IMG/VR virus record: IMGVR_UViG_3300042154_004729
Span: 1-62,733 of that record
Length of the DNA: 62,733 nucleotides
Source: a virus
Strand: one strand, 5' to 3'
In this document: positions 1-62,733 of the stretch, piece by piece
Layout of the letters: each line of letters begins with the position of its first letter
How positions within the stretch are numbered: position 1 is the stretch's first letter
Made by a program: the position numbers and the translations under genes
Notes under the pieces: generated by a model
What the model was told of the DNA's origin: nothing
What the model saw: only the letters and a program-made list of their open reading frames with translations
Databases searched by the model: none

Positions 1-458
1 TCAGGATCTCTTTCACCGGCACTCTTTACTTCAATAGTTTTAAAATCATAGTGACCATGTGCACCAGTTTTTCCATTATAGTCAGTTAGTAGTTTTTTAA
101 AATCTGCAATGCGATCTCCACCAACAACAAATACAAATCGATTATATCCTTCGTCATAAGCAGAGGCCGCAATTTGCAATGCATTTTTTATATTTTTATT
201 TGAGACAAAATGACGAGCAAACTCTGGAAACATTTTTCTCAAAAACTTAATCTTGCTATCATAGTCAAGAGGATTCTTTTTCTTATCCTGACTTTGACTA
301 CTATAGATTAAATAGTCTGCATTATCAGAGTCAGCTAAACTCTTAAGTCTTTTAAATAGTTTTTCGTGACCAATTGTTGGAGGATTAAAACGGCCGAAGG
401 TTGCATAGATTGCTCTATTTCCTGCAGCTTCATTTTTATATTCTTTGAAACTCTTCAT
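1..458 (-). CDS. Cytidylyltransferase-like nucleotidyltransferase, 3' end outside window
   Basis: The first 152 codons are visible and the reading frame runs off the left edge without a stop. Residues 22-31 read GRFNPPTIGH, the nucleotide-binding HxGH-type signature of the cytidylyltransferase/NMNAT superfamily (here TIGH). A later stretch, FVVGGDRIADFKKLL, is also typical of phage members. It starts at ATG 458, just after the stop of the KxDG gene at 462, so the two are probably co-transcribed. The N-terminus MKSFKEYKNEAAGN resembles a T4 capsid targeting peptide. The family transfers a nucleotidyl group, but the substrate cannot be read from sequence. Confidence 0.8.
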   Translation of the reverse strand, partial: MKSFKEYKNEAAGNRAIYATFGRFNPPTIGHEKLFKRLKSLADSDNADYLIYSSQSQDKKKNPLDYDSKIKFLRKMFPEFARHFVSNKNIKNALQIAASAYDEGYNRFVFVVGGDRIADFKKLLTDYNGKTGAHGHYDFKTIEVKSAGERDP

Positions 459-461
459 ATG

Positions 462-2018
462 TTATTTAGTTGAAGATTTATTTAGACTTTTTACAGTGCT
501 AATAATACCATTCATGCCTTTCTTTTTAACACTATCTAAAAATTCCTTTGCATCTTCAATATTATCAAACTCTTGCTGATAGATTTTAGATGTGCGGCCT
601 ACTGCATATTTTACAATAAACCCAATATCTTTTTCAAGTTCTTTTTCTTCTTCGCCCATGACCGAGCTGCTAATACGACGATCACGATATTTTTTAGCGA
701 TATAACCACTGCTATCATTCCATGAACCACCAGTTGGATCAATGCGTTGCATATCTTTAAAATCAATTTCTTCACTGACTTCATTGCGCTGCCAACCTTT
801 TAATATCTCGGAGCTGAAGTTGTTCTTACTGAATTCTAGTCGATCAACGAGTTTAACCGCACTCTGACCACCAAGATCTGTACTAATTGCAACATAACCT
901 TCTTGACCTGTTACTTTAAAGCCATCTTTTGTTTTTACGAATGTGCTTAGTTCAGCAATACGATCAAGTTGAGCAATAACCATTTTCTTTGCATTTACCA
1001 ATGCACTTTGTAGATCATAGATTAGCTGTAGATTTTTGCGATTATCATCAGAGAAAAAGCTCATGGCTTTTTGCATCTTGTCTCGTGCTTGTTCTTTGCC
1101 TTTATCGCTCTTTTTGCTTTCAATATCTTTTTCAAAACGATCACTCATCCATTTAATTAGAGCTGCAACCATTTTATCACTGCTTGGTAAAGTTTCACCC
1201 TTACGAACAAATGTGTTGTTAAACTGTTCTAGCTTTTGAGCTAGATCAGGATCACCATAGATTGCTGCTAATGCTGTTGGCTTGATCTTCTTAAATGTTT
1301 GCTCAGCCGATGCGATATAACTTTGTAATTTCTTAGTGTCTGCAACACTCAACGATGCTTGCTTTGAAACATTCTTTAGATCAGCTGTGCGCCACCAAAC
1401 ACTAGGGATTTTCTTAAAGCTGCTTGTGTCGACCTTATATGTCGCCTTTAGACTATCAAATGTTTTACCAGTATATTGTGTATGAAATACTACACCAATT
1501 TTTGCTTTTAGTATATCCTCTGCACTTTCAACTGGAACAGCATAGACGATGGTATTAGGATGAAATGTAACATATTTCTTACCATCAATTGTTTCAGTCT
1601 TAAGATCGTCATGAGTGAACATCATATCACCTTGTATAATGCCTTTGATGCCTAGCTTTTGCAACTCGTTAAAAGCAACAATCATTTTTGCTTGCAAATC
1701 ACCACTTGTATCGGCCTTAACTTCTTCAACACTTGTATAGACTTTAGGATCTTTATTAAAGATGCCTTTTTTCGCAACGAAAAACTTTCCAGTTTCAGGA
1801 TGTTGACCAGCGAAAACGGCAGGTGCTCCATCCCATTTTACTGTTACACTGCTTGATGATTCACCACCACTCATTGATGCAGTCAGTGATTTAAGACTAG
1901 AGATTGCTTGTTGTACACCATCTGCACCGCCATAAAGAACTAAATCTTCAATGTGAGTCATGTGTGTGTTTTTGCCAGCAGCGCTAGCTTCAAAAATATA
2001 TCGTTTTAAGCTTTTCAT
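462..2018 (-). CDS. KxDG-type nucleotidyltransferase / ligase-like protein
   Basis: About 518 residues. I chose ATG 2018 because the longer frame to 2144 would overlap the upstream gene, which stops at 2029. Residues 61-64 are KWDG, the nucleotide-accepting lysine motif of the covalent nucleotidyltransferase superfamily (DNA and RNA ligases, capping enzymes). It is followed by AVFAG and later by a GIIQGDMMF stretch that could serve as motif III. Marine T4-like phages carry similar proteins of unknown substrate. The N-terminus MKSLKRYIFEASAAGKN matches the T4 internal-protein targeting peptide in layout, with a possible gp21 cleavage after IFE. Ligase-like chemistry is inferred from the motif only. 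Confidence 0.72.
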   Translation of the reverse strand: MKSLKRYIFEASAAGKNTHMTHIEDLVLYGGADGVQQAISSLKSLTASMSGGESSSSVTVKWDGAPAVFAGQHPETGKFFVAKKGIFNKDPKVYTSVEEVKADTSGDLQAKMIVAFNELQKLGIKGIIQGDMMFTHDDLKTETIDGKKYVTFHPNTIVYAVPVESAEDILKAKIGVVFHTQYTGKTFDSLKATYKVDTSSFKKIPSVWWRTADLKNVSKQASLSVADTKKLQSYIASAEQTFKKIKPTALAAIYGDPDLAQKLEQFNNTFVRKGETLPSSDKMVAALIKWMSDRFEKDIESKKSDKGKEQARDKMQKAMSFFSDDNRKNLQLIYDLQSALVNAKKMVIAQLDRIAELSTFVKTKDGFKVTGQEGYVAISTDLGGQSAVKLVDRLEFSKNNFSSEILKGWQRNEVSEEIDFKDMQRIDPTGGSWNDSSGYIAKKYRDRRISSSVMGEEEKELEKDIGFIVKYAVGRTSKIYQQEFDNIEDAKEFLDSVKKKGMNGIISTVKSLNKSSTK

Positions 2019-2028
2019 TTTTACTTTA

Positions 2029-3312
2029 TTATTTTGGTTCGAACAATGGAGCTGAGTTAATAAAGTCATAAGGCTCAACATCAGCAAAACTAACTTTTCC
2101 ACTAATTGCTTGTTTTTCACCTTCTTTAACACCGAATGACGCAATTACTTTTCCAGTTGGACCTTTAATATTTAAACTAACACCACTTCTTTCTAAAGTA
2201 ATTTTGCTCAAATCCAATTCCGGATGTTCTGCAATAATTTCGCTCTTAACACCCTTTTTATTAAAGGTTATGACGCTCATTAGCATCTTTGTATCTTTGT
2301 CGGTAAAGCCCATAATCTTTAAAATATTTTCTGCAAACTCTTCTTTCTTAGAAATTGGTTTTAATACGCTATAAACAATTTCAGCAACACGAGGATTAAT
2401 AGGCTTACGAGCTTCATTACGCTTTTTATCGATTACGTTAATATCGAGAGCCATCATGCCTTGTTCAGTATAACCAAGTTTTGTTAGTGCCTTTTTAGCA
2501 GAAACTTCGGCCGAGCCTCCTTTATTTAAACCCTTAATAGCTTGTTTAATTTTATCAAATTGTTTTGCTACTTCAATTAATTCTCTTAAGCGAGCATCCT
2601 CTTTAATCGCTTTTTTTACAGCATCACCTGCTTTTTTTCCACCAAGGTGAGTTGCTAATCCAACTGCTGTGGTATTAGCAAGTCCTACTTGTTTGCCTGT
2701 ATATAGTTTTAAGGAATAGCCTTGAAGAGTTTCTTTTCCATTCTTTCTCAAAAAGAGTTGAATATCCGCTTTGCTACTAATGCCACCACGTTGAAAACTT
2801 AAATTATCGCTATATCCTCCAATAATGACTGCGTCATTTTTAACAGCCTCGCTTATCAAATAGCGTGCCATATCTTCGCTGCCTTTTTTAATAATCATTT
2901 CAGCTTTAGCGAAGTTTTCAGAAGATACTTTTGTTTTTAGATCGTTTTTCCATTTTGCAACGCTATTAACAATATCATTTCTATATTTTTCATATTTTGC
3001 TGCAATCTTTACTCCAGGCATACTAATGCTATAAAGCATCAATAGTACCAACACTTCATTATAGTTACCCTGAATTGCGGCAAGTGCTCCTTCTTTCAAT
3101 TCTTTTTCCATTTCAACTTTAATTTCAATAGGTATAGTGATAGCTATTTCATCGCCAATTTCTGTGTTTTTTAGTTCACTAGAAAATAAACTTGAAATTT
3201 TATCTTTAAGGCTAGTCCATACACTTTTTAGTTTTAACACACCGCCCTTCACAAAATCCTTAAATGATGTAAAATCTTCTGTAATTTGGTTTCTTTTATT
3301 GCTTTTCATCAT
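2029..3312 (-). CDS. Late protein of unknown function, possible PD-(D/E)XK-like domain
   Basis: 427 residues; I do not recognise the family with confidence. Residues 180-204 contain KADIQLFLRK followed by GYSLKLYTGK. An aspartate on one strand and S-x-K on the next is the pattern of many PD-(D/E)XK nucleases, with D183 and K202 as candidate residues. The N-terminal region has ITEDFTSFKDFVKGG, like the short leader peptides on its neighbours. A TATAAATA late box lies upstream at 3326-3333. It is followed by the KxDG gene after 10 nt. The nuclease idea is inference and needs profile comparison. Confidence 0.5.
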   Translation of the reverse strand: MMKSNKRNQITEDFTSFKDFVKGGVLKLKSVWTSLKDKISSLFSSELKNTEIGDEIAITIPIEIKVEMEKELKEGALAAIQGNYNEVLVLLMLYSISMPGVKIAAKYEKYRNDIVNSVAKWKNDLKTKVSSENFAKAEMIIKKGSEDMARYLISEAVKNDAVIIGGYSDNLSFQRGGISSKADIQLFLRKNGKETLQGYSLKLYTGKQVGLANTTAVGLATHLGGKKAGDAVKKAIKEDARLRELIEVAKQFDKIKQAIKGLNKGGSAEVSAKKALTKLGYTEQGMMALDINVIDKKRNEARKPINPRVAEIVYSVLKPISKKEEFAENILKIMGFTDKDTKMLMSVITFNKKGVKSEIIAEHPELDLSKITLERSGVSLNIKGPTGKVIASFGVKEGEKQAISGKVSFADVEPYDFINSAPLFEPK

Positions 3313-3325
3313 GTCGTATATTCCT

Positions 3326-3333
3326 TATTTATA
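3326..3333 (-). promoter_or_regulatory. Late promoter box TATAAATA
   Basis: Exact T4 late -10 octamer on the minus strand, 13 nt from the ATG at 3312. It would drive the 427-residue gene and probably the two nucleotidyltransferase genes after it. Confidence 0.8.
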
Positions 3334-3338
3334 TAGTT

Positions 3339-3764
3339 TTAAATTTTAACAAATTTATTATATAGGATCTTTTCGTATTTGCGAGCTTCTCTTTCCCATG
3401 GCCGATTCCATTCATTTGCGATATCAGCAAATTGCTGACCTTTCCAGAGACTATATTTTGCCTTGTATACAAGCTCTTTTTTTGCATATTGCTTAACGTG
3501 AGTTAGCTCGTGAAATAGTGTACGTAATAACTCAGCATTATCAAGATCTTTATAGAGATCGATATAATAATAGTGAGGATCATCTGTACTATAGCATAGA
3601 CCATAGGCACTATGCTCTTCTAATAGATTTGCCTTTCTTTTAACAATAAGCTCAAGTTTGCGTTTACTTGGCAGCAATTCTTTTAAGGCAAAATCTATAG
3701 ATTTTTTTACGATAGCTTTAAGTGCTGGATCATCTTTAAATCCATATATTCTTATGCGTATCAT
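3339..3764 (-). CDS. HExxH zinc metallopeptidase-like protein
   Basis: 141 residues. FHELTHVKQY places an HExxH zincin motif at residues 85-89, consistent with a small zinc-dependent peptidase of the SprT-like or gluzincin type. No secretion signal or membrane segment is visible, so it is probably cytoplasmic or virion-internal. It lies between the AAA+ ATPase gene and the 427-residue gene. A box TATAGATA (one change from the late octamer) lies 4 nt upstream of the ATG. The substrate is unknown. The third zinc ligand cannot be assigned from the sequence alone. Confidence 0.6.
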   Translation of the reverse strand: MIRIRIYGFKDDPALKAIVKKSIDFALKELLPSKRKLELIVKRKANLLEEHSAYGLCYSTDDPHYYYIDLYKDLDNAELLRTLFHELTHVKQYAKKELVYKAKYSLWKGQQFADIANEWNRPWEREARKYEKILYNKFVKI

Positions 3765-3768
3765 AGTC

Positions 3769-3776
3769 TATCTATA
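3769..3776 (-). promoter_or_regulatory. Variant late box TATAGATA
   Basis: One substitution from TATAAATA, 4 nt upstream of the ATG at 3764. The same variant precedes uvsY at an almost identical distance. Confidence 0.45.
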
Positions 3777-3786
3777 CTTAATAAAA

Positions 3787-3812
3787 AAGGGCTGAGGTTT
3801 CCCCCAGCCCTT
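3787..3812 (-). terminator. Intrinsic terminator after the AAA+ ATPase gene
   Basis: Arms AAGGGCTG and CAGCCCTT form an 8-bp stem. On the minus strand the stem is followed by a run of T (A-run at 3783-3788 on plus). It sits 14 nt after the stop of the gene at 3826. Confidence 0.85.
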
Positions 3813-3825
3813 ATCAAACAATAAA

Positions 3826-5364
3826 TTAGGCGTATAGCGCAATCATTTTGGCAAGTTCTTCGCCACTAATTGATACACCTGCTGCACCGGCACCAGCTGC
3901 CATATTAAGACCTCTTTGTAGTTTTCGGAAGTTAGCAGTTTGTTTACTCTTGCCTGCTTTAAGCAATGCAATAACGTCTTTACGCTTTTGTGAACTAAGT
4001 GTCAAACCATCTGCGATTTCCATATCATCAACAATTTTTTCCATGTGTTCATATACTTCTTCATCAGTTGGATCAATGTCAATCATGAATGCACGTGTAC
4101 GAATAGCACCATCTGGATCGAGTTTATCCATGCTTAGGTTACTAATAAAGATAATACGACCTGTAAATTCGAAATAGCGTGGTATCAAGCCTTGATCGAG
4201 AATCTCTTCGTCAGTTAAATCTCCATCAGGATCAGCAACGTTTTTACCCATTTTGTTCCAAACAAGTTTACGCTTTTTCTTTGTATCAGTCGCCGCTTTA
4301 ATAATGTTGCGGCTTTCTTGATCCTTTAGTGCATCATCGCTGTCGTCAAACAAGATAACCTTATCTTTATATTTGAAGAGCAAACTATACATACCAGCTG
4401 CTGTTGCACTGCCTGTATTTTTGAAATAACCTGCACCATCTCTCAATCCAGCTTGACCTAAGATTTTTTCAACGCCGTGTGTTTTACCAACACCGCCACG
4501 ACCCGCAATAAAGAGAGCATTGCTTGCGCCGCTAATAGTCATGCGAATAAGGTTTTCCATGTGCTCAAGCTGCTTTTCATATACAAGACGCTCTACGTTA
4601 TCTTCAATATATTTTTCTTTTGCGCTTGGTTCATAGGTCTCATCGCTGCTGCCTTTACGAACACTTACTTTTACGCAACCAAGTTTTGTAAGAATACGAT
4701 CTTTATCATCTTTGAATTTTTTAAGATCAGCTTTTTTGCCAACAAAGACAAACTTGTTGCCGTTCTTTGTAATTACATCTTCGCTTGCATTTGCAACAAG
4801 ATAGTCAAAGATTTTTTGACCAGCGCTACGATATGCTTTATAGACTGCAAGACGACTAAACTTAGGATCAGTAAGCATATCAACAACACCATCAAAAATG
4901 TCATTCATGTTAGATGATACACTCTCGACAATAAAGTTAGGCTTATATTGCAATGCGCTCTCATTAAGCTCTGCTTCGTCTGGCATTGTCCAGCCATCTT
5001 TCATATTAGAGCCGGTTAATACTGCTGCTGCAACTGGTAAAGTCTTTACGAGACTAACTTTTTTGTCAAACTCAATAGTTTTCTTTGATTTGCCATTAAA
5101 TACGTCAATGCTTTGCAATGCCATCATATTGACATTTTTGCTAGACCAGTTAAAACGAATGCTCTTATCACCATCTTTGTTATAAAGACGAATGCCGTGG
5201 CCACTGTGATCGCCGCTGCTAAACTTCTCAATTCCAGGATATCTGAAAAATTTGTTACCAGTCTTCTTGTTTAAATAGCTAATAATAATCTTTATTGCTC
5301 CATCAATTGAGCTGACATCGAGCTCTTCCTTTAAAAATTCACTAAATGATAATGTTGTCTGCAT
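3826..5364 (-). CDS. AAA+ family ATPase, late expressed
   Basis: 512 residues. The Walker A motif GRGGVGKT is at 288-295 and Walker B VILFDD at about 336-341, followed by acidic residues. The C-terminal half is therefore a P-loop ATPase, while the first 280 residues have no recognised domain. The N-terminus MQTTLSFSEFLKEELD resembles the short capsid-targeting type leader seen on nearby late proteins, with LKE as a possible gp21 site. A perfect late box lies 6 nt upstream and a strong terminator follows, so it forms its own late unit. The role is unknown; DNA translocation or remodelling in the particle is speculative. Confidence 0.75.
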   Translation of the reverse strand: MQTTLSFSEFLKEELDVSSIDGAIKIIISYLNKKTGNKFFRYPGIEKFSSGDHSGHGIRLYNKDGDKSIRFNWSSKNVNMMALQSIDVFNGKSKKTIEFDKKVSLVKTLPVAAAVLTGSNMKDGWTMPDEAELNESALQYKPNFIVESVSSNMNDIFDGVVDMLTDPKFSRLAVYKAYRSAGQKIFDYLVANASEDVITKNGNKFVFVGKKADLKKFKDDKDRILTKLGCVKVSVRKGSSDETYEPSAKEKYIEDNVERLVYEKQLEHMENLIRMTISGASNALFIAGRGGVGKTHGVEKILGQAGLRDGAGYFKNTGSATAAGMYSLLFKYKDKVILFDDSDDALKDQESRNIIKAATDTKKKRKLVWNKMGKNVADPDGDLTDEEILDQGLIPRYFEFTGRIIFISNLSMDKLDPDGAIRTRAFMIDIDPTDEEVYEHMEKIVDDMEIADGLTLSSQKRKDVIALLKAGKSKQTANFRKLQRGLNMAAGAGAAGVSISGEELAKMIALYA

Positions 5365-5370
5365 ATTTCT

Positions 5371-5378
5371 TATTTATA
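5371..5378 (-). promoter_or_regulatory. Late promoter box TATAAATA
   Basis: Exact late octamer, 6 nt from the ATG at 5364, located just after the gp41 stop at 5387. Confidence 0.85.
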
Positions 5379-5386
5379 CTTTTTAT

Positions 5387-6784
5387 TTATTCAACAGTGA
5401 AATCTTTAAAGTCATTGACCTTACGAGATTTGTTTGCAAATGGACTACTTACAACTGGATTTGGTGTTGGACTTGCAGCATTAATTAGATTTGCTGTAGG
5501 ATCAGCAATATCATAGAGTCTCATTTTTGCTCGATCAAGACCAACAGTAAATCTCTTATTTTTTGATATATCATTATAACGATTTTTAAGTTGTTTGATC
5601 ATAAGCTGACCCATGCTTTCAAGCTGTTCTGTGCTTAGCAATGCAAGAAATAGATCTGCGGTGGCTGGCAAACCGAAGCTCTCACTTGTATCTGTAAGCT
5701 CCATATCACTGCTGCTTGCACCTTGTCGATTAACTTGTGTTGCAGTCCAGATTGGCACATTATTTTCAACAGCAAGACCACGCAATTCTTCCGCAATTGC
5801 TTTTACAAGACTATATGTATTTACACCGCCGCTTAGACCTTTGATTCTGCTGCTTGCGCAAATATTTAAATAGTCAATAAAGATTACATCGGCTTTGAAA
5901 TTCTTTTTAAGAGCTAACTCATTTATAAGAGCTCTAAAATGTCCAGCATGTGCGCTTGCAGTGGGATATTCTTTAATAAGAAGTTTGCCTCTTGTTTTTT
6001 TAGAAAGATCACCGATCTTACTAGAAAAGCTGCTTTCACTGAGATTTTTTAGTTGATCAATTCGAGTATCAAGCAGATTGGCATCAATACGCTCAGCAAT
6101 GCGCTCTTCTGCCATTTCCATAGTAATATAAAGCACATTCAAGCCTTGTGAGAGATATGAACTTGCAAAGTGACACATAACCAAACTCTTACCAACGCCA
6201 GTGCCAGCCATTAGTAGGTTTAGTGTCTTGCGACCTACTCCACCGTTTGTAATGGTATTGAGCATATCAACATCAAAAGCAATCTTATCTTCTTTTTTAT
6301 GATAAAAGTCATAGCGAGCAGCAGCATTGTCAATATAATCATGACCAACGTTTGTATCAAAGCAAACACTAAGTGCAGTGCTTAGCAACTCAGGGATCAT
6401 GCCTTCTGTTTTATTAGATCGCTTGCCATCAATAATAGCGATGCTCTCCATCACGGCATTAAAAACTGCTCGATCTTTACACCATTTTTCAGTGTTTTCG
6501 AGCAACCATTCTCTATCTGTTTCAAGTGGAGTTGCAAAGCCAGTTAGATGTTTTGCAATCTCAGAGATATGTGGACTATTAACAATATCCGCATTCTGGC
6601 ATTCAACAGCCAGACTTGTTGCATTTGGTCTATTATTATATTTTGTGATATATGCCTCAATGAGTTTAAAAGTTTCCTTTGTTGCTCCTTCAAAATATTC
6701 TGCCTTTAAATGTGGCAGCGCAGTTCTGCAAAATTCTTCATTTGTTACGAGATTATTAAGAATGATTTCTTCAATGCTGTGCAT
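5387..6784 (-). CDS. 41: Replicative DNA helicase gp41 (DnaB-like)
   Basis: 465 residues, close to T4 gp41 (475). It unwinds DNA 5'-3' on the lagging strand and works with a primase. The Walker A motif AGTGVGKS is at 193-200, followed by the DnaB-type NVLYITMEMAEERIAERID stretch, and a Walker B VIFIDYLNI lies near residue 300. Its start overlaps the preceding small gene by 14 nt, which implies translational coupling. It is downstream of uvsX, separated by a terminator and one small gene. No gp61-type primase is in the window; the PrimPol-like gene at 9632 is the only primase candidate seen. Confidence 0.93.
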   Translation of the reverse strand: MHSIEEIILNNLVTNEEFCRTALPHLKAEYFEGATKETFKLIEAYITKYNNRPNATSLAVECQNADIVNSPHISEIAKHLTGFATPLETDREWLLENTEKWCKDRAVFNAVMESIAIIDGKRSNKTEGMIPELLSTALSVCFDTNVGHDYIDNAAARYDFYHKKEDKIAFDVDMLNTITNGGVGRKTLNLLMAGTGVGKSLVMCHFASSYLSQGLNVLYITMEMAEERIAERIDANLLDTRIDQLKNLSESSFSSKIGDLSKKTRGKLLIKEYPTASAHAGHFRALINELALKKNFKADVIFIDYLNICASSRIKGLSGGVNTYSLVKAIAEELRGLAVENNVPIWTATQVNRQGASSSDMELTDTSESFGLPATADLFLALLSTEQLESMGQLMIKQLKNRYNDISKNKRFTVGLDRAKMRLYDIADPTANLINAASPTPNPVVSSPFANKSRKVNDFKDFTVE

Positions 6785-7052
6785 ATTTTTCAGTTAAAAT
6801 GTTGTGTAGTATTTTGTTCATAATTATTTTAAAATCGTCATCTAGTTCTAGTTCAGATGTGCATTCATAGAGTTCATTGCCATTCTCGATTTTAAAACTA
6901 TAGTGCAGTGTAGCACTATCTTCATTCTCAGTTACGCTTACGCTTGAGTAATAGTATTTAATGCCAGCATATTCACCAGTTAGTAATTCAATGCTAGTGT
7001 GCTTTTCGTCATGAGTGCTTGGCACTAATTTATAATGTTTGTTTTCAATCAT
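6771..7052 (-). CDS. Conserved small protein between uvsX and gp41, unknown function
   Basis: About 93 residues from the ATG at 7052 (MIENKHYKLVPS). A longer frame to 7070 would start inside the uvsX terminator, so I prefer 7052. The sequence is soluble and acidic, with beta-like alternation (YYYSSVSVTE) and no recognised motif. It resembles unnamed proteins found next to gp41 in T4-like marine phages. Its ATG comes directly after the T-tract of the uvsX terminator hairpin, so expression should depend on read-through. It overlaps the gp41 start. Confidence 0.7.
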   Translation of the reverse strand: MIENKHYKLVPSTHDEKHTSIELLTGEYAGIKYYYSSVSVTENEDSATLHYSFKIENGNELYECTSELELDDDFKIIMNKILHNILTEKYAQH

Positions 7053-7059
7053 AAAAATT

Positions 7060-7080
7060 AGGGGAGACAATGTCTCCCCT
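7060..7080 (-). terminator. Intrinsic terminator after uvsX
   Basis: Perfect 10-bp arms AGGGGAGACA / TGTCTCCCCT, followed on the minus strand by AATTTTT. The next gene's ATG lies 7 nt beyond the stem. Confidence 0.88.
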
Positions 7081-7091
7081 TTAGGTTAAGA

Positions 7092-8129
7092 TTAATTTTC
7101 TTCTTCTTCGAAAAGGGCTACACCGCCAAGTTTATAGTTTTGTTCAATCTTGTCTTTAAAGTTAGTTTGATTAAATAGCAAATCCCAGAATTCTTTATTT
7201 TCTGTATCAGCAGCTCTTAAATTACCAGTCAATGGACTTGATGTTTCAGGATTATAAGCCATATACCAACCATTTTTTGGTTTTTGCACATAGCCAAGTT
7301 TAAGAGCTAGCTCGAGCAAGCCACTCCATTTGCTTACACCATGTTCATAGGTAACAAGCAAAGGAATTTTACTGCCTTCACGAACTGTTCGGCTCTTTTC
7401 AATCTTGATATTGAATTTGAATCCAATTAGATCTGTGCCATCCTTTTCTTGAGAACGACTAATAAACCAAATAGCATTAGCACCATAATATGCACCTTTA
7501 CCACCAGACAAAATAGTTTTGCCATACATCTTTTGCTCTTCATAGGTATGTCCAATTGCAATCATTGGAATATCTTTAAGAGTAAGATATGGCGTAATCA
7601 TTCTGAAAAGACCTTTAAGCGCTTTAGCGCGACTCATATCAGCAGCGCTATTCTCATTCACTGCATCATCAATTTCCTTTTTACTTGCGATATTACCAAA
7701 GCTATCAAGAATAATAAAGACTTTTTCTTTTTTATCAATAGTTTCAAGTTGATTAACAATATCAAACTTAAGCTCTTCGATATTTTTTACTGGAATATGC
7801 AGCACTCGATTTGTATCAATGCCAAATGTTTCAAAATAGCTTTGTGGACTGCCAAACTCACTATCATAAAACATCAATACACCATCATCATTTGCTTTTA
7901 GCCATGCCGCTGCCATAAGCAAGCTTAATGTACTCTTAAAGCTTTTGCTATCACCAGCAAAAATGGTTAATCCATTTGTGATGCCTCCATCAATCTTTCC
8001 ACTTAGGCCAACATTTAGCATTGGCACGCCAACACTAATTAACTCCTTTGCTTCAAAGAATGACGAATCAGCCAACACTTCTGCCTCTTTAACTCGGCAG
8101 TTCTTTTTTAGTTTCTCTAATAATGACAT
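7092..8129 (-). CDS. uvsX: UvsX RecA-like recombinase
   Basis: 345 residues (T4 UvsX is 391). It forms the presynaptic filament for strand exchange and recombination-dependent replication with UvsY and UvsW, both in this window. The Walker A motif is GDSKSFKST at 59-67, nearly the T4 UvsX sequence (SKSFKS), and VFIILDSFGN is the Walker B region. An early-type promoter lies immediately upstream, with its -10 about 6 nt before the ATG, and a strong terminator follows. Confidence 0.95.
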   Translation of the reverse strand: MSLLEKLKKNCRVKEAEVLADSSFFEAKELISVGVPMLNVGLSGKIDGGITNGLTIFAGDSKSFKSTLSLLMAAAWLKANDDGVLMFYDSEFGSPQSYFETFGIDTNRVLHIPVKNIEELKFDIVNQLETIDKKEKVFIILDSFGNIASKKEIDDAVNENSAADMSRAKALKGLFRMITPYLTLKDIPMIAIGHTYEEQKMYGKTILSGGKGAYYGANAIWFISRSQEKDGTDLIGFKFNIKIEKSRTVREGSKIPLLVTYEHGVSKWSGLLELALKLGYVQKPKNGWYMAYNPETSSPLTGNLRAADTENKEFWDLLFNQTNFKDKIEQNYKLGGVALFEEEEN

Positions 8130-8135
8130 ATCTCT

Positions 8136-8163
8136 ATCTTATACTGTTTTTTCGTATTGTAAA
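8136..8163 (-). promoter_or_regulatory. Early sigma70-like promoter of uvsX
   Basis: -35 TTTACA (8163-8158), 16-nt spacer, -10 TAAGAT (8141-8136). The -10 ends 6 nt before the ATG, so a leaderless transcript is likely. TATAAG with a 14-nt spacer is a weaker alternative. Confidence 0.55.
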
Positions 8164-8504
8164 CCTAATTTTCTATTTAAAAAGTCCCTATCAGGACTTT
8201 GACCTTGCATTTGCCCTCGCGAATATTCAACTGCAAAGCTACAATAGTTAATAGTATCTTTAAAACTATCTTCAATACTCTCAAAGTTTGGAGAGTAGTT
8301 TGGATCATGTTGCATCGCTTCAATGACACTACGAATACGCAGCATTTTAGCCCAAACAATATCAAGCAGTGTGCTTACTCCATTTGGATAATAGTCAGCT
8401 TGTTGAATGCTGCTATATGGATTCTGATAATCATTTCCCTTTTTGAGTTGTAATTCTACACACTCTCGTAATACCTTTACGCTTTCTTTTTCTTCTAGTC
8501 TCAT
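8139..8504 (-). CDS. Nucleotide modification associated domain 1 (DUF1599-like) protein
   Basis: About 121 residues from ATG 8504. A longer frame overlaps the gp42 gene, whose stop is at 8506. The family pattern is visible: ELQLKKGNDYQNP, then QADYYPNGVSTLLDIVWAKMLR, then FESIEDSFKDTINYCSFAVEY. This is an all-alpha family that sits next to enzymes of modified-nucleotide synthesis. Here it directly follows dCMP hydroxymethylase by 1 nt, which fits a role in controlling or processing the modified nucleotide pool. The 3' end overlaps the uvsX promoter region. Confidence 0.75.
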   Translation of the reverse strand: MRLEEKESVKVLRECVELQLKKGNDYQNPYSSIQQADYYPNGVSTLLDIVWAKMLRIRSVIEAMQHDPNYSPNFESIEDSFKDTINYCSFAVEYSRGQMQGQSPDRDFLNRKLGLQYEKTV

Positions 8505-8505
8505 G

Positions 8506-9198
8506 TTATTTTTGTTTATAAATTTCTCCAGTTTTTGCATAGTGTTCAACAAGATAAAACTGTCTTTCGTATAGATGTAAATTACCAACTTGCCAGACTA
8601 TATCTCCAGGCAAGATGCCAAGATCATCAGCTAGTGCATGTTGAACGTGACATTGCCATGCATAGTCATTGCGATAGCCAGCCCATGCATCATTGCTTCG
8701 CATCTGCACAACTGTTTGTAATCGACCATCGCGAATTTGATATTGCACTGTATTTGTACAAATGAAATCGCTCATGCCATCTGTATTATATTCATAGTGC
8801 ATGCTTGGTCGAGTATAGATCATAACAGCGCGACGGCTATTAGGATTAGTTCTTAATTCAAGCAATACGTTTTGATATTGATTATAGTTCTTTTCGTGCC
8901 AAACCAAATAGCCATAGTTGCTGTTAATATATCCACCTTTACTTGCTACTTGTTGCCAGATCTTTGGCACATCACCAGGAATATCAGCTACTTTTAGACT
9001 TTGAGAGAGATACCATGCCAGTTCGCGGGTGACATAATCTTCGTTGACTTCACCGAAAATACTTGGCTCATCAGCAATAAAACTAGCGCCCAATATTTCG
9101 ATTGTTTTGCAACCAGTCTTATCAGTTGTAAACTGTCCTGAATTATAGGCAGTTAAAAAATTATTTCTTATATCTGTTATCAACATAGATTTATACAT
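8506..9198 (-). CDS. 42: dCMP hydroxymethylase gp42
   Basis: 230 residues from ATG 9198 (ATG 9186 is possible; T4 gp42 is 246). It makes 5-hydroxymethyl-dCMP from dCMP and methylene-tetrahydrofolate. Similarity to T4 gp42 is extensive: DKTGCKTIEILGASFIADEP, IPGDVPKIWQQVAS, RRAVMIYTRPS, CTNTVQYQIRDG. The catalytic cysteine is C147. The GYRND segment puts Asp at 178 where thymidylate synthases have Asn, matching T4 D179 and arguing for hydroxymethylase over TMP synthase. It overlaps the upstream gene by 8 nt and is followed by the DUF1599-like gene. Confidence 0.93.
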   Translation of the reverse strand: MYKSMLITDIRNNFLTAYNSGQFTTDKTGCKTIEILGASFIADEPSIFGEVNEDYVTRELAWYLSQSLKVADIPGDVPKIWQQVASKGGYINSNYGYLVWHEKNYNQYQNVLLELRTNPNSRRAVMIYTRPSMHYEYNTDGMSDFICTNTVQYQIRDGRLQTVVQMRSNDAWAGYRNDYAWQCHVQHALADDLGILPGDIVWQVGNLHLYERQFYLVEHYAKTGEIYKQK

Positions 9199-9574
9199 AA
9201 CGGTTAATTGTTGCACGATTATCAAGCAACATGATCATATAACGGCGATCAAATTCTTGGATCTTTTCAATTGCTGCGCGTAAATTTTGTTCATCACTTT
9301 TGCTGTGAATATATTCCAATTCAGTTTCAATAAGCCAATTGATCATAAGCTCACGATCATTATTTAGATATTCGATAAATTCTTCAAAATCTATACGAGT
9401 TTGATCAGCTGGCCAAATATAATCACCAGCTAAAGTTTCTGTTACGTGCTTATAGAAAGTTTCACCTGCTTTAAACAAATGGCATCTAATGTCATCGTTT
9501 TCTGCGACAATGAGACAATCAATTGCATTTGACAATTCATGGCTTGTTGTTTGCATCTCTTTTGTTTTTATCAT
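9191..9574 (-). CDS. Hypothetical early protein upstream of gp42
   Basis: 127 residues from ATG 9574. An upstream ATG at 9604 lies inside the spacer of the predicted promoter, so I chose 9574 with a 20-nt leader. The protein is soluble and acidic, rich in predicted helix (IDFEEFIEYLNN, NLRAAIEKIQEFDRR), with no recognised motif. It overlaps the gp42 start by 8 nt, so the two are probably co-expressed. Function unknown. Confidence 0.7.
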   Translation of the reverse strand: MIKTKEMQTTSHELSNAIDCLIVAENDDIRCHLFKAGETFYKHVTETLAGDYIWPADQTRIDFEEFIEYLNNDRELMINWLIETELEYIHSKSDEQNLRAAIEKIQEFDRRYMIMLLDNRATINRYV

Positions 9575-9594
9575 ATTGTTATGGAATGTATTAT

Positions 9595-9623
9595 AGTCTA
9601 TCATGTTTTTTGTATTTTGTAAA
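9595..9623 (-). promoter_or_regulatory. Early promoter upstream of the gp42 operon
   Basis: -35 TTTACA (9623-9618), 17-nt spacer, -10 TAGACT (9600-9595), then 20 nt to the ATG at 9574. It would drive the hypothetical gene, gp42 and the DUF1599-like gene. Confidence 0.55.
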
Positions 9624-9631
9624 TCATAAAA

Positions 9632-10576
9632 TCATATTAAAACGCTTTCAATTGCCCAATTAAGAGCTCTTTGACTTTCAGTATGCAAATCTCGGCTTTT
9701 ATACCAGCCTCCAGTATCGGCGTCAAGTTGTTTAGCAATCATTTCAAGATCATATGCACTTATATCAAAGCCTCGTTTGAGGGCATTTGCGGCTGTTGAG
9801 CAGAGTATAAGATACATCTTATGATACCAACCACTTGTAGTTAGTGCTCGATATTCTGCAACTGCTTTTTTATTAACAAACGGACAATCAACATAGCTGC
9901 TCCATTTAGCATTGCGATTTAAACGCTGACGCTGATAATCAAGCAACTTTTGTTTAATCTCATCACTTAGTTGTGCCTTAAAGCTTGTGCTCTTGAAACT
10001 ATTGTCATTATACTCAACACTTGCGAGAAGTTCATCAACTTTAATAGGCTCTCCGTTAAAACTATGGAAAAAACTATATGCTTGTGGATATTGTGCAGGC
10101 ACATAATACATGCGACTAAGATCTTTAGTTTGTGGATCTCCTAGTTCATTATATCTCTTATTAAGCGCATACCAAAAATGTTTGATTTCACCAGCTGCGA
10201 TATCTCGATCACATGCTAAGACTATTCTAAACTTAGCATGTTCAGCACGACTGCTTGAGCTGTTATAAACCACACACTGACAATCCTTAAAGGTATCAAT
10301 AACGCTTTGAGCATCACCATTATAGTCATCAATATCGAGTGCAGCCCAACCAGCCCAGCATTCAACATTGGCATTTGCTCGTGTTGAATCTGGTTTATAA
10401 ACAGCTGGACTAATTAGTGGACTGCCCTGTCGTCTTTCATCGCGTTTGGGTTTATAGCCAGGCTGAGTGTATAGATTATGCAAACATTCAACAAACTGTT
10501 CCCAGTTTTCAAACTCACCATGTCGATGAGTCTTGTTATCAAAAATTGATTTGAATATTGTAAAACCTATTTTCAT
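9632..10576 (-). CDS. Archaeo-eukaryotic primase (PrimPol)-like protein
   Basis: 314 residues. GWAALDIDDY places a hhDhD metal-binding motif at 81-84. SSSRAEHAKFRIVL (about 107-120) fits the second motif with its histidine and basic residue. DLSRMYYVPAQ (152-162) fits the third motif, as in PrimPol families with a D-x-SR-xxYxP pattern. These are the three motifs of the AEP primase superfamily, unlike the T4 TOPRIM primase gp61. It overlaps the MazG-like gene by 4 nt. In context it may prime for gp41/gp43. The assignment rests on motif order; catalytic activity is inferred. Confidence 0.6.
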   Translation of the reverse strand: MKIGFTIFKSIFDNKTHRHGEFENWEQFVECLHNLYTQPGYKPKRDERRQGSPLISPAVYKPDSTRANANVECWAGWAALDIDDYNGDAQSVIDTFKDCQCVVYNSSSSRAEHAKFRIVLACDRDIAAGEIKHFWYALNKRYNELGDPQTKDLSRMYYVPAQYPQAYSFFHSFNGEPIKVDELLASVEYNDNSFKSTSFKAQLSDEIKQKLLDYQRQRLNRNAKWSSYVDCPFVNKKAVAEYRALTTSGWYHKMYLILCSTAANALKRGFDISAYDLEMIAKQLDADTGGWYKSRDLHTESQRALNWAIESVLI

Positions 10577-10980
10577 ACAAGTTCAGAAAAACGGCCATGA
10601 TTGCCGCTATGATTTGGTGGTTGCCAGCCTTCTGGCTTAATTAAGTCTGGAAGACCAAAGGCATTTGGTCGACTTGCTTTTACGCCAACCTCTTTATTCA
10701 TATTTGCAGCAAGTACTTCATTCCATGCTGCATGACTATCAACACCAAAAAGATCAAGTGTGCCGATCGCGACAACACAAAGATCAATCAATGCATCAAC
10801 TGTTTCTTCAGAATCACGACGCGTAATTGCTTCTTGCAATTCAGCTAGCTCTTCTGCTAGAAAGCTTACTCTAAATTTAATAAACTCATGTAGCAGCTCT
10901 GGCGAAAGAGTCGCCATTTTAGCTTTTACATTATAATGCTCATGCATCTTTTCAATATCTTCTACCCAGTTTTGTGACAT
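10573..10980 (-). CDS. MazG-like nucleotide pyrophosphohydrolase
   Basis: 135 residues. The helix LAEELAELQEA (E43, E44, E47) followed by ETVDALIDLCVVAIGTLDLFG (D62, D66) gives the ExxE...ExxD metal-binding layout of all-alpha NTP pyrophosphatases (MazG/PRA-PH type). Such enzymes hydrolyse NTPs or dNTPs to monophosphates. Next to gp43, gp42 and a primase-like gene, nucleotide-pool control is the likely job. Its stop overlaps the start of the primase-like gene (ATGA). Substrate unknown. Confidence 0.75.
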   Translation of the reverse strand: MSQNWVEDIEKMHEHYNVKAKMATLSPELLHEFIKFRVSFLAEELAELQEAITRRDSEETVDALIDLCVVAIGTLDLFGVDSHAAWNEVLAANMNKEVGVKASRPNAFGLPDLIKPEGWQPPNHSGNHGRFSELV

Positions 10981-11002
10981 ATATTTTTTTAGTTATTTGT
11001 TA

Positions 11003-13525
11003 TTATGCGAAAAAGTCTTCGAGGCTCGAACGCTCCTCTGCGCTCCAGCCAATTGCATCAAGAATTAGTTGTATTGGCTCAAGAAACGCCTTTTGAAATT
11101 GCATATCAAAGTCAATATAGCTTTCAATCTTAAATTCAATTGGCAGTTTACCAACAAATGCTATGCAATTTTCTCGTGTTGGATTTTGTGGTCGCAAGAA
11201 TATGTATTTAATCTTTTCTCCGTTTTTAATCTTTGGCACATTTTTGCAATTCACTTCATCAAGCAACCAGTTATGCATAAGACATCCACGCACATGCAGC
11301 GGTGTGCCCTTTGTATAGATGGTTTTGCGATCAGCATATTTGCGAACATTAGTAACACCACGCGGCAATCCAATTTGTTCAGGAGTCATGCTTTCAAACT
11401 CACGTCTAAATTTAGCAATTGCATCTTGTGTTTGTTTTTGATTGCCGCTAATAATAACAGAGAATAGATTTTTCATAGCTTCACGACAAACCTTTGGCGT
11501 ACTGCTTTTTACTGCTTCAATGCCTTTCATTTTAATTTTAGGCTTTGCATATTGTACGCCTTCACTGTTATGCACATTCAGAATATATCTTTTCTTTGCA
11601 GTCCAGATTGCGCGATCAGCAATAACTTCTCGCTTCATATTCATAGTATTTTTATATGCTTGAGTCATATCAGCGAGAGTTTTAAATGTTTTTTGAAAAA
11701 GAGGCTCAAGTGCCTTGGAACCAAACTCATCAAGAAATGCTACTGGATTTTTAGGTGAGAATTGATTAACTACGTCTTCAACATTCAAATAGATGCTATC
11801 AGTGTCCATTGCAATAACATAGTCTTTAGACTTTGTGTTTTTCAAAAAGCTATTGAGATATGTATTGATTGCATACTCAGCTTTGTTAATAACAAGCTGG
11901 CCAGTAAGTGTAATGCCTTCTGCAATAAGAATATCAAAATAGCGGAAATATTTGTTTGCAATAGCACCGTAAAGACTATTCATCAAAATCTTGATACACA
12001 TCTGTTCGGTATCAAGACGAGAGATTTCAGATACGAGAGCTGGAGACTTTGAGATTTCATAGTCTTGCTGTTTGCCTAACATCTCCTTTTTAATAATCAC
12101 TCGGCGATTATAAAGCTCTTCAACAATCGCTGGCAAAAAGCCTTGTTTATCTCGACGAAATGTTGCACCATTTGCGGCAACAGCAAGATTATCTTCTAAG
12201 CCATCAATTTTAGATAGAGTCAATAGCTTATCAGGACCTAATCCACTAATCACACTATGTCGTACGAGCATTTCGGGACTCATGTTATATTGAATAATGA
12301 TATTAGGATATAGACTATTCAAGTCGAAGCTTAGCACCCAATTATACATGCCAGGTTTTGGATCCTTAACATATCCACCAGCATAGTCTTGTGCAAAGCT
12401 AGCTCTGTTATTTGGTGGTACAGCAATTTTTTTATTTGCAAGATAGCGAAAGATAATGCTATCCCAGATACCAACAGTGCCGAGTGTATCGGCATAGTTA
12501 ACACCGCCAAAATAGGCAAGTGTAAAAACAAGATTAAGTAGACCGAGCTTTTGCTCAAAGCGTTCAATGAGTTCAACGTCAACAACGTTATATTCAACAT
12601 ATGTTTGATAGTCTGTTTCATAGAGATTTTTTAGACTGCCACTATAATCAACCTTATTTTCGCCAAGCACAACTTCAGCGATATGATCAAGCTTATAACT
12701 TTCTTGTTGACCATATGTGTTGAGAGTAAATTTCTTAAAGAGCTCAAGATAGTCGAGTTGTTGTATGCCTACGATATTATAACCATATTGCTCTTGACCT
12801 TTGACAGTGACATTACGCTCTTCAATTTGTTTCCATGGACTAAGCTTAAGAACTTCTCCTTCATCAAGCAAAAGACTGCAGCGATTAACAAGATATGGTA
12901 TATCGAAAAAGTTTGTGTTCCAGCCAGTAATAACATCAGGCGTATTATCGGGATCACTCCACCAATCAATAAAGTCTTGAAGCATATCAGACTCTTTGAT
13001 AAACTCGCGATATTCAATTTTCAAATGGCGAAGCTTGCTAATTGACATGTCATATTCTTTAAGACCCCAAACAATATAAACATCTTGTCGACTACTCTTA
13101 ACAGTAATTGTTAGCACACGATTGCTTGCCATGCGTGCTTCACTATAGCTTCCTTCTTCATCGCAGTCAACCTCAATATCGATATACGCAATATCAATAA
13201 AACGCTTGACATAGTCAATCCTATCTGGAAATTGGCTTTGAATAAACGCAGGAATCCAACGATCATTGCCATAGATCTTAAAACCAGAAATGCCTTCATA
13301 TTGTTTTGTAAAAGCTCGGGCTTCGCTCATGCTATCAAATCGAACTGGCTCCAGAGCTTTGTCATCAAGACTGCGCCAACCACTTTTTGGATCCTTTGAT
13401 TCAACATATAGACACGGCTTATATCGAAAGCTTTCATAGAGTTTTTTACCGCTCGCATCATAGCCTCGATATTTAATGCTATTCATGTGGCGATCCACGT
13501 TTGTATAAAAACCAGTTAATGTCAT
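11003..13525 (-). CDS. 43: DNA polymerase gp43, family B
   Basis: 840 residues (T4: 898). Exonuclease motifs: DIEVD at 116-120, GWNTNFFDIPYL from 201, YNVVD at 312-316. Polymerase motifs: DLNSLYPN at 401-408, KILMNSLYG at 512-520, DTDS at 574-577. The C-terminus SLEDFFA fits the sliding-clamp binding tail of T4 gp43. It is intact with all catalytic aspartates, so both polymerase and proofreading activities are expected. It has its own early promoter whose -10 ends 6 nt before the ATG, directly abutting the terminator of the gene upstream. Confidence 0.97.
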   Translation of the reverse strand: MTLTGFYTNVDRHMNSIKYRGYDASGKKLYESFRYKPCLYVESKDPKSGWRSLDDKALEPVRFDSMSEARAFTKQYEGISGFKIYGNDRWIPAFIQSQFPDRIDYVKRFIDIAYIDIEVDCDEEGSYSEARMASNRVLTITVKSSRQDVYIVWGLKEYDMSISKLRHLKIEYREFIKESDMLQDFIDWWSDPDNTPDVITGWNTNFFDIPYLVNRCSLLLDEGEVLKLSPWKQIEERNVTVKGQEQYGYNIVGIQQLDYLELFKKFTLNTYGQQESYKLDHIAEVVLGENKVDYSGSLKNLYETDYQTYVEYNVVDVELIERFEQKLGLLNLVFTLAYFGGVNYADTLGTVGIWDSIIFRYLANKKIAVPPNNRASFAQDYAGGYVKDPKPGMYNWVLSFDLNSLYPNIIIQYNMSPEMLVRHSVISGLGPDKLLTLSKIDGLEDNLAVAANGATFRRDKQGFLPAIVEELYNRRVIIKKEMLGKQQDYEISKSPALVSEISRLDTEQMCIKILMNSLYGAIANKYFRYFDILIAEGITLTGQLVINKAEYAINTYLNSFLKNTKSKDYVIAMDTDSIYLNVEDVVNQFSPKNPVAFLDEFGSKALEPLFQKTFKTLADMTQAYKNTMNMKREVIADRAIWTAKKRYILNVHNSEGVQYAKPKIKMKGIEAVKSSTPKVCREAMKNLFSVIISGNQKQTQDAIAKFRREFESMTPEQIGLPRGVTNVRKYADRKTIYTKGTPLHVRGCLMHNWLLDEVNCKNVPKIKNGEKIKYIFLRPQNPTRENCIAFVGKLPIEFKIESYIDFDMQFQKAFLEPIQLILDAIGWSAEERSSLEDFFA

Positions 13526-13531
13526 GTCACT

Positions 13532-13560
13532 ATATTACCACAAATTTTATCATTTGTAAA
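13532..13560 (-). promoter_or_regulatory. Early promoter of gp43
   Basis: T-tract, then -35 TTTACA (13560-13555), 17-nt spacer, -10 TAATAT (13537-13532), then 6 nt to the ATG. The T-tract in front of the -35 belongs to the terminator at 13565-13590. Confidence 0.75.
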
Positions 13561-13564
13561 CCAA

Positions 13565-13590
13565 AAAAGCACTGCTTAAGCAGTGCTTTT
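13565..13590 (-). terminator. Intrinsic terminator fused to the gp43 promoter
   Basis: Perfect 26-nt palindrome with arms AAAAGCACTGCTT / AAGCAGTGCTTTT, T-tracts on both strands. It ends the 217-residue gene and abuts the gp43 -35 element. It could work in both directions. Confidence 0.9.
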
Positions 13591-13614
13591 GTTTTAAGAA
13601 TATTGGACTTAATA

Positions 13615-14268
13615 TTATTTAATAGTTTTGCCAAACAATAGTTCCTTTGCTTGCTCTAATATTGTTTTTCCACTATAATGAGATTCGTTTTTCATTTTGG
13701 AGATTTTGGCTAAATCAACAATGGATCTTTTTAAGCCGCTCATATCGGCAGGAGACTGCAAATATAGCTTACCAATATTTTTTAGTGCAGAGGCAGCAAC
13801 TGTTGCACGTGTTCTAACTCCATCTTTTTCTTTTTGCAATATTAGATTAAGAAGATCTTTGCCTGCGACTAGTGGTTTTAAGTATTTGGTAACATAGTTA
13901 ACTGTTAAAAAGTCAGTTTTTACCCCTTTATCATTTTCTAGGCCATAGCTCTTTAATTTAGCTTTCGTAGCTGCACTTTCATTATTAATAATCTCAGTAA
14001 GAGCAGCTAATGCCTCTTTATAATTATTTTTGAAAAATGTTTTTGCGATACTATTAATTAGGGCATTGCTATCTTTTAGACACTTAAGAAGTGCATCAGC
14101 ATAATATTGATTCATATCATCAACTGAGATTTCTGTTTTCATAATACCAGCTTTTGCCTTTGATGAAGACTTTAATAGATCCTCTGAATCACCAATAAAT
14201 TGTTCTGTAGCATCTTGATAAGCAACGGCAATACTTTTTATTAATTTCTTATATTGATCTTTTTCCAT
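13615..14268 (-). CDS. Late hypothetical protein inserted between regA and gp43
   Basis: 217 residues, no recognised family. The sequence is mostly helical and lysine-rich, with no membrane segment. It has a perfect late box 7 nt upstream of its ATG and a strong terminator after its stop, so it is a self-contained late unit inside the early replication block, where T4 has regA directly before gene 43. It may be a structural or virion-internal protein, but nothing in the sequence proves this. Confidence 0.75.
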   Translation of the reverse strand: MEKDQYKKLIKSIAVAYQDATEQFIGDSEDLLKSSSKAKAGIMKTEISVDDMNQYYADALLKCLKDSNALINSIAKTFFKNNYKEALAALTEIINNESAATKAKLKSYGLENDKGVKTDFLTVNYVTKYLKPLVAGKDLLNLILQKEKDGVRTRATVAASALKNIGKLYLQSPADMSGLKRSIVDLAKISKMKNESHYSGKTILEQAKELLFGKTIK

Positions 14269-14275
14269 ATTATCT

Positions 14276-14283
14276 TATTTATA
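14276..14283 (-). promoter_or_regulatory. Late promoter box TATAAATA
   Basis: Exact late octamer 7 nt upstream of the ATG at 14268, in the 21-nt gap after regA. Confidence 0.85.
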
Positions 14284-14289
14284 GTTTTT

Positions 14290-14712
14290 TTACTTTTTAA
14301 CTACTCCAATTTTATATTTGGCTTCAAGACTCCATTCACTCTTTTCGCGATATGGTACAATCTTGATGCTCTTTAGGCTGCTAACGTTATTAGCAATCTT
14401 ATTGCGATCAACAATAGTGCATAGTCCCCAATCGTGCAGCAAGCTTGCAATTGCATTACGACGAGCAATGTCATCGCTACTCAATGTGCTAGGCTTGCCA
14501 TCAAGCATAAAGAGCTCTTTGAAATGGCAGATATAATAACGACCTTGTTTATGCAAGATGTGACAGCTTTGCCAAAGTTTCTTTTCTTCGTTTTTACTTG
14601 CGACACCAATACGTGTTAGCGTCTCTTTAACCTTCAAGAAATCATCTGGCTCTTCAAGTGAAATCTCTAGCATCCAGCTACTATTCCATTCATAATCTGA
14701 TTGTGTTGTCAT
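14290..14712 (-). CDS. regA: RegA translational repressor
   Basis: 140 residues from ATG 14712; the extra upstream frame to 14745 overlaps gp62. T4 RegA (122 residues) binds start regions of early mRNAs and blocks translation. Close matches include DDFLKVKETLTRIGVASKNE, QSCHILHKQGRYYICHFKEL, SLLHDWGLCTIV and EWSLEAKYKIG. It carries about 15 extra N-terminal residues compared with T4 (MTTQSDYEWNSSWM). It lies directly after gp62, as in T4, with a GATAAATA box in the 13-nt gap. Confidence 0.94.
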   Translation of the reverse strand: MTTQSDYEWNSSWMLEISLEEPDDFLKVKETLTRIGVASKNEEKKLWQSCHILHKQGRYYICHFKELFMLDGKPSTLSSDDIARRNAIASLLHDWGLCTIVDRNKIANNVSSLKSIKIVPYREKSEWSLEAKYKIGVVKK

Positions 14713-14717
14713 GTTAC

Positions 14718-14725
14718 TATTTATC
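14718..14725 (-). promoter_or_regulatory. Late-type box GATAAATA before regA
   Basis: NATAAATA variant, 5 nt before the regA ATG, between the gp62 stop (14726) and regA. It may give late transcription of regA. Confidence 0.55.
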
Positions 14726-15157
14726 TTAACATTTTCCTCCAACATTCATAGCAAGTCGCAATTCTCGCAAAGCATCCTCTCCGAAGAGAGGCAATACTTC
14801 TCGAGCTTTTTGACTGCTATAGCCATAGCGACGTTTGATTAGTTCAACATCATCGCCGTCTGGCAATGCCTTGAACCATTTACTAAAACGTTTGCGAGGC
14901 CTCAGACTATGTCGATAAAAATCATATGACATTTTTGCTGGCAAGTCATGATGAATATTCATCTCATTTGCAAAGAGTATGCTATCTTGAAAAAAGCTTA
15001 GACCTCGATTAATCATAAACGAGTTATAAGCCTTTTCATTCTCAGAGACTGTCGCTTCTGTTGGAGTAGCAGTGCTATCACACAACAAATCATCGACCTT
15101 TGGGCCACTATTAATATTTGTTAAAATATCAAAAAAGTTAATTGGTTTTTTACTCAT
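14726..15157 (-). CDS. 62: Clamp loader small subunit gp62
   Basis: 143 residues (T4: 187). With gp44 it loads the gp45 clamp. The recognisable part is the central INFFDILTNI start and the C-terminal PRKRFSKWFKALPDGDDVELIKRRYGYSSQKARE stretch (given in shortened form: RKRFSKWFKA...IKRRYGYS), as in T4-like gp62. It starts at ATG 15157, whose ATGA overlaps the gp44 stop, the coupling known for T4 44/62. It is shorter than T4 gp62, mainly at the N-terminus. Confidence 0.85.
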   Translation of the reverse strand: MSKKPINFFDILTNINSGPKVDDLLCDSTATPTEATVSENEKAYNSFMINRGLSFFQDSILFANEMNIHHDLPAKMSYDFYRHSLRPRKRFSKWFKALPDGDDVELIKRRYGYSSQKAREVLPLFGEDALRELRLAMNVGGKC

Positions 15158-16089
15158 TTCCAATTTACTGTTCCCATAAGTTCAGTGCAGCATGCAACAA
15201 GATTAATTTCTTTATCTGCTACAAAACTAGATTTATATTGATAGTCGGCTAGAATAAGAACAGCTGCTGGTTTACTCGCAGGCTCGATCCAACTATCCAT
15301 GTTATCATAGATCTTGCGAAAGACGTATGTGCTATCACCATTGCTGCTATTTGCAACCCACTCACGCATAGTCTTAAAGTTTTTAGTTTTAAGGCTATCA
15401 CGCAGAACTGCAAAACTATCATCACCGCTATCAGCTAGAATGTGAGCTCCGATACTACCACTTAATGCATGACGTTGACATTCACCAATCACTCGTCTCC
15501 AGTCTGGAGCATGCTTGCAAATAAGTTGGGCAAGCACAGCATCATCTGCACTTACGCCTTCGCTTTGCAAGATATATTGCAGCCGTTGCATAAACTTGCC
15601 TGCTAATGAAGCTAGTGTCTTTTTATTGACATTAAATTCAACTACAGTGCATCGACTATGCAATGGCTCAATAATACGATTTTTGAAATTACAAGTTAAG
15701 ATGAAACGACAGTTATTACTAAACTCTTCCATAAATGCACGCAACGCTGGCTGAGTGCTATGAACGCCGAGATATTCGGCCTCGTCAATAATAACCACTT
15801 TGGTACCGCCACTTAGGCTGATGCTACTTGCAAATTGTTTAATTTTGTTTCGCAGCACATCAATGCCACTCTCTTCAGAGCCATTGATAAAAATATAATC
15901 ACAACTGAGTTCTTTGCAAAGAGCTTTTGCTAAGGTTGTTTTACCAGTTCCAGCCGAACCAGCTAAAATCATATTTGGTACATTGCCACTCTTAACAATC
16001 TCATGAAAGGTTGTTTTAAGAGTTTTTGGCAGGATGCAATCTTCAATTTTTTGTGGTCTATATTTTTCTACCCAAATTTCGTTTTTCAT
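15154..16089 (-). CDS. 44: Clamp loader large subunit gp44
   Basis: 311 residues (T4: 319). AAA+ ATPase of the clamp loader. The Walker A motif GSAGTGKT is at 44-51, Walker B IIDEAE at 100-105, and the arginine-finger SRC motif is at 145-147, all intact. It sits between the dsbA-like gene (3-nt gap) and gp62 (4-nt overlap), within the gp45-to-regA operon. Confidence 0.96.
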   Translation of the reverse strand: MKNEIWVEKYRPQKIEDCILPKTLKTTFHEIVKSGNVPNMILAGSAGTGKTTLAKALCKELSCDYIFINGSEESGIDVLRNKIKQFASSISLSGGTKVVIIDEAEYLGVHSTQPALRAFMEEFSNNCRFILTCNFKNRIIEPLHSRCTVVEFNVNKKTLASLAGKFMQRLQYILQSEGVSADDAVLAQLICKHAPDWRRVIGECQRHALSGSIGAHILADSGDDSFAVLRDSLKTKNFKTMREWVANSSNGDSTYVFRKIYDNMDSWIEPASKPAAVLILADYQYKSSFVADKEINLVACCTELMGTVNWK

Positions 16090-16092
16090 AAT

Positions 16093-16347
16093 TTATTGTT
16101 TCTTCAATGCGTCATATAATGATTTAATATCGCTCGTTTCTTCTTCGAAACTTGCTCCAGCTCGTTTATGATAGAGACGCGCTACCTTACGAACCATTGG
16201 TTTTGGCAGATCAAGACTATCATGCACAGCATGAATAATTTCTTTGATCTGATCTTTAGCAGCATCGACAATATCGAGCTGCTCATCAATTTCTTTGATC
16301 GCATCATAAAATGCGACTCGATCTGTTTCAGACTTGAATTCAATCAT
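16093..16347 (-). CDS. dsbA: DsbA-like double-stranded DNA binding, late transcription protein
   Basis: 84 residues (T4 DsbA: 89). The C-terminal half matches T4 DsbA in order: K.ARLYHKRAG, then FEEETSDIKSLYDAL, against LLALYHKDNR and FEAETEEVVELYD. T4 DsbA binds duplex DNA near late promoters. The neighbours gp45 and gp44, and gp55 elsewhere in the window, supply the other late-transcription parts. The match is a recalled short-sequence comparison, so confidence is moderate. Confidence 0.72.
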   Translation of the reverse strand: MIEFKSETDRVAFYDAIKEIDEQLDIVDAAKDQIKEIIHAVHDSLDLPKPMVRKVARLYHKRAGASFEEETSDIKSLYDALKKQ

Positions 16348-16349
16348 GT

Positions 16350-16619
16350 TTATAGAGGAAGTTCAAGTTGTTGTGGAGCAGCTTCAGTTTCAGGTTGGCA
16401 ACCACCATCACAAACTTCAAGCTGACGCTCGCAGTCGCAATCAAGGGGGCAGTCAGCTTCAACATCAGATTCTAGCATCTGACCGAGAAACTGCATGGTA
16501 GCATATACTTCGCCAACAAGTTGCAACTCATCTTCATGAAATGCAGCGCGCTCTCGACATGCTTCAAGAATTGCCAATACACAGAAAAATGGATTTTTAT
16601 TTGCTTCGATTAATTTCAT
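16350..16619 (-). CDS. Small protein with clamp-binding-like tail, unknown
   Basis: 89 residues. The first 50 residues are helical (NPFFCVLAILEACRERAAF, QLVGEVYATMQFLGQML). The next part is cysteine-rich and acidic (CPLDCDCERQ, CDGGC), and the protein ends QQLELPL. The last residues resemble the bacterial clamp-binding motif QLxLF. It lies between gp45 and dsbA-like, a place where a gp33-like late co-activator would make sense, but it does not resemble T4 gp33 elsewhere. The four clustered cysteines could bind a metal. Function is not assigned. Confidence 0.65.
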   Translation of the reverse strand: MKLIEANKNPFFCVLAILEACRERAAFHEDELQLVGEVYATMQFLGQMLESDVEADCPLDCDCERQLEVCDGGCQPETEAAPQQLELPL

Positions 16620-16626
16620 AGTAAGT

Positions 16627-16634
16627 TATCTATT
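16627..16634 (-). promoter_or_regulatory. Weak variant late box AATAGATA
   Basis: Two changes from TATAAATA, 7 nt upstream of the ATG at 16619 and overlapping the gp45 stop. Position fits the pattern of other boxes but the sequence is weak. Confidence 0.25.
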
Positions 16635-17304
16635 ACGCGTTAAATGTTGAAGTTTTTTCAAGTGCGATGTAATATTGAACGCCTGCACCAGCGTGAGTCC
16701 AATGGCTAATAAAGCGTTTGCTAAGCTCGACACTATAGTCACCATTTAGCAACTTAAGATTGGCAATCAAAATATGAAAGTCAAAGCTATCAGTATTGTC
16801 ATTGCTAGAGTCAAGCAACAACTCAAAACTATTTGCGCTGCTATTTTTTGGATCACTAATTCGTGCAATAATCTTGCCGCTATTGCCAACAATACTCAGC
16901 ACGCTTTGACCAAGAACTGCAGCAGCTTTGCGTAATTGACCAAGCTGAGCATTTGAAAATGATACTGTCACATCAACGCTCGGCATAGTAATGCTCTTTT
17001 GTGGATGTGTAAGAATATTTGGATCTGCAAAACGATAGTTTGCGCTGATGCCTCCATCACTAATCTTGACGCTCTTGTCCGAGAATTCAAGTTCAGCATC
17101 AGTGGAGCCGATCAAGCCATATACATTCATGAATTCATTGAGATCATAGATTCCAAAGTCAACATCAAATGTTTCATTTGCAGTGGCATAGATGCTTTTT
17201 GCATCGTTAATTGTATCAAGCGGCTTATTAGCCTTGACAACAAGATTAGGGTTGATTGACGCAAAATTGCGTAGGATTTCGATTGTGTTTGTTTCTAACT
17301 TCAT
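16633..17304 (-). CDS. 45: Sliding clamp gp45
   Basis: 223 residues (T4: 228). DNA polymerase processivity factor and co-activator of late transcription through gp55. It has the T4 clamp layout: MKLETNTIEILRNFASINPN at the start, then the alternating beta/alpha pattern (LEFSDKSVKISDGG, YRFADPNILTHP) and the C-terminal FISHWTHAGAGVQYYIALE. It is first in the gp45-orf89-dsbA-gp44-gp62-regA operon, with an early promoter 9 nt upstream. Confidence 0.93.
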   Translation of the reverse strand: MKLETNTIEILRNFASINPNLVVKANKPLDTINDAKSIYATANETFDVDFGIYDLNEFMNVYGLIGSTDAELEFSDKSVKISDGGISANYRFADPNILTHPQKSITMPSVDVTVSFSNAQLGQLRKAAAVLGQSVLSIVGNSGKIIARISDPKNSSANSFELLLDSSNDNTDSFDFHILIANLKLLNGDYSVELSKRFISHWTHAGAGVQYYIALEKTSTFNA

Positions 17305-17313
17305 AGTGTTATT

Positions 17314-17342
17314 AATATATCATAAGGTGTGATGTTTGTAAA
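17314..17342 (-). promoter_or_regulatory. Early promoter of the gp45 operon
   Basis: T7 tract then GTTTACA (-35 at 17342-17337), 17-nt spacer, -10 TATATT (17319-17314), 9 nt to the ATG. The T-tract is the tail of the terminator at 17353-17383. Confidence 0.78.
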
Positions 17343-17352
17343 CAAAAAAATA

Positions 17353-17383
17353 CATCTTGTCGACCACCACAATCGACAAGATG
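17353..17383 (-). terminator. Intrinsic terminator fused to the gp45 promoter
   Basis: Perfect 11-bp arms CATCTTGTCGA / TCGACAAGATG with a 9-nt loop, followed on the minus strand by a run of seven T. It ends the winged-helix gene. Confidence 0.92.
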
Positions 17384-17401
17384 CTATTGCTAAGCGAGCT
17401 A

Positions 17402-17671
17402 TTAGCCACGCTTAGGAGATCCCAAACGATAGCGCATAACTGTGCCACCAGATTTGGTCTTACGAGGATTGCAATAGATTGCAGCTCCTTCGTTACGAAG
17501 ATTATAAATTACGCGAGCAGGATCAGCGATGCCGGCAAGCTTAGCCTCAATTGTGCTAAATTCATGGCCTTCTCCGAGAAAGCGAAGAATCGCATTGGCT
17601 TGAGTGCTATTTTTTACGAGACGAACGAATTTCTCGAGTTGTTTTTGTGTCAGTTTTGTACTTGGTTTCAT
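17402..17671 (-). CDS. Small winged-helix DNA-binding-like protein
   Basis: 89 residues. The pattern TQANAILRFLGEGHEFSTIE, then ARVIYNLRNEGAAIYCN, then GGTVMRYRLG is that of a winged-helix domain: helices, a recognition helix and a two-strand wing. The basic ends (PRKTKSGG, GSPKRG) fit DNA binding. It lies after the CobS-like gene and ends at a strong terminator. An inverted repeat at 17698-17718 upstream could be an operator. Target unknown. Confidence 0.65.
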   Translation of the reverse strand: MKPSTKLTQKQLEKFVRLVKNSTQANAILRFLGEGHEFSTIEAKLAGIADPARVIYNLRNEGAAIYCNPRKTKSGGTVMRYRLGSPKRG

Positions 17672-17697
17672 ATGTTATGTTGTTTGTTGTTTTGTGA

Positions 17698-17718
17698 TTA
17701 GTCAATATTGTCGACTAA
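17698..17718. promoter_or_regulatory. Inverted repeat upstream of the winged-helix gene
   Basis: Arms TTAGTC and GACTAA with a 9-nt AT-rich spacer, in the 50-nt gap between the CobS-like stop and the winged-helix gene. It could be an operator or a weak terminator. Confidence 0.3.
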
Positions 17719-17721
17719 AGC

Positions 17722-18888
17722 TTAGAAAGGGACTTCGTCAACTGCAGTGAGAAGAGTATTATCGGCGAGACTCTGTGCATCAATTTTGCTATAGAGGTCG
17801 AGAAAGGCTTCGCGAGTATCGCTATCAAAGCGAGCAATGCACATGCGAATTGCAGTCATGCGATCGCGAAAGATAGCAAAGCTCTTAACGATGTGACAGA
17901 GGCGTCGTGTAGAGACTACTTCATCCACACCTTCGTTTTCAAAGGTTGCGCGAATAACGCTGCTCCATGATACAAGTCTATTAGCAAACTCATCGTCATC
18001 ACATTGCAAGCTAGTCATATGCTTCTTGACGATTTTGAGCTCAGTAGCAAACTCAGGATATGGCTGGTCGATGCTAGCAACAAAGCGTTCAATGAATGCT
18101 TCGTCAATGATTTGAGCTGCCACATAGCGACCATCATCGCTGCCGCGACCCTTTGTGTTGGCGGTTGCAATGACGTTAAAGCCTGGGGCCGGAGTCACGG
18201 TCTCACCTGTTTTCTTGATGAGAATTGGCTTGCCTTCGAGAACGCCTTGCAAACACATAATTTTGTTGCTGCCGCGGTCGAGCTCATCAATAAGTAAGAT
18301 GGCACCACGCTTCATCGCTTTAATGACTGGACCATGTTGGAAAACTGTCTCGCCATTGACAAGACGAAAGCCGCCGAGAAGATCATCTTCGTCTGTTTCG
18401 GGACTGATTTGCACACGCACATATTCGCGCTTGCTTTTGGCGCATGCTTGCTCAACCATAATGGTCTTGCCATTGCCGCTCATGCCGCTAATATAGAGTG
18501 GGAAAAACATGCGACTATCAACAATGCGCTTGACATTTTGATATTCTCCCCATGGAATGAAATTACTATCGACAGCAGGCACATAAATCTCATCGCTCGA
18601 GACACTCTGCACGCCACGTAGAGCCACAACTGGTGCAGCCTTTGGAGTTGGAGTTGGAACTGGAGCTTGAGTTTGAACTTGTGCGGCAACTACGCCATCG
18701 GCGAGATGCGCTAAGTTCCATGAGCCGCGACCGACTTTGTGCGTCATAAAGGTGCTATTTGCACCGTTATAGCTAAAGCCATTGGCACGTGCATGCTCAT
18801 AGATTTGAGTTGTGCTTGCTGTGGGCCAGGCGCCAATAGCTTTGAGTGACGCGAGGGTGGATTCGATATTTCCTGATTTAGTGGACAT
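17722..18888 (-). CDS. cobS: CobS-like MoxR-family AAA+ ATPase
   Basis: 388 residues. The first 60 residues look like a small DNA-binding or winged-helix domain (STTQIYEHARANGFSYNGAN), followed by a proline/glutamine linker (71-85). The ATPase has Walker A GMSGNGKT at 135-142, Walker B ILLIDELDR near 196-204, and IATANTKGRG as sensor 1. Phage CobS proteins are common in T4-like marine phages, and bacterial CobS works with CobT in cobalt insertion. Here a CobT-like VWA protein lies two genes upstream, so the MoxR/VWA pair is probably functional. Cobalamin synthesis itself is not shown. Confidence 0.88.
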   Translation of the reverse strand: MSTKSGNIESTLASLKAIGAWPTASTTQIYEHARANGFSYNGANSTFMTHKVGRGSWNLAHLADGVVAAQVQTQAPVPTPTPKAAPVVALRGVQSVSSDEIYVPAVDSNFIPWGEYQNVKRIVDSRMFFPLYISGMSGNGKTIMVEQACAKSKREYVRVQISPETDEDDLLGGFRLVNGETVFQHGPVIKAMKRGAILLIDELDRGSNKIMCLQGVLEGKPILIKKTGETVTPAPGFNVIATANTKGRGSDDGRYVAAQIIDEAFIERFVASIDQPYPEFATELKIVKKHMTSLQCDDDEFANRLVSWSSVIRATFENEGVDEVVSTRRLCHIVKSFAIFRDRMTAIRMCIARFDSDTREAFLDLYSKIDAQSLADNTLLTAVDEVPF

Positions 18889-18908
18889 AATATTGTGGTG
18901 TTGAGATT

Positions 18909-18937
18909 ATTATAAACTGAAATTGTGATATTGTAAA
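18909..18937 (-). promoter_or_regulatory. Early promoter of the CobS-like gene
   Basis: CACTTTTTTGTTTACA with the -35 at 18937-18932, 17-nt spacer, -10 TATAAT (18914-18909), then a 20-nt leader. Confidence 0.8.
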
Positions 18938-18948
18938 CAAAAAAGTGA

Positions 18949-19212
18949 TTAAGCCAGTGTTGCTTTGTAACACTCAGCGCTAACGCGCATGACAGATTCA
19001 TCTGCATCGCAGAAGCAGACTCCAGATGGGTGGCAAAGACCATCAGCGTCGATCCATTCCTTTCCAAGGATGTATTGATCGCAGCTTTTTTTGGTTAAGA
19101 GGCATATTCTGAAAAAGCCTTGTTCAAGTGATATGACGTTGCCTACTGCGCAGTCGGAGATTTTGATTGCTTTGAGGGGGGTATTAGCGTTGGTGAACTT
19201 GTACTTGATCAT
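18949..19212 (-). CDS. Small hypothetical early protein between CobT- and CobS-like genes
   Basis: 87 residues from ATG 19212. The longer frame to 19257 runs through the promoter, so it is rejected. The protein has seven cysteines (SDCAVG, ICLLTKKSCDQY, LCHPSGVCFCD, AECYK), which suggests metal binding or a compact disulfide-like fold, but no family is recognised. It has its own early promoter with a perfect TATAAT. Its position in the CobS/CobT block suggests a link with that system. Confidence 0.65.
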   Translation of the reverse strand: MIKYKFTNANTPLKAIKISDCAVGNVISLEQGFFRICLLTKKSCDQYILGKEWIDADGLCHPSGVCFCDADESVMRVSAECYKATLA

Positions 19213-19227
19213 ATTGGTTACAGGATC

Positions 19228-19256
19228 ATTATACCATATTTTGATGAGATTGTACA
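19228..19256 (-). promoter_or_regulatory. Early promoter of the 87-residue gene
   Basis: Repeated CACTTTTTT tracts, then TGTACA (-35, 19256-19251), 17-nt spacer, -10 TATAAT (19233-19228), 15-nt leader. Confidence 0.75.
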
Positions 19257-19286
19257 CAAAAAAGTGAAAAAAAGTGAAAATATTTT

Positions 19287-19314
19287 AGGGCCCCCCTGGG
19301 GGGGGGGGTGGCCT
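19287..19314 (-). terminator. GC-rich terminator after the CobT-like gene
   Basis: Stem of AGGGCCCCCC against a run of eleven G, with GGC/GCC at its base, followed on the minus strand by TAAAATATTTT. The sequence GAAAATATTTAGGGGCCCCCTG is nearly repeated at the gp46 terminator (21774 onward). Confidence 0.75.
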
Positions 19315-19318
19315 CAGA

Positions 19319-21673
19319 TTAGGCAATCAAGTCCATGAACTTGCTCAGAAAGACTCTGCTTTGCTTTTTGTTAGCAGTATGCTTCGTGAACTCCTTGGCG
19401 AGCTTATTACGACCTGCGCGGCTTTCAGTATCAAGATCATTGATGCTAAAGTCATCATCAGAGAGTTTAACTCCAGCACGAGCATCTCTCATTACGAAAT
19501 AGCCGTCAAAGCCAAAGCCGCCGGGGATGTAGATCACTCGATCGTTTGAGCTTCGCGAAGCCTTCATAGTCTTTTCATAGGCAGCATAGCCTTCGCCCCA
19601 AGTTTTGATATTTGGAAAAGCTGCGCTGCTGATATATGCATTAGAGCATTTGGCAACAAGATCTTTTTTGCCGCTAGTTGGCAAGAAGAAGCAAAGAGTG
19701 TTACTACCAGTGATTGCTTTAAAGTCGAGCATCAATTGACTTGCCATTGCTGCTTTATCTGTAGCTTCGCGGACAAAAAGCTTAATCTCTTTCTTATGCC
19801 AAACAAAGTTGCGGTGAGTGCTATAATTACGTGGGTCTTTGTTATGCATTGCATCATTGCCGTTTCTAATAACACTGAGACAGCCACCATCGCCATCGCT
19901 GATGAAAATTGTGTTCATTTTTTGCACTCCAGTTTTTGCTCTAAAGGCATTGACAAGATGTGCAGCAATGATTGTTGTTTCATAGAGAGGTGTGCCGCTC
20001 ATAGTTTCGATTTGGCTGCCAAAGATATTGCTACGACCACATGCATAGTTAAGAAAAAGCTCTTTGCTTGCAGTTTCAAATTCGACTTTATTGAGTTCAC
20101 TATTAAGCAGCTCATTGACCGTCGCCCAGCGAAAATCAATATTTTCACCAATGCGAGATTCACGATAGTCAAAATTTTCATTGATCGAAGTAAAGCCATA
20201 GACAACAAATGGAACACCAACTGCTTTGCAAAACCATACAAGCTCAAATGTTTGTTTGACAACATCAGATATTACTCCATCCATGCTTTGGCTGCAATCG
20301 AGAAAGAATGCCATGCCGTGGCTTTTGCTTTGGGCGAGGCGAGATACGCTCTTGAAGATTTGATCGTCATAGCGATAAGCATGCAATTTGTTAACATTGA
20401 TCTGACCAGTTGTGGCAAGAGTAGCTCTGCTATATTCAAAGGCACTCTTTTTGCGTTCGAACTCTTTGACAAAGCTTGCTACACTTGACTTGCTGCTCTT
20501 TTTGAATTCGTTCCAACGCTCATTCAGTATGGAATCAGTCATAGCATCGTTATAGCGACTCAAGCGTTTTTGACGCTCAGCGCGAACTTTCTTGAGATCA
20601 TTGACACATTTTGCAAAGTCAGATGGGATTGGAGTATTGATTGCGCTATAGTCATTGCCTTCATGAAGCTTATTCAATTCATTGTCAAAGCTTTGTTGTG
20701 TAGAACAGCTATAGTCAGCTTCTTTAGATTCTTTGGCTTGAGTTTGAGATTTGACACTTTTGCCAGCGCCTGAGATTTCGGACTTATCATCTTGAGGCTG
20801 AGTAACTTGATTTTGATCTTTTGAATCATCTTGAGAATCTTCAGTAGTAGAGTCAGCTTCAGTGCCATCATCGGCCTCGTCAGAATTCTCAGAGCTTTCA
20901 GATTTTTCGCTCTTGGATTCTTCAGAAGCTTTATCACTCTCAGAGCTTTGGCTATCTTCATCAGCAGGACTGCTATGGCTTAGATTTTGAGTGTCGTCGT
21001 CACCTTCTTCGTTGCTTTGTTCATCGCAGCTTGGAGATGGCATATCGTCTTGAGAGTCTTGCTGCTGAGCAATTTGAGGATTGACGTTTTTGTCACTCTC
21101 GATAAATTCAATGATGCGACCGCAAACTTCAAGCACATCGCTCCATGTTTGTGTAGCGTCACACGCTTCAAAGAGAGCTTGCTCTTCAGCAGAGAATGCA
21201 ACGCTTACTTGATCGCGCAGCTTGCCTTTAAGATTAAGGCGATCGAGAAAGCTCATTTGAGAAAGATCTTTGCCTGCGATCTTGAAAAAGTCTTGTTTCA
21301 AGAAGTAGCTATAACCATTGCGAAATGGACTAATAAGTCCTGGGAAATTTTCTTGCACAAGACGCTCGATGCGAATATCTTCGACAATATTTGCAATGTC
21401 AAAGGGTGCATCAGGATAGCTCTTCATAAACTCAGTGTGTGCATCTACTGGAGTATGCAGCGCATGGCCAACTTCGTGGCCTACTAGCAAGTCAGCTACA
21501 TTCTTATCAGAGATGTTCCAACTTGGCAGGCCGAGGATTCGGTTTTTGACATCAAAGAAAGCGGTGCTATAATTGCCTACGCGAATCATGATGTTTTCTT
21601 TAGCCAAGAGACGAGCGAGTTGCTTTTGGCTCTCGAAGTTGAAGGCTGGTTGTTTTGAGGTGGTGTTGCTCAC
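19319..21673 (-). CDS. CobT-like protein: HEVGH metallopeptidase fused to VWA domain
   Basis: 784 residues, GTG start. The N-terminal 200 residues contain HEVGH at 66-70, a zincin active-site motif. A long acidic, Ser/Glu/Asp-rich, low-complexity region spans about 205-340. The C-terminal domain carries FFLDCSQSM, the DxSxS metal-ion adhesion motif of VWA domains. VWA proteins pair with MoxR ATPases such as the CobS-like protein downstream. The order peptidase-linker-VWA resembles CobT with an added protease head. The likely role is a chaperone or protease complex acting on host or phage proteins; the substrate is unknown. Confidence 0.8.
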   Translation of the reverse strand: MSNTTSKQPAFNFESQKQLARLLAKENIMIRVGNYSTAFFDVKNRILGLPSWNISDKNVADLLVGHEVGHALHTPVDAHTEFMKSYPDAPFDIANIVEDIRIERLVQENFPGLISPFRNGYSYFLKQDFFKIAGKDLSQMSFLDRLNLKGKLRDQVSVAFSAEEQALFEACDATQTWSDVLEVCGRIIEFIESDKNVNPQIAQQQDSQDDMPSPSCDEQSNEEGDDDTQNLSHSSPADEDSQSSESDKASEESKSEKSESSENSDEADDGTEADSTTEDSQDDSKDQNQVTQPQDDKSEISGAGKSVKSQTQAKESKEADYSCSTQQSFDNELNKLHEGNDYSAINTPIPSDFAKCVNDLKKVRAERQKRLSRYNDAMTDSILNERWNEFKKSSKSSVASFVKEFERKKSAFEYSRATLATTGQINVNKLHAYRYDDQIFKSVSRLAQSKSHGMAFFLDCSQSMDGVISDVVKQTFELVWFCKAVGVPFVVYGFTSINENFDYRESRIGENIDFRWATVNELLNSELNKVEFETASKELFLNYACGRSNIFGSQIETMSGTPLYETTIIAAHLVNAFRAKTGVQKMNTIFISDGDGGCLSVIRNGNDAMHNKDPRNYSTHRNFVWHKKEIKLFVREATDKAAMASQLMLDFKAITGSNTLCFFLPTSGKKDLVAKCSNAYISSAAFPNIKTWGEGYAAYEKTMKASRSSNDRVIYIPGGFGFDGYFVMRDARAGVKLSDDDFSINDLDTESRAGRNKLAKEFTKHTANKKQSRVFLSKFMDLIA

Positions 21674-21679
21674 AAGGAA

Positions 21680-21708
21680 ATAGTACCATATTTTGAGTGG
21701 AAAGTAAA
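21680..21708 (-). promoter_or_regulatory. Early promoter of the CobT-like gene
   Basis: Repeated CACTTTTTT tracts, GTTTACT (-35 at 21708-21703), 17-nt spacer, -10 TACTAT (21685-21680), then only 6 nt to the GTG start. Confidence 0.65.
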
Positions 21709-21781
21709 CAAAAAAGTGATATTTTTTTCACTTTTTTTCACTTTTTTCTCCAAGCTATGATGGGCATGAGAGAAAATATTT

Positions 21782-21806
21782 AGGGGCCCCCTGCCGGGAG
21801 GCCCCT
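21782..21806 (-). terminator. Terminator after gp46
   Basis: Arms AGGGGCC / GGCCCCT with an 11-nt loop; TAAATATTTTCT follows on the minus strand. It is homologous in sequence to the terminator at 19287. The rest of the 173-nt gap 21674-21846 holds T-tract repeats and the CobT promoter. Confidence 0.8.
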
Positions 21807-21846
21807 TGGTTTTTATAAAAGCGCGCACCCAGGCGGGGGGAGACAC

Positions 21847-23571
21847 CTACTCAGTCTCAGACTTGAGCCTCGTGAAGTTTTTCACCTTTTCAAACTCAAG
21901 CTTACGCTCAAATTTGCCATCTTGCATCTCAGCATTGTGTGAGATAACAAAGACTCGTGTGCTCGGATCAAGTGTCTCCATAATCTTAAAGAGATTCTCG
22001 ATGCCCTCACCATCCAAACTGCCATCAAATACCTCATCAAGCATGAGTAGATTGGTGTTTGCACTATTCTTCATCTTTGAGATTTGTCTCCAGGCAAAAA
22101 GCAAGCTTAGATCAATACGTGCTCTCTCGCCTTCACTAAAGCTTGCATAGCTAAAGTCATCGCGATAGCGACTACGCAGAGTCTCGGTAAAATTCTCATC
22201 AAGCTCAAAGCTTACGAAAAAGTCAAGAACTTGCAAATAGTTATTGATCAGCTGATTCATGACTGGCAGATATTGACGAATAATCTTGGTTTTAATGCCA
22301 GTGTCCTTTAGCATCTCTGCAACTACATCATTATAGTGGCGATTGTCTTGTAGATTACTTTTAAGATCAGAGAGATTATCACGTTGACTCTTTAGAGTCT
22401 CAAGTTCAGATTGCGAGCTTTCAAGCGCAACAGCATCAGCAATACTATCTCTGGACTTTTTACACTCGGCCAATCTCTTTTCAAGATTTTGTAAATGCAA
22501 ACTATTTGCATGAATAGCATTTTGTAATTTAGCCAATTCATTTAATCGATCAGTGAGAGCTCGAGCTCTCTCTGCAGCCTGTGAAATTGTTTCAGTAATG
22601 CTTGTATCACCAGCTTGTAGTTCACTTGCTTTGTGTGTGCATATCTGCAGTGCTTTTTCACGAGTCTCAGTAGAGATGTCCTGAGTGCAAGTAGGGCAAT
22701 GTGTATGTTCAGAATAAAATGTGCTTTGCTCTTGCAGATCATTGTATTTTATTTTGATTTGAGTTTTTAAACCCTGCAACTCTGCAAGCTTTTCACGCTG
22801 CTTATCAAGTTTGATCTTTACACTGGGAGCATGAAGATTATATGTTTGTAGCTTGCTTGAGTTTTCCTCCAGCACACGAGCTATTTCGGAGTCGATATCT
22901 GCAATCTCAATATCAAGTTTATCAGAGTTATCACCACTAATCTTTTGTAGCTTTTCAATATGACCATGCTGCAATCGCACTCGCTCACGCAAACTCTCTA
23001 ATTGACTCTCAGTATAGCGCAGCTGCTCTTTAAGCTTGCCTTGATTTTCTTTGAGTAGCGTATTCATTTTACTAAAGATGCTAATGTCAAGCAAATCTTC
23101 AATAACTGTCCGACGCTGGCCTTGAGGCAGCTGCATAAATGGTATAAAGTTACCACTGCCAAGAACAATGACCTGGTGAAAGCTCTTATGATTAAGTTTC
23201 AAGATGTTTGTCTCAAGAATCTTTTGATAATCACGATTATGTGATTCCTGATTAAGCATCTCTCCGTCAAGCCAGATCTCAAAGATATTTGGTTTTTGCC
23301 CTCTTAGAATTCGATATTGTTTGGTGCCGCAACGAAACCATATTTCAACGAGCAGACCTTTGCCATTGATGCTATTCACAAGCTGAGTTTTGTTAATGCC
23401 TCGGTGAGGCTTGCCAAAAAGTACAAAGCTAATTGCATCCAACAGCAAACTCTTGCCACTGCCATTTTTTCCAACAATAAGCGTTGATCTATATCCCTCA
23501 AGATCAACCTCGATAGGAGAAGTACCAACGCTTAGGAAATTTACATATTTAATTTTTTCGAAAATGATCAT
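21847..23571 (-). CDS. 46: Recombination endonuclease subunit gp46 (SbcC/Rad50-like)
   Basis: 574 residues (T4: 560). SMC-type ATPase that with gp47 resects DNA ends. Walker A GKNGSGKS is at 34-41. Two coiled-coil arms flank a CPTC zinc hook. The ABC signature is FSEGERARIDLSL, and Walker B LLMLDEVFDG follows. All key residues are present. It overlaps gp47 by 4 nt and ends the gp55-47-46 operon. Confidence 0.96.
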   Translation of the reverse strand: MIIFEKIKYVNFLSVGTSPIEVDLEGYRSTLIVGKNGSGKSLLLDAISFVLFGKPHRGINKTQLVNSINGKGLLVEIWFRCGTKQYRILRGQKPNIFEIWLDGEMLNQESHNRDYQKILETNILKLNHKSFHQVIVLGSGNFIPFMQLPQGQRRTVIEDLLDISIFSKMNTLLKENQGKLKEQLRYTESQLESLRERVRLQHGHIEKLQKISGDNSDKLDIEIADIDSEIARVLEENSSKLQTYNLHAPSVKIKLDKQREKLAELQGLKTQIKIKYNDLQEQSTFYSEHTHCPTCTQDISTETREKALQICTHKASELQAGDTSITETISQAAERARALTDRLNELAKLQNAIHANSLHLQNLEKRLAECKKSRDSIADAVALESSQSELETLKSQRDNLSDLKSNLQDNRHYNDVVAEMLKDTGIKTKIIRQYLPVMNQLINNYLQVLDFFVSFELDENFTETLRSRYRDDFSYASFSEGERARIDLSLLFAWRQISKMKNSANTNLLMLDEVFDGSLDGEGIENLFKIMETLDPSTRVFVISHNAEMQDGKFERKLEFEKVKNFTRLKSETE

Positions 23572-24653
23572 AGACTATCAAGGGCTTGGGCTTCAACGTA
23601 AAGTTCTTGCAATAATGTTTTAATTCGATCTCTATCAAGATCTGTTTCAACAGCATCTACATAGTTATTAAGTAGACTAACTGTGTCTGTTGCAACAGTA
23701 GATTCATCGATCGTTACATTGCTTGCATTATATTCATCAAAATTTTCAACTGTCTTTACTTCAAATGGATTTGCAGCTTGTATTGCATCAACGAATTTAT
23801 CAAAGAGATATGGATTCTTTTTAACTCGCACAACAAGCTTAACATAAGTTGATGTTAGTGCACTAAAATCATATTCAGCAAGATCAGCATAGATGTTATC
23901 ATCTGCATCGCTATCATCATAAACAAGCTTATTGAAAAGAGTAATTGGATTGCGAATTGCATGCAACTCTCGAGTCTCACTGTCAAGAATGTGAAAATAT
24001 TTTGGATCATCACAATCTGCCCATGTTAATTCATAGGGTGTGCCAAGATAATGTATATTGCCTTTGTCACTCTTTGTGTGATAGTGTCCACTTAACACAC
24101 TCTCATAGCGAGAGAAAAGTTCTGCATTCATGCCATGACTCGCAGCTGGCATGCCTTTCATCATTTCAAATCCAGCTAGCTCAAGATGTGCACCAATTAT
24201 TGGAGCTTGGGCAGTTTGTATAAACTCAATGCTGCTAGCATAATTCTCTGGGTTAATCCATGGCAGCAAGGCAATCTTTAAGCCATCATAATCCAAAATT
24301 GTTGGATTCATGTGTAGCTTAATAACATCGGCATGAAGCATGACAATCTCTTGCAAACTACAAACATCGTTCGTACTCTTGTAATAGACATCATGATTAC
24401 CTGGAATGATATTCATAGTCATGCCATATTCACGAAGTTTTTCAACGAAATTGGCTTTGTTTGCAGCCAATGCTTTGATATTCGTAAATTTACGATGATC
24501 ATAATAATCACCTAGATGCAGGATTTCAGTGATGCCTTGTTTTTTACATTCAGGAAAAAAGACTTCATTATAGAATCTCTTTTCATTATTGATAAAGACA
24601 TCACTGCCGTTTTTAATACCACTATGGGTATCTGTGATAATTGCGATTTTCAT
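23568..24653 (-). CDS. 47: Recombination nuclease subunit gp47 (SbcD/Mre11-like)
   Basis: 361 residues (T4: 339). Calcineurin-like phosphoesterase motifs are in order: DTHSG (D8, H10), GDYYDH (48-53), GNHD near 95-98 and GHYH near 202. It forms the nuclease complex with gp46. ATGA-type overlaps occur with both gp55 upstream and gp46 downstream, so the three are translationally coupled. Confidence 0.96.
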   Translation of the reverse strand: MKIAIITDTHSGIKNGSDVFINNEKRFYNEVFFPECKKQGITEILHLGDYYDHRKFTNIKALAANKANFVEKLREYGMTMNIIPGNHDVYYKSTNDVCSLQEIVMLHADVIKLHMNPTILDYDGLKIALLPWINPENYASSIEFIQTAQAPIIGAHLELAGFEMMKGMPAASHGMNAELFSRYESVLSGHYHTKSDKGNIHYLGTPYELTWADCDDPKYFHILDSETRELHAIRNPITLFNKLVYDDSDADDNIYADLAEYDFSALTSTYVKLVVRVKKNPYLFDKFVDAIQAANPFEVKTVENFDEYNASNVTIDESTVATDTVSLLNNYVDAVETDLDRDRIKTLLQELYVEAQALDSL

Positions 24654-25294
24654 AGGGCTGCAAAAAAGTCACTCAATGGACCAAGTTCTGGAGTTTTTTT
24701 AGCTGGTCGACCTCTTTTCTTTTTAGTAGGCAATGGCTCATGATCCTTAACACTGCAAAGATCATCTTTATAAAATGCTCCATCAAGTTTATGACGAGCG
24801 CGTTCAATCATGCTTTCTCCGATCTGACCGCTGTCATCACCAAAGTCCGCAAATGATTCGAGACTTGAACCTTCAATGAGTTTTTGTTTAATCTCCGTTT
24901 GTTTTTTCTCTTTTTCAATGCGTCTTAAAAAGGCATAATAGCTGATTTGTGTAAAATAGCTAAATGCATTTGGTGTGCCTGTTCGAGTAGGAGCATCAAT
25001 ATTAAAGTTATTGACAACCTTAATACAATTTTCTACTGCATCCATAACCATATCATCGCGATAGCTATAGTTCATGAAGTTTGGACTTCGTGATAACCCG
25101 CTAGCAATCTGATAAATCCCCAATGCAATATAGTCTGTAACTACAGGATCCTCCAAGCCAGTTGCTCGGGCAGTTTTAACACTTTGAACATATGAGGCCA
25201 AAGCCAAACTAAGTTCTTTATTGTTAATGTAATCAGATCCTTCTTTTCTTTTACGTGTACTTTTTACTTTTTTTGGTTGATCTTCTTCAATCAT
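24650..25294 (-). CDS. 55: Late-transcription sigma factor gp55
   Basis: 214 residues from ATG 25294 (T4: 185). The frame extends to 25318, but that ATG lies inside the promoter. gp55 directs host RNA polymerase to TATAAATA late promoters, of which many occur here. The sigma region-2-like segment is around DYIALGIYQIASGLSRSPNF, YRDDMVMDAVENCIKVVNNF and FSYFTQISYYAFLRRIEKE. The C-terminus GPLSDFFAAL fits the clamp-binding tail that connects gp55 to gp45. A basic stretch (KKKRGRPAKK) precedes it. Confidence 0.92.
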   Translation of the reverse strand: MIEEDQPKKVKSTRKRKEGSDYINNKELSLALASYVQSVKTARATGLEDPVVTDYIALGIYQIASGLSRSPNFMNYSYRDDMVMDAVENCIKVVNNFNIDAPTRTGTPNAFSYFTQISYYAFLRRIEKEKKQTEIKQKLIEGSSLESFADFGDDSGQIGESMIERARHKLDGAFYKDDLCSVKDHEPLPTKKKRGRPAKKTPELGPLSDFFAAL

Positions 25295-25301
25295 GCTATC
25301 T

Positions 25302-25329
25302 AGTATACCACAAAACAAAAGTTTGTAAA
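25302..25329 (-). promoter_or_regulatory. Early promoter of gp55-47-46
   Basis: GTTTACA (-35 at 25329-25324), 16-nt spacer, extended -10 GGTATACT (TATACT 25307-25302), 7 nt to the ATG at 25294. It is divergent from the plus-strand promoter at 25354. Confidence 0.8.
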
Positions 25330-25353
25330 CAATTATTTTTATGAATTTTTTGG

Positions 25354-25381
25354 TTTACAAACAATCAGATTCATGTATAAT
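25354..25381 (+). promoter_or_regulatory. Plus-strand early promoter, copy A
   Basis: T-tract, GTTTACA (-35 TTTACA 25354-25359), 16-nt spacer, TATAAT (25376-25381). It is one of only two such promoters found on the plus strand and points away from gp55, antisense to the uvsW 3' end. Confidence 0.7.
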
Positions 25382-25422
25382 AGGTGCCATGCACCTTCGG
25401 CTGAATGAAATGAAGCCGATAG
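25374..25422 (+). repeat. 49-nt dispersed repeat, copy A
   Basis: It matches 37771-37819 at 48 of 49 positions. It spans the -10, a GGTGC-CAT-GCACC inverted repeat, and the first codons of a micro-ORF. The only difference is C at 25416 versus A at 37813. Confidence 0.9.
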
Positions 25423-25457
25423 ATGATGCTGATTGTTTGCTCTTAAAATATCTATAA
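25389..25457 (+). CDS. Plus-strand micro-ORF A (22 codons), candidate
   Basis: The ATG lies 7 nt after TATAAT, the same leaderless layout as gp43 and gp55. It encodes MHLRLNEMKPIDD... and stops at TAA 25455-25457. Micro-ORF B at 37786 begins with the same nine residues. A hairpin follows at 25454-25470. There is no homology to a known protein. The conserved element may instead act as RNA or DNA, so the coding claim is tentative. Confidence 0.4.
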   Translation: MHLRLNEMKPIDDADCLLLKYL

Positions 25458-25470
25458 GAATAATTCTTAT
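25454..25470. terminator. AT-rich hairpin after uvsW and micro-ORF A
   Basis: Perfect arms ATAAGAAT / ATTCTTAT with a 1-nt centre. A second imperfect hairpin, GCTTTTCTT / AAGAAAGC, lies at 25481-25498. Together they could end uvsW transcripts from the right and the plus-strand transcript from the left. Confidence 0.45.
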
Positions 25471-25508
25471 AACCAATAAAGCTTTTCTTTAAGAAAGCCG
25501 AATTAGGT

Positions 25509-27017
25509 TTAGATCTTAACTGTATATATTTTGTAATTAAAGCCTTCTTTGTCATAGATGCCAACACGCTCTGCTCCATGCTTTAAACTAAAGTTTTTCT
25601 TTTTCTTCCATGAGAAGTTATCGCTAATATCATAGACTGTAGTAGCTTGACCATTATCGCTCAACCGCAAGCCTCGGCCAATACTTTGTAGGATTTTAAT
25701 TTGACTTTTAGTGGGAGCAGCAAAAATAATATTATGCAGATTGCGTATATTAATGCCTGTACTAAATGTAGCACTACTTGCGACAATAATTGCATTTGAT
25801 TCGCTCTCTACTTCTCCACGTATGCTTTCGCGAACATCAGTATCTGTTTCGCCACTGACATAATAGATCTTGCGATCTGGCTCTGCTGCAACCAATGCGG
25901 CATGCAATGGCTTGCCATGTTTTACAACATAGTTGAAAATTACAAGTGTATTGCCTTTTAAGCCTCTAGCTAGATTAACAATAAACCTATTGCGAGCAGA
26001 GTGGGAAATAATGACATCAATCTCACTAGCATAATCCAGTTTGCTTACCGCCTTTTTAACTTCATCATCATAATCAAGCACAATGCAATGTATAGTCAAC
26101 TCTGCAAGTGTTTTGCTCTCCATAAGAGCCTTTGTTGTTGTGACTTTAAATATTGGTCCAAAATGTCCAACAAGAACTCGCTCATTGCATTTGCTGCCAT
26201 CAAGTGTGCCCGTTGTGCCAATGCGATAGCTTGCATTGGTTAGCGTATTCATAATGCTATTGAGACTCTTTGCTTTAAACTGATGTGCTTCATCTCCAAC
26301 AATCATGCCATATTTTTTGAACCAACTCTCAGGACATGTAATTGCGCTCTGCCATGTTGTGATGGTTACGCGAGTTCCAGCAACTTCTTTTTCTTTGCCG
26401 CTATAGATGCGATGCACTAATTTTTCAGAATCAAATTCAGAGTCATGAGTGCTATAGTCAGAGAAATCACTGGCGAGCTGTTCAACAAGACTAGTAGTTG
26501 GCACAACAACAAGTGCTTTTTCACTTTCATGATCAATATACCAACGAAGCAGCATATAGATGATCAAGCTCTTACCGCTGCCAGTCGGACTTAAGACAAG
26601 TGTTCTTCCGCTAGTCAAGCTTTGTACAACTGCTTCAATTTGATAATCATGAGGAGTTATGCTATTTCCTCGAGCAGACAGATTTAATTTTGAAATATAG
26701 TCAATCACCTCTTGTCGAGAAGGCAATGGTGCTCGCAAACTATCATCATATTCGATTTTATAATTACGCTCTTTTGCAAATTTTGCAACCTCTCCAATTA
26801 AACCATAAGGCAGTGTATGCGATCTCAAATTAAATAGTCTAATTTTTCCATCCCATAGTTTGTTACGATACGCAGGTATGAACTTATAGCCCTCAGCATA
26901 AAATGTAAAATGCTCAGCGAGCTCCATAAGTGCGCCAGTATCAGCGCATCTGACAAAGATCTCTGCTTCATTCTTTTTAGTTAGCTTAAACACCTGCTTG
27001 GAATTTCTTAAAGTCAA
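25509..27017 (-). CDS. uvsW: UvsW recombination helicase
   Basis: 502 residues (T4: 587). SF2 helicase that processes branched DNA and R-loops and shifts replication to the recombination mode. Walker A PTGSGKS is at 144-150, the DEAH box GDEAHQFK near 246, TGTLDG as motif III region, and SIGRGLRLSD as motif VI. It overlaps the uvsY 3' end by 32 nt, so the pair is one unit. It ends in a 190-nt gap that holds hairpins, the repeat element and divergent promoters. Confidence 0.95.
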   Translation of the reverse strand: MTLRNSKQVFKLTKKNEAEIFVRCADTGALMELAEHFTFYAEGYKFIPAYRNKLWDGKIRLFNLRSHTLPYGLIGEVAKFAKERNYKIEYDDSLRAPLPSRQEVIDYISKLNLSARGNSITPHDYQIEAVVQSLTSGRTLVLSPTGSGKSLIIYMLLRWYIDHESEKALVVVPTTSLVEQLASDFSDYSTHDSEFDSEKLVHRIYSGKEKEVAGTRVTITTWQSAITCPESWFKKYGMIVGDEAHQFKAKSLNSIMNTLTNASYRIGTTGTLDGSKCNERVLVGHFGPIFKVTTTKALMESKTLAELTIHCIVLDYDDEVKKAVSKLDYASEIDVIISHSARNRFIVNLARGLKGNTLVIFNYVVKHGKPLHAALVAAEPDRKIYYVSGETDTDVRESIRGEVESESNAIIVASSATFSTGINIRNLHNIIFAAPTKSQIKILQSIGRGLRLSDNGQATTVYDISDNFSWKKKKNFSLKHGAERVGIYDKEGFNYKIYTVKI

Positions 27018-27432
27018 TTATGTTCTTGATCGTCTGGTGTCTCCAGCGTAGCGTATCAAGTATTTCTTTGCATGTATCAACATACACACCTATATATTCA
27101 CATGCCATTTTACACTCGCTGATATCAGTGTCTGTATTATAATACATATCCATATCACCCTTAAGTGGCTTTGACATGCCATGAAACGGATCATATATCC
27201 ATCCTCTAGCATCCATTTCATCTTTTGTCATTTTGCCGTTATAATATAACCACTTGTCTTTTTTAAGTATAGCGAGATCGAGCTCTTTCTTTTTTAATCG
27301 TAGTTTAGCAATTGTATAGAATTCAAGATATTTGCTATGCAGCATTGCACATCGTAAGGTTGTTTCATCAAGTGCATGCTCACTAATCTTTGAATCATTT
27401 GCCCATTGTTTTAATAGCTCTTCAACATCCAT
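26986..27432 (-). CDS. uvsY: UvsY recombination mediator
   Basis: 148 residues (T4: 137). It loads UvsX on gp32-coated single strands. The T4 layout is preserved: LRCAMLHSKYLEFYTIAKL, then KKDKWLYYNGK, then the C-terminal DTCKEILDTLRWRHQTIKNI and FKKFQAG, like T4 RGFAIKHIQDMRAFEAG. It is directly upstream of uvsW and preceded by a TATAGATA box 5 nt from the ATG. Confidence 0.9.
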   Translation of the reverse strand: MDVEELLKQWANDSKISEHALDETTLRCAMLHSKYLEFYTIAKLRLKKKELDLAILKKDKWLYYNGKMTKDEMDARGWIYDPFHGMSKPLKGDMDMYYNTDTDISECKMACEYIGVYVDTCKEILDTLRWRHQTIKNIIDFKKFQAGV

Positions 27433-27437
27433 GAAGT

Positions 27438-27445
27438 TATCTATA
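27438..27445 (-). promoter_or_regulatory. Variant late box TATAGATA before uvsY
   Basis: One change from TATAAATA, 5 nt upstream of the uvsY ATG. Confidence 0.4.
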
Positions 27446-27899
27446 TAAGATCAAATTCGTCATAACTAAAGTTTATGTCGAAACTAGCATATCCAGGTTC
27501 ACCGCTGCTATTAAATTCGATTGAACTCAAACTGGTTGGAAATGCATTAATAAAACGAAAGCCACGACTAATATTAAAATGACTTGTTAGTGTTTCAATA
27601 GTAATGTCGGTTGTTTTAATATCAGATCCATCTTTTGCATTATGTTTAAGCCATGAGAAGCATTCAAGATATGCTGTCATCTTTTCATCACAAAGTAGTG
27701 TGCAATTAAGAGCATCATATGTTAGACTATTGCCTGAAGTAAATCCTGGCAAATTTCTATATTTAGTTGATAACGCTTCGCTAGACACACCCGGTAAATT
27801 AACAGTGGTTGCAAAAAACGACAACTTTGGAAATTCATTTGTTCCACCAATTACTATTCGAAATTGTGAATTGGCTAATAAACTATTATCAATGCTCAT
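27441..27899 (-). CDS. Tail-tube-fold-like structural protein
   Basis: 152 residues. FRIVIGGTNEFPKLSFFATTVNLPGVS, in parts FRIVIGGTNEFPKL and FFATTVNLPG, followed by LTYDALNCTLLCDEKMTAYL resembles the tube-like proteins of T4-like marine phages (gp19/gp54-type fold with VNLPG and L..DE motifs). It probably builds a tube, baseplate or neck component. It lies after gp23 with its own late box 5 nt upstream. The exact T4 counterpart is uncertain. Confidence 0.6.
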   Translation of the reverse strand: MSIDNSLLANSQFRIVIGGTNEFPKLSFFATTVNLPGVSSEALSTKYRNLPGFTSGNSLTYDALNCTLLCDEKMTAYLECFSWLKHNAKDGSDIKTTDITIETLTSHFNISRGFRFINAFPTSLSSIEFNSSGEPGYASFDINFSYDEFDLI

Positions 27900-27904
27900 G
27901 ATAG

Positions 27905-27912
27905 TATTTATG
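27905..27912 (-). promoter_or_regulatory. Late promoter box CATAAATA
   Basis: NATAAATA box 5 nt from the ATG at 27899, directly after the gp23 terminator. Confidence 0.75.
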
Positions 27913-27920
27913 CAAAATAA

Positions 27921-27947
27921 AGCAGGGGAGCTTTAAGCTCCCCTGCT
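27921..27947 (-). terminator. Strong terminator after gp23
   Basis: Perfect 13-bp arms AGCAGGGGAGCTT / AAGCTCCCCTGCT followed on the minus strand by TTATTTTG. It closes the gp21-22-23 operon. Confidence 0.93.
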
Positions 27948-27979
27948 GGGTTCGTCCTAAGGTAAAGGGACGTTAAGGA

Positions 27980-29299
27980 TTATGGGGTAGGATTACCGTT
28001 GTAGAATCCGTATTGATTATTAAAGACAGCTTCACCAGCGTTAATGTTGGTTACAGTGAAGTTACGGAAGTAAACGTTTGTATTTTCAGTAATTGCACCT
28101 GTAGTGTTTGTAGCACCTGCACCTGCGCTGAATGGGTTAGCAACTAGACCGTAACGAGTCTTGAAGCCAATTTTTGGCTGGAAGCTCATTTGATCAACTG
28201 CACGAACCATAGTAAGTGGTACATATGGGCAGTAGTAGATACCTGCGTCATAAGCATTCGAACCTTTGAAACCAACAGTGATATAATCAGCTGTGCTGTA
28301 AGGGTCGATAAACACTTTCAAGCGACCATTGATGATACCAGCAAATGTGTTGCCAGTGTCGTCAACGTTAAGGCTTGTTGACAATGCTGGAGCATAGTCA
28401 AGTACACCTGCTGCTGCAAGAGCGCTAGCTACGTTGCTGGAGCAGATAACAAAGTTACCTTTACCGCGACGTGTTGCTTTAGCAATCGCGTTAGCTTCTT
28501 TTTCAATTTGGAAAAGAAGAGACTTGAATTTTTCAACAGCCCAACGACCATCTGCATCAACTGCAAGGTCAAAGTCACCGCCGATACCACCTGTGCTTGC
28601 AGACCAGTTGATTTTGCCAATAACCTCACGGTTAATTTCAGCAAGAATTTCTGTGCTCAAGATGTTAGCAAGTTCAGTTTCAGCGTCAAGGCCGTGAACA
28701 CTCTTAAGGTCTTGTGCAAGCTCCATTGAGTATTCAGCTTTAAGCTGACGAGTTTTAGCTTCAACAATGCATTTTTCGATTGTGAAACCCATTTCGCCGG
28801 AAATGTTACCTTCACCAGCAGAACGGGAAAGACCTTCACCTGTTGGTGTGCCAGCTGTACCAGCGAATGCAGTATTTGCTTCGTTGAAGAGAGCTTCTGG
28901 GTTAGCTGTGCCTTGAGTTGCGTCAAGACCATCACCTTTTACTGCTGAGTCATGGCTATTGTAACGAGACTTCATCGCAAAGATAAGACCAGTTGGTCCT
29001 GTCATTGGCTGAACACCTGCTACGTCATAAGCGATGAGGTTAGGCATCGCACGGCGTACAAGGCTGATGAGAACTGGATCCCAGCGATCAACACCTGCAC
29101 CTTGATAGTTACCGCCTTGGGCGCTAACATCGGTCTCAGTTAGGTATTGTGCTTGTTCACGAGCTTCACGAGCCGCTTTTTGTTGGTTTTCCAAAAGAAC
29201 TGCAGTTACACTCTTACGATATGTGTCTGCGAATTTTGGTGCGTCGGCAGCCTCAAGAATAGGTGCCCATTTTTTTTCTAGTGCTTCTGATTTAAACAT
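27980..29299 (-). CDS. 23: Major capsid protein gp23
   Basis: 439 residues (T4: 521). Main head shell protein. Recognisable stretches: DRWDPVLISLVRRAMPNLIAYD in parts (DRWDPVLISLVRRA, GVQPMTGPTGLIFAM) and VDQMSFQPKIGFKTRYG. A likely gp21 cleavage site is LTE at 53-55 (QYLTE/TDVS), which would remove a short helical N-terminus. It has no late box of its own; the nearest is before gp21, with a strong terminator after gp23. Confidence 0.97.
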   Translation of the reverse strand: MFKSEALEKKWAPILEAADAPKFADTYRKSVTAVLLENQQKAAREAREQAQYLTETDVSAQGGNYQGAGVDRWDPVLISLVRRAMPNLIAYDVAGVQPMTGPTGLIFAMKSRYNSHDSAVKGDGLDATQGTANPEALFNEANTAFAGTAGTPTGEGLSRSAGEGNISGEMGFTIEKCIVEAKTRQLKAEYSMELAQDLKSVHGLDAETELANILSTEILAEINREVIGKINWSASTGGIGGDFDLAVDADGRWAVEKFKSLLFQIEKEANAIAKATRRGKGNFVICSSNVASALAAAGVLDYAPALSTSLNVDDTGNTFAGIINGRLKVFIDPYSTADYITVGFKGSNAYDAGIYYCPYVPLTMVRAVDQMSFQPKIGFKTRYGLVANPFSAGAGATNTTGAITENTNVYFRNFTVTNINAGEAVFNNQYGFYNGNPTP

Positions 29300-29329
29300 A
29301 GTAGTTATTTTGTTTTTTTAGTTTGGGAA

Positions 29330-31093
29330 TTAGTAAGTAACGCTTTTATTCATTGCGTTAAGTGCTTTTAGGTATTGTGACATCTCAGGGTCAAGTTTAG
29401 TTTTTTCTAAAATTTGTCCTTCGACGATTGTTTCAATTTCAGAATCTTCATAAGAATATGAAGCTTCTTCGGTTAGAGTTTTCGTTGTTTTATTCTTTGA
29501 ACTCTTGTTCGTAAAATAAAACTCTTTGAGGGTTTTAACCTTATCTGCAAATGTGTTTTCATTTGTAAATTCAACGCTCTCTGCAAGCTTCTTCAAACGA
29601 AGTGCTTCAGTTTGTGTCAAATCTGCACATGCTTCTTCAATTGCTTTTTCGCGAGATAGATCTTCTACTTTTTCAACAAGACCGCCGAGTAGTTCAAGTG
29701 ATCGACCGAGTTTGGTTTCAACCTCTTGTTTTTCCTCTTCAAGTTTTGTGAATAGGTCGAGTTTGCTAGCTGGAACTTCAACATAGCTTTCAGTGAAGAG
29801 AGTCTTCAATGAGCCCATGAAATTTTCAGCAATCTCTGTACGAAGGCTGCTTTCAATCGCAACTTGATTTTCTTTCATCCATTGCTGTACAGCATAGGTG
29901 AGATAGCCATCAATTTGCTCTGTAAGAGATTCTTCAACAGTTGCAACTGCTTCTTCAAGACGACGAGTATAATTCTTTTTAAGACCTTCTCTGATAGTAT
30001 GAAGTTGTGATTTAACCTCAGCTTCGAAAATAAGTGCAGCTTTGCTCTTAAATTCTTCAGTAAGACCTTCTTCACTTTCAATTAGATTGCTGACGTTGGT
30101 AAGATCAACTTTGAAGTTTTCACTACGACCTTCGTTCAAGCTTTCAGAATAGATATCATTCAATACTTCATATTGCTCTTTAGAAAGAATTGCTTTAAGA
30201 TGAGCTTTATAAGGTTTGATGAGTTTATTTCTTTCGGTATTACTTCCAGTTTTGCTATATGGATTTGCGTTAATTTGTGCAATCATATCTTGAGCTTTTG
30301 AATCTTTTTTAATTTTTTCAATAGCGTCTTTGATAAGTTTAGCTGATTGTTTAGCATCTGCTGCATCTTTTTTATCGGCAAACCAATCTTTAATTTTTTG
30401 TTTTGTTTTAGCAATACCTAAAACACCAAATGCTGCACCAGCAGCGGCAAAGGAAGCACCTGCAAAGGGAACAACAACATAATTAATTAAATCTTTTATA
30501 GTTATTGCTTGATCCCAATCTATGGCTTCGTTTACAGACTCATCTTCGTCTTCATCTTCGTCTTCTTCAGAGTCAGCAGCTTCTTCCATATCATCTTCAT
30601 CAGAATAATTGGATTCTTCCATATCATCTTCATAAGCGGATTCTTCTACTTCATCTTCATCTTCATCAGCCTCTTTTATGATTTCAATGCTGTCGACTTG
30701 ACTTTTGCTAGGATTAAAACGATAAGTGTTTCCTTTTTCATCAGTAATGTCAAGCGTTTCACGATTAACTTTATCGATTGTATAGGTCTTAACAAGTTGA
30801 TCATTACCGCCACGACCGTCATGACGACTGGTAGTAATCTCGATTTTTTGACCAGCTTTGAACTTATTATTCAAATTAGCTTTAACGAGTTCAGCACTTT
30901 TGATTAATTTCATTTCATCCATCTCTTCAGATTCTTCGTCAGCAGATTCCTCTACTTCTTCTTCATCTTCATCCTCATCCTCATCTTCATCGCGCGATTC
31001 TTCATGAGACTGATACTCTGACTCATCAAGAGCGAGCAAATCAGAATCAACAATATCTTCGATAAGATCTTTTAGTTTTGATTTTTGTTTCAT
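29330..31093 (-). CDS. 22: Prohead scaffold gp22 with long N-terminal extension
   Basis: 587 residues, over twice T4 gp22 (269). The C-terminal part (about 320-587) is helical and charged, like gp22 core protein. The N-terminal 320 residues are extra: acidic tracts at about 30-60 and 141-190, a small beta-rich domain at 77-140 (FKAGQKIEITTSRHDG, KVNRETLDITDEKGNTYRF), and a hydrophobic Ala/Gly-rich helix at 203-228. It lies between gp21 and gp23 as in T4. The extension may be a scaffolding or cargo module removed by gp21. Confidence 0.85.
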   Translation of the reverse strand: MKQKSKLKDLIEDIVDSDLLALDESEYQSHEESRDEDEDEDEDEEEVEESADEESEEMDEMKLIKSAELVKANLNNKFKAGQKIEITTSRHDGRGGNDQLVKTYTIDKVNRETLDITDEKGNTYRFNPSKSQVDSIEIIKEADEDEDEVEESAYEDDMEESNYSDEDDMEEAADSEEDEDEDEDESVNEAIDWDQAITIKDLINYVVVPFAGASFAAAGAAFGVLGIAKTKQKIKDWFADKKDAADAKQSAKLIKDAIEKIKKDSKAQDMIAQINANPYSKTGSNTERNKLIKPYKAHLKAILSKEQYEVLNDIYSESLNEGRSENFKVDLTNVSNLIESEEGLTEEFKSKAALIFEAEVKSQLHTIREGLKKNYTRRLEEAVATVEESLTEQIDGYLTYAVQQWMKENQVAIESSLRTEIAENFMGSLKTLFTESYVEVPASKLDLFTKLEEEKQEVETKLGRSLELLGGLVEKVEDLSREKAIEEACADLTQTEALRLKKLAESVEFTNENTFADKVKTLKEFYFTNKSSKNKTTKTLTEEASYSYEDSEIETIVEGQILEKTKLDPEMSQYLKALNAMNKSVTY

Positions 31094-31183
31094 CCTTTTT
31101 GTTTTTGCTTTATTGAGAGGAGGGTTATCCTCAGTCTCATAGTTTCACCTTTCCCATACTAAATTCAAATATTCCATAATATA
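31094..31183. other. 90-nt gap between gp21 and gp22
   Basis: It contains no late box, only a weak GAGG/CCTC hairpin and an AAAGG just before the gp22 ATG, one of few Shine-Dalgarno-like sequences in the window. gp22 and gp23 probably depend on the gp21 promoter. Confidence 0.4.
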
Positions 31184-31837
31184 TTAAAACTTAACTGAAA
31201 TTTCAGTTAAGAAATCTTTGAAAATTTTAGCTTGTTGTTCAACAAGTTTTTTCTTAGAAAGCTTTTTAATTTTTTCAACTGCTTGTTCTGCAGCAACTGC
31301 AACAATTTCGTTGCCTTTGTAAAAATATTCAACACCTTCCATAATGCCATTAACAAATGCACTAGGTGCGCTTGGATCCTGCACAATATCAACTGTAGCA
31401 AGAATAAAGTCGTCATTTACTTTTGATGTGCCTTCAGTTTGACTAACACTGCCCATACCGCGGCTTGATACACCTAGCTGACAACCACCTTCAAGCAAAC
31501 CTTTTGCAATGTTACCCATAGGTGTGTTTAGGATAAGAGCTTTGCCATAGACATCGTTTTTATCCCAACGCAATTCAGTGATACGGTGACTGACTTTATC
31601 GAGGTTAATTGCTGGACCTTCTGGGTGATTAAGTTCACCAACAGCGCGGCCTTTTGAAACATACTCTTTTACATAGCGATCAACCGCACTTTCAAGAACG
31701 TTCTTAGGATAGATACGTCCATTGCGATTTTTTTGCTCTGCTTGCATGAAAATACCTTCGATGATATATTTCTTATCACCCTTCTCACCTTCAGTAAGAA
31801 ATTTAATATTTTCGTTATGTTCAGTAATTAACTTCAT
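31184..31837 (-). CDS. 21: Prohead core protease gp21
   Basis: 217 residues (T4: 212). Serine protease (peptidase family U9/S80 type) that cleaves head and internal proteins after (I/L)xE. H71 in ELNHPEG and S124/S125 in GVSSRGMG are the expected catalytic residues. The motif region KNRNGRIYPKNVLE is typical. It leads the gp21-22-23 operon, with a TATAAATA box 10 nt upstream of the ATG. Confidence 0.95.
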   Translation of the reverse strand: MKLITEHNENIKFLTEGEKGDKKYIIEGIFMQAEQKNRNGRIYPKNVLESAVDRYVKEYVSKGRAVGELNHPEGPAINLDKVSHRITELRWDKNDVYGKALILNTPMGNIAKGLLEGGCQLGVSSRGMGSVSQTEGTSKVNDDFILATVDIVQDPSAPSAFVNGIMEGVEYFYKGNEIVAVAAEQAVEKIKKLSKKKLVEQQAKIFKDFLTEISVKF

Positions 31838-31847
31838 CTCTGATCTT

Positions 31848-31855
31848 TATTTATA
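31848..31855 (-). promoter_or_regulatory. Late promoter box TATAAATA for gp21-22-23
   Basis: Exact octamer, 10 nt upstream of ATG 31837, inside the 3' end region before the small gp67-like gene stop. Confidence 0.85.
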
Positions 31856-31867
31856 TAAAATCACTTT

Positions 31868-32023
31868 TCAACTTTCACTGTTGAAAACTTTATTTGCAAC
31901 TTCAACCCTTTGTTGATCAATCGCAACTGCAATTTTATCCTTTAGGATTTGATCAAGACGCAAATTTGCAATCTCCATTTTATTATCCCTTACATCATGT
32001 ATTAGACTCTTTACTTCGCTCAT
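31868..32023 (-). CDS. Small prohead core protein, gp67-like position
   Basis: 51 residues. It begins MSEVKSLIHDVRDNKMEI and continues LDQILKDKIAVAIDQQRVEV to end KVFNSES. T4 has genes 67 and 68 between 20 and 21, and T4-like marine phages have a short core protein here with a similar ...ILxxKxxxAI...RVEVAxxxF pattern. It is helical and would be part of the scaffold core. A late AATAAATA box lies 7 nt upstream. It is a small gene easily missed by length cut-offs. Confidence 0.7.
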   Translation of the reverse strand: MSEVKSLIHDVRDNKMEIANLRLDQILKDKIAVAIDQQRVEVANKVFNSES

Positions 32024-32030
32024 AACTTTT

Positions 32031-32038
32031 TATTTATT
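32031..32038 (-). promoter_or_regulatory. Late promoter box AATAAATA
   Basis: NATAAATA box 7 nt upstream of the gp67-like ATG, between it and the gp20 stop at 32047. Confidence 0.65.
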
Positions 32039-32046
32039 TGTTTAAT

Positions 32047-33654
32047 TTATGCTTCTTCTGGAGGAGCTTCATCCGCCGGTTCTTCTTCAGCACCAGCATC
32101 AATTTCGGGCTCAGGAGATTCATCAGGTGCTCCGAAATCCATGTTACTATCTCCTCCGAAATCATCAGCAGGTGGTTCTTCTTTTTTACCTCCAACTTTT
32201 GCTTCAGCATTTTCGCTATCCATGCGCTCAATATCTTCATCGCTTTGATTGAGAATATTACTGCGTACCCATTTTTCACTATAATATTTTCCAATATATT
32301 GTTCAATGCTGCTCAATACTTCAAGACGATCTTTGATGATCTCAAACTCTTTGATCTCACTAAAATAGTTGTCTTCAATAAAGTCAACACTAATATTCTC
32401 ACGAATAATTTTCCATTCTTCAGCTGTACAAACATTTTTTAGAATACATTGTACACGCAGTGCATTAATAAAGAGCAAGCTAAATTTGCGGCGCAATTTA
32501 TTAATGAATTTTTGAAACTTAACCTCTTCGCGAGTAATCTCAGAGACACGACCAATATTATAGGCATTGTCACTATCAAGACGACCAGCTGGTACGTTAA
32601 GCGCTCTATAGAGTTTTTTCTGGAAAAAGATAATATCTTCAATCTGACCTAGGTTTTCTCCGCCTGGCAATGTTTGAATCTCTGTGCCTCTGCCACCTTC
32701 ACGACGTGGCAACCAGAAATCCTCCATGATGTTCATGCTCTTACGATCTTCTCGAACTTCACCGCTGCTAGCATCATATACAAGCTTATTTTTATATTTG
32801 CCCATGATGCCTTGCACATATTCTTCAGCTTTTCCCTTTGGCAAGTTACCTACGTCAATATAAAAGATACGACGTTCTGGTGCACGAGAGATACGATAGA
32901 TAACCAAGCTATCCTCCATGATACGCAACTGATTCACCAGCTTAATGCACTTATGCAAATAGCTAATTGAAAACGCGCCGCTTTCATCAAGTATGCCGCT
33001 TGGCACATAGCATATACTATCAGGATGGATTTTTAACGCATCGCTGCTAGTATGAATATCTTCAGTGTAGAGATAATATTCATCACTAATAAACTTAACA
33101 CGAGTGCCAGTTTCTTTGTTTGTTCGAGTCGTTACCTCTTTAACCTTTTTCATTTTAAGAGGATCAATAAGACGCATCTCTTGAACACCCTTTTCAATTT
33201 TTTCATTATCAACAACAAGGTGATAATAGAGTTTGCCGTCAATATACCAACGGCGGAAAATATCATGGCCATCAAAGTTGAAGTTCAACATCTTAACGAT
33301 GTTATCAAACTCATCGCGTAGCCTTCTTTTAATTTCATCTGGATAGTCAAGACTATCAAGTGTTAGTGTAACAGGTGTTTTATCATTGTCACTAATAATT
33401 GATGCATTAACAATATCGCTAACAGCAAGGTCGCACTCAGGCTGAGCTGCTGCCATACGATATTTTAGGATAAGACCTTTTTCATCGTTGACGTTAATGT
33501 CATCCATATTCAGCACATGCCCATAATAGGCACTAGTCATGCTGCCATTGATTTCAATGGTGCCGTCAGTTGAAATTGGGGTGGAAAAGCCTTCGATTGT
33601 TTTTGACTTTCCAGTGTCTACAGCTTTACCTATTTCGAATCCAAAAATCTTCAT
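32047..33654 (-). CDS. 20: Portal protein gp20
   Basis: 535 residues (T4: 524). Dodecameric portal vertex through which DNA is packaged. Core signatures include IPSGILDESG-like VPSGILDESG, RAPERRIFYIDVGNLPKGKA, YASSGE-like YDASSGEVREDRKSMNIMED in parts, and FWLPRREGGRGTEI, all conserved in T4-like portals. The C-terminal 50 residues are Glu/Asp/Pro-rich. It lies downstream of gp19, as in T4. Confidence 0.97.
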   Translation of the reverse strand: MKIFGFEIGKAVDTGKSKTIEGFSTPISTDGTIEINGSMTSAYYGHVLNMDDINVNDEKGLILKYRMAAAQPECDLAVSDIVNASIISDNDKTPVTLTLDSLDYPDEIKRRLRDEFDNIVKMLNFNFDGHDIFRRWYIDGKLYYHLVVDNEKIEKGVQEMRLIDPLKMKKVKEVTTRTNKETGTRVKFISDEYYLYTEDIHTSSDALKIHPDSICYVPSGILDESGAFSISYLHKCIKLVNQLRIMEDSLVIYRISRAPERRIFYIDVGNLPKGKAEEYVQGIMGKYKNKLVYDASSGEVREDRKSMNIMEDFWLPRREGGRGTEIQTLPGGENLGQIEDIIFFQKKLYRALNVPAGRLDSDNAYNIGRVSEITREEVKFQKFINKLRRKFSLLFINALRVQCILKNVCTAEEWKIIRENISVDFIEDNYFSEIKEFEIIKDRLEVLSSIEQYIGKYYSEKWVRSNILNQSDEDIERMDSENAEAKVGGKKEEPPADDFGGDSNMDFGAPDESPEPEIDAGAEEEPADEAPPEEA

Positions 33655-33667
33655 AAACTATATATAC

Positions 33668-33688
33668 GCGGGGGTTTTTCACCCCCGC
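33668..33688 (-). terminator. GC-rich hairpin after gp19
   Basis: Arms GCGGGGG / CCCCCGC with a 7-nt loop, 17 nt after the gp19 stop. No clear T-run follows, so it may be a partial terminator or mRNA stabiliser. Confidence 0.6.
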
Positions 33689-33704
33689 TAAAATACATTA
33701 CTGA

Positions 33705-34265
33705 TTAGTCAGTAATAACTTCGTTACCAACTCTTTCCCAGTATTGATATGCAAATTCAACTTCGAAACTTTCGACTTCGTCAGTTTCATAGCTGAGCTC
33801 AATTGCATTAACATTAACAGGAAATGCGTCGACAAAACGATATTGTGCAATGCCAATATCTTCACTGCGACCGCTCTTGTCAAGTTGAACTACTTGCAAA
33901 TCGCGCATATAATTTAATGGTGCACCAACTGCAGCATCAGCCGCAAAGTTACGACTGTGAGAGTTAATGCTATTCATCCATTTTTCAAATGCGTTACGCA
34001 AATCAAAACTTGTGTCATTATAGACTGTAACAGTCCAGTTGTCTTCAAATGTACGTTCACCTGCAACCTTTAAATTACGACCACGATATGGTACGTCAAT
34101 CTTTGTGATTGTACTAGCAGGAATACTAGCAGCTTTAATCATAAAGCTAGCTTTACGTGTTGTATTTGTATTTCCAGCTATACTTGGAAAATCAACTACA
34201 CACTTGAATAGGTTTGGTCTTGCGCCTCCGGCAAAATTACTTTTAAATTGAGAAATATTACTCAT
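33705..34265 (-). CDS. 19: Tail tube protein gp19
   Basis: 186 residues (T4: 163). Inner tube of the contractile tail. Recognisable: FKCVVDFP, IKAASIPASTITKIDVPYRGR in parts, VAGERTFEDNWTVTVYND, and ALRNAFEKWM-like LRNAFEKWMNSINSH. It lies downstream of gp18, with a TATAAATA box 23 nt upstream of the ATG that overlaps the gp18 stop. Confidence 0.95.
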   Translation of the reverse strand: MSNISQFKSNFAGGARPNLFKCVVDFPSIAGNTNTTRKASFMIKAASIPASTITKIDVPYRGRNLKVAGERTFEDNWTVTVYNDTSFDLRNAFEKWMNSINSHSRNFAADAAVGAPLNYMRDLQVVQLDKSGRSEDIGIAQYRFVDAFPVNVNAIELSYETDEVESFEVEFAYQYWERVGNEVITD

Positions 34266-34288
34266 AGTATTTTATTGTTATTCTTTAT

Positions 34289-34296
34289 TATTTATA
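34289..34296 (-). promoter_or_regulatory. Late promoter box TATAAATA for gp19
   Basis: Exact octamer overlapping the gp18 stop codon, 23 nt upstream of the gp19 ATG. Confidence 0.8.
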
Positions 34297-36082
34297 GTAT
34301 GTTTGTGCCAATAACTTCTTCAAACGATACACCTGTACGAACAGCTACAAAGTTTAGAGTGATATAGTTGATGCTCTTAGATGGCTTGATAAAGATCGTA
34401 CCAACAAATCTATTAGTATCAATAACTTCAGGAGTATTGTTACTTTCGTCACAAACTACTCTAAAGTCAATGATACCTCTACGACCTTGAACTTCACGAA
34501 GATATGGCTCAACCGCATTTCTAAATGCTGCACGAGTAAATTCGTCGTTAAGTTCAAATAGCAAGAATTTACTTGCAGTAGCAATTGCTTTTTCAATTGT
34601 AATAAAGAGACGGCGAACGTTGATGCGGTCAAACGCACCAGGTTTAGCTTGTGCAGTTTTATCACCAAAGAGAATAATGCCATTGCCTGGGCTGCTAATA
34701 AGTGGATTAATACGAGCAGTATACAAATCATCGCGATCAGCTTGTTTTGGATTATAAGCAAGTTTTGTTACACCCAATAGATTGCCGCGATTAAAGCCCG
34801 CAGGACTAAACCAAGGATCAGCTAAACGATCTGTCTTAGCGCAAAGACCAGCCATATGTCCGCAAGCAGGAATCCATGCAAATGCGTCACGATAGCGATT
34901 ATAAACATAAACTGGAGTGCTATCAAACACAACATAACTACTTGATGCATTGGAAAGATTAGAGAACTTGGCTTTAACATCAGTAAGCTTTGTAGAATCA
35001 ACTGAAACAGTTGAAATTGATAATGGCGCACTAATAAAAGCTAAGCAGTCTTTTCGTGTTGTATCTGCAAGCTCAATAAGCTTATCATCAACTACTTTTT
35101 GTGTAGTATTATTTGCAAAATTATGTGCAAAAACAAAGTTAATATCAATCGACTCTGTATTTTCAAATTGTCCCAGAGCTGTAACTAAATCATCTTCGTC
35201 AAAACTTGATGCATCAGTTCCACCTTCAAATTGATATTCTCCGCCAAATAGTTCAGCTGTCCAATAATTTGCATATTCCGCATTGGTTAAGCCACTCTTA
35301 TCACCGCTGAAGTTTACACCCCAAACATAGCTTGAGCTGTTGTTAAGTACATCTGCCCAATAGATTGATTGGCCTGAAGAATTTTTGGCACCAGTAAAAT
35401 AAGAAAGACCTTGATAAACTTCAAGAATTTCACCAGCAGAGCCAGTAATAAGACCAAGTCTATCATAAACAATAATTGTTACTTCATCATTTTCTACTGT
35501 TTTGTTCAATAAAGCTGCCTTAGCAACGCTCCAGTCTGTAGATGTTGGATTATATGTTTTTGCAGATCTAACAGCTAATGGTATTTCATTAGCGGCAGTA
35601 TTAGAATCAATAGCAACAACACCAATAGAATTTCCAATTTCACCAGTATAGCGTGCAACAAATCTTACACGCGCTGTACGTAATGCAGTTTGACTATTTG
35701 AAAGGTCACCAATATTATTAATATTAAGAGCTGGGCTAATACCTGTACCATTTGCATTATAACCATAACCATAATCAGCTGTAAAGTCATTTCCGCTATG
35801 AGCATTTGTGCTGCTATCATCTGCGCGAACAACACGTAATGTGTTGCTATACTTCAAATAGCTTGCAGCAGTTAAGAAGCTTCTTTCAAGATCATCAACC
35901 TTTGTGGTTGGTGCTCCGAATAAGAGAGCTAGGTCGGTTTCAGAACCAACGTTAACTGGTGTGTTAACTGGTCCCCATCTAAAAAACCCTGCAAAACCAC
36001 CAACGCTTGTTGCTAGTGCGGGTATGATATTTGTCAAATCTGTTTCTTTGACTTCTACTCCAGGTGATATTAAAAATCCCAT
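34292..36082 (-). CDS. 18: Tail sheath protein gp18
   Basis: 596 residues (T4: 659). Contractile sheath. MGFLISPGVEVKETDLTNII is a standard sheath N-terminus, followed by FAGFFRWGPVNTPV. The conserved C-terminal region includes RRLFITIEKAIATASKFLLF in parts, RNAVEPYLREVQGRRGI and SINYITLNFVAVRTGVSFEE. The leader between the late box and the ATG is 63 nt, the longest leader seen here. Confidence 0.97.
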   Translation of the reverse strand: MGFLISPGVEVKETDLTNIIPALATSVGGFAGFFRWGPVNTPVNVGSETDLALLFGAPTTKVDDLERSFLTAASYLKYSNTLRVVRADDSSTNAHSGNDFTADYGYGYNANGTGISPALNINNIGDLSNSQTALRTARVRFVARYTGEIGNSIGVVAIDSNTAANEIPLAVRSAKTYNPTSTDWSVAKAALLNKTVENDEVTIIVYDRLGLITGSAGEILEVYQGLSYFTGAKNSSGQSIYWADVLNNSSSYVWGVNFSGDKSGLTNAEYANYWTAELFGGEYQFEGGTDASSFDEDDLVTALGQFENTESIDINFVFAHNFANNTTQKVVDDKLIELADTTRKDCLAFISAPLSISTVSVDSTKLTDVKAKFSNLSNASSSYVVFDSTPVYVYNRYRDAFAWIPACGHMAGLCAKTDRLADPWFSPAGFNRGNLLGVTKLAYNPKQADRDDLYTARINPLISSPGNGIILFGDKTAQAKPGAFDRINVRRLFITIEKAIATASKFLLFELNDEFTRAAFRNAVEPYLREVQGRRGIIDFRVVCDESNNTPEVIDTNRFVGTIFIKPSKSINYITLNFVAVRTGVSFEEVIGTNIL

Positions 36083-36145
36083 ATTTGTTTCCTTTCAGTT
36101 GTTGTTAATAAGTTTATTGCATACTAAGTTTATGACTCACAAGCT

Positions 36146-36153
36146 TATTTATA
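36146..36153 (-). promoter_or_regulatory. Late promoter box TATAAATA for gp18
   Basis: Exact octamer 63 nt upstream of the gp18 ATG, just after the hairpin that ends gp17. Confidence 0.85.
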
Positions 36154-36157
36154 AATT

Positions 36158-36176
36158 ATACACTTTCAAAGTGTAT
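36158..36176 (-). terminator. Hairpin at the gp17 stop
   Basis: Arms ATACACTTT / AAAGTGTAT with a 1-nt centre overlapping the gp17 stop; AATTTAT follows on the minus strand. Tight loop, so termination strength is uncertain. Confidence 0.5.
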
Positions 36177-37743
36177 GCCACTCTCTTGCATTATCTATTA
36201 GTTGGTCATATGCACTGCCCATTGATGTTGTCGTTGAAACATAACCAAATGGTGGCAAATCCTCTTCCATCTCAAGCATCTTTTCACTATATAGTAATTC
36301 GCGCAGGTCAGTATCACTCATGCCATTAAATACATCTGTACTCACAAACCAAGAGAAGAGTACGAAATTCATAACACTATCATCATGTGCACCTTCACTT
36401 GCGGCAAAGCTATCACCCTTTGGTACAAAATTTGCGAGCTCACTGATTGTATAGGCATCAACAATGTGTAGTTTATTGCCTTCTAACAAATCCTTTAGAT
36501 TGCTGCAACCAACGCGTTTAACCTTTTTTGTCATGACAACGCCAATGCCGTTACTCTTAACAGCACTTGTTGTAAACATATTTTCATATTCATAGTCATA
36601 ATAAACAGCGTTGCACACAACCTGACCAACATCATTGTTTTCAATAATAACAAGTGCCTGATTATATTGTGTTGCTGCGCGAACAATAAGATTAGGAAAT
36701 AGCAACGGTGAAATAGTATTGTTGCGATAGGTACAAACCTGCTTAAACGGTTTTGATGATATGTCAATTACTGAGAAGGTACTATAATCCTGTCCACGAC
36801 CTTTACTAACATCAGCTACAAGTATATAGGCATGATCTTCTTGCGGCGCCTCATAATAAGCAATATCATGCTGCATATTAATTGGACTTTGTGCTTGCAT
36901 GCCAAGCAAGCATGTGCTATTTACTAGTGTATCTGCACTGCCGACAAATTCGCAACTAAACTCTTGTCGAAACTGTGCTTCACTTGTATTTGCAATTGTC
37001 TTAGCACGCCAATCGTCATCTCGACCAGGCACATCTCGCCAATTAATAGTAAATGGTTTAAATTCATTGCTGTTACTAATTGCGCCTTGCCATAGTTTAT
37101 AAAACATATTGCTGACACCATTTGGTGTACTTGTAATAATAACCTTTGTATCACTACCAGAGCTAATTACAGGATATGTACTTGTATAAAATTCTTCAGC
37201 TTTATGCACAAAGGCAAACTCATCAAGAAAAATAATGTTTGCACTTATGCCTCGAATACTACTGCTGCTTGTTGCAGCGGCAATAATCTCGCTATTATGT
37301 GCAAATACAATATTACCTTTATTAAGCACTCTCACACCGGGCTGCAAAAAGAATGGCAGATTTTCAAGCATAAGAGTAAAGCGGCTTAACATCTCGCGGG
37401 CAGTTGCCCCTTTATTTGCGAGTACTGCAACCTTTTTATCTGCGTTGAAAACCATATAGTGTAATAGCCATGCAACACTAGTCACACTCTTACCACTTTG
37501 TCTTGGAGCCAAAACAATACTAAATCGATTAGCACTATAGTGTTTTACAAGATTGCTTTGATAGCCACGTAATTCAAATGGCACGAGCCCATGATCCAGA
37601 CTAATGACCTTTACATAATTCTTACAAAAATATTCGACATCATCACGACAGCGAATATATTCACTCACTTCATGTGCTGTAAAATTTTGTTGTACCCCAT
37701 CTGCTTTTATTTTGGGGTTTCCATTATATGAATTATTTTGCAT
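36166..37743 (-). CDS. 17: Terminase large subunit gp17
   Basis: 525 residues (T4: 610). Packaging motor ATPase and headful nuclease. Walker A APRQSGKS is at 79-86 and Walker B IIFLDEFAF at about 170-178. The C-terminal RNase H-like nuclease shows ILVADVSKGRGQDYSTFSV in parts, VIIENNDVGQVV and GAHDDSVM, all acidic positions present. gp16 lies upstream. The 87-nt gap between them holds repeat copy B and a plus-strand promoter. Confidence 0.97.
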   Translation of the reverse strand: MQNNSYNGNPKIKADGVQQNFTAHEVSEYIRCRDDVEYFCKNYVKVISLDHGLVPFELRGYQSNLVKHYSANRFSIVLAPRQSGKSVTSVAWLLHYMVFNADKKVAVLANKGATAREMLSRFTLMLENLPFFLQPGVRVLNKGNIVFAHNSEIIAAATSSSSIRGISANIIFLDEFAFVHKAEEFYTSTYPVISSGSDTKVIITSTPNGVSNMFYKLWQGAISNSNEFKPFTINWRDVPGRDDDWRAKTIANTSEAQFRQEFSCEFVGSADTLVNSTCLLGMQAQSPINMQHDIAYYEAPQEDHAYILVADVSKGRGQDYSTFSVIDISSKPFKQVCTYRNNTISPLLFPNLIVRAATQYNQALVIIENNDVGQVVCNAVYYDYEYENMFTTSAVKSNGIGVVMTKKVKRVGCSNLKDLLEGNKLHIVDAYTISELANFVPKGDSFAASEGAHDDSVMNFVLFSWFVSTDVFNGMSDTDLRELLYSEKMLEMEEDLPPFGYVSTTTSMGSAYDQLIDNAREWHTL

Positions 37744-37750
37744 TTTTTTG

Positions 37751-37778
37751 TTTACAAACTTTCAACATTGTGTATAAT
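37751..37778 (+). promoter_or_regulatory. Plus-strand early promoter, copy B
   Basis: T7 tract, GTTTACA (-35 TTTACA 37751-37756), 16-nt spacer, TATAAT (37773-37778). It points antisense into the gp16 3' end. Confidence 0.7.
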
Positions 37779-37819
37779 AGGTGCCATGCACCTTCGGCTG
37801 AATGAAATGAAGACGATAG
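37771..37819 (+). repeat. 49-nt dispersed repeat, copy B
   Basis: It matches 25374-25422 except at 37813. It contains the -10, the GGTGC-CAT-GCACC inverted repeat and the start of micro-ORF B. The -35 region TTTACAAAC is also shared just outside it. Confidence 0.9.
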
Positions 37820-37857
37820 CTGCAGCTTATCTATGCCTGTTGATTTTGATTACTTAA
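37786..37857 (+). CDS. Plus-strand micro-ORF B (23 codons), candidate
   Basis: The ATG is 7 nt after TATAAT. It encodes MHLRLNEMKTIAAAYLCLL and ends at TAA 37855-37857, overlapping the gp16 3' end on the other strand by 27 nt. It shares nine N-terminal residues with micro-ORF A, then diverges to a hydrophobic tail. It may be a peptide, or a by-product of a conserved promoter/RNA element. Confidence 0.4.
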   Translation: MHLRLNEMKTIAAAYLCLLILIT

Positions 37858-38271
37858 GAATTTTTGAAGTTCAGTAGTTGTACCAACAAAAATTGCATTG
37901 TTTGTTGTACTATTTGCCTCATTAGGCTTATTGCCTTTGATCAAAGTTTTACGCTGCTTTTGAAGATCAAGCAGCTGCTGATTCATTTCAGCACTTTGTT
38001 TGATCATATTGCCAAGCACCTCATATGCTCTAGGATGTTCAGCATCAGTAGCAAGTGCATGTAAGTTACTTATAACCTCATCGCTTGTCTCGAGAAGTTT
38101 TTTCATGCGTACTCGAGCATATTCAAAATCATCTTGCGCATCACTTATTAGTGCTTCATCACTTGGCTCAGGCGTTAAAATCTTTGGAGGAGCTGGAGCT
38201 GGCATCATAATCTCAAGCTGACCAGTCAAGTTTTTCATTAACTCACTTTTATGGGATTGGTCGGTTTTCAT
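37831..38271 (-). CDS. 16: Terminase small subunit gp16
   Basis: 146 residues from 38271 (T4: 164); ATG 38238 would avoid the 23-nt overlap with gp15 and is also possible. gp16 recognises DNA and stimulates gp17. Typical features are the helical DDFEYARVRMKKLLETSDEV and LHALATDAEHPRAYEVLGNM stretches and the LLDLQKQRKTL tail. Order gp15-gp16-gp17 is as in T4. Confidence 0.9.
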   Translation of the reverse strand: MKTDQSHKSELMKNLTGQLEIMMPAPAPPKILTPEPSDEALISDAQDDFEYARVRMKKLLETSDEVISNLHALATDAEHPRAYEVLGNMIKQSAEMNQQLLDLQKQRKTLIKGNKPNEANSTTNNAIFVGTTTELQKFLSNQNQQA

Positions 38272-39055
38272 AAATTACAGGTATAGGAGGAAATTGTTCT
38301 CCAAAATATTCAATCTCAAAGCTTTCATCAAGAGATGTTTGATCCTCATAATGTGCACGTGTTCGTGTTGACTCTAGGGGATTTGCACTAGACTCACTAT
38401 CAATATCAAAATAGCTAACATCAACTGCGGTAATTAATCCACCTCCACTGAGATTAACGGGTGAGCTAATGAATTTAACACGCACATCAAAGTCAAGTGT
38501 ATAAATGACGGTTCGTCGACTATTTTCATAATCACCTTCATATGAGTCATCTTTGTTAACAGCAGTTAGACTAACAGGTATATCAGTCAAACTATCGGGA
38601 CCTTCTAGACCCTTTGCAGTAACACTATATGTTGGATTGAAATATGGCAGAATCTGTTCAACAATTTGCATTGCTTCGTCATGACCACGACTTATAATGC
38701 TAAGACTAAAGTTTAAGATATATGGCACAGCTTGCCATATTTTAACATTATTGCCATCGCCATCCTGCTGTACAGTGCGATTCATACGATTAAGCTTTGT
38801 CTCTGTGTCGAGATTCATGCTTGTTATTTCAAAACTCATGCGAGGCAATTTGATACTAATAGCATCGCTTGGACCTTTAGCATTAATACGTGAGAGATAG
38901 CGTTCAATTGGTGCATAGGTTAATGGCACACGAACTGTACCAGAACCACCACCATTTTCGGCAGGACGTACAATCTTTATATCATTAAAAAGTGTGCCAA
39001 AAATAGCTACAGTCTTTTTAATGGTTTTATTATAATAATATTCGCGACTCATCAT
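38249..39055 (-). CDS. 15: Tail sheath stabiliser / tail completion protein gp15
   Basis: 268 residues (T4: 272). It caps the tail and connects it to the neck. MSREYYYNKTIKKTVAIFGTLFNDI in parts, PLTYAPIERYLSR and LPRMSFEITSM are standard gp15 segments. Two ATGs in tandem begin the gene (39055 or 39052). It follows gp14 with a 3-nt gap and overlaps gp16. Confidence 0.95.
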   Translation of the reverse strand: MMSREYYYNKTIKKTVAIFGTLFNDIKIVRPAENGGGSGTVRVPLTYAPIERYLSRINAKGPSDAISIKLPRMSFEITSMNLDTETKLNRMNRTVQQDGDGNNVKIWQAVPYILNFSLSIISRGHDEAMQIVEQILPYFNPTYSVTAKGLEGPDSLTDIPVSLTAVNKDDSYEGDYENSRRTVIYTLDFDVRVKFISSPVNLSGGGLITAVDVSYFDIDSESSANPLESTRTRAHYEDQTSLDESFEIEYFGEQFPPIPVIYENRPIP

Positions 39056-39058
39056 GGC

Positions 39059-39979
39059 TTAACTGGGCTCCCCAAATGGATTATCTTCAGAGAAATCAAT
39101 AAAATCCTCTTCAATTGCTGTTTGTTTGAATTTGCTATTTTGGCTCATGCGATCATTAGTGAATAGCAAATCATTATTGTCACCAATGACATAGCTATCT
39201 ATAACTGTTGCAGTAGCACCTGATTTTGTGCCAGTAAAGACTGTGCCAACACCAAGTTGTGTGGGTGCACCGCTCATAAAGGTTGGCACACCAACAACTA
39301 TTTGATTCTTATCTTCATCAAGTTTATATTTGTAGAATTTAACAAGACCGCTTGTTGTAAGATATGTGAATGTTAGACTTTCACCAGCAAGAAACTCACC
39401 AGTTGCAGTTGTAGAGTTATATTCAAAAATATTGCTATCGCTGTTATTATATTCAATGCTGTCAATCTCGTGCACACCTGTGTTTATGTTTTGACTTTCA
39501 TATTCGAAAAGTTCACATGTGAGTGTCCAGATCGGTGCATCCTTTAGTTGTAAAAAGGGTTTTTCATTTGCCACATATTTGATTTCAAATAGTTTCTTAA
39601 TTGGACTAAGCGGAAAGAATATCAAATCGCCTTCAGTTGGTCGATTGTTATTAGCTGCCATGCCATAGCGCCCAACGTCTTGAGTCCAACGACGTTTGCT
39701 AACTATAAGATTCATTTGATCTCTTATCTCAAGACCAAATTTACCAAGTAACTTGCCATCACCCTCATAGCCATCAATACTTTCAACATACATTTCAATC
39801 TTAAAACTATGGCTGAAATTGCTTAGCAGATCTTCATTTAAGATATTATCCTTTGTTACAATATGACGTGGTATGTAATAGACGTCCGTGCCATAGATCT
39901 TAATAGCCTCAATGATTAAATTTTCATAGAGTTCCTTTTCTGATCTCTGACCATTCTGGAAATATTGATTAGTAGGCAT
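39059..39979 (-). CDS. 14: Neck protein gp14
   Basis: 306 residues (T4: 256). Head-tail neck protein that joins head to tail with gp13. Typical segments are YENLIIEAIKIYGTDVYYIP in parts, LGKFGLEIRDQMNLIVSKRRW in parts, and GDLIFFPLSPIKKLFEIKY. It carries an insertion of about 60 residues in the last third compared with T4. It is 3 nt from gp13. Confidence 0.94.
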   Translation of the reverse strand: MPTNQYFQNGQRSEKELYENLIIEAIKIYGTDVYYIPRHIVTKDNILNEDLLSNFSHSFKIEMYVESIDGYEGDGKLLGKFGLEIRDQMNLIVSKRRWTQDVGRYGMAANNNRPTEGDLIFFPLSPIKKLFEIKYVANEKPFLQLKDAPIWTLTCELFEYESQNINTGVHEIDSIEYNNSDSNIFEYNSTTATGEFLAGESLTFTYLTTSGLVKFYKYKLDEDKNQIVVGVPTFMSGAPTQLGVGTVFTGTKSGATATVIDSYVIGDNNDLLFTNDRMSQNSKFKQTAIEEDFIDFSEDNPFGEPS

Positions 39980-39982
39980 AAT

Positions 39983-40732
39983 TTATCCAACAAAAAAGTC
40001 AACAGGATTGCTATAGAAAAGATCAAATCTTTCTTTAAGTTCTTTAAGATCTGTGACAGCATCGTCATAAATCTGACGACCACTAATTGTCACACCACCT
40101 GGTAATTGCATGCCTTCAAACTTGCTAAGATTCTGACCCCATTGTTTTTTAATTAGCAGCGTTAATAGCTCTTTAAGAGCCATGTCATTATAAACATCTG
40201 GATAGCTATTAGGATCAACGCTTGTATAGCATTCAATAATAATAAAGTCACCAACCTTTGTTTTATCTCGCAATAGACCATGAAATTCAATAGTGTCCAT
40301 ATGGCGAGCATAGCTTAATTGACCAGTATGACCAGTAATAATATTCTGCACAAGACTAATATATTGACTTGTCATCTCATAGTTAATAATGCCGCCTGGA
40401 TTTCTTAGGCCATATACGTCATTAAGAAACATCTGATATTTAGCACTAAACATACTTGCGCTGCTAGTATCATTAAAACTAAGTATTCGTGTGACACTTA
40501 GTATATTCTCTGGCAAATTGCTAATCTTATTATTATCAAGATCAGGCTGAGTTATCTCGTGTTTAAGTAATGTACGCACAACTGCATCACTATGATATTC
40601 TTGCCAGAATTGAATCGCTTCATCAATGCGATCTTCTAATTGATCATCATCAATATTAATCTCCATAACTGGTGCACCGAGTGCTCGCAAACAATAGTCG
40701 GCCAGTTCTTGTCTTGTACTAGGTCTTGCCAT
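39983..40732 (-). CDS. 13: Neck protein gp13
   Basis: 249 residues (T4: 309). Neck protein. MARPSTRQELADYCLRALG, INIDDDQLEDRIDEAIQFW and the C-terminal LLTLLIKKQWGQNLSKFEGM are highly typical of T4-like gp13. A CATAAATA late box lies 5 nt upstream. It leads the 13-14-15-16-17 operon. Confidence 0.95.
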   Translation of the reverse strand: MARPSTRQELADYCLRALGAPVMEINIDDDQLEDRIDEAIQFWQEYHSDAVVRTLLKHEITQPDLDNNKISNLPENILSVTRILSFNDTSSASMFSAKYQMFLNDVYGLRNPGGIINYEMTSQYISLVQNIITGHTGQLSYARHMDTIEFHGLLRDKTKVGDFIIIECYTSVDPNSYPDVYNDMALKELLTLLIKKQWGQNLSKFEGMQLPGGVTISGRQIYDDAVTDLKELKERFDLFYSNPVDFFVG

Positions 40733-40737
40733 AAGAC

Positions 40738-40745
40738 TATTTATG
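40738..40745 (-). promoter_or_regulatory. Late promoter box CATAAATA for gp13-17
   Basis: NATAAATA box 5 nt upstream of ATG 40732, in the 15-nt gap after the holin-like gene. Confidence 0.75.
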
Positions 40746-40747
40746 CC

Positions 40748-41062
40748 TTATTTAATAAACTTTTCAGGATCTTTCTGAAACATTTTGCCAAGCTTAACAA
40801 TGCCTGCAATGATCTCTGGTGTTATAACACCAATGATGCCATAGATAAGTGCTTTATGAAAACTACTAAGATCAGTGTGCTCTAATATAGTCCAGGCAAT
40901 ACTAGTAGTAACACTCGCACTGAATACACGTTTAAGCTGTTCAAATAGACTTAGCTTAACAGTACTACTCATAAGACGAGCAGCCATGGCCGCCGCACCA
41001 ATCAATGCGATAATCCAACCGCGCTCAACAAATTCTTTGGCCAAAGCTTTAATATCTTCCAT
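40748..41062 (-). CDS. Holin-like membrane protein
   Basis: 104 residues with three hydrophobic helices: about 15-32 (GWIIALIGAAAMAARLM), 46-62 (VFSASVTTSIAWTILEH) and 71-90 (LIYGIIGVITPEIIAGIV), and a lysine-rich C-terminus. Size, topology and the G-x-x-x-PEII segment fit a class I or LydA-type holin, which would permeabilise the inner membrane at lysis. No endolysin gene is next to it. It has its own late box, half of a palindromic pair with the plus-strand gene at 41099. Holin function is inferred. Confidence 0.55.
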   Translation of the reverse strand: MEDIKALAKEFVERGWIIALIGAAAMAARLMSSTVKLSLFEQLKRVFSASVTTSIAWTILEHTDLSSFHKALIYGIIGVITPEIIAGIVKLGKMFQKDPEKFIK

Positions 41063-41069
41063 ATAAATA
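41062..41069 (+). promoter_or_regulatory. Plus-strand late promoter box TATAAATA
   Basis: Exact octamer on the plus strand, 29 nt upstream of ATG 41099. With 41071-41078 it forms the perfect palindrome TATAAATA-C-TATTTATA. Confidence 0.75.
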
Positions 41070-41070
41070 C

Positions 41071-41078
41071 TATTTATA
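41071..41078 (-). promoter_or_regulatory. Late promoter box TATAAATA for the holin-like gene
   Basis: Exact octamer, 8 nt upstream of ATG 41062, mirror image of the plus-strand box. Confidence 0.8.
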
Positions 41079-41098
41079 AAAATAACAATATTAAGATT

Positions 41099-41266
41099 AT
41101 GAAACGTATATCTATCAATGACAATTACAAACAGCTATTCTGGAAACTCGGTTGTGGAACAGTTGAATATATCGAAATTTATAATGAGGATGGAGATAAA
41201 CTATATTTTAAAGCCGGCTCAGGTCGGTTTCATATGTTAAGGGGGGAGCTAGCAGATTATCAATAA
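41099..41266 (+). CDS. Plus-strand small gene opposite the holin-like gene
   Basis: 55 residues: starts MKRISINDNYKQLFWKLGC, continues TVEYIEIYNEDGDKLYFKAG and ends FHMLRGELADYQ. It fills the only 197-nt gap between the holin-like gene and the next minus-strand gene, and its 3' end overlaps that gene by 7 nt. An exact late box lies upstream on the same strand. The acidic, beta-like composition with few rare codons looks like a real protein. No homologue is recognised. A link to lysis control is a guess from position. Confidence 0.65.
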   Translation: MKRISINDNYKQLFWKLGCGTVEYIEIYNEDGDKLYFKAGSGRFHMLRGELADYQ

Positions 41267-41628
41267 GCTAGCTCAATTTTTTTCCAGGCACGGCCACCAT
41301 TCTCAGCAAAATCTGCTGGCACAACATAGTCAGTATCATAAAGAATATCTTCAAGAATAACTGGCACTAATTGATAAAACTCAAGTGCCGGAGTTGATCC
41401 TAATCCAGCTATTGCATTTAAAATGCTTATAACAGCATTTGTTGGAAACTCAGTGCTAATAATAGAACTTACACCAGATACAGTTGTTACTGCTAAGAAA
41501 AAAACAATCGGATATGCAAGCGGACTATAATCAATAGTATATGCTCCTAATTGGTTTAAAGCATTACGCGACTCGCTGAGAGTCGATGCTGTCATAAAAT
41601 TATCAATATTTTGAGTTACTTGAGGCAT
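41260..41628 (-). CDS. Small fibre-associated structural protein, unknown
   Basis: 122 residues. MTASTLSESRNALNQLGAY resembles the short A/HRTALxLG modules of fibre proteins. The rest alternates hydrophobic segments (YPIVFFLAVTTVSGV, NAVISILNAIAGLG) without a clear membrane topology. It has a CATAAATA late box 5 nt upstream. Probably a fibre or baseplate decoration protein; function not shown. Confidence 0.65.
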   Translation of the reverse strand: MPQVTQNIDNFMTASTLSESRNALNQLGAYTIDYSPLAYPIVFFLAVTTVSGVSSIISTEFPTNAVISILNAIAGLGSTPALEFYQLVPVILEDILYDTDYVVPADFAENGGRAWKKIELAY

Positions 41629-41633
41629 AATGT

Positions 41634-41641
41634 TATTTATG
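41634..41641 (-). promoter_or_regulatory. Late promoter box CATAAATA
   Basis: NATAAATA box 5 nt upstream of ATG 41628. Confidence 0.75.
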
Positions 41642-41663
41642 TTTTTAATTTATTAGTAATTAC

Positions 41664-42089
41664 TTATGGAACTGCAGGATAATTTGTTGTCTTTACATAT
41701 GCAGCGGTAATTTTTGCTGCAGAGAAACTATTATTCCAGGTTGTTGCCAACCAAGGATATTGCTCATAACTATAAGCTCGTGCAATTTCTCCAAGAGTCG
41801 TATTTAAATATAGCCAAACACCTGTTTCATATCTTACAACTTCATCACCGTAAACATATGTTTCATTGCCATATGGCGCATATCCAATAGGAGCCATTTT
41901 TCTCCAACTTTGACCACCGATAAATCCAGAATTTGGCTCACCTGGTGTATTATACCATGGTCCGTCCATTAGTACCCACGCTGTAGCATCCGGTTCGGCA
42001 GCATTTGCAGGATTATCACTGCCAATTCCAAATGCACCCGAGCTAACATTATAGCCAGTTGAACTAGATTTTGTTGATCGTAATCGCAT
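41664..42089 (-). CDS. Small structural protein of the fibre block, unknown
   Basis: 141 residues, rich in Tyr, Trp, Gly and Asn (WVLMDGPWYNTPGEPNSGF, GIGSDNPANAAEP). That composition is typical of secreted or virion-surface beta proteins. The stop of the upstream gene (42091) is next to this ATG (42089), so the two are coupled. No family recognised. Possibly a fibre tip or decoration protein. Confidence 0.65.
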   Translation of the reverse strand: MRLRSTKSSSTGYNVSSGAFGIGSDNPANAAEPDATAWVLMDGPWYNTPGEPNSGFIGGQSWRKMAPIGYAPYGNETYVYGDEVVRYETGVWLYLNTTLGEIARAYSYEQYPWLATTWNNSFSAAKITAAYVKTTNYPAVP

Positions 42090-42090
42090 C

Positions 42091-42402
42091 TTAGTCCAAT
42101 TCGCTTACTTCAAGAACTGCATCAGAACCTCCCCCACGTATAATTGCAATTTGTGCATTAAGTGGTACACGTAGATCGAGACGTTCATCTTGTGCAATAA
42201 AATGACTTGCTGATGTTGCAGTTTGAGTTACTATACCAATAAGATAACGTACACTACCACCTGTTGCACGAATACTAATACGTCGGCAAGTTGGTGTTAG
42301 AAAAGTATTTGAACTGCTTGCACCAGCTGTAAGCTGACGCGAAATAACAGGTTGACCTAAAAGATCTCTAACAGCTTTTTGAAGATAGTCTAATGATTCC
42401 AT
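42091..42402 (-). CDS. Small beta-rich structural protein, unknown
   Basis: 103 residues. Pattern CRRISIRATGGSVRYLIGI, then SHFIAQDERLDLRVPLNAQI and LEVSELD. Similar small proteins occur near tail-fibre genes in T4-like marine phages. Mostly beta, no membrane segment. A perfect late box lies 6 nt upstream. Role unknown, most likely virion. Confidence 0.68.
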   Translation of the reverse strand: MESLDYLQKAVRDLLGQPVISRQLTAGASSSNTFLTPTCRRISIRATGGSVRYLIGIVTQTATSASHFIAQDERLDLRVPLNAQIAIIRGGGSDAVLEVSELD

Positions 42403-42408
42403 ATATGC

Positions 42409-42416
42409 TATTTATA
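42409..42416 (-). promoter_or_regulatory. Late promoter box TATAAATA
   Basis: Exact octamer 6 nt upstream of ATG 42402, just beyond the stop at 42420. Confidence 0.85.
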
Positions 42417-42419
42417 AAA

Positions 42420-42833
42420 TTATATCGGCTCACTCATATCTGGCAACGGAGGCTCTGGGTTTACAACCTCTTCAATTACTTGAGACTCAACAATAAGTTC
42501 AGGCTCAACTACAGGCTGTGTAATTACTACTACTCCATCATCAATACTAAATGCCTTTAATGCACCAGTTTTGCAAACAGGAGAAACACCATATCTTTGT
42601 AGAATAGAGTTAGTCATAGTCGCATAATATTCATGATCTTCAAACAGAGTTGCCAAATTGCCATCATCCAACAGCGCTTGTAAGAACTCTTGAAGTTCGT
42701 TATCAGGCTTAGACCAAAAGTCGGCATGAGCGCGATTAAGACATTCTGCAAATGAAATCAAAGAGCGTACACATGTATCTCCATGCGCCTCGACTGCTGC
42801 TAATTGTTTTTGTGTTTTAGTTGTTAGGTTCAT
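42420..42833 (-). CDS. Hypothetical protein downstream of the large fibre gene
   Basis: 137 residues. The first 90 are helical (LAAVEAHGDTCVRSLISFAE, ELQEFLQALLDDGNLATLF). The tail is Pro/Glu/Val-rich and probably flexible (VVEPELIVES, NPEPPLPDMSEP). It follows the fibre gene with a 5-nt gap and has no late box, so it is co-transcribed. A fibre-chaperone role is possible but unsupported. Confidence 0.65.
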   Translation of the reverse strand: MNLTTKTQKQLAAVEAHGDTCVRSLISFAECLNRAHADFWSKPDNELQEFLQALLDDGNLATLFEDHEYYATMTNSILQRYGVSPVCKTGALKAFSIDDGVVVITQPVVEPELIVESQVIEEVVNPEPPLPDMSEPI

Positions 42834-42838
42834 ATCTT

Positions 42839-45800
42839 TTAATCTATAAATGTTTGAAATGGGAAGTAATCTAATTGTCTTACATCAAATCTTGCTATTG
42901 TCGTAGTTGCTAGAGTATTAACACTATTTCCGTAAATATGAGTTCCAAAATAAATGTTAGTAAATTTATCATTTAATGTTGATACTCCAGTCATTGTAAT
43001 TGTTGGAGTTGATGGTGGTTTTGGTACATCTTTAGGATTGCCAAATGTAACTATATCACCATTTCTATCGACGAATAATCTTAATTTATCAGTTGCCGCA
43101 TTATAGTCAATGACTGCTTGAAAAAAGTTATTATATGAAGATATAATATTGCCCTTTGGAAAGCTTGTCCACGCTGAATAGGTAATCAATCCATTGTTCA
43201 TATATCCAAGCCTAACTTTCAAATAGCCATCACTTGGATCAGCCCCAAAATCCATAAATATGCAATTGTTTAATGCGGTAGGGCTATTAGCTAAGTTTAT
43301 CGCAATAGGCACACCAGCTACATAAGCTTTTGTTAGAGCATTACTTATGACTAAGTTAAATCCACTTATAGGTCCATTTATAATGTTAGTGATTGTTGTT
43401 CCTCCTGTAATTCCGCGACCATATGCATAGGAGCTTAATACATTTTTTGCAATAAATCCACAGCCCTGACCTGTTGCAGTAGCTGTCGCATTTTGATCAA
43501 CATAAATTCTTTGATACCCAAAATAAAGAGCAACACCAGAACCAGAACTTGTAATCATTTGATTCAATGTAATGGTTGTTCCAGATACAGACTGCACAGT
43601 TGTATTTTGTGGAATGCCTAGTCCACTTACAGTTTGACCTGCAATAATATTGTTTGCAACGCCAACGACGATTTGATTTGTTCCTGGTCCAGTCCATGTG
43701 CCAGTGGTAGTGGTAGGTGTTCCTGTTGCGTTATCACATCTTAAAACACTTAAAGCGGTAGCACTAACTGGAAAATTTGCACATGCTGCATAAAATGTAG
43801 TGCCATTTGCGTTGCTAATACTAGCATTTGTAGTAGTGAGAATAAAATACGGCTGACCGCTCCACATATTAACAACACCTGTGCTTACAATGTTAGAGTT
43901 TATTTGTAAAGATGTAGCACCAATAGATGCCCCAACTGGGGTATTAAACGACTCTCTAGCATTTGGGCATTCTAATGTATAGTTTGCAACTAAGTTGCTT
44001 GTGCCGAGAACTACTCTTGCTATTTGATCAGGTGAAAATACAACAGTATGAGGAGTGGTTGGAGTAGATGAAGCTGCTTGTGTAGCAGTCACACTTGTGC
44101 CGCTGACTGCGCTTACATAAGTTTCTTCTGGAAAAGCGGAAGACCAAATTCTATGACCTACTGAAATTGCATGATTAGAAGTAGAAATTGTAAAAGTAGT
44201 GCTGCCACTGGTAATATTATTTGATGTAAGCGTATTGTTAACCATTAAACTGTAAAAACCAAAAGAAACAGCAAAAGAAGATGGAATACTCCAAGAAGCT
44301 CCTTGACCTGGATTCGAAGTCATGCCAGTTTCACCAAATGAACCAGCCCTGCCTATAGCAGAAGTTCCACATGCAACACTATACAACATTCCAGAGTTAC
44401 CGCCCGAAGCACTAAAAGAAGTTCCAACGGCAGAGGAAAGGTTATATGGGATTCGACGTTTTTGCCATACACTCCACATATCGTCTCTTGCACTTGTTTT
44501 TTGTGTAAGGATTCGAGTGTTGTCAGCAACTGAAAGAGTTTGGTTTGGTAATGAATTAGTTGTACCAGATGCAGTTAAATCGCCTGTTATATTAAGCGAA
44601 GCTCCAGTTGCTGCTCCAATATTTGGCGTTACAAGTGTCGGCGTATTTGCAAAAACTAATGCGCCTGTTCCCGTTTCATCTGTAACAGCAGCAGCTAAGT
44701 TCGCGCTTGTGGGAGTTGCAAGAAATGTTGCAACATTTGATGCTGGATTATAATTACTAGTAATGATGGTTCCAGATGCACTTATGTTTCCAGATACTGT
44801 TAGTTTTTCAGCAGGTGATGTCGTACCAATCCCAACATTGCCACCATTAGCTTGCAAAGATAAGTTATAAAATACTACACTATCATTTCTACCAGCTTGT
44901 AACCACGACCACCCAGAACCATTAACTCCACCATATAACCCGTAAAGTCTATCTACAGAAGTTATAGCAAACGCTCCAGTAGCACTACCATTTAAAGGAG
45001 TAGAATTATTTACTAATGGTGTAACCTGTAAATTAACACCTGGTGATGTTGTTCCAATGCCAACTTTACCAGCAGCAAAATTATGAACTGTTGTTGAAGC
45101 GTTACCATAATTGATTGTTGTAAAATATGTAGCCGCTCCTAGTGTTAATGAATTAGTTCCTTGAGTGAGAACTTGCTGTGCGTTTAAATATAATATGCTA
45201 CCATTACATAGTATATTACCACTAATTTTAGCAGCTCCAACTACATCCAGTGTGTAGCCAGCTGTAGGTGTTATCGTACCAATACCGACACTGCCTGTAT
45301 TTGAAATTACGGCTCTATCAATATTATTAGTTCTAAAAATAATACCATTATTTGTTGTAACATCTAATGCAACGTTTCCTAAGCCTGTATAGTTTGGTGT
45401 TATGTCAAATACAACACCGCTTCTGTCAAATCTTGATATTCCTTCACTAACGTGGAATTTTGTCGCAGGTGATGCAGTACCAATACCAACATTACCTCCA
45501 TTTAAAAATGAATTACCATTTGTATTTAAAGCTAATTCTGGGGAACCTAATGACGTTCCATTTCTATAACCGTTCCAAACAAAATCACCTGCTCCATTTT
45601 GAGTGAATAATGAATTTGTATTTCCATTATCATTTTGTGTTTGTAAAAGCCAATTTACACTGTCATTATCATTTCTAATAACCAATTTAGCAGTACCTGG
45701 AGTTGCGGTTCCAATCCCAACTCTATTATTAGCGCTATCTACAAACAATGTATTTGTATCAACTGTTAAATTTCCAGAGAGTGATAGTGAAGTTCCAGTT

Positions 45801-48088
45801 GCTGCTCCAATGTTAGGCGCCACAAGAGTCTTATTTGTTAATGTAGCATTCCCATCAACAGTAACCAATCCACTGCCTGTATTTGTTGTTGTAGATAATG
45901 CAGACGACACCCCTGTTCCAAGACCAGTAATGCTGCCAACAGCGGGAGTAATTGTTGAACTGCTTGCACTCGTAACAAGTCCTTTATCATTTACTGTTAC
46001 TATTGCACTTTGTGTTGAGCTGCCATATGTGTTGGGTGTTACACCACTGGCTACAAGATTTATGCCGTTACTGTCAGCAACGATTGCTCCACCAACTGGT
46101 GTCTTAACACTAAAGAGTGTGCCATCACGTTGTAAACCAACGCCTGCATCATATGCTCCACTGCCGCTAAATTGTACAAAGATAACAGGACTAACACCTA
46201 CACTTGTTACAGGCTCGCTGCATATCCATCCAGTGTCGGCGTGTATTGTGCCGTGAGTAACAAATACAAAATCTCCACCATTCATTTTGGCTGGAGTATC
46301 GGCATCGGTTGCACGTGTTAATTCACGTGTTGCGCTGATTGTATATATGCCATTCCATGCGGCATTAGTTTCACCTGCTATAATTACACGCCCGCCAATT
46401 GTCAAGTCAGGATCATTTCCGCATGCAGTATTTAATGCATCAACAACACTCGTTCCTCCTGTCACTATAAGTTTTGCACCAACTCCATCGTTTCCATTTG
46501 TGTAGGCGACAGTGCCACCAGTTGCAGCTGCTAGTGTGCTGTTTTTAAGTATAACATGAACTTCAGCGTGAACGTGAATGCCTGCTGCAGTATTATCAAC
46601 ATATGCTTTATTTACTGCAGCTGAACTTGAAGAGTCGACTGTTAAGTTTGGAACAAGTGGTGAACTGCTAAAAGTTTTAACACCGTCGATGTGTTGGGCT
46701 CCACTTGTTGCTACCGCATCAGTTATGTTATATCCTGCGACTGTGCTCGGCTTATTTAAGATCTGTGCATCTCCACTTGTTGCACTCCAATCTGCATTTA
46801 CATTGACTTCTGCTCCTGCTGCAATTCCATCTAATTTTGACTTTTCAGTTAAAGTATAATTTTCATCAGACAGACCTTTGCCAGTGACGACATCAACTTT
46901 ATTATTTAATGCAGTTTGTGCTGCGCTGCTAATTGGTTTATTAGCATCGCTTGTATTATCAACATTGTCTAATCCAACATCGCTCTTACTTAATGTAATA
47001 TCACCAACACGAGTATTAATGCTTTGTATTGGTGCAGCAGCGCTTGCAGCACTACTAAAATCGGTTATATCTGATGAGGCATGAGAGTGTCCAACATTTG
47101 ATTTATTGTTTAATGTAGTTTGTACATATAAGTCATATGCTGGAGAACCAATCTCTGGTTCAAATTCTGTCCAATAGCTAGTGCCTGGTGGATAACCTGG
47201 ATTTGCTCCTAGTACTCTTATATAGAGAATTCCAGCATAGAGCACAACATCACCTGGATTATAATCAGCTCCATTATTATATGTGCCAAGATAATTTACA
47301 CTCTCAGGTTGTAATGCACTATCAGCAAGATCACCTTGTGCAGCTGTTGCAAAATCACTAGTTGAGGCTGCAGCAGCAGTTCCAAGAGTTGGCTTATTTA
47401 AGATTGCAGAGTCTCCACTTGTAGCAGTCCAATCTGCATTTACATTGACTTCTGCACCTGCAGCAATGCCCGCTAATTTTGACTTTTCGACTGACGTATA
47501 ATTTTCGTCAGATAGACCTTTGCCAACAACTATATCAACTTTATTATTTAGCGCAGTTTGTGTTGCGCTACTAATCGGTTTATTGGCATCACTCGTGTTA
47601 TCAACATTACCTAATCCAACATCGCTCTTAGTTAAGACAATTGCACCACCACGAGTATTAACACTTTGAACAGGAGCAGCTGCGCTTGCAGCTGCATTAA
47701 AATCTGTTATATTTGATGCACTATGAGTATGACCTACATTGCTTTTATTATTTAGTGCAGTTTGAGTCGCTGTACTTATTGGTTTTTCTGCATCACTTGT
47801 ATTATTAAGTCTGTCAATATTTAAAGCAGTACGATGAGCAAGCAATGAATTTGCACTATAGCTATAGTTTTGTGCGTTTAATGTTAAACTATTACCAATA
47901 GTTAATCCTGATATCGAAATAATTGCAGTACCATCACTTTGTGTTAACGAAGTAATAGTGTTTGGACCAGGAGGACCTTGTGTGCCATTTTGAAATAATG
48001 GACCAATATAATTTCCAGCCTGTTGTAATGCTGGCGTAATCAAATTAGGATTATTATTAATTAAAACTGGTGGTAATATTTCAGGCAT
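42839..48088 (-). CDS. Large tail fibre protein with repeats
   Basis: 1749 residues. The N-terminus has GPPGPNTITSLTQSDGTAI followed by LLAHRTALNIDRL, a segment shared with the 613-residue protein. Residues about 110-450 hold two copies of a module (DITDFSSAAS, SKSDVGLDNVDNTSD, ENYTLTEKSKLDGIAAGAEV). Five VGIGTxxP repeats lie at about 795-1090, a motif typical of fibres with bound ligands or trimeric stalks. The C-terminal 600 residues are beta-rich, the likely receptor-binding part. It builds the host-binding fibre. Confidence 0.85.
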   Translation of the reverse strand: MPEILPPVLINNNPNLITPALQQAGNYIGPLFQNGTQGPPGPNTITSLTQSDGTAIISISGLTIGNSLTLNAQNYSYSANSLLAHRTALNIDRLNNTSDAEKPISTATQTALNNKSNVGHTHSASNITDFNAAASAAAPVQSVNTRGGAIVLTKSDVGLGNVDNTSDANKPISSATQTALNNKVDIVVGKGLSDENYTSVEKSKLAGIAAGAEVNVNADWTATSGDSAILNKPTLGTAAAASTSDFATAAQGDLADSALQPESVNYLGTYNNGADYNPGDVVLYAGILYIRVLGANPGYPPGTSYWTEFEPEIGSPAYDLYVQTTLNNKSNVGHSHASSDITDFSSAASAAAPIQSINTRVGDITLSKSDVGLDNVDNTSDANKPISSAAQTALNNKVDVVTGKGLSDENYTLTEKSKLDGIAAGAEVNVNADWSATSGDAQILNKPSTVAGYNITDAVATSGAQHIDGVKTFSSSPLVPNLTVDSSSSAAVNKAYVDNTAAGIHVHAEVHVILKNSTLAAATGGTVAYTNGNDGVGAKLIVTGGTSVVDALNTACGNDPDLTIGGRVIIAGETNAAWNGIYTISATRELTRATDADTPAKMNGGDFVFVTHGTIHADTGWICSEPVTSVGVSPVIFVQFSGSGAYDAGVGLQRDGTLFSVKTPVGGAIVADSNGINLVASGVTPNTYGSSTQSAIVTVNDKGLVTSASSSTITPAVGSITGLGTGVSSALSTTTNTGSGLVTVDGNATLTNKTLVAPNIGAATGTSLSLSGNLTVDTNTLFVDSANNRVGIGTATPGTAKLVIRNDNDSVNWLLQTQNDNGNTNSLFTQNGAGDFVWNGYRNGTSLGSPELALNTNGNSFLNGGNVGIGTASPATKFHVSEGISRFDRSGVVFDITPNYTGLGNVALDVTTNNGIIFRTNNIDRAVISNTGSVGIGTITPTAGYTLDVVGAAKISGNILCNGSILYLNAQQVLTQGTNSLTLGAATYFTTINYGNASTTVHNFAAGKVGIGTTSPGVNLQVTPLVNNSTPLNGSATGAFAITSVDRLYGLYGGVNGSGWSWLQAGRNDSVVFYNLSLQANGGNVGIGTTSPAEKLTVSGNISASGTIITSNYNPASNVATFLATPTSANLAAAVTDETGTGALVFANTPTLVTPNIGAATGASLNITGDLTASGTTNSLPNQTLSVADNTRILTQKTSARDDMWSVWQKRRIPYNLSSAVGTSFSASGGNSGMLYSVACGTSAIGRAGSFGETGMTSNPGQGASWSIPSSFAVSFGFYSLMVNNTLTSNNITSGSTTFTISTSNHAISVGHRIWSSAFPEETYVSAVSGTSVTATQAASSTPTTPHTVVFSPDQIARVVLGTSNLVANYTLECPNARESFNTPVGASIGATSLQINSNIVSTGVVNMWSGQPYFILTTTNASISNANGTTFYAACANFPVSATALSVLRCDNATGTPTTTTGTWTGPGTNQIVVGVANNIIAGQTVSGLGIPQNTTVQSVSGTTITLNQMITSSGSGVALYFGYQRIYVDQNATATATGQGCGFIAKNVLSSYAYGRGITGGTTITNIINGPISGFNLVISNALTKAYVAGVPIAINLANSPTALNNCIFMDFGADPSDGYLKVRLGYMNNGLITYSAWTSFPKGNIISSYNNFFQAVIDYNAATDKLRLFVDRNGDIVTFGNPKDVPKPPSTPTITMTGVSTLNDKFTNIYFGTHIYGNSVNTLATTTIARFDVRQLDYFPFQTFID
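46750..47119 (-). repeat. Fibre-gene internal repeat, copy 2
   Basis: About 370 nt that matches 47392-47761 with an offset of 642 nt (214 codons). Both encode the VDNTSD...GAEVNVNADW module. It is diverged at the DNA level, so an older duplication. Confidence 0.75.
47392..47761 (-). repeat. Fibre-gene internal repeat, copy 1
   Basis: First copy of the fibre module in reading order. A partial third copy (NNTSDAEKPISTATQTALNN) lies further N-terminal, around 47745-47810. Confidence 0.75.
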
Positions 48089-48100
48089 AACTTTTTAGTT

Positions 48101-48448
48101 TCAACTAGATGGTTGTGTTGCTCGCGGTGTGATTGTAACTTGACCTTCAATAACGCGCATAACGTCATTGTTATTTGCAGTATAAACTTCAATGTCAAAA
48201 ACATATCGTCCTGCTTTCATAGCTGCAGTTTGAGTCGGCGTTAGACTAATTCTCACAAGTCCATCCTCGGGATCGCCATATACCTCAACAAGAAAGTTAA
48301 CCGCAAGAGTCGCTTTATAATTGCGACGAATCTGACCTCGACCAGAATAAGTGGTGAGATCTAGCGGCAAATTATTTAATGTCAATACCGGCAGCGTTGC
48401 ATTATATGCAGAGCCTTGATCAATAATAATATCTGTATAGAAAGCCAT
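48101..48448 (-). CDS. Small Ig-like structural protein, unknown
   Basis: 115 residues, beta-rich (LPLDLTTYSGRGQIRRNY, LVRISLTPTQTAAMKAGRY, FDIEVYTANNNDVMRVIEG). Similar short proteins, with a polymeric Ig-like layout, lie in fibre regions of T4-like marine phages. No signal peptide. A perfect late box lies only 5 nt upstream. Probably a virion surface or baseplate part. Confidence 0.65.
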   Translation of the reverse strand: MAFYTDIIIDQGSAYNATLPVLTLNNLPLDLTTYSGRGQIRRNYKATLAVNFLVEVYGDPEDGLVRISLTPTQTAAMKAGRYVFDIEVYTANNNDVMRVIEGQVTITPRATQPSS

Positions 48449-48453
48449 GTTTC

Positions 48454-48461
48454 TATTTATA
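48454..48461 (-). promoter_or_regulatory. Late promoter box TATAAATA
   Basis: Exact octamer 5 nt upstream of ATG 48448; the gap has no Shine-Dalgarno sequence. Confidence 0.85.
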
Positions 48462-48476
48462 TAGATTTTACATCAA

Positions 48477-48797
48477 TCAGTCTGTGATATTTGCTGCAAG
48501 CCAAAGTGTTCTATAGTTTAGTCCATATTGTACAAGTAACTCACGCAATTCAGTTACACTCAACGTATGAGGCACGCCATTAATGTCAGCGATAGTTTGC
48601 TGACTAGTCCTGAATGCAATCTTTTCAGCTTCTGTTGTCAAAAGATCTTCTGCTTCACGTAAGAGTACAAGTGTTTGTGCAAACAACGAACGATCACGCT
48701 CACCGGCTGCCAGTCTTACATCTCCAACCGCTACACCACCAATTCTTTCAGTCCAAGCGAGCGTATCCTTATTCCATTTTAGTTCTTTGTCTGTCAT
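48477..48797 (-). CDS. Small fibre-associated protein, possible assembly factor
   Basis: 106 residues. The helical FAQTLVLLREAEDLLTTEAEK, IADINGVPHTLSVTELRELL and YGLNYRTLW segments recall DUF4376-type tail-fibre assembly domains. It is 3 nt after the 613-residue fibre gene and before the 115-residue gene. The domain match is from memory and not certain. Confidence 0.6.
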   Translation of the reverse strand: MTDKELKWNKDTLAWTERIGGVAVGDVRLAAGERDRSLFAQTLVLLREAEDLLTTEAEKIAFRTSQQTIADINGVPHTLSVTELRELLVQYGLNYRTLWLAANITD

Positions 48798-48799
48798 GC

Positions 48800-50641
48800 T
48801 TATTCAAATGTTACTGTTATATCGACCGTATCTCCTTCATTTGGTAAATTTCCTTCTAAATAAAATTCTGTTTCTTCAGTAACTGTTACACTAATAGTAC
48901 CACTTTGATTTGGCCAACTAGATGGATTGGCTAATGCAAACTGAGCACTTAAGTTTTCATTTGAAGTATCAGGCTGAAGAAGATACAGCGTGTCTGGTGT
49001 GCCTCCTGAAAATGTAGCACCGTAGTTAGGAGTCCCTTTTAAATTAATATTATGAGATCCCCATGACTGTGTGATGAAATTGGAAGCTGAAATAGTTACA
49101 GTGTATGTTCCAGCAGGAACCGTAACGGTATTTGATCCAGTAAATGCACCGTAAGTTCCTCCAACAATACTTTCAGATAATGTATAGGTGCCGCCACCTT
49201 GATCTCCAGATCCAGCTAAAAGAATGCTAATATCGTTATTGTCTTTAAACCATACAGAATCGCCATATTGCAATAATAATACACGCCCTTCATCCGCAGG
49301 CTCTAATTGATTTGGAGCAGTATTTAAACGAGCTTGTAGTGCAGCCGTATCAATACCACTTCGTGAAGCTGTGGTTAATACTCCACCAGGTCCTGTAGTT
49401 ACAACTTGATCTGCAGTACTGCCAATTGCACCCGCCGCTGTAATATTACCATGACTGTGTGATGCAGCTGCAAATGCCGTTGATGCTGAAGTTGCTGCAG
49501 TGCCTAAGCCTAATGCGGTGCGGTGAGCTGCTGCTGCTCCAGTGCCATATGTATAGCTCATAGAGTTAATTGTAAGAGTTCCTGCAACAGTTCCATTTGT
49601 AAGCTTGTCGGGAACTCCTGTCATACTTGCAGTTAATGCAACAGTACCGCTTGCATTTGGAAAACCTATACTCCTAGAATCAGTTGCTAATTGTCCGTTA
49701 AGCAATACTACACCACCTGAATTTGTGCTTGCTAGAGTGATTGATCCGTTAGGATAGACTCCAAGTAATGCGACATTTATTGTTGCAGTTCCGCTACTTA
49801 AACCTAATGCAGTACGATGTGCTGTTGCTACACCTGATCCATAATTAAATGTTTCATTATTAAATGTTACTGCATCAGCAATTGTTATATCATTTGTTTC
49901 TACTGAGTCAATATCCAATACGGCAGTACCATCTGAAGTCGTAGAAACTGTTAAACTATTTGGACCTTTTAAACTAACACCGGGTGATGGCCAATCTCCA
50001 GCACTTTTTGGTCCAAATAATACATAATTAATTCTATCAAGATAATAATCACCATCAGCACCCCCAGATGGTGTTGATATCGTACCACTAATTATTGTAT
50101 TACCATCTGCACCGTTTGCACCGCTTGCGGCAACAGTTGCTCCAACCAATTCAGTCCATGTTCCGCTGCCAGAGGTACTATAGCTATAGATTCGTGGTCC
50201 AGTTGGAGAAAATAATGATACGCTGCTTACACCCAAACGAACAATAAAGAGTGTGCCATTTTTATTTAAAATATTGGCTATAGGCGGTGATGTTGACGAT
50301 GTAGGCAATTGATTAACATAATCAACTACACCATCAATAGCAAGACCTCGTCCAGCTGGTCCCTTAACATTACCAAGCGGCTTGTCATTATTGTCAGAAT
50401 AGATTGCGATCAAGTCACCATCTGGTGTTAAATTAACATCGCGAACATGTAGCAAATCATCTGATGTTGTTAAATTTATTTCAACAATCGGATTAACAAG
50501 ATCATCACGATTTTTATAATAGAGTTTATTATCAGGAATGTTAATGAAGCATTCTCCAAGCAATAAATCACTATCAACTGGTTTTGCTCCAGGAACATTG
50601 CTATGGCGTAATATAATTCGAGATGGTGTTAGACTAGGCAT
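48800..50641 (-). CDS. Tail fibre protein (613 residues)
   Basis: It starts MPSLTPSRIILRHSNVPGAK, a virion-attachment head common on phage fibres, then has collagen-like or fibre repeats: GPNSLTVSTTSDGTAVLDI, ATAHRTALGLSSGT and AAAHRTALGLGTAATS. The C-terminal 120 residues form a beta-rich tip (NTVTVPAGTYTVTISASNF). The middle segment is homologous to the N-terminus of the 1749-residue fibre. A GATAAATA late box lies 7 nt upstream. Confidence 0.8.
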   Translation of the reverse strand: MPSLTPSRIILRHSNVPGAKPVDSDLLLGECFINIPDNKLYYKNRDDLVNPIVEINLTTSDDLLHVRDVNLTPDGDLIAIYSDNNDKPLGNVKGPAGRGLAIDGVVDYVNQLPTSSTSPPIANILNKNGTLFIVRLGVSSVSLFSPTGPRIYSYSTSGSGTWTELVGATVAASGANGADGNTIISGTISTPSGGADGDYYLDRINYVLFGPKSAGDWPSPGVSLKGPNSLTVSTTSDGTAVLDIDSVETNDITIADAVTFNNETFNYGSGVATAHRTALGLSSGTATINVALLGVYPNGSITLASTNSGGVVLLNGQLATDSRSIGFPNASGTVALTASMTGVPDKLTNGTVAGTLTINSMSYTYGTGAAAAHRTALGLGTAATSASTAFAAASHSHGNITAAGAIGSTADQVVTTGPGGVLTTASRSGIDTAALQARLNTAPNQLEPADEGRVLLLQYGDSVWFKDNNDISILLAGSGDQGGGTYTLSESIVGGTYGAFTGSNTVTVPAGTYTVTISASNFITQSWGSHNINLKGTPNYGATFSGGTPDTLYLLQPDTSNENLSAQFALANPSSWPNQSGTISVTVTEETEFYLEGNLPNEGDTVDITVTFE

Positions 50642-50648
50642 ATGAGTT

Positions 50649-50656
50649 TATTTATC
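50649..50656 (-). promoter_or_regulatory. Late promoter box GATAAATA
   Basis: NATAAATA box 7 nt upstream of ATG 50641, directly before the stop at 50657. Confidence 0.7.
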
Positions 50657-53600
50657 TTATAGAATATCACGATCAATCTTCTTAAATTGAGGAAATGTTT
50701 TGAGTACAGTTGAAACTGGGAAATATGATCGTGTTACTTCTGTGCCTGTAACATAGACTCTTCCAATATCTTCACCCTCATCTTTACATAATATATATGT
50801 TTGATTCATCGCACCAGCTATATTAACAATATTATCTGGATTTTCTGGAAAGATAAGTTTAGCATATTTTGGTGTTGCTGCATTTAAAGATACACTTGTA
50901 CCAAGCACATAACCAGTATTTACTCCTCCAGCATAAATTTCAAAAATACCACTATTTGTAGCTGTTTCAGTAATTACAAATATGCGAGTAAGATTTGCAT
51001 CATCAATAATGAAAAAGTCATGTACTCTGCCTTGCAGACCAACATTTGTCCATACTAAAGTATTACCAGCGCTTGCACTTCCACTATTTGCGCAACCACT
51101 TGCACGATTACCAGCAAAATATAATACTCCATTGCTTGATAATAGAAATGAAATTGCACTATAATTACATGTTTGTATTTTACTTATCTTATTAGATTCT
51201 AAACCTGAACCAGCAAATGCAGCTGCTCTCGGCAGAGTTGGATTATCTAAATTGTTTATAGCTAAACGACCATTTGTATTTAATCCACCAACAAGAAGTT
51301 TGTCAGTTAGAATATCAGATTCAGGCAAACGATCAAGTAATCCTGTTGGAAGAGGAGATGTGAAAGTAAAACCTTTTCTTAATATAATGCCATCACCTGA
51401 AGCAACTGCAGCACCACCACGAGAAACACTAATATCAACAATGCCCTTTAATCGGCCTCGATATGTGTTAAGAGCTCCAATACCATCAGTCGTATTATTT
51501 TTTAATGATACAATTTTTTCTGTACTATTGCTAATAAATGCAAGTCGCGCACCATCTTCTAGAGTACTAAATAATCTAAATTGAGTTGATCGATTTGCAC
51601 CAGATGCATCTCCTAAAATAATATAACGATTTGTTGTTTTAAATGTCAATACATCAAAGTCAGATAGACCATGCGGTGGTACTTGACCATTAACAGGTGT
51701 GCGTTCAAAAATAGTACCAGATTGTGTAGGTAATGTTGCATTTAACACTCTAAATGTGCTTGTCGCATTATTTGACGATTGATCACTTAGCATTGGAACA
51801 AAGTCAGTAATTGATCCAGTTGTCAAATTACCAAATGCACCTTTGCGATTTATACCTGCACACCATATCTCATTATCTGCTTCATTTCCTGGTTTTCCAA
51901 CAATTACATAATGAGCATCATATGTACGTACTACCTTTTTAATATACCAATTATAATCGGAAAAACTTTCAGTTGATAATCCAGTTTGTGTTCTCCATGC
52001 AGCTATTGCATCATTTTCAGTTGTTGCGAGACCTCCTGCTGTTATTGCATTTGGTTTAAACCAGTTAAATCTCTTACGAATCTTTTCACCAGATTCGCTT
52101 GCTAGCAGTGTGCTTAATGCACTAGTACTTGCTTTAATTGCAGTTTTTTCTGCAGAGGTTAATGCAAAATTATACCAAAGATTTCTTCCAGGTGAATCAA
52201 ATCCTGGTCCCCAAACAAGTGGACCAGTTGTTGCCGAGGTTGGTGTTGTATTTCCTCGACCAAATTGACCTTCTGCATTACGTCCAGCACTTATATAATA
52301 GCCGCGAGTATATGGTACAGTTCCATTAAAATAATTAACTAATCCAGATGATGGATTAATATTCACATAAGCATTACCATAACCATCTTTTGTTTTGATT
52401 GTTATATTTGTATTCTCATCATCAGAACCAGCTATACCTGTTACACTATCAACCAATACTGCATTTGCTGGCCAAGAAGCTTGAAGCGGTAAAAATGCAG
52501 GCAATAATTGTCGAATTTGTGTTGTATTGCTATATGGATTAGTTGGAAAAAATGCACTATTGTAATAGCTACTAAATTCAGTAAGACCACGACTATTTGC
52601 CGCAATATCACCTCTTTTGTTTTCACCATAACCATAAATGACATCATTATGATCAGTGAAAAAGAATTGATCGGGTGTTGCAAATGTACTTTTTAGTGAT
52701 GTAACTTTTCCAAAATTAGATCCAAATGGGCTAATAGCATTTAATGTAACATCGGAGTCAATTGAACCTGAAGCAAGAGTGGCTGTTGCAACTGTTCTCC
52801 ATGCTCGACCTGCTCCACTTTTATCAACAATACTAAATGAATTTTTAGCATCGCTATAACCTGAACCATCAACTGATTGCATTAGATCATAGCAACTGCC
52901 TTCAACTCCGCCTGCTAATACACGTGTATCAACATAAAGTTTATTTGCAGCATCAGTATCATCTACAGGAGTTGCTGTTGTTAAACGATTATTAGTATAA
53001 CGAGGAATATTTGTTTTTAGTTCAAGTTTCTTCGTATCTGTATTAAATTGAAAAACATTAGTATCAGCATTAAGTCCAATTTGAGTAATACCATTTGTTA
53101 AACTTGAATTAGTTTTTGGAGTAGTGCCATTTGATTCAAAAAATGATATGCCATTGCCTTTAGTTAAACCAAATGTAGAAACCGGATCGGCCAAAAATTT
53201 TATAAGTTTAACTGTATTAGGAGAACCACTTGTTGAATTAGGTGATAATGTAGCGGATATCGGAAATGTAGGTGGAATAGGTGGAGTAACTACGTTATTA
53301 AGTAAATAAATAAGATTTAGAAATGGACTATTTGCATTAGTTGCAGTAATCGTTCCTCCATTTAAGATAAGCCAACCATAGAAGTTTGTATCATCAGGTA
53401 TATGTCCATATGCAATTCCTCCAGGTGTACCTTCAGCTTCCCATTCTTCAGCCTTTGTAGTATCAATATCAATGATTGTACCAATCGGTAATATTTCTTT
53501 TGTTGGTGTCACAGTTAATAATGCATCTTGCACGTGCAAAGCAATTTCTTCTGCAAGATTCTGATCTGTCACCCATGATATAGTTCCACCACTAGAAGTT

Positions 53601-54127
53601 AGATATGAAGTTCCACCTGGTAAAGATGGAAAATTCCATATATTATTAGTACCAAACTTAATTTGTGAATTTGCAACTTCTAAATTAACATTATTAGCAA
53701 TCCTAAAAATTCCACCTGATACTGCATAATCAAGAATTAAAGTATTAGATGTTGAAGCAGTTGGAAAACTTAAACTAAATTCATTTGCTGTTGGATTTGA
53801 TAATAGGTTAATGCCATTTTCTCCAATAAAATTGATATTACCATCAATGCCATATTTAAAATTTAACCTTTCAAGAGCAATATCTCCATTAATAAGATTA
53901 TTTTGATTTAAATCACCAGATAATGTAACGGCTGCATTAAAAACAGTAGTATTATTAAATGTTTTAGCTCCAGTAATAGATTGAGCTAAAACAACATTAA
54001 CATATTCGTCATCAATAGCAAACTCGGTAGTTTTCAATTCAGTAACAATATTATTGAATCGATCAATCCACACTTTAAAATTATCGCTATATGCGATAGG
54101 CTCAATACTGTTTAGTATATTACTCAT
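50657..54127 (-). CDS. Large fibre-like protein with RCC1-type beta-propeller repeats
   Basis: 1156 residues. The N-terminal 250 residues carry fibre-like sequence and a collar-like segment (PIGTIIDI, FYGWLILNGGTI). From about 520 to the end, repeats of the type YGYGENKRGDIA, ISAGRNAEGQFGRG, WCAGINRKGAFG, LVGGLNTNGRLA, YFAGNRASGCA and VYVTGTEV recur every 80-110 residues, the signature of RCC1/BLIP-II propellers. Such a domain would be a binding head. A CATAAATA late box lies 7 nt upstream. The likely role is adhesion. Confidence 0.75.
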   Translation of the reverse strand: MSNILNSIEPIAYSDNFKVWIDRFNNIVTELKTTEFAIDDEYVNVVLAQSITGAKTFNNTTVFNAAVTLSGDLNQNNLINGDIALERLNFKYGIDGNINFIGENGINLLSNPTANEFSLSFPTASTSNTLILDYAVSGGIFRIANNVNLEVANSQIKFGTNNIWNFPSLPGGTSYLTSSGGTISWVTDQNLAEEIALHVQDALLTVTPTKEILPIGTIIDIDTTKAEEWEAEGTPGGIAYGHIPDDTNFYGWLILNGGTITATNANSPFLNLIYLLNNVVTPPIPPTFPISATLSPNSTSGSPNTVKLIKFLADPVSTFGLTKGNGISFFESNGTTPKTNSSLTNGITQIGLNADTNVFQFNTDTKKLELKTNIPRYTNNRLTTATPVDDTDAANKLYVDTRVLAGGVEGSCYDLMQSVDGSGYSDAKNSFSIVDKSGAGRAWRTVATATLASGSIDSDVTLNAISPFGSNFGKVTSLKSTFATPDQFFFTDHNDVIYGYGENKRGDIAANSRGLTEFSSYYNSAFFPTNPYSNTTQIRQLLPAFLPLQASWPANAVLVDSVTGIAGSDDENTNITIKTKDGYGNAYVNINPSSGLVNYFNGTVPYTRGYYISAGRNAEGQFGRGNTTPTSATTGPLVWGPGFDSPGRNLWYNFALTSAEKTAIKASTSALSTLLASESGEKIRKRFNWFKPNAITAGGLATTENDAIAAWRTQTGLSTESFSDYNWYIKKVVRTYDAHYVIVGKPGNEADNEIWCAGINRKGAFGNLTTGSITDFVPMLSDQSSNNATSTFRVLNATLPTQSGTIFERTPVNGQVPPHGLSDFDVLTFKTTNRYIILGDASGANRSTQFRLFSTLEDGARLAFISNSTEKIVSLKNNTTDGIGALNTYRGRLKGIVDISVSRGGAAVASGDGIILRKGFTFTSPLPTGLLDRLPESDILTDKLLVGGLNTNGRLAINNLDNPTLPRAAAFAGSGLESNKISKIQTCNYSAISFLLSSNGVLYFAGNRASGCANSGSASAGNTLVWTNVGLQGRVHDFFIIDDANLTRIFVITETATNSGIFEIYAGGVNTGYVLGTSVSLNAATPKYAKLIFPENPDNIVNIAGAMNQTYILCKDEGEDIGRVYVTGTEVTRSYFPVSTVLKTFPQFKKIDRDIL

Positions 54128-54134
54128 ATATTGT

Positions 54135-54142
54135 TATTTATG
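54135..54142 (-). promoter_or_regulatory. Late promoter box CATAAATA
   Basis: NATAAATA box 7 nt upstream of ATG 54127, overlapping the end of the upstream 68-residue gene. Confidence 0.72.
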
Positions 54143-54344
54143 CTAGTAAAGTTTGTATTTTTTTCTCTAATTCATGCACCCGCATCTCAAGACTATCAAT
54201 TCTTTCTAATAGTTTTTTCTCATGAGTTGCACGTTTTTTTCGAGCTAATGCTGCTGCATATGCATCATTATCAACATTAATTACTGCTCCAGATCGCGGG
54301 TCTTTTGCAAGACCCGCATTGCCCTGAACTTTAACTAAACTCAT
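54138..54344 (-). CDS. Small coiled-coil protein
   Basis: 68 residues. The C-terminal half (KKLLERIDSLEMRVHELEKK) has leucines in heptad spacing and should form a coiled coil. The N-terminal half (AKDPRSGAVINVDNDAYAAA) is a segment seen in short proteins next to fibre or baseplate genes of T4-like marine phages. It overlaps the 1850-residue gene by 4 nt. It may trimerise or link fibre parts. Confidence 0.7.
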   Translation of the reverse strand: MSLVKVQGNAGLAKDPRSGAVINVDNDAYAAALARKKRATHEKKLLERIDSLEMRVHELEKKIQTLLA

Positions 54345-57300
54345 AGTGTTGCAATTGCTCTAAAGTTTCTTATTGTTGGAACGTCAATATAATCTTTTCC
54401 TCTAAATTCAATCTTAACTGCAAATTGTTTGAAATCAACATCTTCTTCGGGAAAATTAATATTGAATTTTACTTCACTATATTTAGCTCTGTCACTATTA
54501 ACAGGTATAACTGTTGGGCTTGTTGGTTTTAATTCAATCCAGTCAGATTCTGTTGGAACAGATAGAGCAAGATTATTTGAACCAATAATAACCTGATGTG
54601 TTGCAGCTAATGGTGTTGTTGATAGTGGTAATGTTACAGATGGTGCAATCAAATCATATGGTGTTTCAACATCAATCGCTGTTGTTTCATTATAATAATA
54701 ACGCCAAATGCCTTCAACATGTTGAACGTCAGTAATAATTGCAACCACATTTGCACCTACAGTTGTTCCATTAGCTACTAATCTCCAACCAGGAACAACA
54801 TTAGCATATTTCAATCCAGAATTTGGTGATTTTCTTGTGAAATATTTGTTACTAATAGAATTATTATTCTCATCAAAGAATTGTCCAAAGACTTTAATAT
54901 TTGATGATTTTGTAGGCAAATTAATATCAACTATAACATCAAGCTGATCTGCTGGTTCAGCGAGATATACTGGTTTTGAAAAATATCGGCTAGTTGCACC
55001 AGACTCTCTTATCGCATATTCTCTTGTCTCAAGACTAAGTGATTCGAGATCAATGACTGGACTAATACGACTATCAGTTGTTGTTAAAGTTGTAGACAAT
55101 CTAACATCATTTGTTGTATCAGTACCAATTGCAAAATTGCTATTAACTAGATTTTCAACTGGCTCTCCTGATTCAACACTATATGTTCTAGCGTTAGCGC
55201 CAGTATCAAGTTCAAGAATATTTGAAATTTGTGTTTTTCCACTAAGTTCAATAAACTTCTGATTAAGATTAAATGCGCCAATTCGATATTGTGGACGTTT
55301 GCCTTGGAATGTTGCGCTTCGCGCATTATCTCCGATTTGAGTAACTGTAATCTCTGGATCACTTGCGTAGCCAGTTCCGGGCTCAGTAATATTAAATCCA
55401 ACAATGGCTGTATTGATGCTATTGAATACTGGACTAACAACTGCAGTGCGACCACCAGCTGGAGCAGCTGTAACAGCCACAGTTACATTAGCTGTTTCCC
55501 AACCAATGTTTTCAAAATCACCAGTTGTGGCAAATGATGAAATATCAACTCTATGTAAACCGCTGCCAATAACAGGATTAACAGCTAGTGTTCCGCTCGT
55601 CACATTGAAGCTAGCACGATTAATCTTGAATTTAAGATCTCGGTTTTGTGATGCTGACCATGTTGTTTTATTTGCACTAGTGAAAAATACACCAACTGCA
55701 GGCTGTTCAGAAATGATTGCTCCATTAGATGTAATATCAACTGCACCTAAATCTGCAATATATGCTTTATAACCATATGAACCGCTAAAGGCAACAACTG
55801 CATATTCAACGTTTGGCTCAAGATAAATCGGATTAGCAAATTCAAAGCGAGTCATAAGTGATGAATCGTCGCTTACATTAATTTGACTGTTTGTCAAACT
55901 TGTTTCGCTGCCCGGTACAATAGTATCTGTTGGATAGCCATTAGCGACTGTCACAAGATATACCTGTACTTGAGCACTTCCTGCTGGAGGTTTCTGTGCA
56001 AATGCAAGTTCTACACTGCTTGCGAATATACCACAATCATCTTCAATTCTAAATGTTTGTGCAATCGGATCATTTTTACGTACGCAAATTCTGTTGCGTT
56101 GAACTTCTTGACGTTTTACACGTGGAACTTGTGTTGAAATTACAGTTTCACTGCTATCAATATCAAGACCATTTGATATAAAGCGTGCTTCAGCAAAACT
56201 ATCCTCTTCGTCTTTAATATTACGAGGACTATTTGTTAAGCGAAGTAATTTTTCTCCAGTTGAGAATTTAAAGTTTGAATCATTTGGTATGATAAACATA
56301 GCAACAATATTGCCATCGGCATCACTTACCAATTCAGAAGCCGTTGAATATTTCGCTAAGAGTTCTGTTTGTGATTTGCCTTCATCAACTGTCAAGTTAT
56401 AGGTTGCACTATTAAATGTAGTTGGCAATAATTTTACAAATTGTGTAACATCTTTACCATCGAAAAATGCATAGAATCGTGTATTTGGTTTTACACTTGC
56501 CACATCAACAAGAACAGATCGTGTTCTCATATATGTTGAGATCTTTACATCTTTGACATAATCACCTAAACTTTGTTCAACGTCTTCAAAAGCAAGATCA
56601 GTTTGTACTCCACTTGCTACTTGGTTTTGAATAGTAATTCTCTTTTTCTTTTTACCGAAAAGACCACCGAAAAGACCACCAAATTTATTAGAAAATTTAC
56701 CAATATCAACACCTGTTGCGCCATTAGCCTGTAAGAATTTAAGAGCAGCTTTTTTGTTTTTAACTTTCTTAGAAACACTTGATGTTGTTACCCATGAATT
56801 CCATTGTGTGCCAGTAAAACCAGCTTCATTTGCGAAATCTCGCAACACACTATCAAATCCATCATAGAGCTCAACTGATGTTTGAGCTTGTTCTGTTTTT
56901 TCAGACCAGGTATCAACTTCTGGAGTCAGATTTATAATACCAACATCAGCGCTCTGCTCATGCGGTTGTAGATCAATAAATTGACTAGCTGAAGATTGTG
57001 TCAAATAATCAACATCTGTTTCACCATATGATAAAAATGCTTTATTATTTTTAATAGTAATTCCATTTACTTTCGCATTTGGATTAAATGGTATGCTATA
57101 TCCAGTATGATACGGATAGAGTATGCCTCGTTCACTATCGATTGAGCATAAAAACTCTGGTTGAGAACTATCGCTAACATCTAGGTTTCTAAAACCATCT
57201 GTGATAAATCCATTTTTGAATTTTTCACCATCTGTGCCAAAAATACTACGTTCATTTGCATCTCTTTCTAATAGAGATAAACTTGTATAATATTCAATAG

Positions 57301-59893
57301 CGCCAATTCGTTTTTCGATATTTCCAATATCTTGCATTGTATAACGACGATTTTCAATAAATCGAACATCTACATCAGTTGCATTTGCAGTAAATTGTGG
57401 CACATAGAGTGCATATATTGCCATGCCATCATCTGGTATATTTGGCAATTTAGGATCAAGATCTGCTTGACCACTAATAACTCTTAGACTATTATCACTG
57501 TTAACAGAAATTAAATCAATACGTGGCAAATAAAAGTCAATTTGTGCAGTGATTGCACTATAAGGATCAAGACTCAAACGTAATTGGTTTGGCAAAGATC
57601 TACAATCAATACTGTCACTTAAAACGATATCACCATATGTTGGAATTTCATCAAGTGGCGCCTGTGTTGAAGTTGCAATATTCCCGACCTTATAGCTATT
57701 AACCGTATAATATTTTCCTCCTGCATTTCTAAATTCCCAATAAGTAACTTCAAGAGTCGTAGCAGTTCCACCGCCGATTTTTCTGACCTTTGCATTAACA
57801 TATACATTATCACGTTGACCATCATCAACTAAAACCCAATTTGCAGTATCAGTAATACTAATTGCATGATATACACCATCGAGTTTATAAATGTCACCTT
57901 CATCTGCTATTAAATTAACCGATTTAGTAGTTTTTAATTTTATACCAAAATCAGCTCCATCAATATTTCCAGTTTCTGTTACAATAACCGAAACTGTAGT
58001 ACCAGCTAACAATGTAGTATCAAAGACAATTCGAATGCCATTTCCATTTGGTATAATATAATAACCAGATGTTATAATTTCTCCATTCTTTGCAACGACT
58101 ATATTATTTCGACTCGCATCATATGATCTTCCTGAAGGTCCTTCTTCTGAAGGAGAAAAGTCAACAAAATTAGTATTTGTCAACAATGTGTTTGTATCAG
58201 ACAGACGGCGACTAACAACCAAATTCTCAACACTAGTAATTGCCTCATGCGGAAATTGAAAGATTGAATCGGTATTGTTAATATCATTAAGAGCAACACC
58301 ATTTGGTTTTTCGACCGTAAAACTAAATTTTCCATAGCTGGCGATGGGAACATCTGACGCTATTACTACAACATCGTTAAAGCGAGCACCATCATCTAAA
58401 ACTATATCATAGAGATATAGTTTTGCATTAATCTGATCTGCGTCTTTTATACCTTCCGGTTCAATGCCTGATATTTTTGTAGTGCCAATGTCAAGTCCCT
58501 TTGAATCATATAGTACATAACTGACATTATCATTTTCAAAAACTGGCAAACCGCTGCTGCCATTATCAATGTTTCCAGCACCATAACCATAACCATTATA
58601 TTGATTATAGCTGCTATTATAATAACCAGTATAACCCGTGACATAATTGCCATATAATGCACTCGTCGCAGCATTATATTTTGTTCTTTGACCTCGTTCA
58701 AATGTCAAATCGGTATATGTTTTTTTGGCTTTAGGAATAACTAAATTACTAGGAGCAAGAGTCTCAACTCTTTTTCCTTTTACATAAGCAACTCCAGGAG
58801 AAAGCTTTGCAACGAAATAATCAGATGCATCAGTTGAAGATATGCCTGTAAAATCAAGCACATCTTGAGGAGAGGTATAGATCGCATTATAATCTGAACC
58901 GAATAATTCTTTGAGCTCAAGCTCGAAATTCTTTACAGTATAATTACCAGATTCTTCATAAGTTCTACGAGCAAGAGTATCTTCAAGAGCAGCGCCGCTT
59001 TGATCAATGCCATTATATTGAATATAAATTTCGTTTGATCGTATATCAGCGAGCTTAATAGCATTTTCAGCAATACTTAATTCTTCTGCTGTTAAAAGTT
59101 TTAATGTTAAAACGATTTGATAACGATCTGCACCAGATTCTAAAAAGTTACTTGTATTTGATGCATTATCATTTAATGTAGAATCATCAATTGAATCAAT
59201 ATAATTCTCTTCGACCAAGAAATAAGCAAATCCGTTGAAATTATCACTAGCTGTGTCGAGTGGTCTTGCCGCATATTGTCTTTGTGAGGCAACCATGCTG
59301 CCTCTTACAAAATAAATGCCAGCATCTGCTGTTAAACCAACTGCTTTTTTATAAGCAAGAGGAGTTAGCGTATATTCATCAGTAATAAAATCACCATATG
59401 ATAGTGTTAACTCTTCGTTTGATGAAATGACATTTTCAATTGGAGTGCCTTCAATGTTTTTATAATAGATGCGATGAGTTGCTCCTTCAGTTGAATTGCT
59501 AACAGACTCAATGGCAGTAACTGATGCTTTACTAATAGCATTAGTAGAATCAGTTGTTTGTCGCGTAATTTTAAGAAGAGTTAAATCCTCTTGAAATTGA
59601 GTAAGCAGTGATTCTGTTATTTGACTATCTGTTGAAAATTCAATACAACCAATAGCTGAATCAAATGTAATTTGTCCACCGACAACTTGGCTATTAGGTT
59701 TAAATAGTCCAGATCCAAGACGATCAATCTGAGCTTGTAACATGCTCTGAGCCTGGTTAAGTTCACGTGTTTGAACATTAACTCCTGGCTTAAAAAGAAC
59801 TCGCAAATAGTTTTTATCGATGGGAGATTTCCCATTAACATCTGGAATATTTAGATCGTCAAAATAATCTTGGTTTTTGGTAGTAATTGCCAT
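54341..59893 (-). CDS. Very large baseplate/fibre-base protein (DUF4815-like N-terminus)
   Basis: 1850 residues. The N-terminus YFDDLNIPDV, KNYLRVLFKPGVNVQTRELN in parts, QSMLQAQIDRLGSGLFK matches the DUF4815-type head found on large structural proteins of marine T4-like phages. The middle part is beta-rich and includes KKKRITIQN and the tandem FGGLFGGLFGKKKK. The C-terminus has VEGIWRYYYNETT-like repeats. It probably attaches fibres to the baseplate. Its start overlaps the stop of the gene before it by one base. Confidence 0.75.
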   Translation of the reverse strand: MAITTKNQDYFDDLNIPDVNGKSPIDKNYLRVLFKPGVNVQTRELNQAQSMLQAQIDRLGSGLFKPNSQVVGGQITFDSAIGCIEFSTDSQITESLLTQFQEDLTLLKITRQTTDSTNAISKASVTAIESVSNSTEGATHRIYYKNIEGTPIENVISSNEELTLSYGDFITDEYTLTPLAYKKAVGLTADAGIYFVRGSMVASQRQYAARPLDTASDNFNGFAYFLVEENYIDSIDDSTLNDNASNTSNFLESGADRYQIVLTLKLLTAEELSIAENAIKLADIRSNEIYIQYNGIDQSGAALEDTLARRTYEESGNYTVKNFELELKELFGSDYNAIYTSPQDVLDFTGISSTDASDYFVAKLSPGVAYVKGKRVETLAPSNLVIPKAKKTYTDLTFERGQRTKYNAATSALYGNYVTGYTGYYNSSYNQYNGYGYGAGNIDNGSSGLPVFENDNVSYVLYDSKGLDIGTTKISGIEPEGIKDADQINAKLYLYDIVLDDGARFNDVVVIASDVPIASYGKFSFTVEKPNGVALNDINNTDSIFQFPHEAITSVENLVVSRRLSDTNTLLTNTNFVDFSPSEEGPSGRSYDASRNNIVVAKNGEIITSGYYIIPNGNGIRIVFDTTLLAGTTVSVIVTETGNIDGADFGIKLKTTKSVNLIADEGDIYKLDGVYHAISITDTANWVLVDDGQRDNVYVNAKVRKIGGGTATTLEVTYWEFRNAGGKYYTVNSYKVGNIATSTQAPLDEIPTYGDIVLSDSIDCRSLPNQLRLSLDPYSAITAQIDFYLPRIDLISVNSDNSLRVISGQADLDPKLPNIPDDGMAIYALYVPQFTANATDVDVRFIENRRYTMQDIGNIEKRIGAIEYYTSLSLLERDANERSIFGTDGEKFKNGFITDGFRNLDVSDSSQPEFLCSIDSERGILYPYHTGYSIPFNPNAKVNGITIKNNKAFLSYGETDVDYLTQSSASQFIDLQPHEQSADVGIINLTPEVDTWSEKTEQAQTSVELYDGFDSVLRDFANEAGFTGTQWNSWVTTSSVSKKVKNKKAALKFLQANGATGVDIGKFSNKFGGLFGGLFGKKKKRITIQNQVASGVQTDLAFEDVEQSLGDYVKDVKISTYMRTRSVLVDVASVKPNTRFYAFFDGKDVTQFVKLLPTTFNSATYNLTVDEGKSQTELLAKYSTASELVSDADGNIVAMFIIPNDSNFKFSTGEKLLRLTNSPRNIKDEEDSFAEARFISNGLDIDSSETVISTQVPRVKRQEVQRNRICVRKNDPIAQTFRIEDDCGIFASSVELAFAQKPPAGSAQVQVYLVTVANGYPTDTIVPGSETSLTNSQINVSDDSSLMTRFEFANPIYLEPNVEYAVVAFSGSYGYKAYIADLGAVDITSNGAIISEQPAVGVFFTSANKTTWSASQNRDLKFKINRASFNVTSGTLAVNPVIGSGLHRVDISSFATTGDFENIGWETANVTVAVTAAPAGGRTAVVSPVFNSINTAIVGFNITEPGTGYASDPEITVTQIGDNARSATFQGKRPQYRIGAFNLNQKFIELSGKTQISNILELDTGANARTYSVESGEPVENLVNSNFAIGTDTTNDVRLSTTLTTTDSRISPVIDLESLSLETREYAIRESGATSRYFSKPVYLAEPADQLDVIVDINLPTKSSNIKVFGQFFDENNNSISNKYFTRKSPNSGLKYANVVPGWRLVANGTTVGANVVAIITDVQHVEGIWRYYYNETTAIDVETPYDLIAPSVTLPLSTTPLAATHQVIIGSNNLALSVPTESDWIELKPTSPTVIPVNSDRAKYSEVKFNINFPEEDVDFKQFAVKIEFRGKDYIDVPTIRNFRAIATL

Positions 59894-61389
59894 TATAGTT
59901 GAATTATGATTTTGATTTCTTCGTTTTGACCTGCTTCGCGAGTAACCGCACCTCTATTATCTATAAAGAGAATTTCACCAGTTGATGTATTAAATAGTGT
60001 TGAGCTAGCGTTTAGCTCATATTGATTATCCAATAATGTCAATTCCCTATTGACGATCTCAATATCATCAGGTGCGACTATAGTTAATGACTGTGTATGG
60101 TCAATGTTAAACAATCCAGCCTGAATGCTATTATAATAATAGTAATACCATACATTGTCTTTAAACTCAACTGCACTTATTGTCGCAACTAAATAATTAC
60201 CTTGTTTAATTTTCCAACCGGTATCAACATTATTACCACTAAGAACCAATCTTTCATTAGCAGGATAACCATTTTCACTCGTAGAAAATGATTTATGAAC
60301 GCGATCAACTGTTGCATCATCCAGATTATTATTATTATTTCTCTTTGGATTTTTAATAATTGAAATTTGGCGATAAGATGTTCCGCTTGGTACAAATTGA
60401 CTATTAACAGTATCTGCTCCAACACCAATATACCAACTTGGCAATGTTGTTTCAAGCTTGCTTTCATAACCACCAATTGGGGCAATAATCGGAACAATTT
60501 GTGTTGTTGTATAACCACTTGTTGTTATGCGAGCGGTTGCAGATGACCATAGTTTATATGTTGTTCCAACTGTAATATCGGCATTCAGTGTTATTTTAGT
60601 GATTTTTCCATTTACTATTTTAAGTAAAGCAGGAACGGTCATTGTTGTTTTAGATCCATCTCGTAAACCAGTAATTTCTACATTAACTGCAGTACTGGGT
60701 CCAGTTGCTAAATTAACACCAGCATTAATAATATGAAAGCCGTGTATTAAACCGGATGAAAATGGTGTAGCTGTAACAGTCTGACCAAAATCATATGAAA
60801 CAAATGCTCCATTATTTACTGATGTATTTGCCGCTTCATAAGTTCCTATATAAAGCCAAATATAACCATCACCGCCATTAGAAATTGAATATTTATAAAG
60901 ACCCGGAACAGTTGTTGATGGAACTTCTGAAGGTGAACCAATGCGATTATAACTATTGCTTGCAAAGGTTGCATCATGATCTTTTGCGACGCATAAAAAT
61001 ACATGATTACCACTACCACCACCGAGACTGTCAAGGCGTGAAATTACAAAGCATGGAAATTGTGTTGAACTTGCATAAAAACAAGTAGGATCATATGGAT
61101 TATAAACTTTATAATCACGATCAGATTGAATGATATTATTTGGCAACATTGTAGAGACACTGCTGCCTGAAATTTTAAATAGTGCTGAAATATTTTTTCT
61201 AACTTCAGCTGCATCGCCTGGTGTGCCAGCTGGAAATGGACTAGTTGGAACTGTTTGACTTGGGTTTAATTCTGCCCAACCATCTTGTTTACCAATACCA
61301 ATATAATAATTATTGGCATTATTTGTAATGTCATCAAATAGTCTTTTTCTAGAATTGATTCTAAATTGTTCGGTTATAATCGCGGCCAT
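59893..61389 (-). CDS. Baseplate wedge protein, gp8-like of marine T4 phages
   Basis: 498 residues. AAIITEQFRINSRKRLFDD and NNYYIGIGKQDGWAE form the N-terminal signature of the family annotated as gp8-type baseplate wedge protein in T4-like cyanophages. The body is beta-rich with a repeated YYYYNS/VWYYYYN segment and ends in FNTSTGEILFIDNRGAVTR. It has a perfect late box 9 nt upstream. The equivalence with T4 gp8 is by annotation tradition and not certain. Confidence 0.65.
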   Translation of the reverse strand: MAAIITEQFRINSRKRLFDDITNNANNYYIGIGKQDGWAELNPSQTVPTSPFPAGTPGDAAEVRKNISALFKISGSSVSTMLPNNIIQSDRDYKVYNPYDPTCFYASSTQFPCFVISRLDSLGGGSGNHVFLCVAKDHDATFASNSYNRIGSPSEVPSTTVPGLYKYSISNGGDGYIWLYIGTYEAANTSVNNGAFVSYDFGQTVTATPFSSGLIHGFHIINAGVNLATGPSTAVNVEITGLRDGSKTTMTVPALLKIVNGKITKITLNADITVGTTYKLWSSATARITTSGYTTTQIVPIIAPIGGYESKLETTLPSWYIGVGADTVNSQFVPSGTSYRQISIIKNPKRNNNNNLDDATVDRVHKSFSTSENGYPANERLVLSGNNVDTGWKIKQGNYLVATISAVEFKDNVWYYYYYNSIQAGLFNIDHTQSLTIVAPDDIEIVNRELTLLDNQYELNASSTLFNTSTGEILFIDNRGAVTREAGQNEEIKIIIQL

Positions 61390-61398
61390 AGTTATTTG

Positions 61399-61406
61399 TA
61401 TTTATA
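61399..61406 (-). promoter_or_regulatory. Late promoter box TATAAATA
   Basis: Exact octamer 9 nt upstream of ATG 61389. Confidence 0.82.
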
Positions 61407-61416
61407 TTGATTTGTT

Positions 61417-62733
61417 TTAAAAAATAATTGCTCCTTCTTCAATCAAGGGCAGAATAATTGCTCCTTCTTCACTAAGAGCAGAAGCTTCGTCATCAGTGCT
61501 ATAGTTTGCTGGTGCACCAAATTCGTCATAGCCTGAATTGTAATTTCCATCAAATATAAAATATGAATTTAGACTATTGAATTGTGGGCCAGAACCAGTT
61601 AATGGTGGATTAGCAAATGCATCTGATAATGTTAGATCTGCATATTCACCAATACTTGAATTATCAATTACCTTATCATAACCATTCCAACCTTCTCTAA
61701 AGATTGACAATGGTGTATTAGAATTTTTAGAGCTTATGCCATAGGTAATATAAAATGCATGAAGCGCTTCATCAAAAACATATGAGCCATTATTGCTTTT
61801 AATCGGTCTTAGATTTCTAATAAAATGATAACCTCCATCAGGCAACAATGACAGGATTGTGATAAAGTCATAGATGTATGCCGCACTTTGATTAGTCGGT
61901 GTATGTTTGCCTCGAGCAGTTGTTTCCCAGTCGATACTGCGCCAACAATTATCATCGGCTATAGGATCAATCTTATCTCCGCTGAAAATTGCTTCATTAT
62001 AATAATAGTAATCAGCAGCATCTTCAGAGTAATAAATGCCATAACCATCAGGCTCGACATAAACATCATCTAAAAATCTATTTGGAAATTCACTCCAATC
62101 AATATCTAAACAGCCAACATTTGTCCAGTCATTGTTATTTGCAAGCTCAAGTATAAGTGACGCAAAAAACTTTAAACCGGCCGGATGAATATACTTTGCA
62201 TATTCAAGACCCCACTCGCTTTTAGCTAATTGTGTGTAAATGACATATGAATAGTTCTGCCAACGCTGATTATCATTCAAGCGATAAACATCAGATGTCT
62301 TTGATCTATTGATATCACTAGTTGTAAACAAAAAGTTTTTAGGATAAAACAAACTAACTACTTCATTGAAAAACAATCGAAAGAAACTAAAGATACTCTC
62401 TTCACTACCACGATTTGTATAATAGTTTGCAATAATCTTATAAAGACGAACGCGGTCAATAGATTGACTTGGTGGTATATAAGAACCAATAAGTCTTTCA
62501 ATAGCATCAAGATAACGATCATCTGTCGCCATATCAATATCATGATTTCGCATGATATTGTTTATCTCAAAGCTTGGTCCAGTACCACCACTTATCTCTG
62601 ATGTATATTTTTTATTAAGAAATCGATAATAAGCTTCCAGCAATTTTACCAATTCACTTGCTTCATTTTCAAAATGATATGGCAAACTGCTTAAAGCCTT
62701 TGCTGGCTCAACAATTTCAGAATATTCAACTCG
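61417..62733 (-). CDS. Virion structural protein, 5' end outside window
   Basis: At least 438 residues; the frame is open through the right edge (RVEYSEIVEPAKALSSLPYH precedes the first possible start at TTG 62685), so the start is beyond the window. The pattern PYHFENEASELVKLLEAYYRF is shared by large structural proteins of T4-like marine phages (P-x-F-x-E...LV..LE.YY.FL). The C-terminus has the tandem sequence EEGAIILPLIEEGAIIF. It is followed by the gp8-like gene. Probably baseplate. Confidence 0.65.
   Translation of the reverse strand, partial: RVEYSEIVEPAKALSSLPYHFENEASELVKLLEAYYRFLNKKYTSEISGGTGPSFEINNIMRNHDIDMATDDRYLDAIERLIGSYIPPSQSIDRVRLYKIIANYYTNRGSEESIFSFFRLFFNEVVSLFYPKNFLFTTSDINRSKTSDVYRLNDNQRWQNYSYVIYTQLAKSEWGLEYAKYIHPAGLKFFASLILELANNNDWTNVGCLDIDWSEFPNRFLDDVYVEPDGYGIYYSEDAADYYYYNEAIFSGDKIDPIADDNCWRSIDWETTARGKHTPTNQSAAYIYDFITILSLLPDGGYHFIRNLRPIKSNNGSYVFDEALHAFYITYGISSKNSNTPLSIFREGWNGYDKVIDNSSIGEYADLTLSDAFANPPLTGSGPQFNSLNSYFIFDGNYNSGYDEFGAPANYSTDDEASALSEEGAIILPLIEEGAIIF

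Follow-up and report, generated by a model that had tools for sequence, protein, structure and literature searches.

What is the function of the gap between uvsW and gp55, where a block of DNA that is repeated elsewhere in the genome points against the genes around it? The window, the whole 62,733-nt stretch of viral DNA analysed here, has the gene order terS, terL, tail, portal, capsid, uvsY, uvsW, gp55, 47/46, which is the same in C48C1. The best matches of its terL are T4-like phages classed as Kyanoviridae (C48C1, 57%; Synechococcus phages, 47%). In a preliminary description the block was read as an early promoter joined to a conserved micro-ORF, with a regulatory RNA, a tiny peptide or a transferred promoter cassette as its possible function. 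Our analysis indicates that the repeated block is probably a switch that helps to time late gene expression, not a tiny gene.

The elements of this description are present in the DNA. The TTTACA-16-TATAAT promoter can be read directly, and an ATG at 25389, seven nucleotides past the -10, opens the 22 codons of MHLRLNEMKPIDDADCLLLKYL, which end in a stop codon. The 49-nt block at 25374-25422 is repeated at 37771-37819 with a single mismatch (C25416/A37813). Its 21-mer core has no other occurrence in the window (chance expectation 0.00 in shuffled windows), and TTTACA-N15-18-TATAAT is found four times in the window, with 0.18 expected. The homology exceeds the block first noted. Copy A (25354-25422) and copy B (37751-37819) each have, on the plus strand, a promoter of the form GTTTACA-16-TATAAT, followed by 41 nt that are identical but for this mismatch. 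The -35 and the A/T tract upstream match too; divergence is confined to the promoter spacer, which is what selection on the promoter itself would be expected to produce. Both copies score 11/12 against TTGACA/TATAAT, with the spacing within 16-18 nt. The gap that holds copy A is at least 190 nt long, from the uvsW end at 25509 to the gp55 ATG at 25294, both on the minus strand, and contains a second hairpin in addition to the inverted repeat described before (Table 1).

Table 1 Positions of the promoter elements, hairpins and neighbouring genes of copies A and B in the window.
Feature	Position	Strand	Basis or remark
A/T tract 5' of the -35, UP-like, copy A	25345..25352	+	common to copies A, B and C
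-35 hexamer TTTACA in GTTTACAAAC, copy A	25354..25359	+	invariant in 8 element sequences
-10 hexamer TATAAT with TG before it, copy A	25376..25381	+	invariant in 8 element sequences
Operator-like palindrome AGGTGC-CAT-GCACCT, predicted start A25389, copy A	25382..25396	+	direct reading
Hairpin 2, UCGGCU-GAAUGAAAUGA-AGCCGA, 5' end of predicted antisense RNA, copy A	25397..25419	+	compensatory pairs; fold
Micro-ORF, 22 codons, probably no functional gene	25389..25457	+	lost in copy C and distant relatives
gp55 sense promoter, divergent, TTTACA-16-TATACT, ATG seven nt past the -10	25302..25329	-	early promoter
gp55, late sigma factor, 214 aa	24650..25294	-	phrog_234 E=3e-46
uvsW helicase; 3' end overlapped by predicted antisense RNA	25509..27017	-	phrog_16 E=6e-99
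-35 TTTACA, copy B	37751..37756	+	
-10 TATAAT, copy B	37773..37778	+	
Palindrome AGGTGC-CAT-GCACCT around predicted start, copy B	37779..37793	+	
Hairpin 2, copy B	37794..37816	+	one G-A mismatch; fully paired in L009 and L010
Terminase small subunit (terS), upstream of copy B	37831..38271	-	phrog_445 E=2e-31
Terminase large subunit (terL); start codon seven nt from the copy B -35	36166..37743	-	

An 11-bp perfect inverted repeat (CAAACAATCAG / CTGATTGTTTG, 25356-25441) flanks copy A and closes both hairpins into one structure. This long outer stem, with a z of about -5 to -7 on both strands, was rejected as a shared feature, since it is strong in copy A and L012, weaker or altered in L016 and absent or doubtful in copies B and C.

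IMG/VR contains contigs with the same element, three of them near-identical to the window. A third copy, C, lies at 37219-37293 of one of these three, the 86-kb contig G001; its neighbours are a virion structural gene on one side and, on the other, a gene without known function that lies upstream of nrdBA. Copy C reads GGTGC-TTA-GCACC and hence has no ATG; its loop is 1 nt shorter, which shifts the frame. AGGTGC-NNN-GCACCT is common to all three sites, and all three sit in intergenic gaps. The strong plus-strand GTTTAC-type early promoters of the window phage and three related contigs are A, B and C, each with palindrome and hairpin, while none of the sense promoters of these four contigs has the element. 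GGTGC-N3-GCACC is limited to copies A, B and C in this set, and a covariance model finds the full element in this clade only. Outside the clade, a pattern search of IMG/VR returned only chance or coding-sequence matches, and a direct DNA search of phage records with copy A gave no meaningful match. terL relatives at 67-71% identity keep ATTTACA-17-TACAAT at the same antisense position, without the hairpin.

Where would transcription from these promoters start? At the sense early promoters of the phage (gp55, a 223-aa gene, nrdB and others) the ATG lies six to nine nucleotides past the -10, and most genes behind the late promoters (TATAAATA; 11 minus-strand and 1 plus-strand) show the same placement. 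Given this spacing, the start sites of copies A and B are most likely A25389 and A37786, in the centre of the AGGTGC palindrome. With such a position, a DNA site seems a better reading of the palindrome than an RNA hairpin. An ATG at about +1 is seen at early and late promoters alike (window minus strand 61406, 48461, 42416, 41078, 31855, 14283 and 5378; early promoters of G001, G003 and G004). Shine-Dalgarno-like sequences were found for 3 of 54 minus-strand genes, no more than at random positions, and translation in this phage appears to be leaderless or SD-less throughout. There is no TATAAATA directly upstream of terL, whose expression seems to depend on read-through from 41078. In a relative, the IMG/VR contig G005 (3300012348_000173), at least four early promoters (92788, 85180, 82559 and 78340) have a common leader, GATTCTGTAAGGAAAC, which forms a repeated promoter-leader cassette with an SD-like sequence.

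The ATG of the micro-ORF is located where the leaderless early genes of this phage start (gp55, nrdB and others), and copies A and B have 20-23 open codons across most of the window clade, as would be expected if the block encoded a conserved micro-peptide translated from a leaderless mRNA. However, the variation within the element tracks the pairing of hairpin 2. Among eight distinct element sequences, the hairpin occurs as UCGGCU/AGCCGA, CCCGCU/AGCGGG and CCCACU/AGUGGG, with three pairs changed on both sides. In this alignment 99% of cells are paired and the covariation score is higher than in all 500 shuffles; the arms of hairpin 1 show zero variation. As codons, the hairpin 2 changes are mostly non-synonymous (R/P, P/T/R/W, I/V, E/V). 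Of seven variable positions in the shared codons, five change the amino acid and six fall in the hairpin stem, where pairing is kept except for one G-A mismatch in copy B. The peptide has no family match. Relatives that break both the promoter and the ORF had been named as an outcome that would speak against the preliminary description; half of this is seen, since gp55 relatives at 52-60% identity have ATGTAA or no ATG at the micro-ORF start and keep the promoter. The non-synonymous pattern, together with the missing ATG and the loop deletion of copy C, argues that the peptide is not the conserved feature, and we consider a conserved micro-peptide very unlikely.

A minus-strand ORF of 11 codons (MAPIIH...L, then a stop, ending in the complement of the -35) was also rejected. 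Copy C has TAA in place of its ATG, and the fixed spacing of the promoter accounts for the constant length of this ORF. In the gap upstream of gp55 in L176-L181 (52-60% gp55 identity), the predicted antisense transcript would open with another conserved stretch, GTAACCGCAAATGCTGTTAGGA.

The covarying hairpin lies directly 3' of the promoter, and the common part of the copies consists of the promoter and ~35 nt of transcript, with no common 3' end or terminator. This would fit a functional unit in the 5' RNA, acting in cis on the nascent transcript as an antitermination, anti-pausing or stability hairpin and letting untranslated antisense transcription continue, as in HK022 put. The put RNAs consist of two stem-loops near early promoters (PMC9378689). 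Hairpin 2 is limited to the clade, however, whereas the promoter is found far more widely. It measures ~25 nt compared with ~70 nt for put, and because the first stem has the predicted +1 at its centre, part of it would be missing from the transcript. We therefore regard a 5' RNA element as an unlikely basis for the whole block, although the regulatory RNA of the preliminary description may still apply to the 5' hairpin of copies A, B and C.

The orientation of the promoters is also consistent with a gene for an antisense or small regulatory RNA that base pairs with the mRNA of uvsW, terS or a structural gene. CfrI in cyanophage S-PM2 is a precedent (PMC2984593), and antisense transcription has been reported in Kyanoviridae (PMC10976474). 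Such a gene seems rather improbable, since the upstream gene changes among relatives while the promoter is constant. A search for an antisense terminator found no clear excess and none conserved within 600 nt. No Rfam family matches the window above the gathering score, and boxA-like strings were judged to be chance occurrences in A/T-rich DNA.

The promoter at gp55 is conserved far beyond the species. It is present in all ten distant genomes first checked, which include pelagiphage HTVC008M, six Synechococcus phages, C48C1, Sinorhizobium phiN3 and Stenotrophomonas DLP_6. A scan based on a gp55 alignment added 80 further loci. The set assessed comprised 109 loci from Kyanoviridae and other T4-like phages. 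Counted at a score of at least 11/12 just upstream of gp55, an antisense promoter occurs at 83 of the 109 loci, compared with 2.2% of dinucleotide shuffles; the controls gave 3/109 in the gp55 coding sequence and 3/107 further upstream. Many of the loci are related, and clustering leaves 88 sequence clusters, 69 of which keep the promoter. It is absent from one enteric T4-like phage, a Krischvirus. At the 88 loci where both promoters are present, the two -35 boxes lie within -20 to +9 nt of each other in 74, and the antisense -35 usually abuts or overlaps the gp55 promoter. The overlap is looser in the window than in the cyanophages, with 23 nt between the two boxes. The gene upstream varies (uvsW, a hypothetical gene, or an insert in G004) while the promoter stays. 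The G004 insert measures ~1.7 kb (21853-23551) and separates copy A from uvsW; the promoter stays beside gp55. This comparison of genomes thus strongly supports the originally proposed early promoter on the plus strand, which diverges from gp55 and points antisense to uvsW; the promoter is very probably real and conserved. We found no description of an antisense promoter at gp55 in the open-access literature.

In T4, the early transcripts of oriE run against the late ones, and the product of uvsW, the gene that copy A adjoins, unwinds origin R-loops. oriE apparently depends on an early promoter (PMC3016281). A replication origin primed by the antisense early transcript would resemble this arrangement, but the number of copies is three here and two or three in each cyanophage genome, and some of them drive ordinary genes. 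No iterons were seen and the GC skew shows no switch. We consider an origin highly improbable.

The start-site sequence provides a further clue. Cyanophage sites around the predicted start follow AAC-TC-TGT-CA-GGGTT, with T-G invariant and the next T at 95% in a cyanophage-type set that was selected for the motif. TGT is found at the motif place in 71 of 82 distinct sites. The cyanophage arms are quasi-palindromic but imperfect (70% paired, 64% when shuffled). The corresponding sites read TCAGGT-GTC-GCCTGA in DLP_6, CAGGA-ATG-TCCTG in phiN3 and AGGCA-TG-TGCCT in HTVC008M. In many of these genomes the start-site motif recurs at one or two more promoters, some of them sense, including those of the CP12/CpeT operon in ACG-2014a, CpeT in S-RIM2 and small ORFs. 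Since it also drives sense genes in cyanophages, the motif is not tied to an antisense function. CP12/CpeT lies behind a promoter of the gp55-antisense type with the start-site motif at KJ019088.1 12317+ and KX349271.1 13319+. The shared motif suggests that CP12/CpeT and the gp55 antisense promoter form one regulon. Sf-FR1 (PV340855.1 45509-) carries the antisense promoter motif divergent from a DNA helicase gene, as a second divergent antisense site.

The arms agree within each genome. S-RIM2 has AACCATG three times, S-PRM1 AACTCTGCCAG three times and ACG-2014a AACACTG three times, while the G020 contig contains AGCAATGTGGCGCTT twice and nothing similar elsewhere. The left-arm distance between a genome's own gp55 site and its other sites is 0.38, compared with 1.77 when permuted (p<5e-5). 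A consensus model, which is biased towards similar sites, was used to find the secondary ones; permuting these among genomes controls for the bias, and the observed agreement was never reached in 20,000 trials. A palindrome located at the promoter and common to the sites of one genome has the properties of an operator for a dimeric regulator. Arms that agree within a genome and differ between phages are the signature of an operator and a regulator co-evolving in each phage. When 74 early proteins were compared with Pfam and PHROGs families, the matches listed included no obvious helix-turn-helix repressor.

The genome-specific arms also bear on the transferred promoter cassette of the preliminary description. 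Paralogous copies of promoter and stem-loop in intergenic gaps could represent a mobile, PeSL-like cassette, copied by recombination among the gaps and without further function. Yet the operator has been preserved despite divergence of the spacers and flanks, and the conservation of the gp55 position across families indicates that the site is not random. The copy A promoter is already seen at the same position in relatives. Transfer may account for the origin of the copies but leaves the genome-specific palindromes unexplained, and a cassette of this kind is a very improbable explanation of the block.

We favour a regulated antisense early promoter that faces away from gp55, terL and a gene without known function, and hold the timing reading as a whole with moderate confidence. 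Copies A, B and C would act as host-sigma-type early promoters firing against the surrounding gene direction, with copy A back to back with the gp55 promoter and a palindromic operator over its predicted start site. Promoters of this kind share one palindrome within a genome, whereas the palindrome varies from phage to phage; from this we infer that it is bound by a phage-encoded dimeric regulator. When open, the antisense promoter could compete with the gp55 promoter for space and drive transcription into late gene clusters from their 3' side, opposing read-through. Closure by the regulator would then release gp55 and the late genes. Copies B and C may oppose transcription entering terL or the 194-aa gene; they have no adjacent sense promoter to compete with, which counts against the competition. 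The predicted RNA would start inside the palindrome and carry the short hairpin 2, which is kept by compensatory mutation in the clade and probably protects or regulates the untranslated RNA.

More tentatively, this arrangement may be a previously unrecognised late-programme switch in Kyanoviridae and related T4-like phages. It would consist of a dedicated antisense early promoter overlapping the gp55 promoter, a start-site operator and a fast-evolving phage regulator, with one or two further promoters controlled in each phage. Cyanophages and pelagiphages are very abundant marine viruses, and we know of no account of how they time the production of the late sigma factor. An antisense promoter that overlaps the gp55 promoter in most lineages tested, with a phage-private, operator-like start site, is a concrete candidate for the timer. 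The model predicts a phage regulator and, genome by genome, a small regulon, to which the CP12/CpeT host-takeover genes would belong in some cyanophages.

Several known systems share parts of this architecture. T4 early promoters, which are sigma70-dependent, have a GTTTAC -35 box, TATAAT and an upstream A/T tract, all of which are present here; the element described here differs in pointing against the genes and in having a palindrome over the start and a 5' hairpin. PeSLs are reportedly mobile regulatory cassettes of T4-type phages, with a stem-loop upstream of an early promoter, located between genes in several copies per genome. Our element is similarly short, intergenic and multicopy, but its stem-loop lies on or after the start site instead of before the promoter, its orientation is antisense and its gp55 position is conserved across families. 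With HK022 put, too, an early transcript opens with stem-loop RNA, but put has two long stem-loops in ~70 nt and lies on sense operons, in contrast to the single covarying hairpin of ~23 nt found here. CfrI of S-PM2 is an antisense transcript of a T4-like cyanophage, as predicted for our element; it spans psbA and a homing endonuclease gene and has no link to gp55. In lambda, the promoters PRM and PR stand back to back, and a phage repressor that binds palindromic sites sets the balance between them. The gp55 locus resembles this pair in its divergent promoters and palindromic sites and would differ in that its repressor is a putative one and one of its promoters is predicted to make an antisense RNA without a gene.
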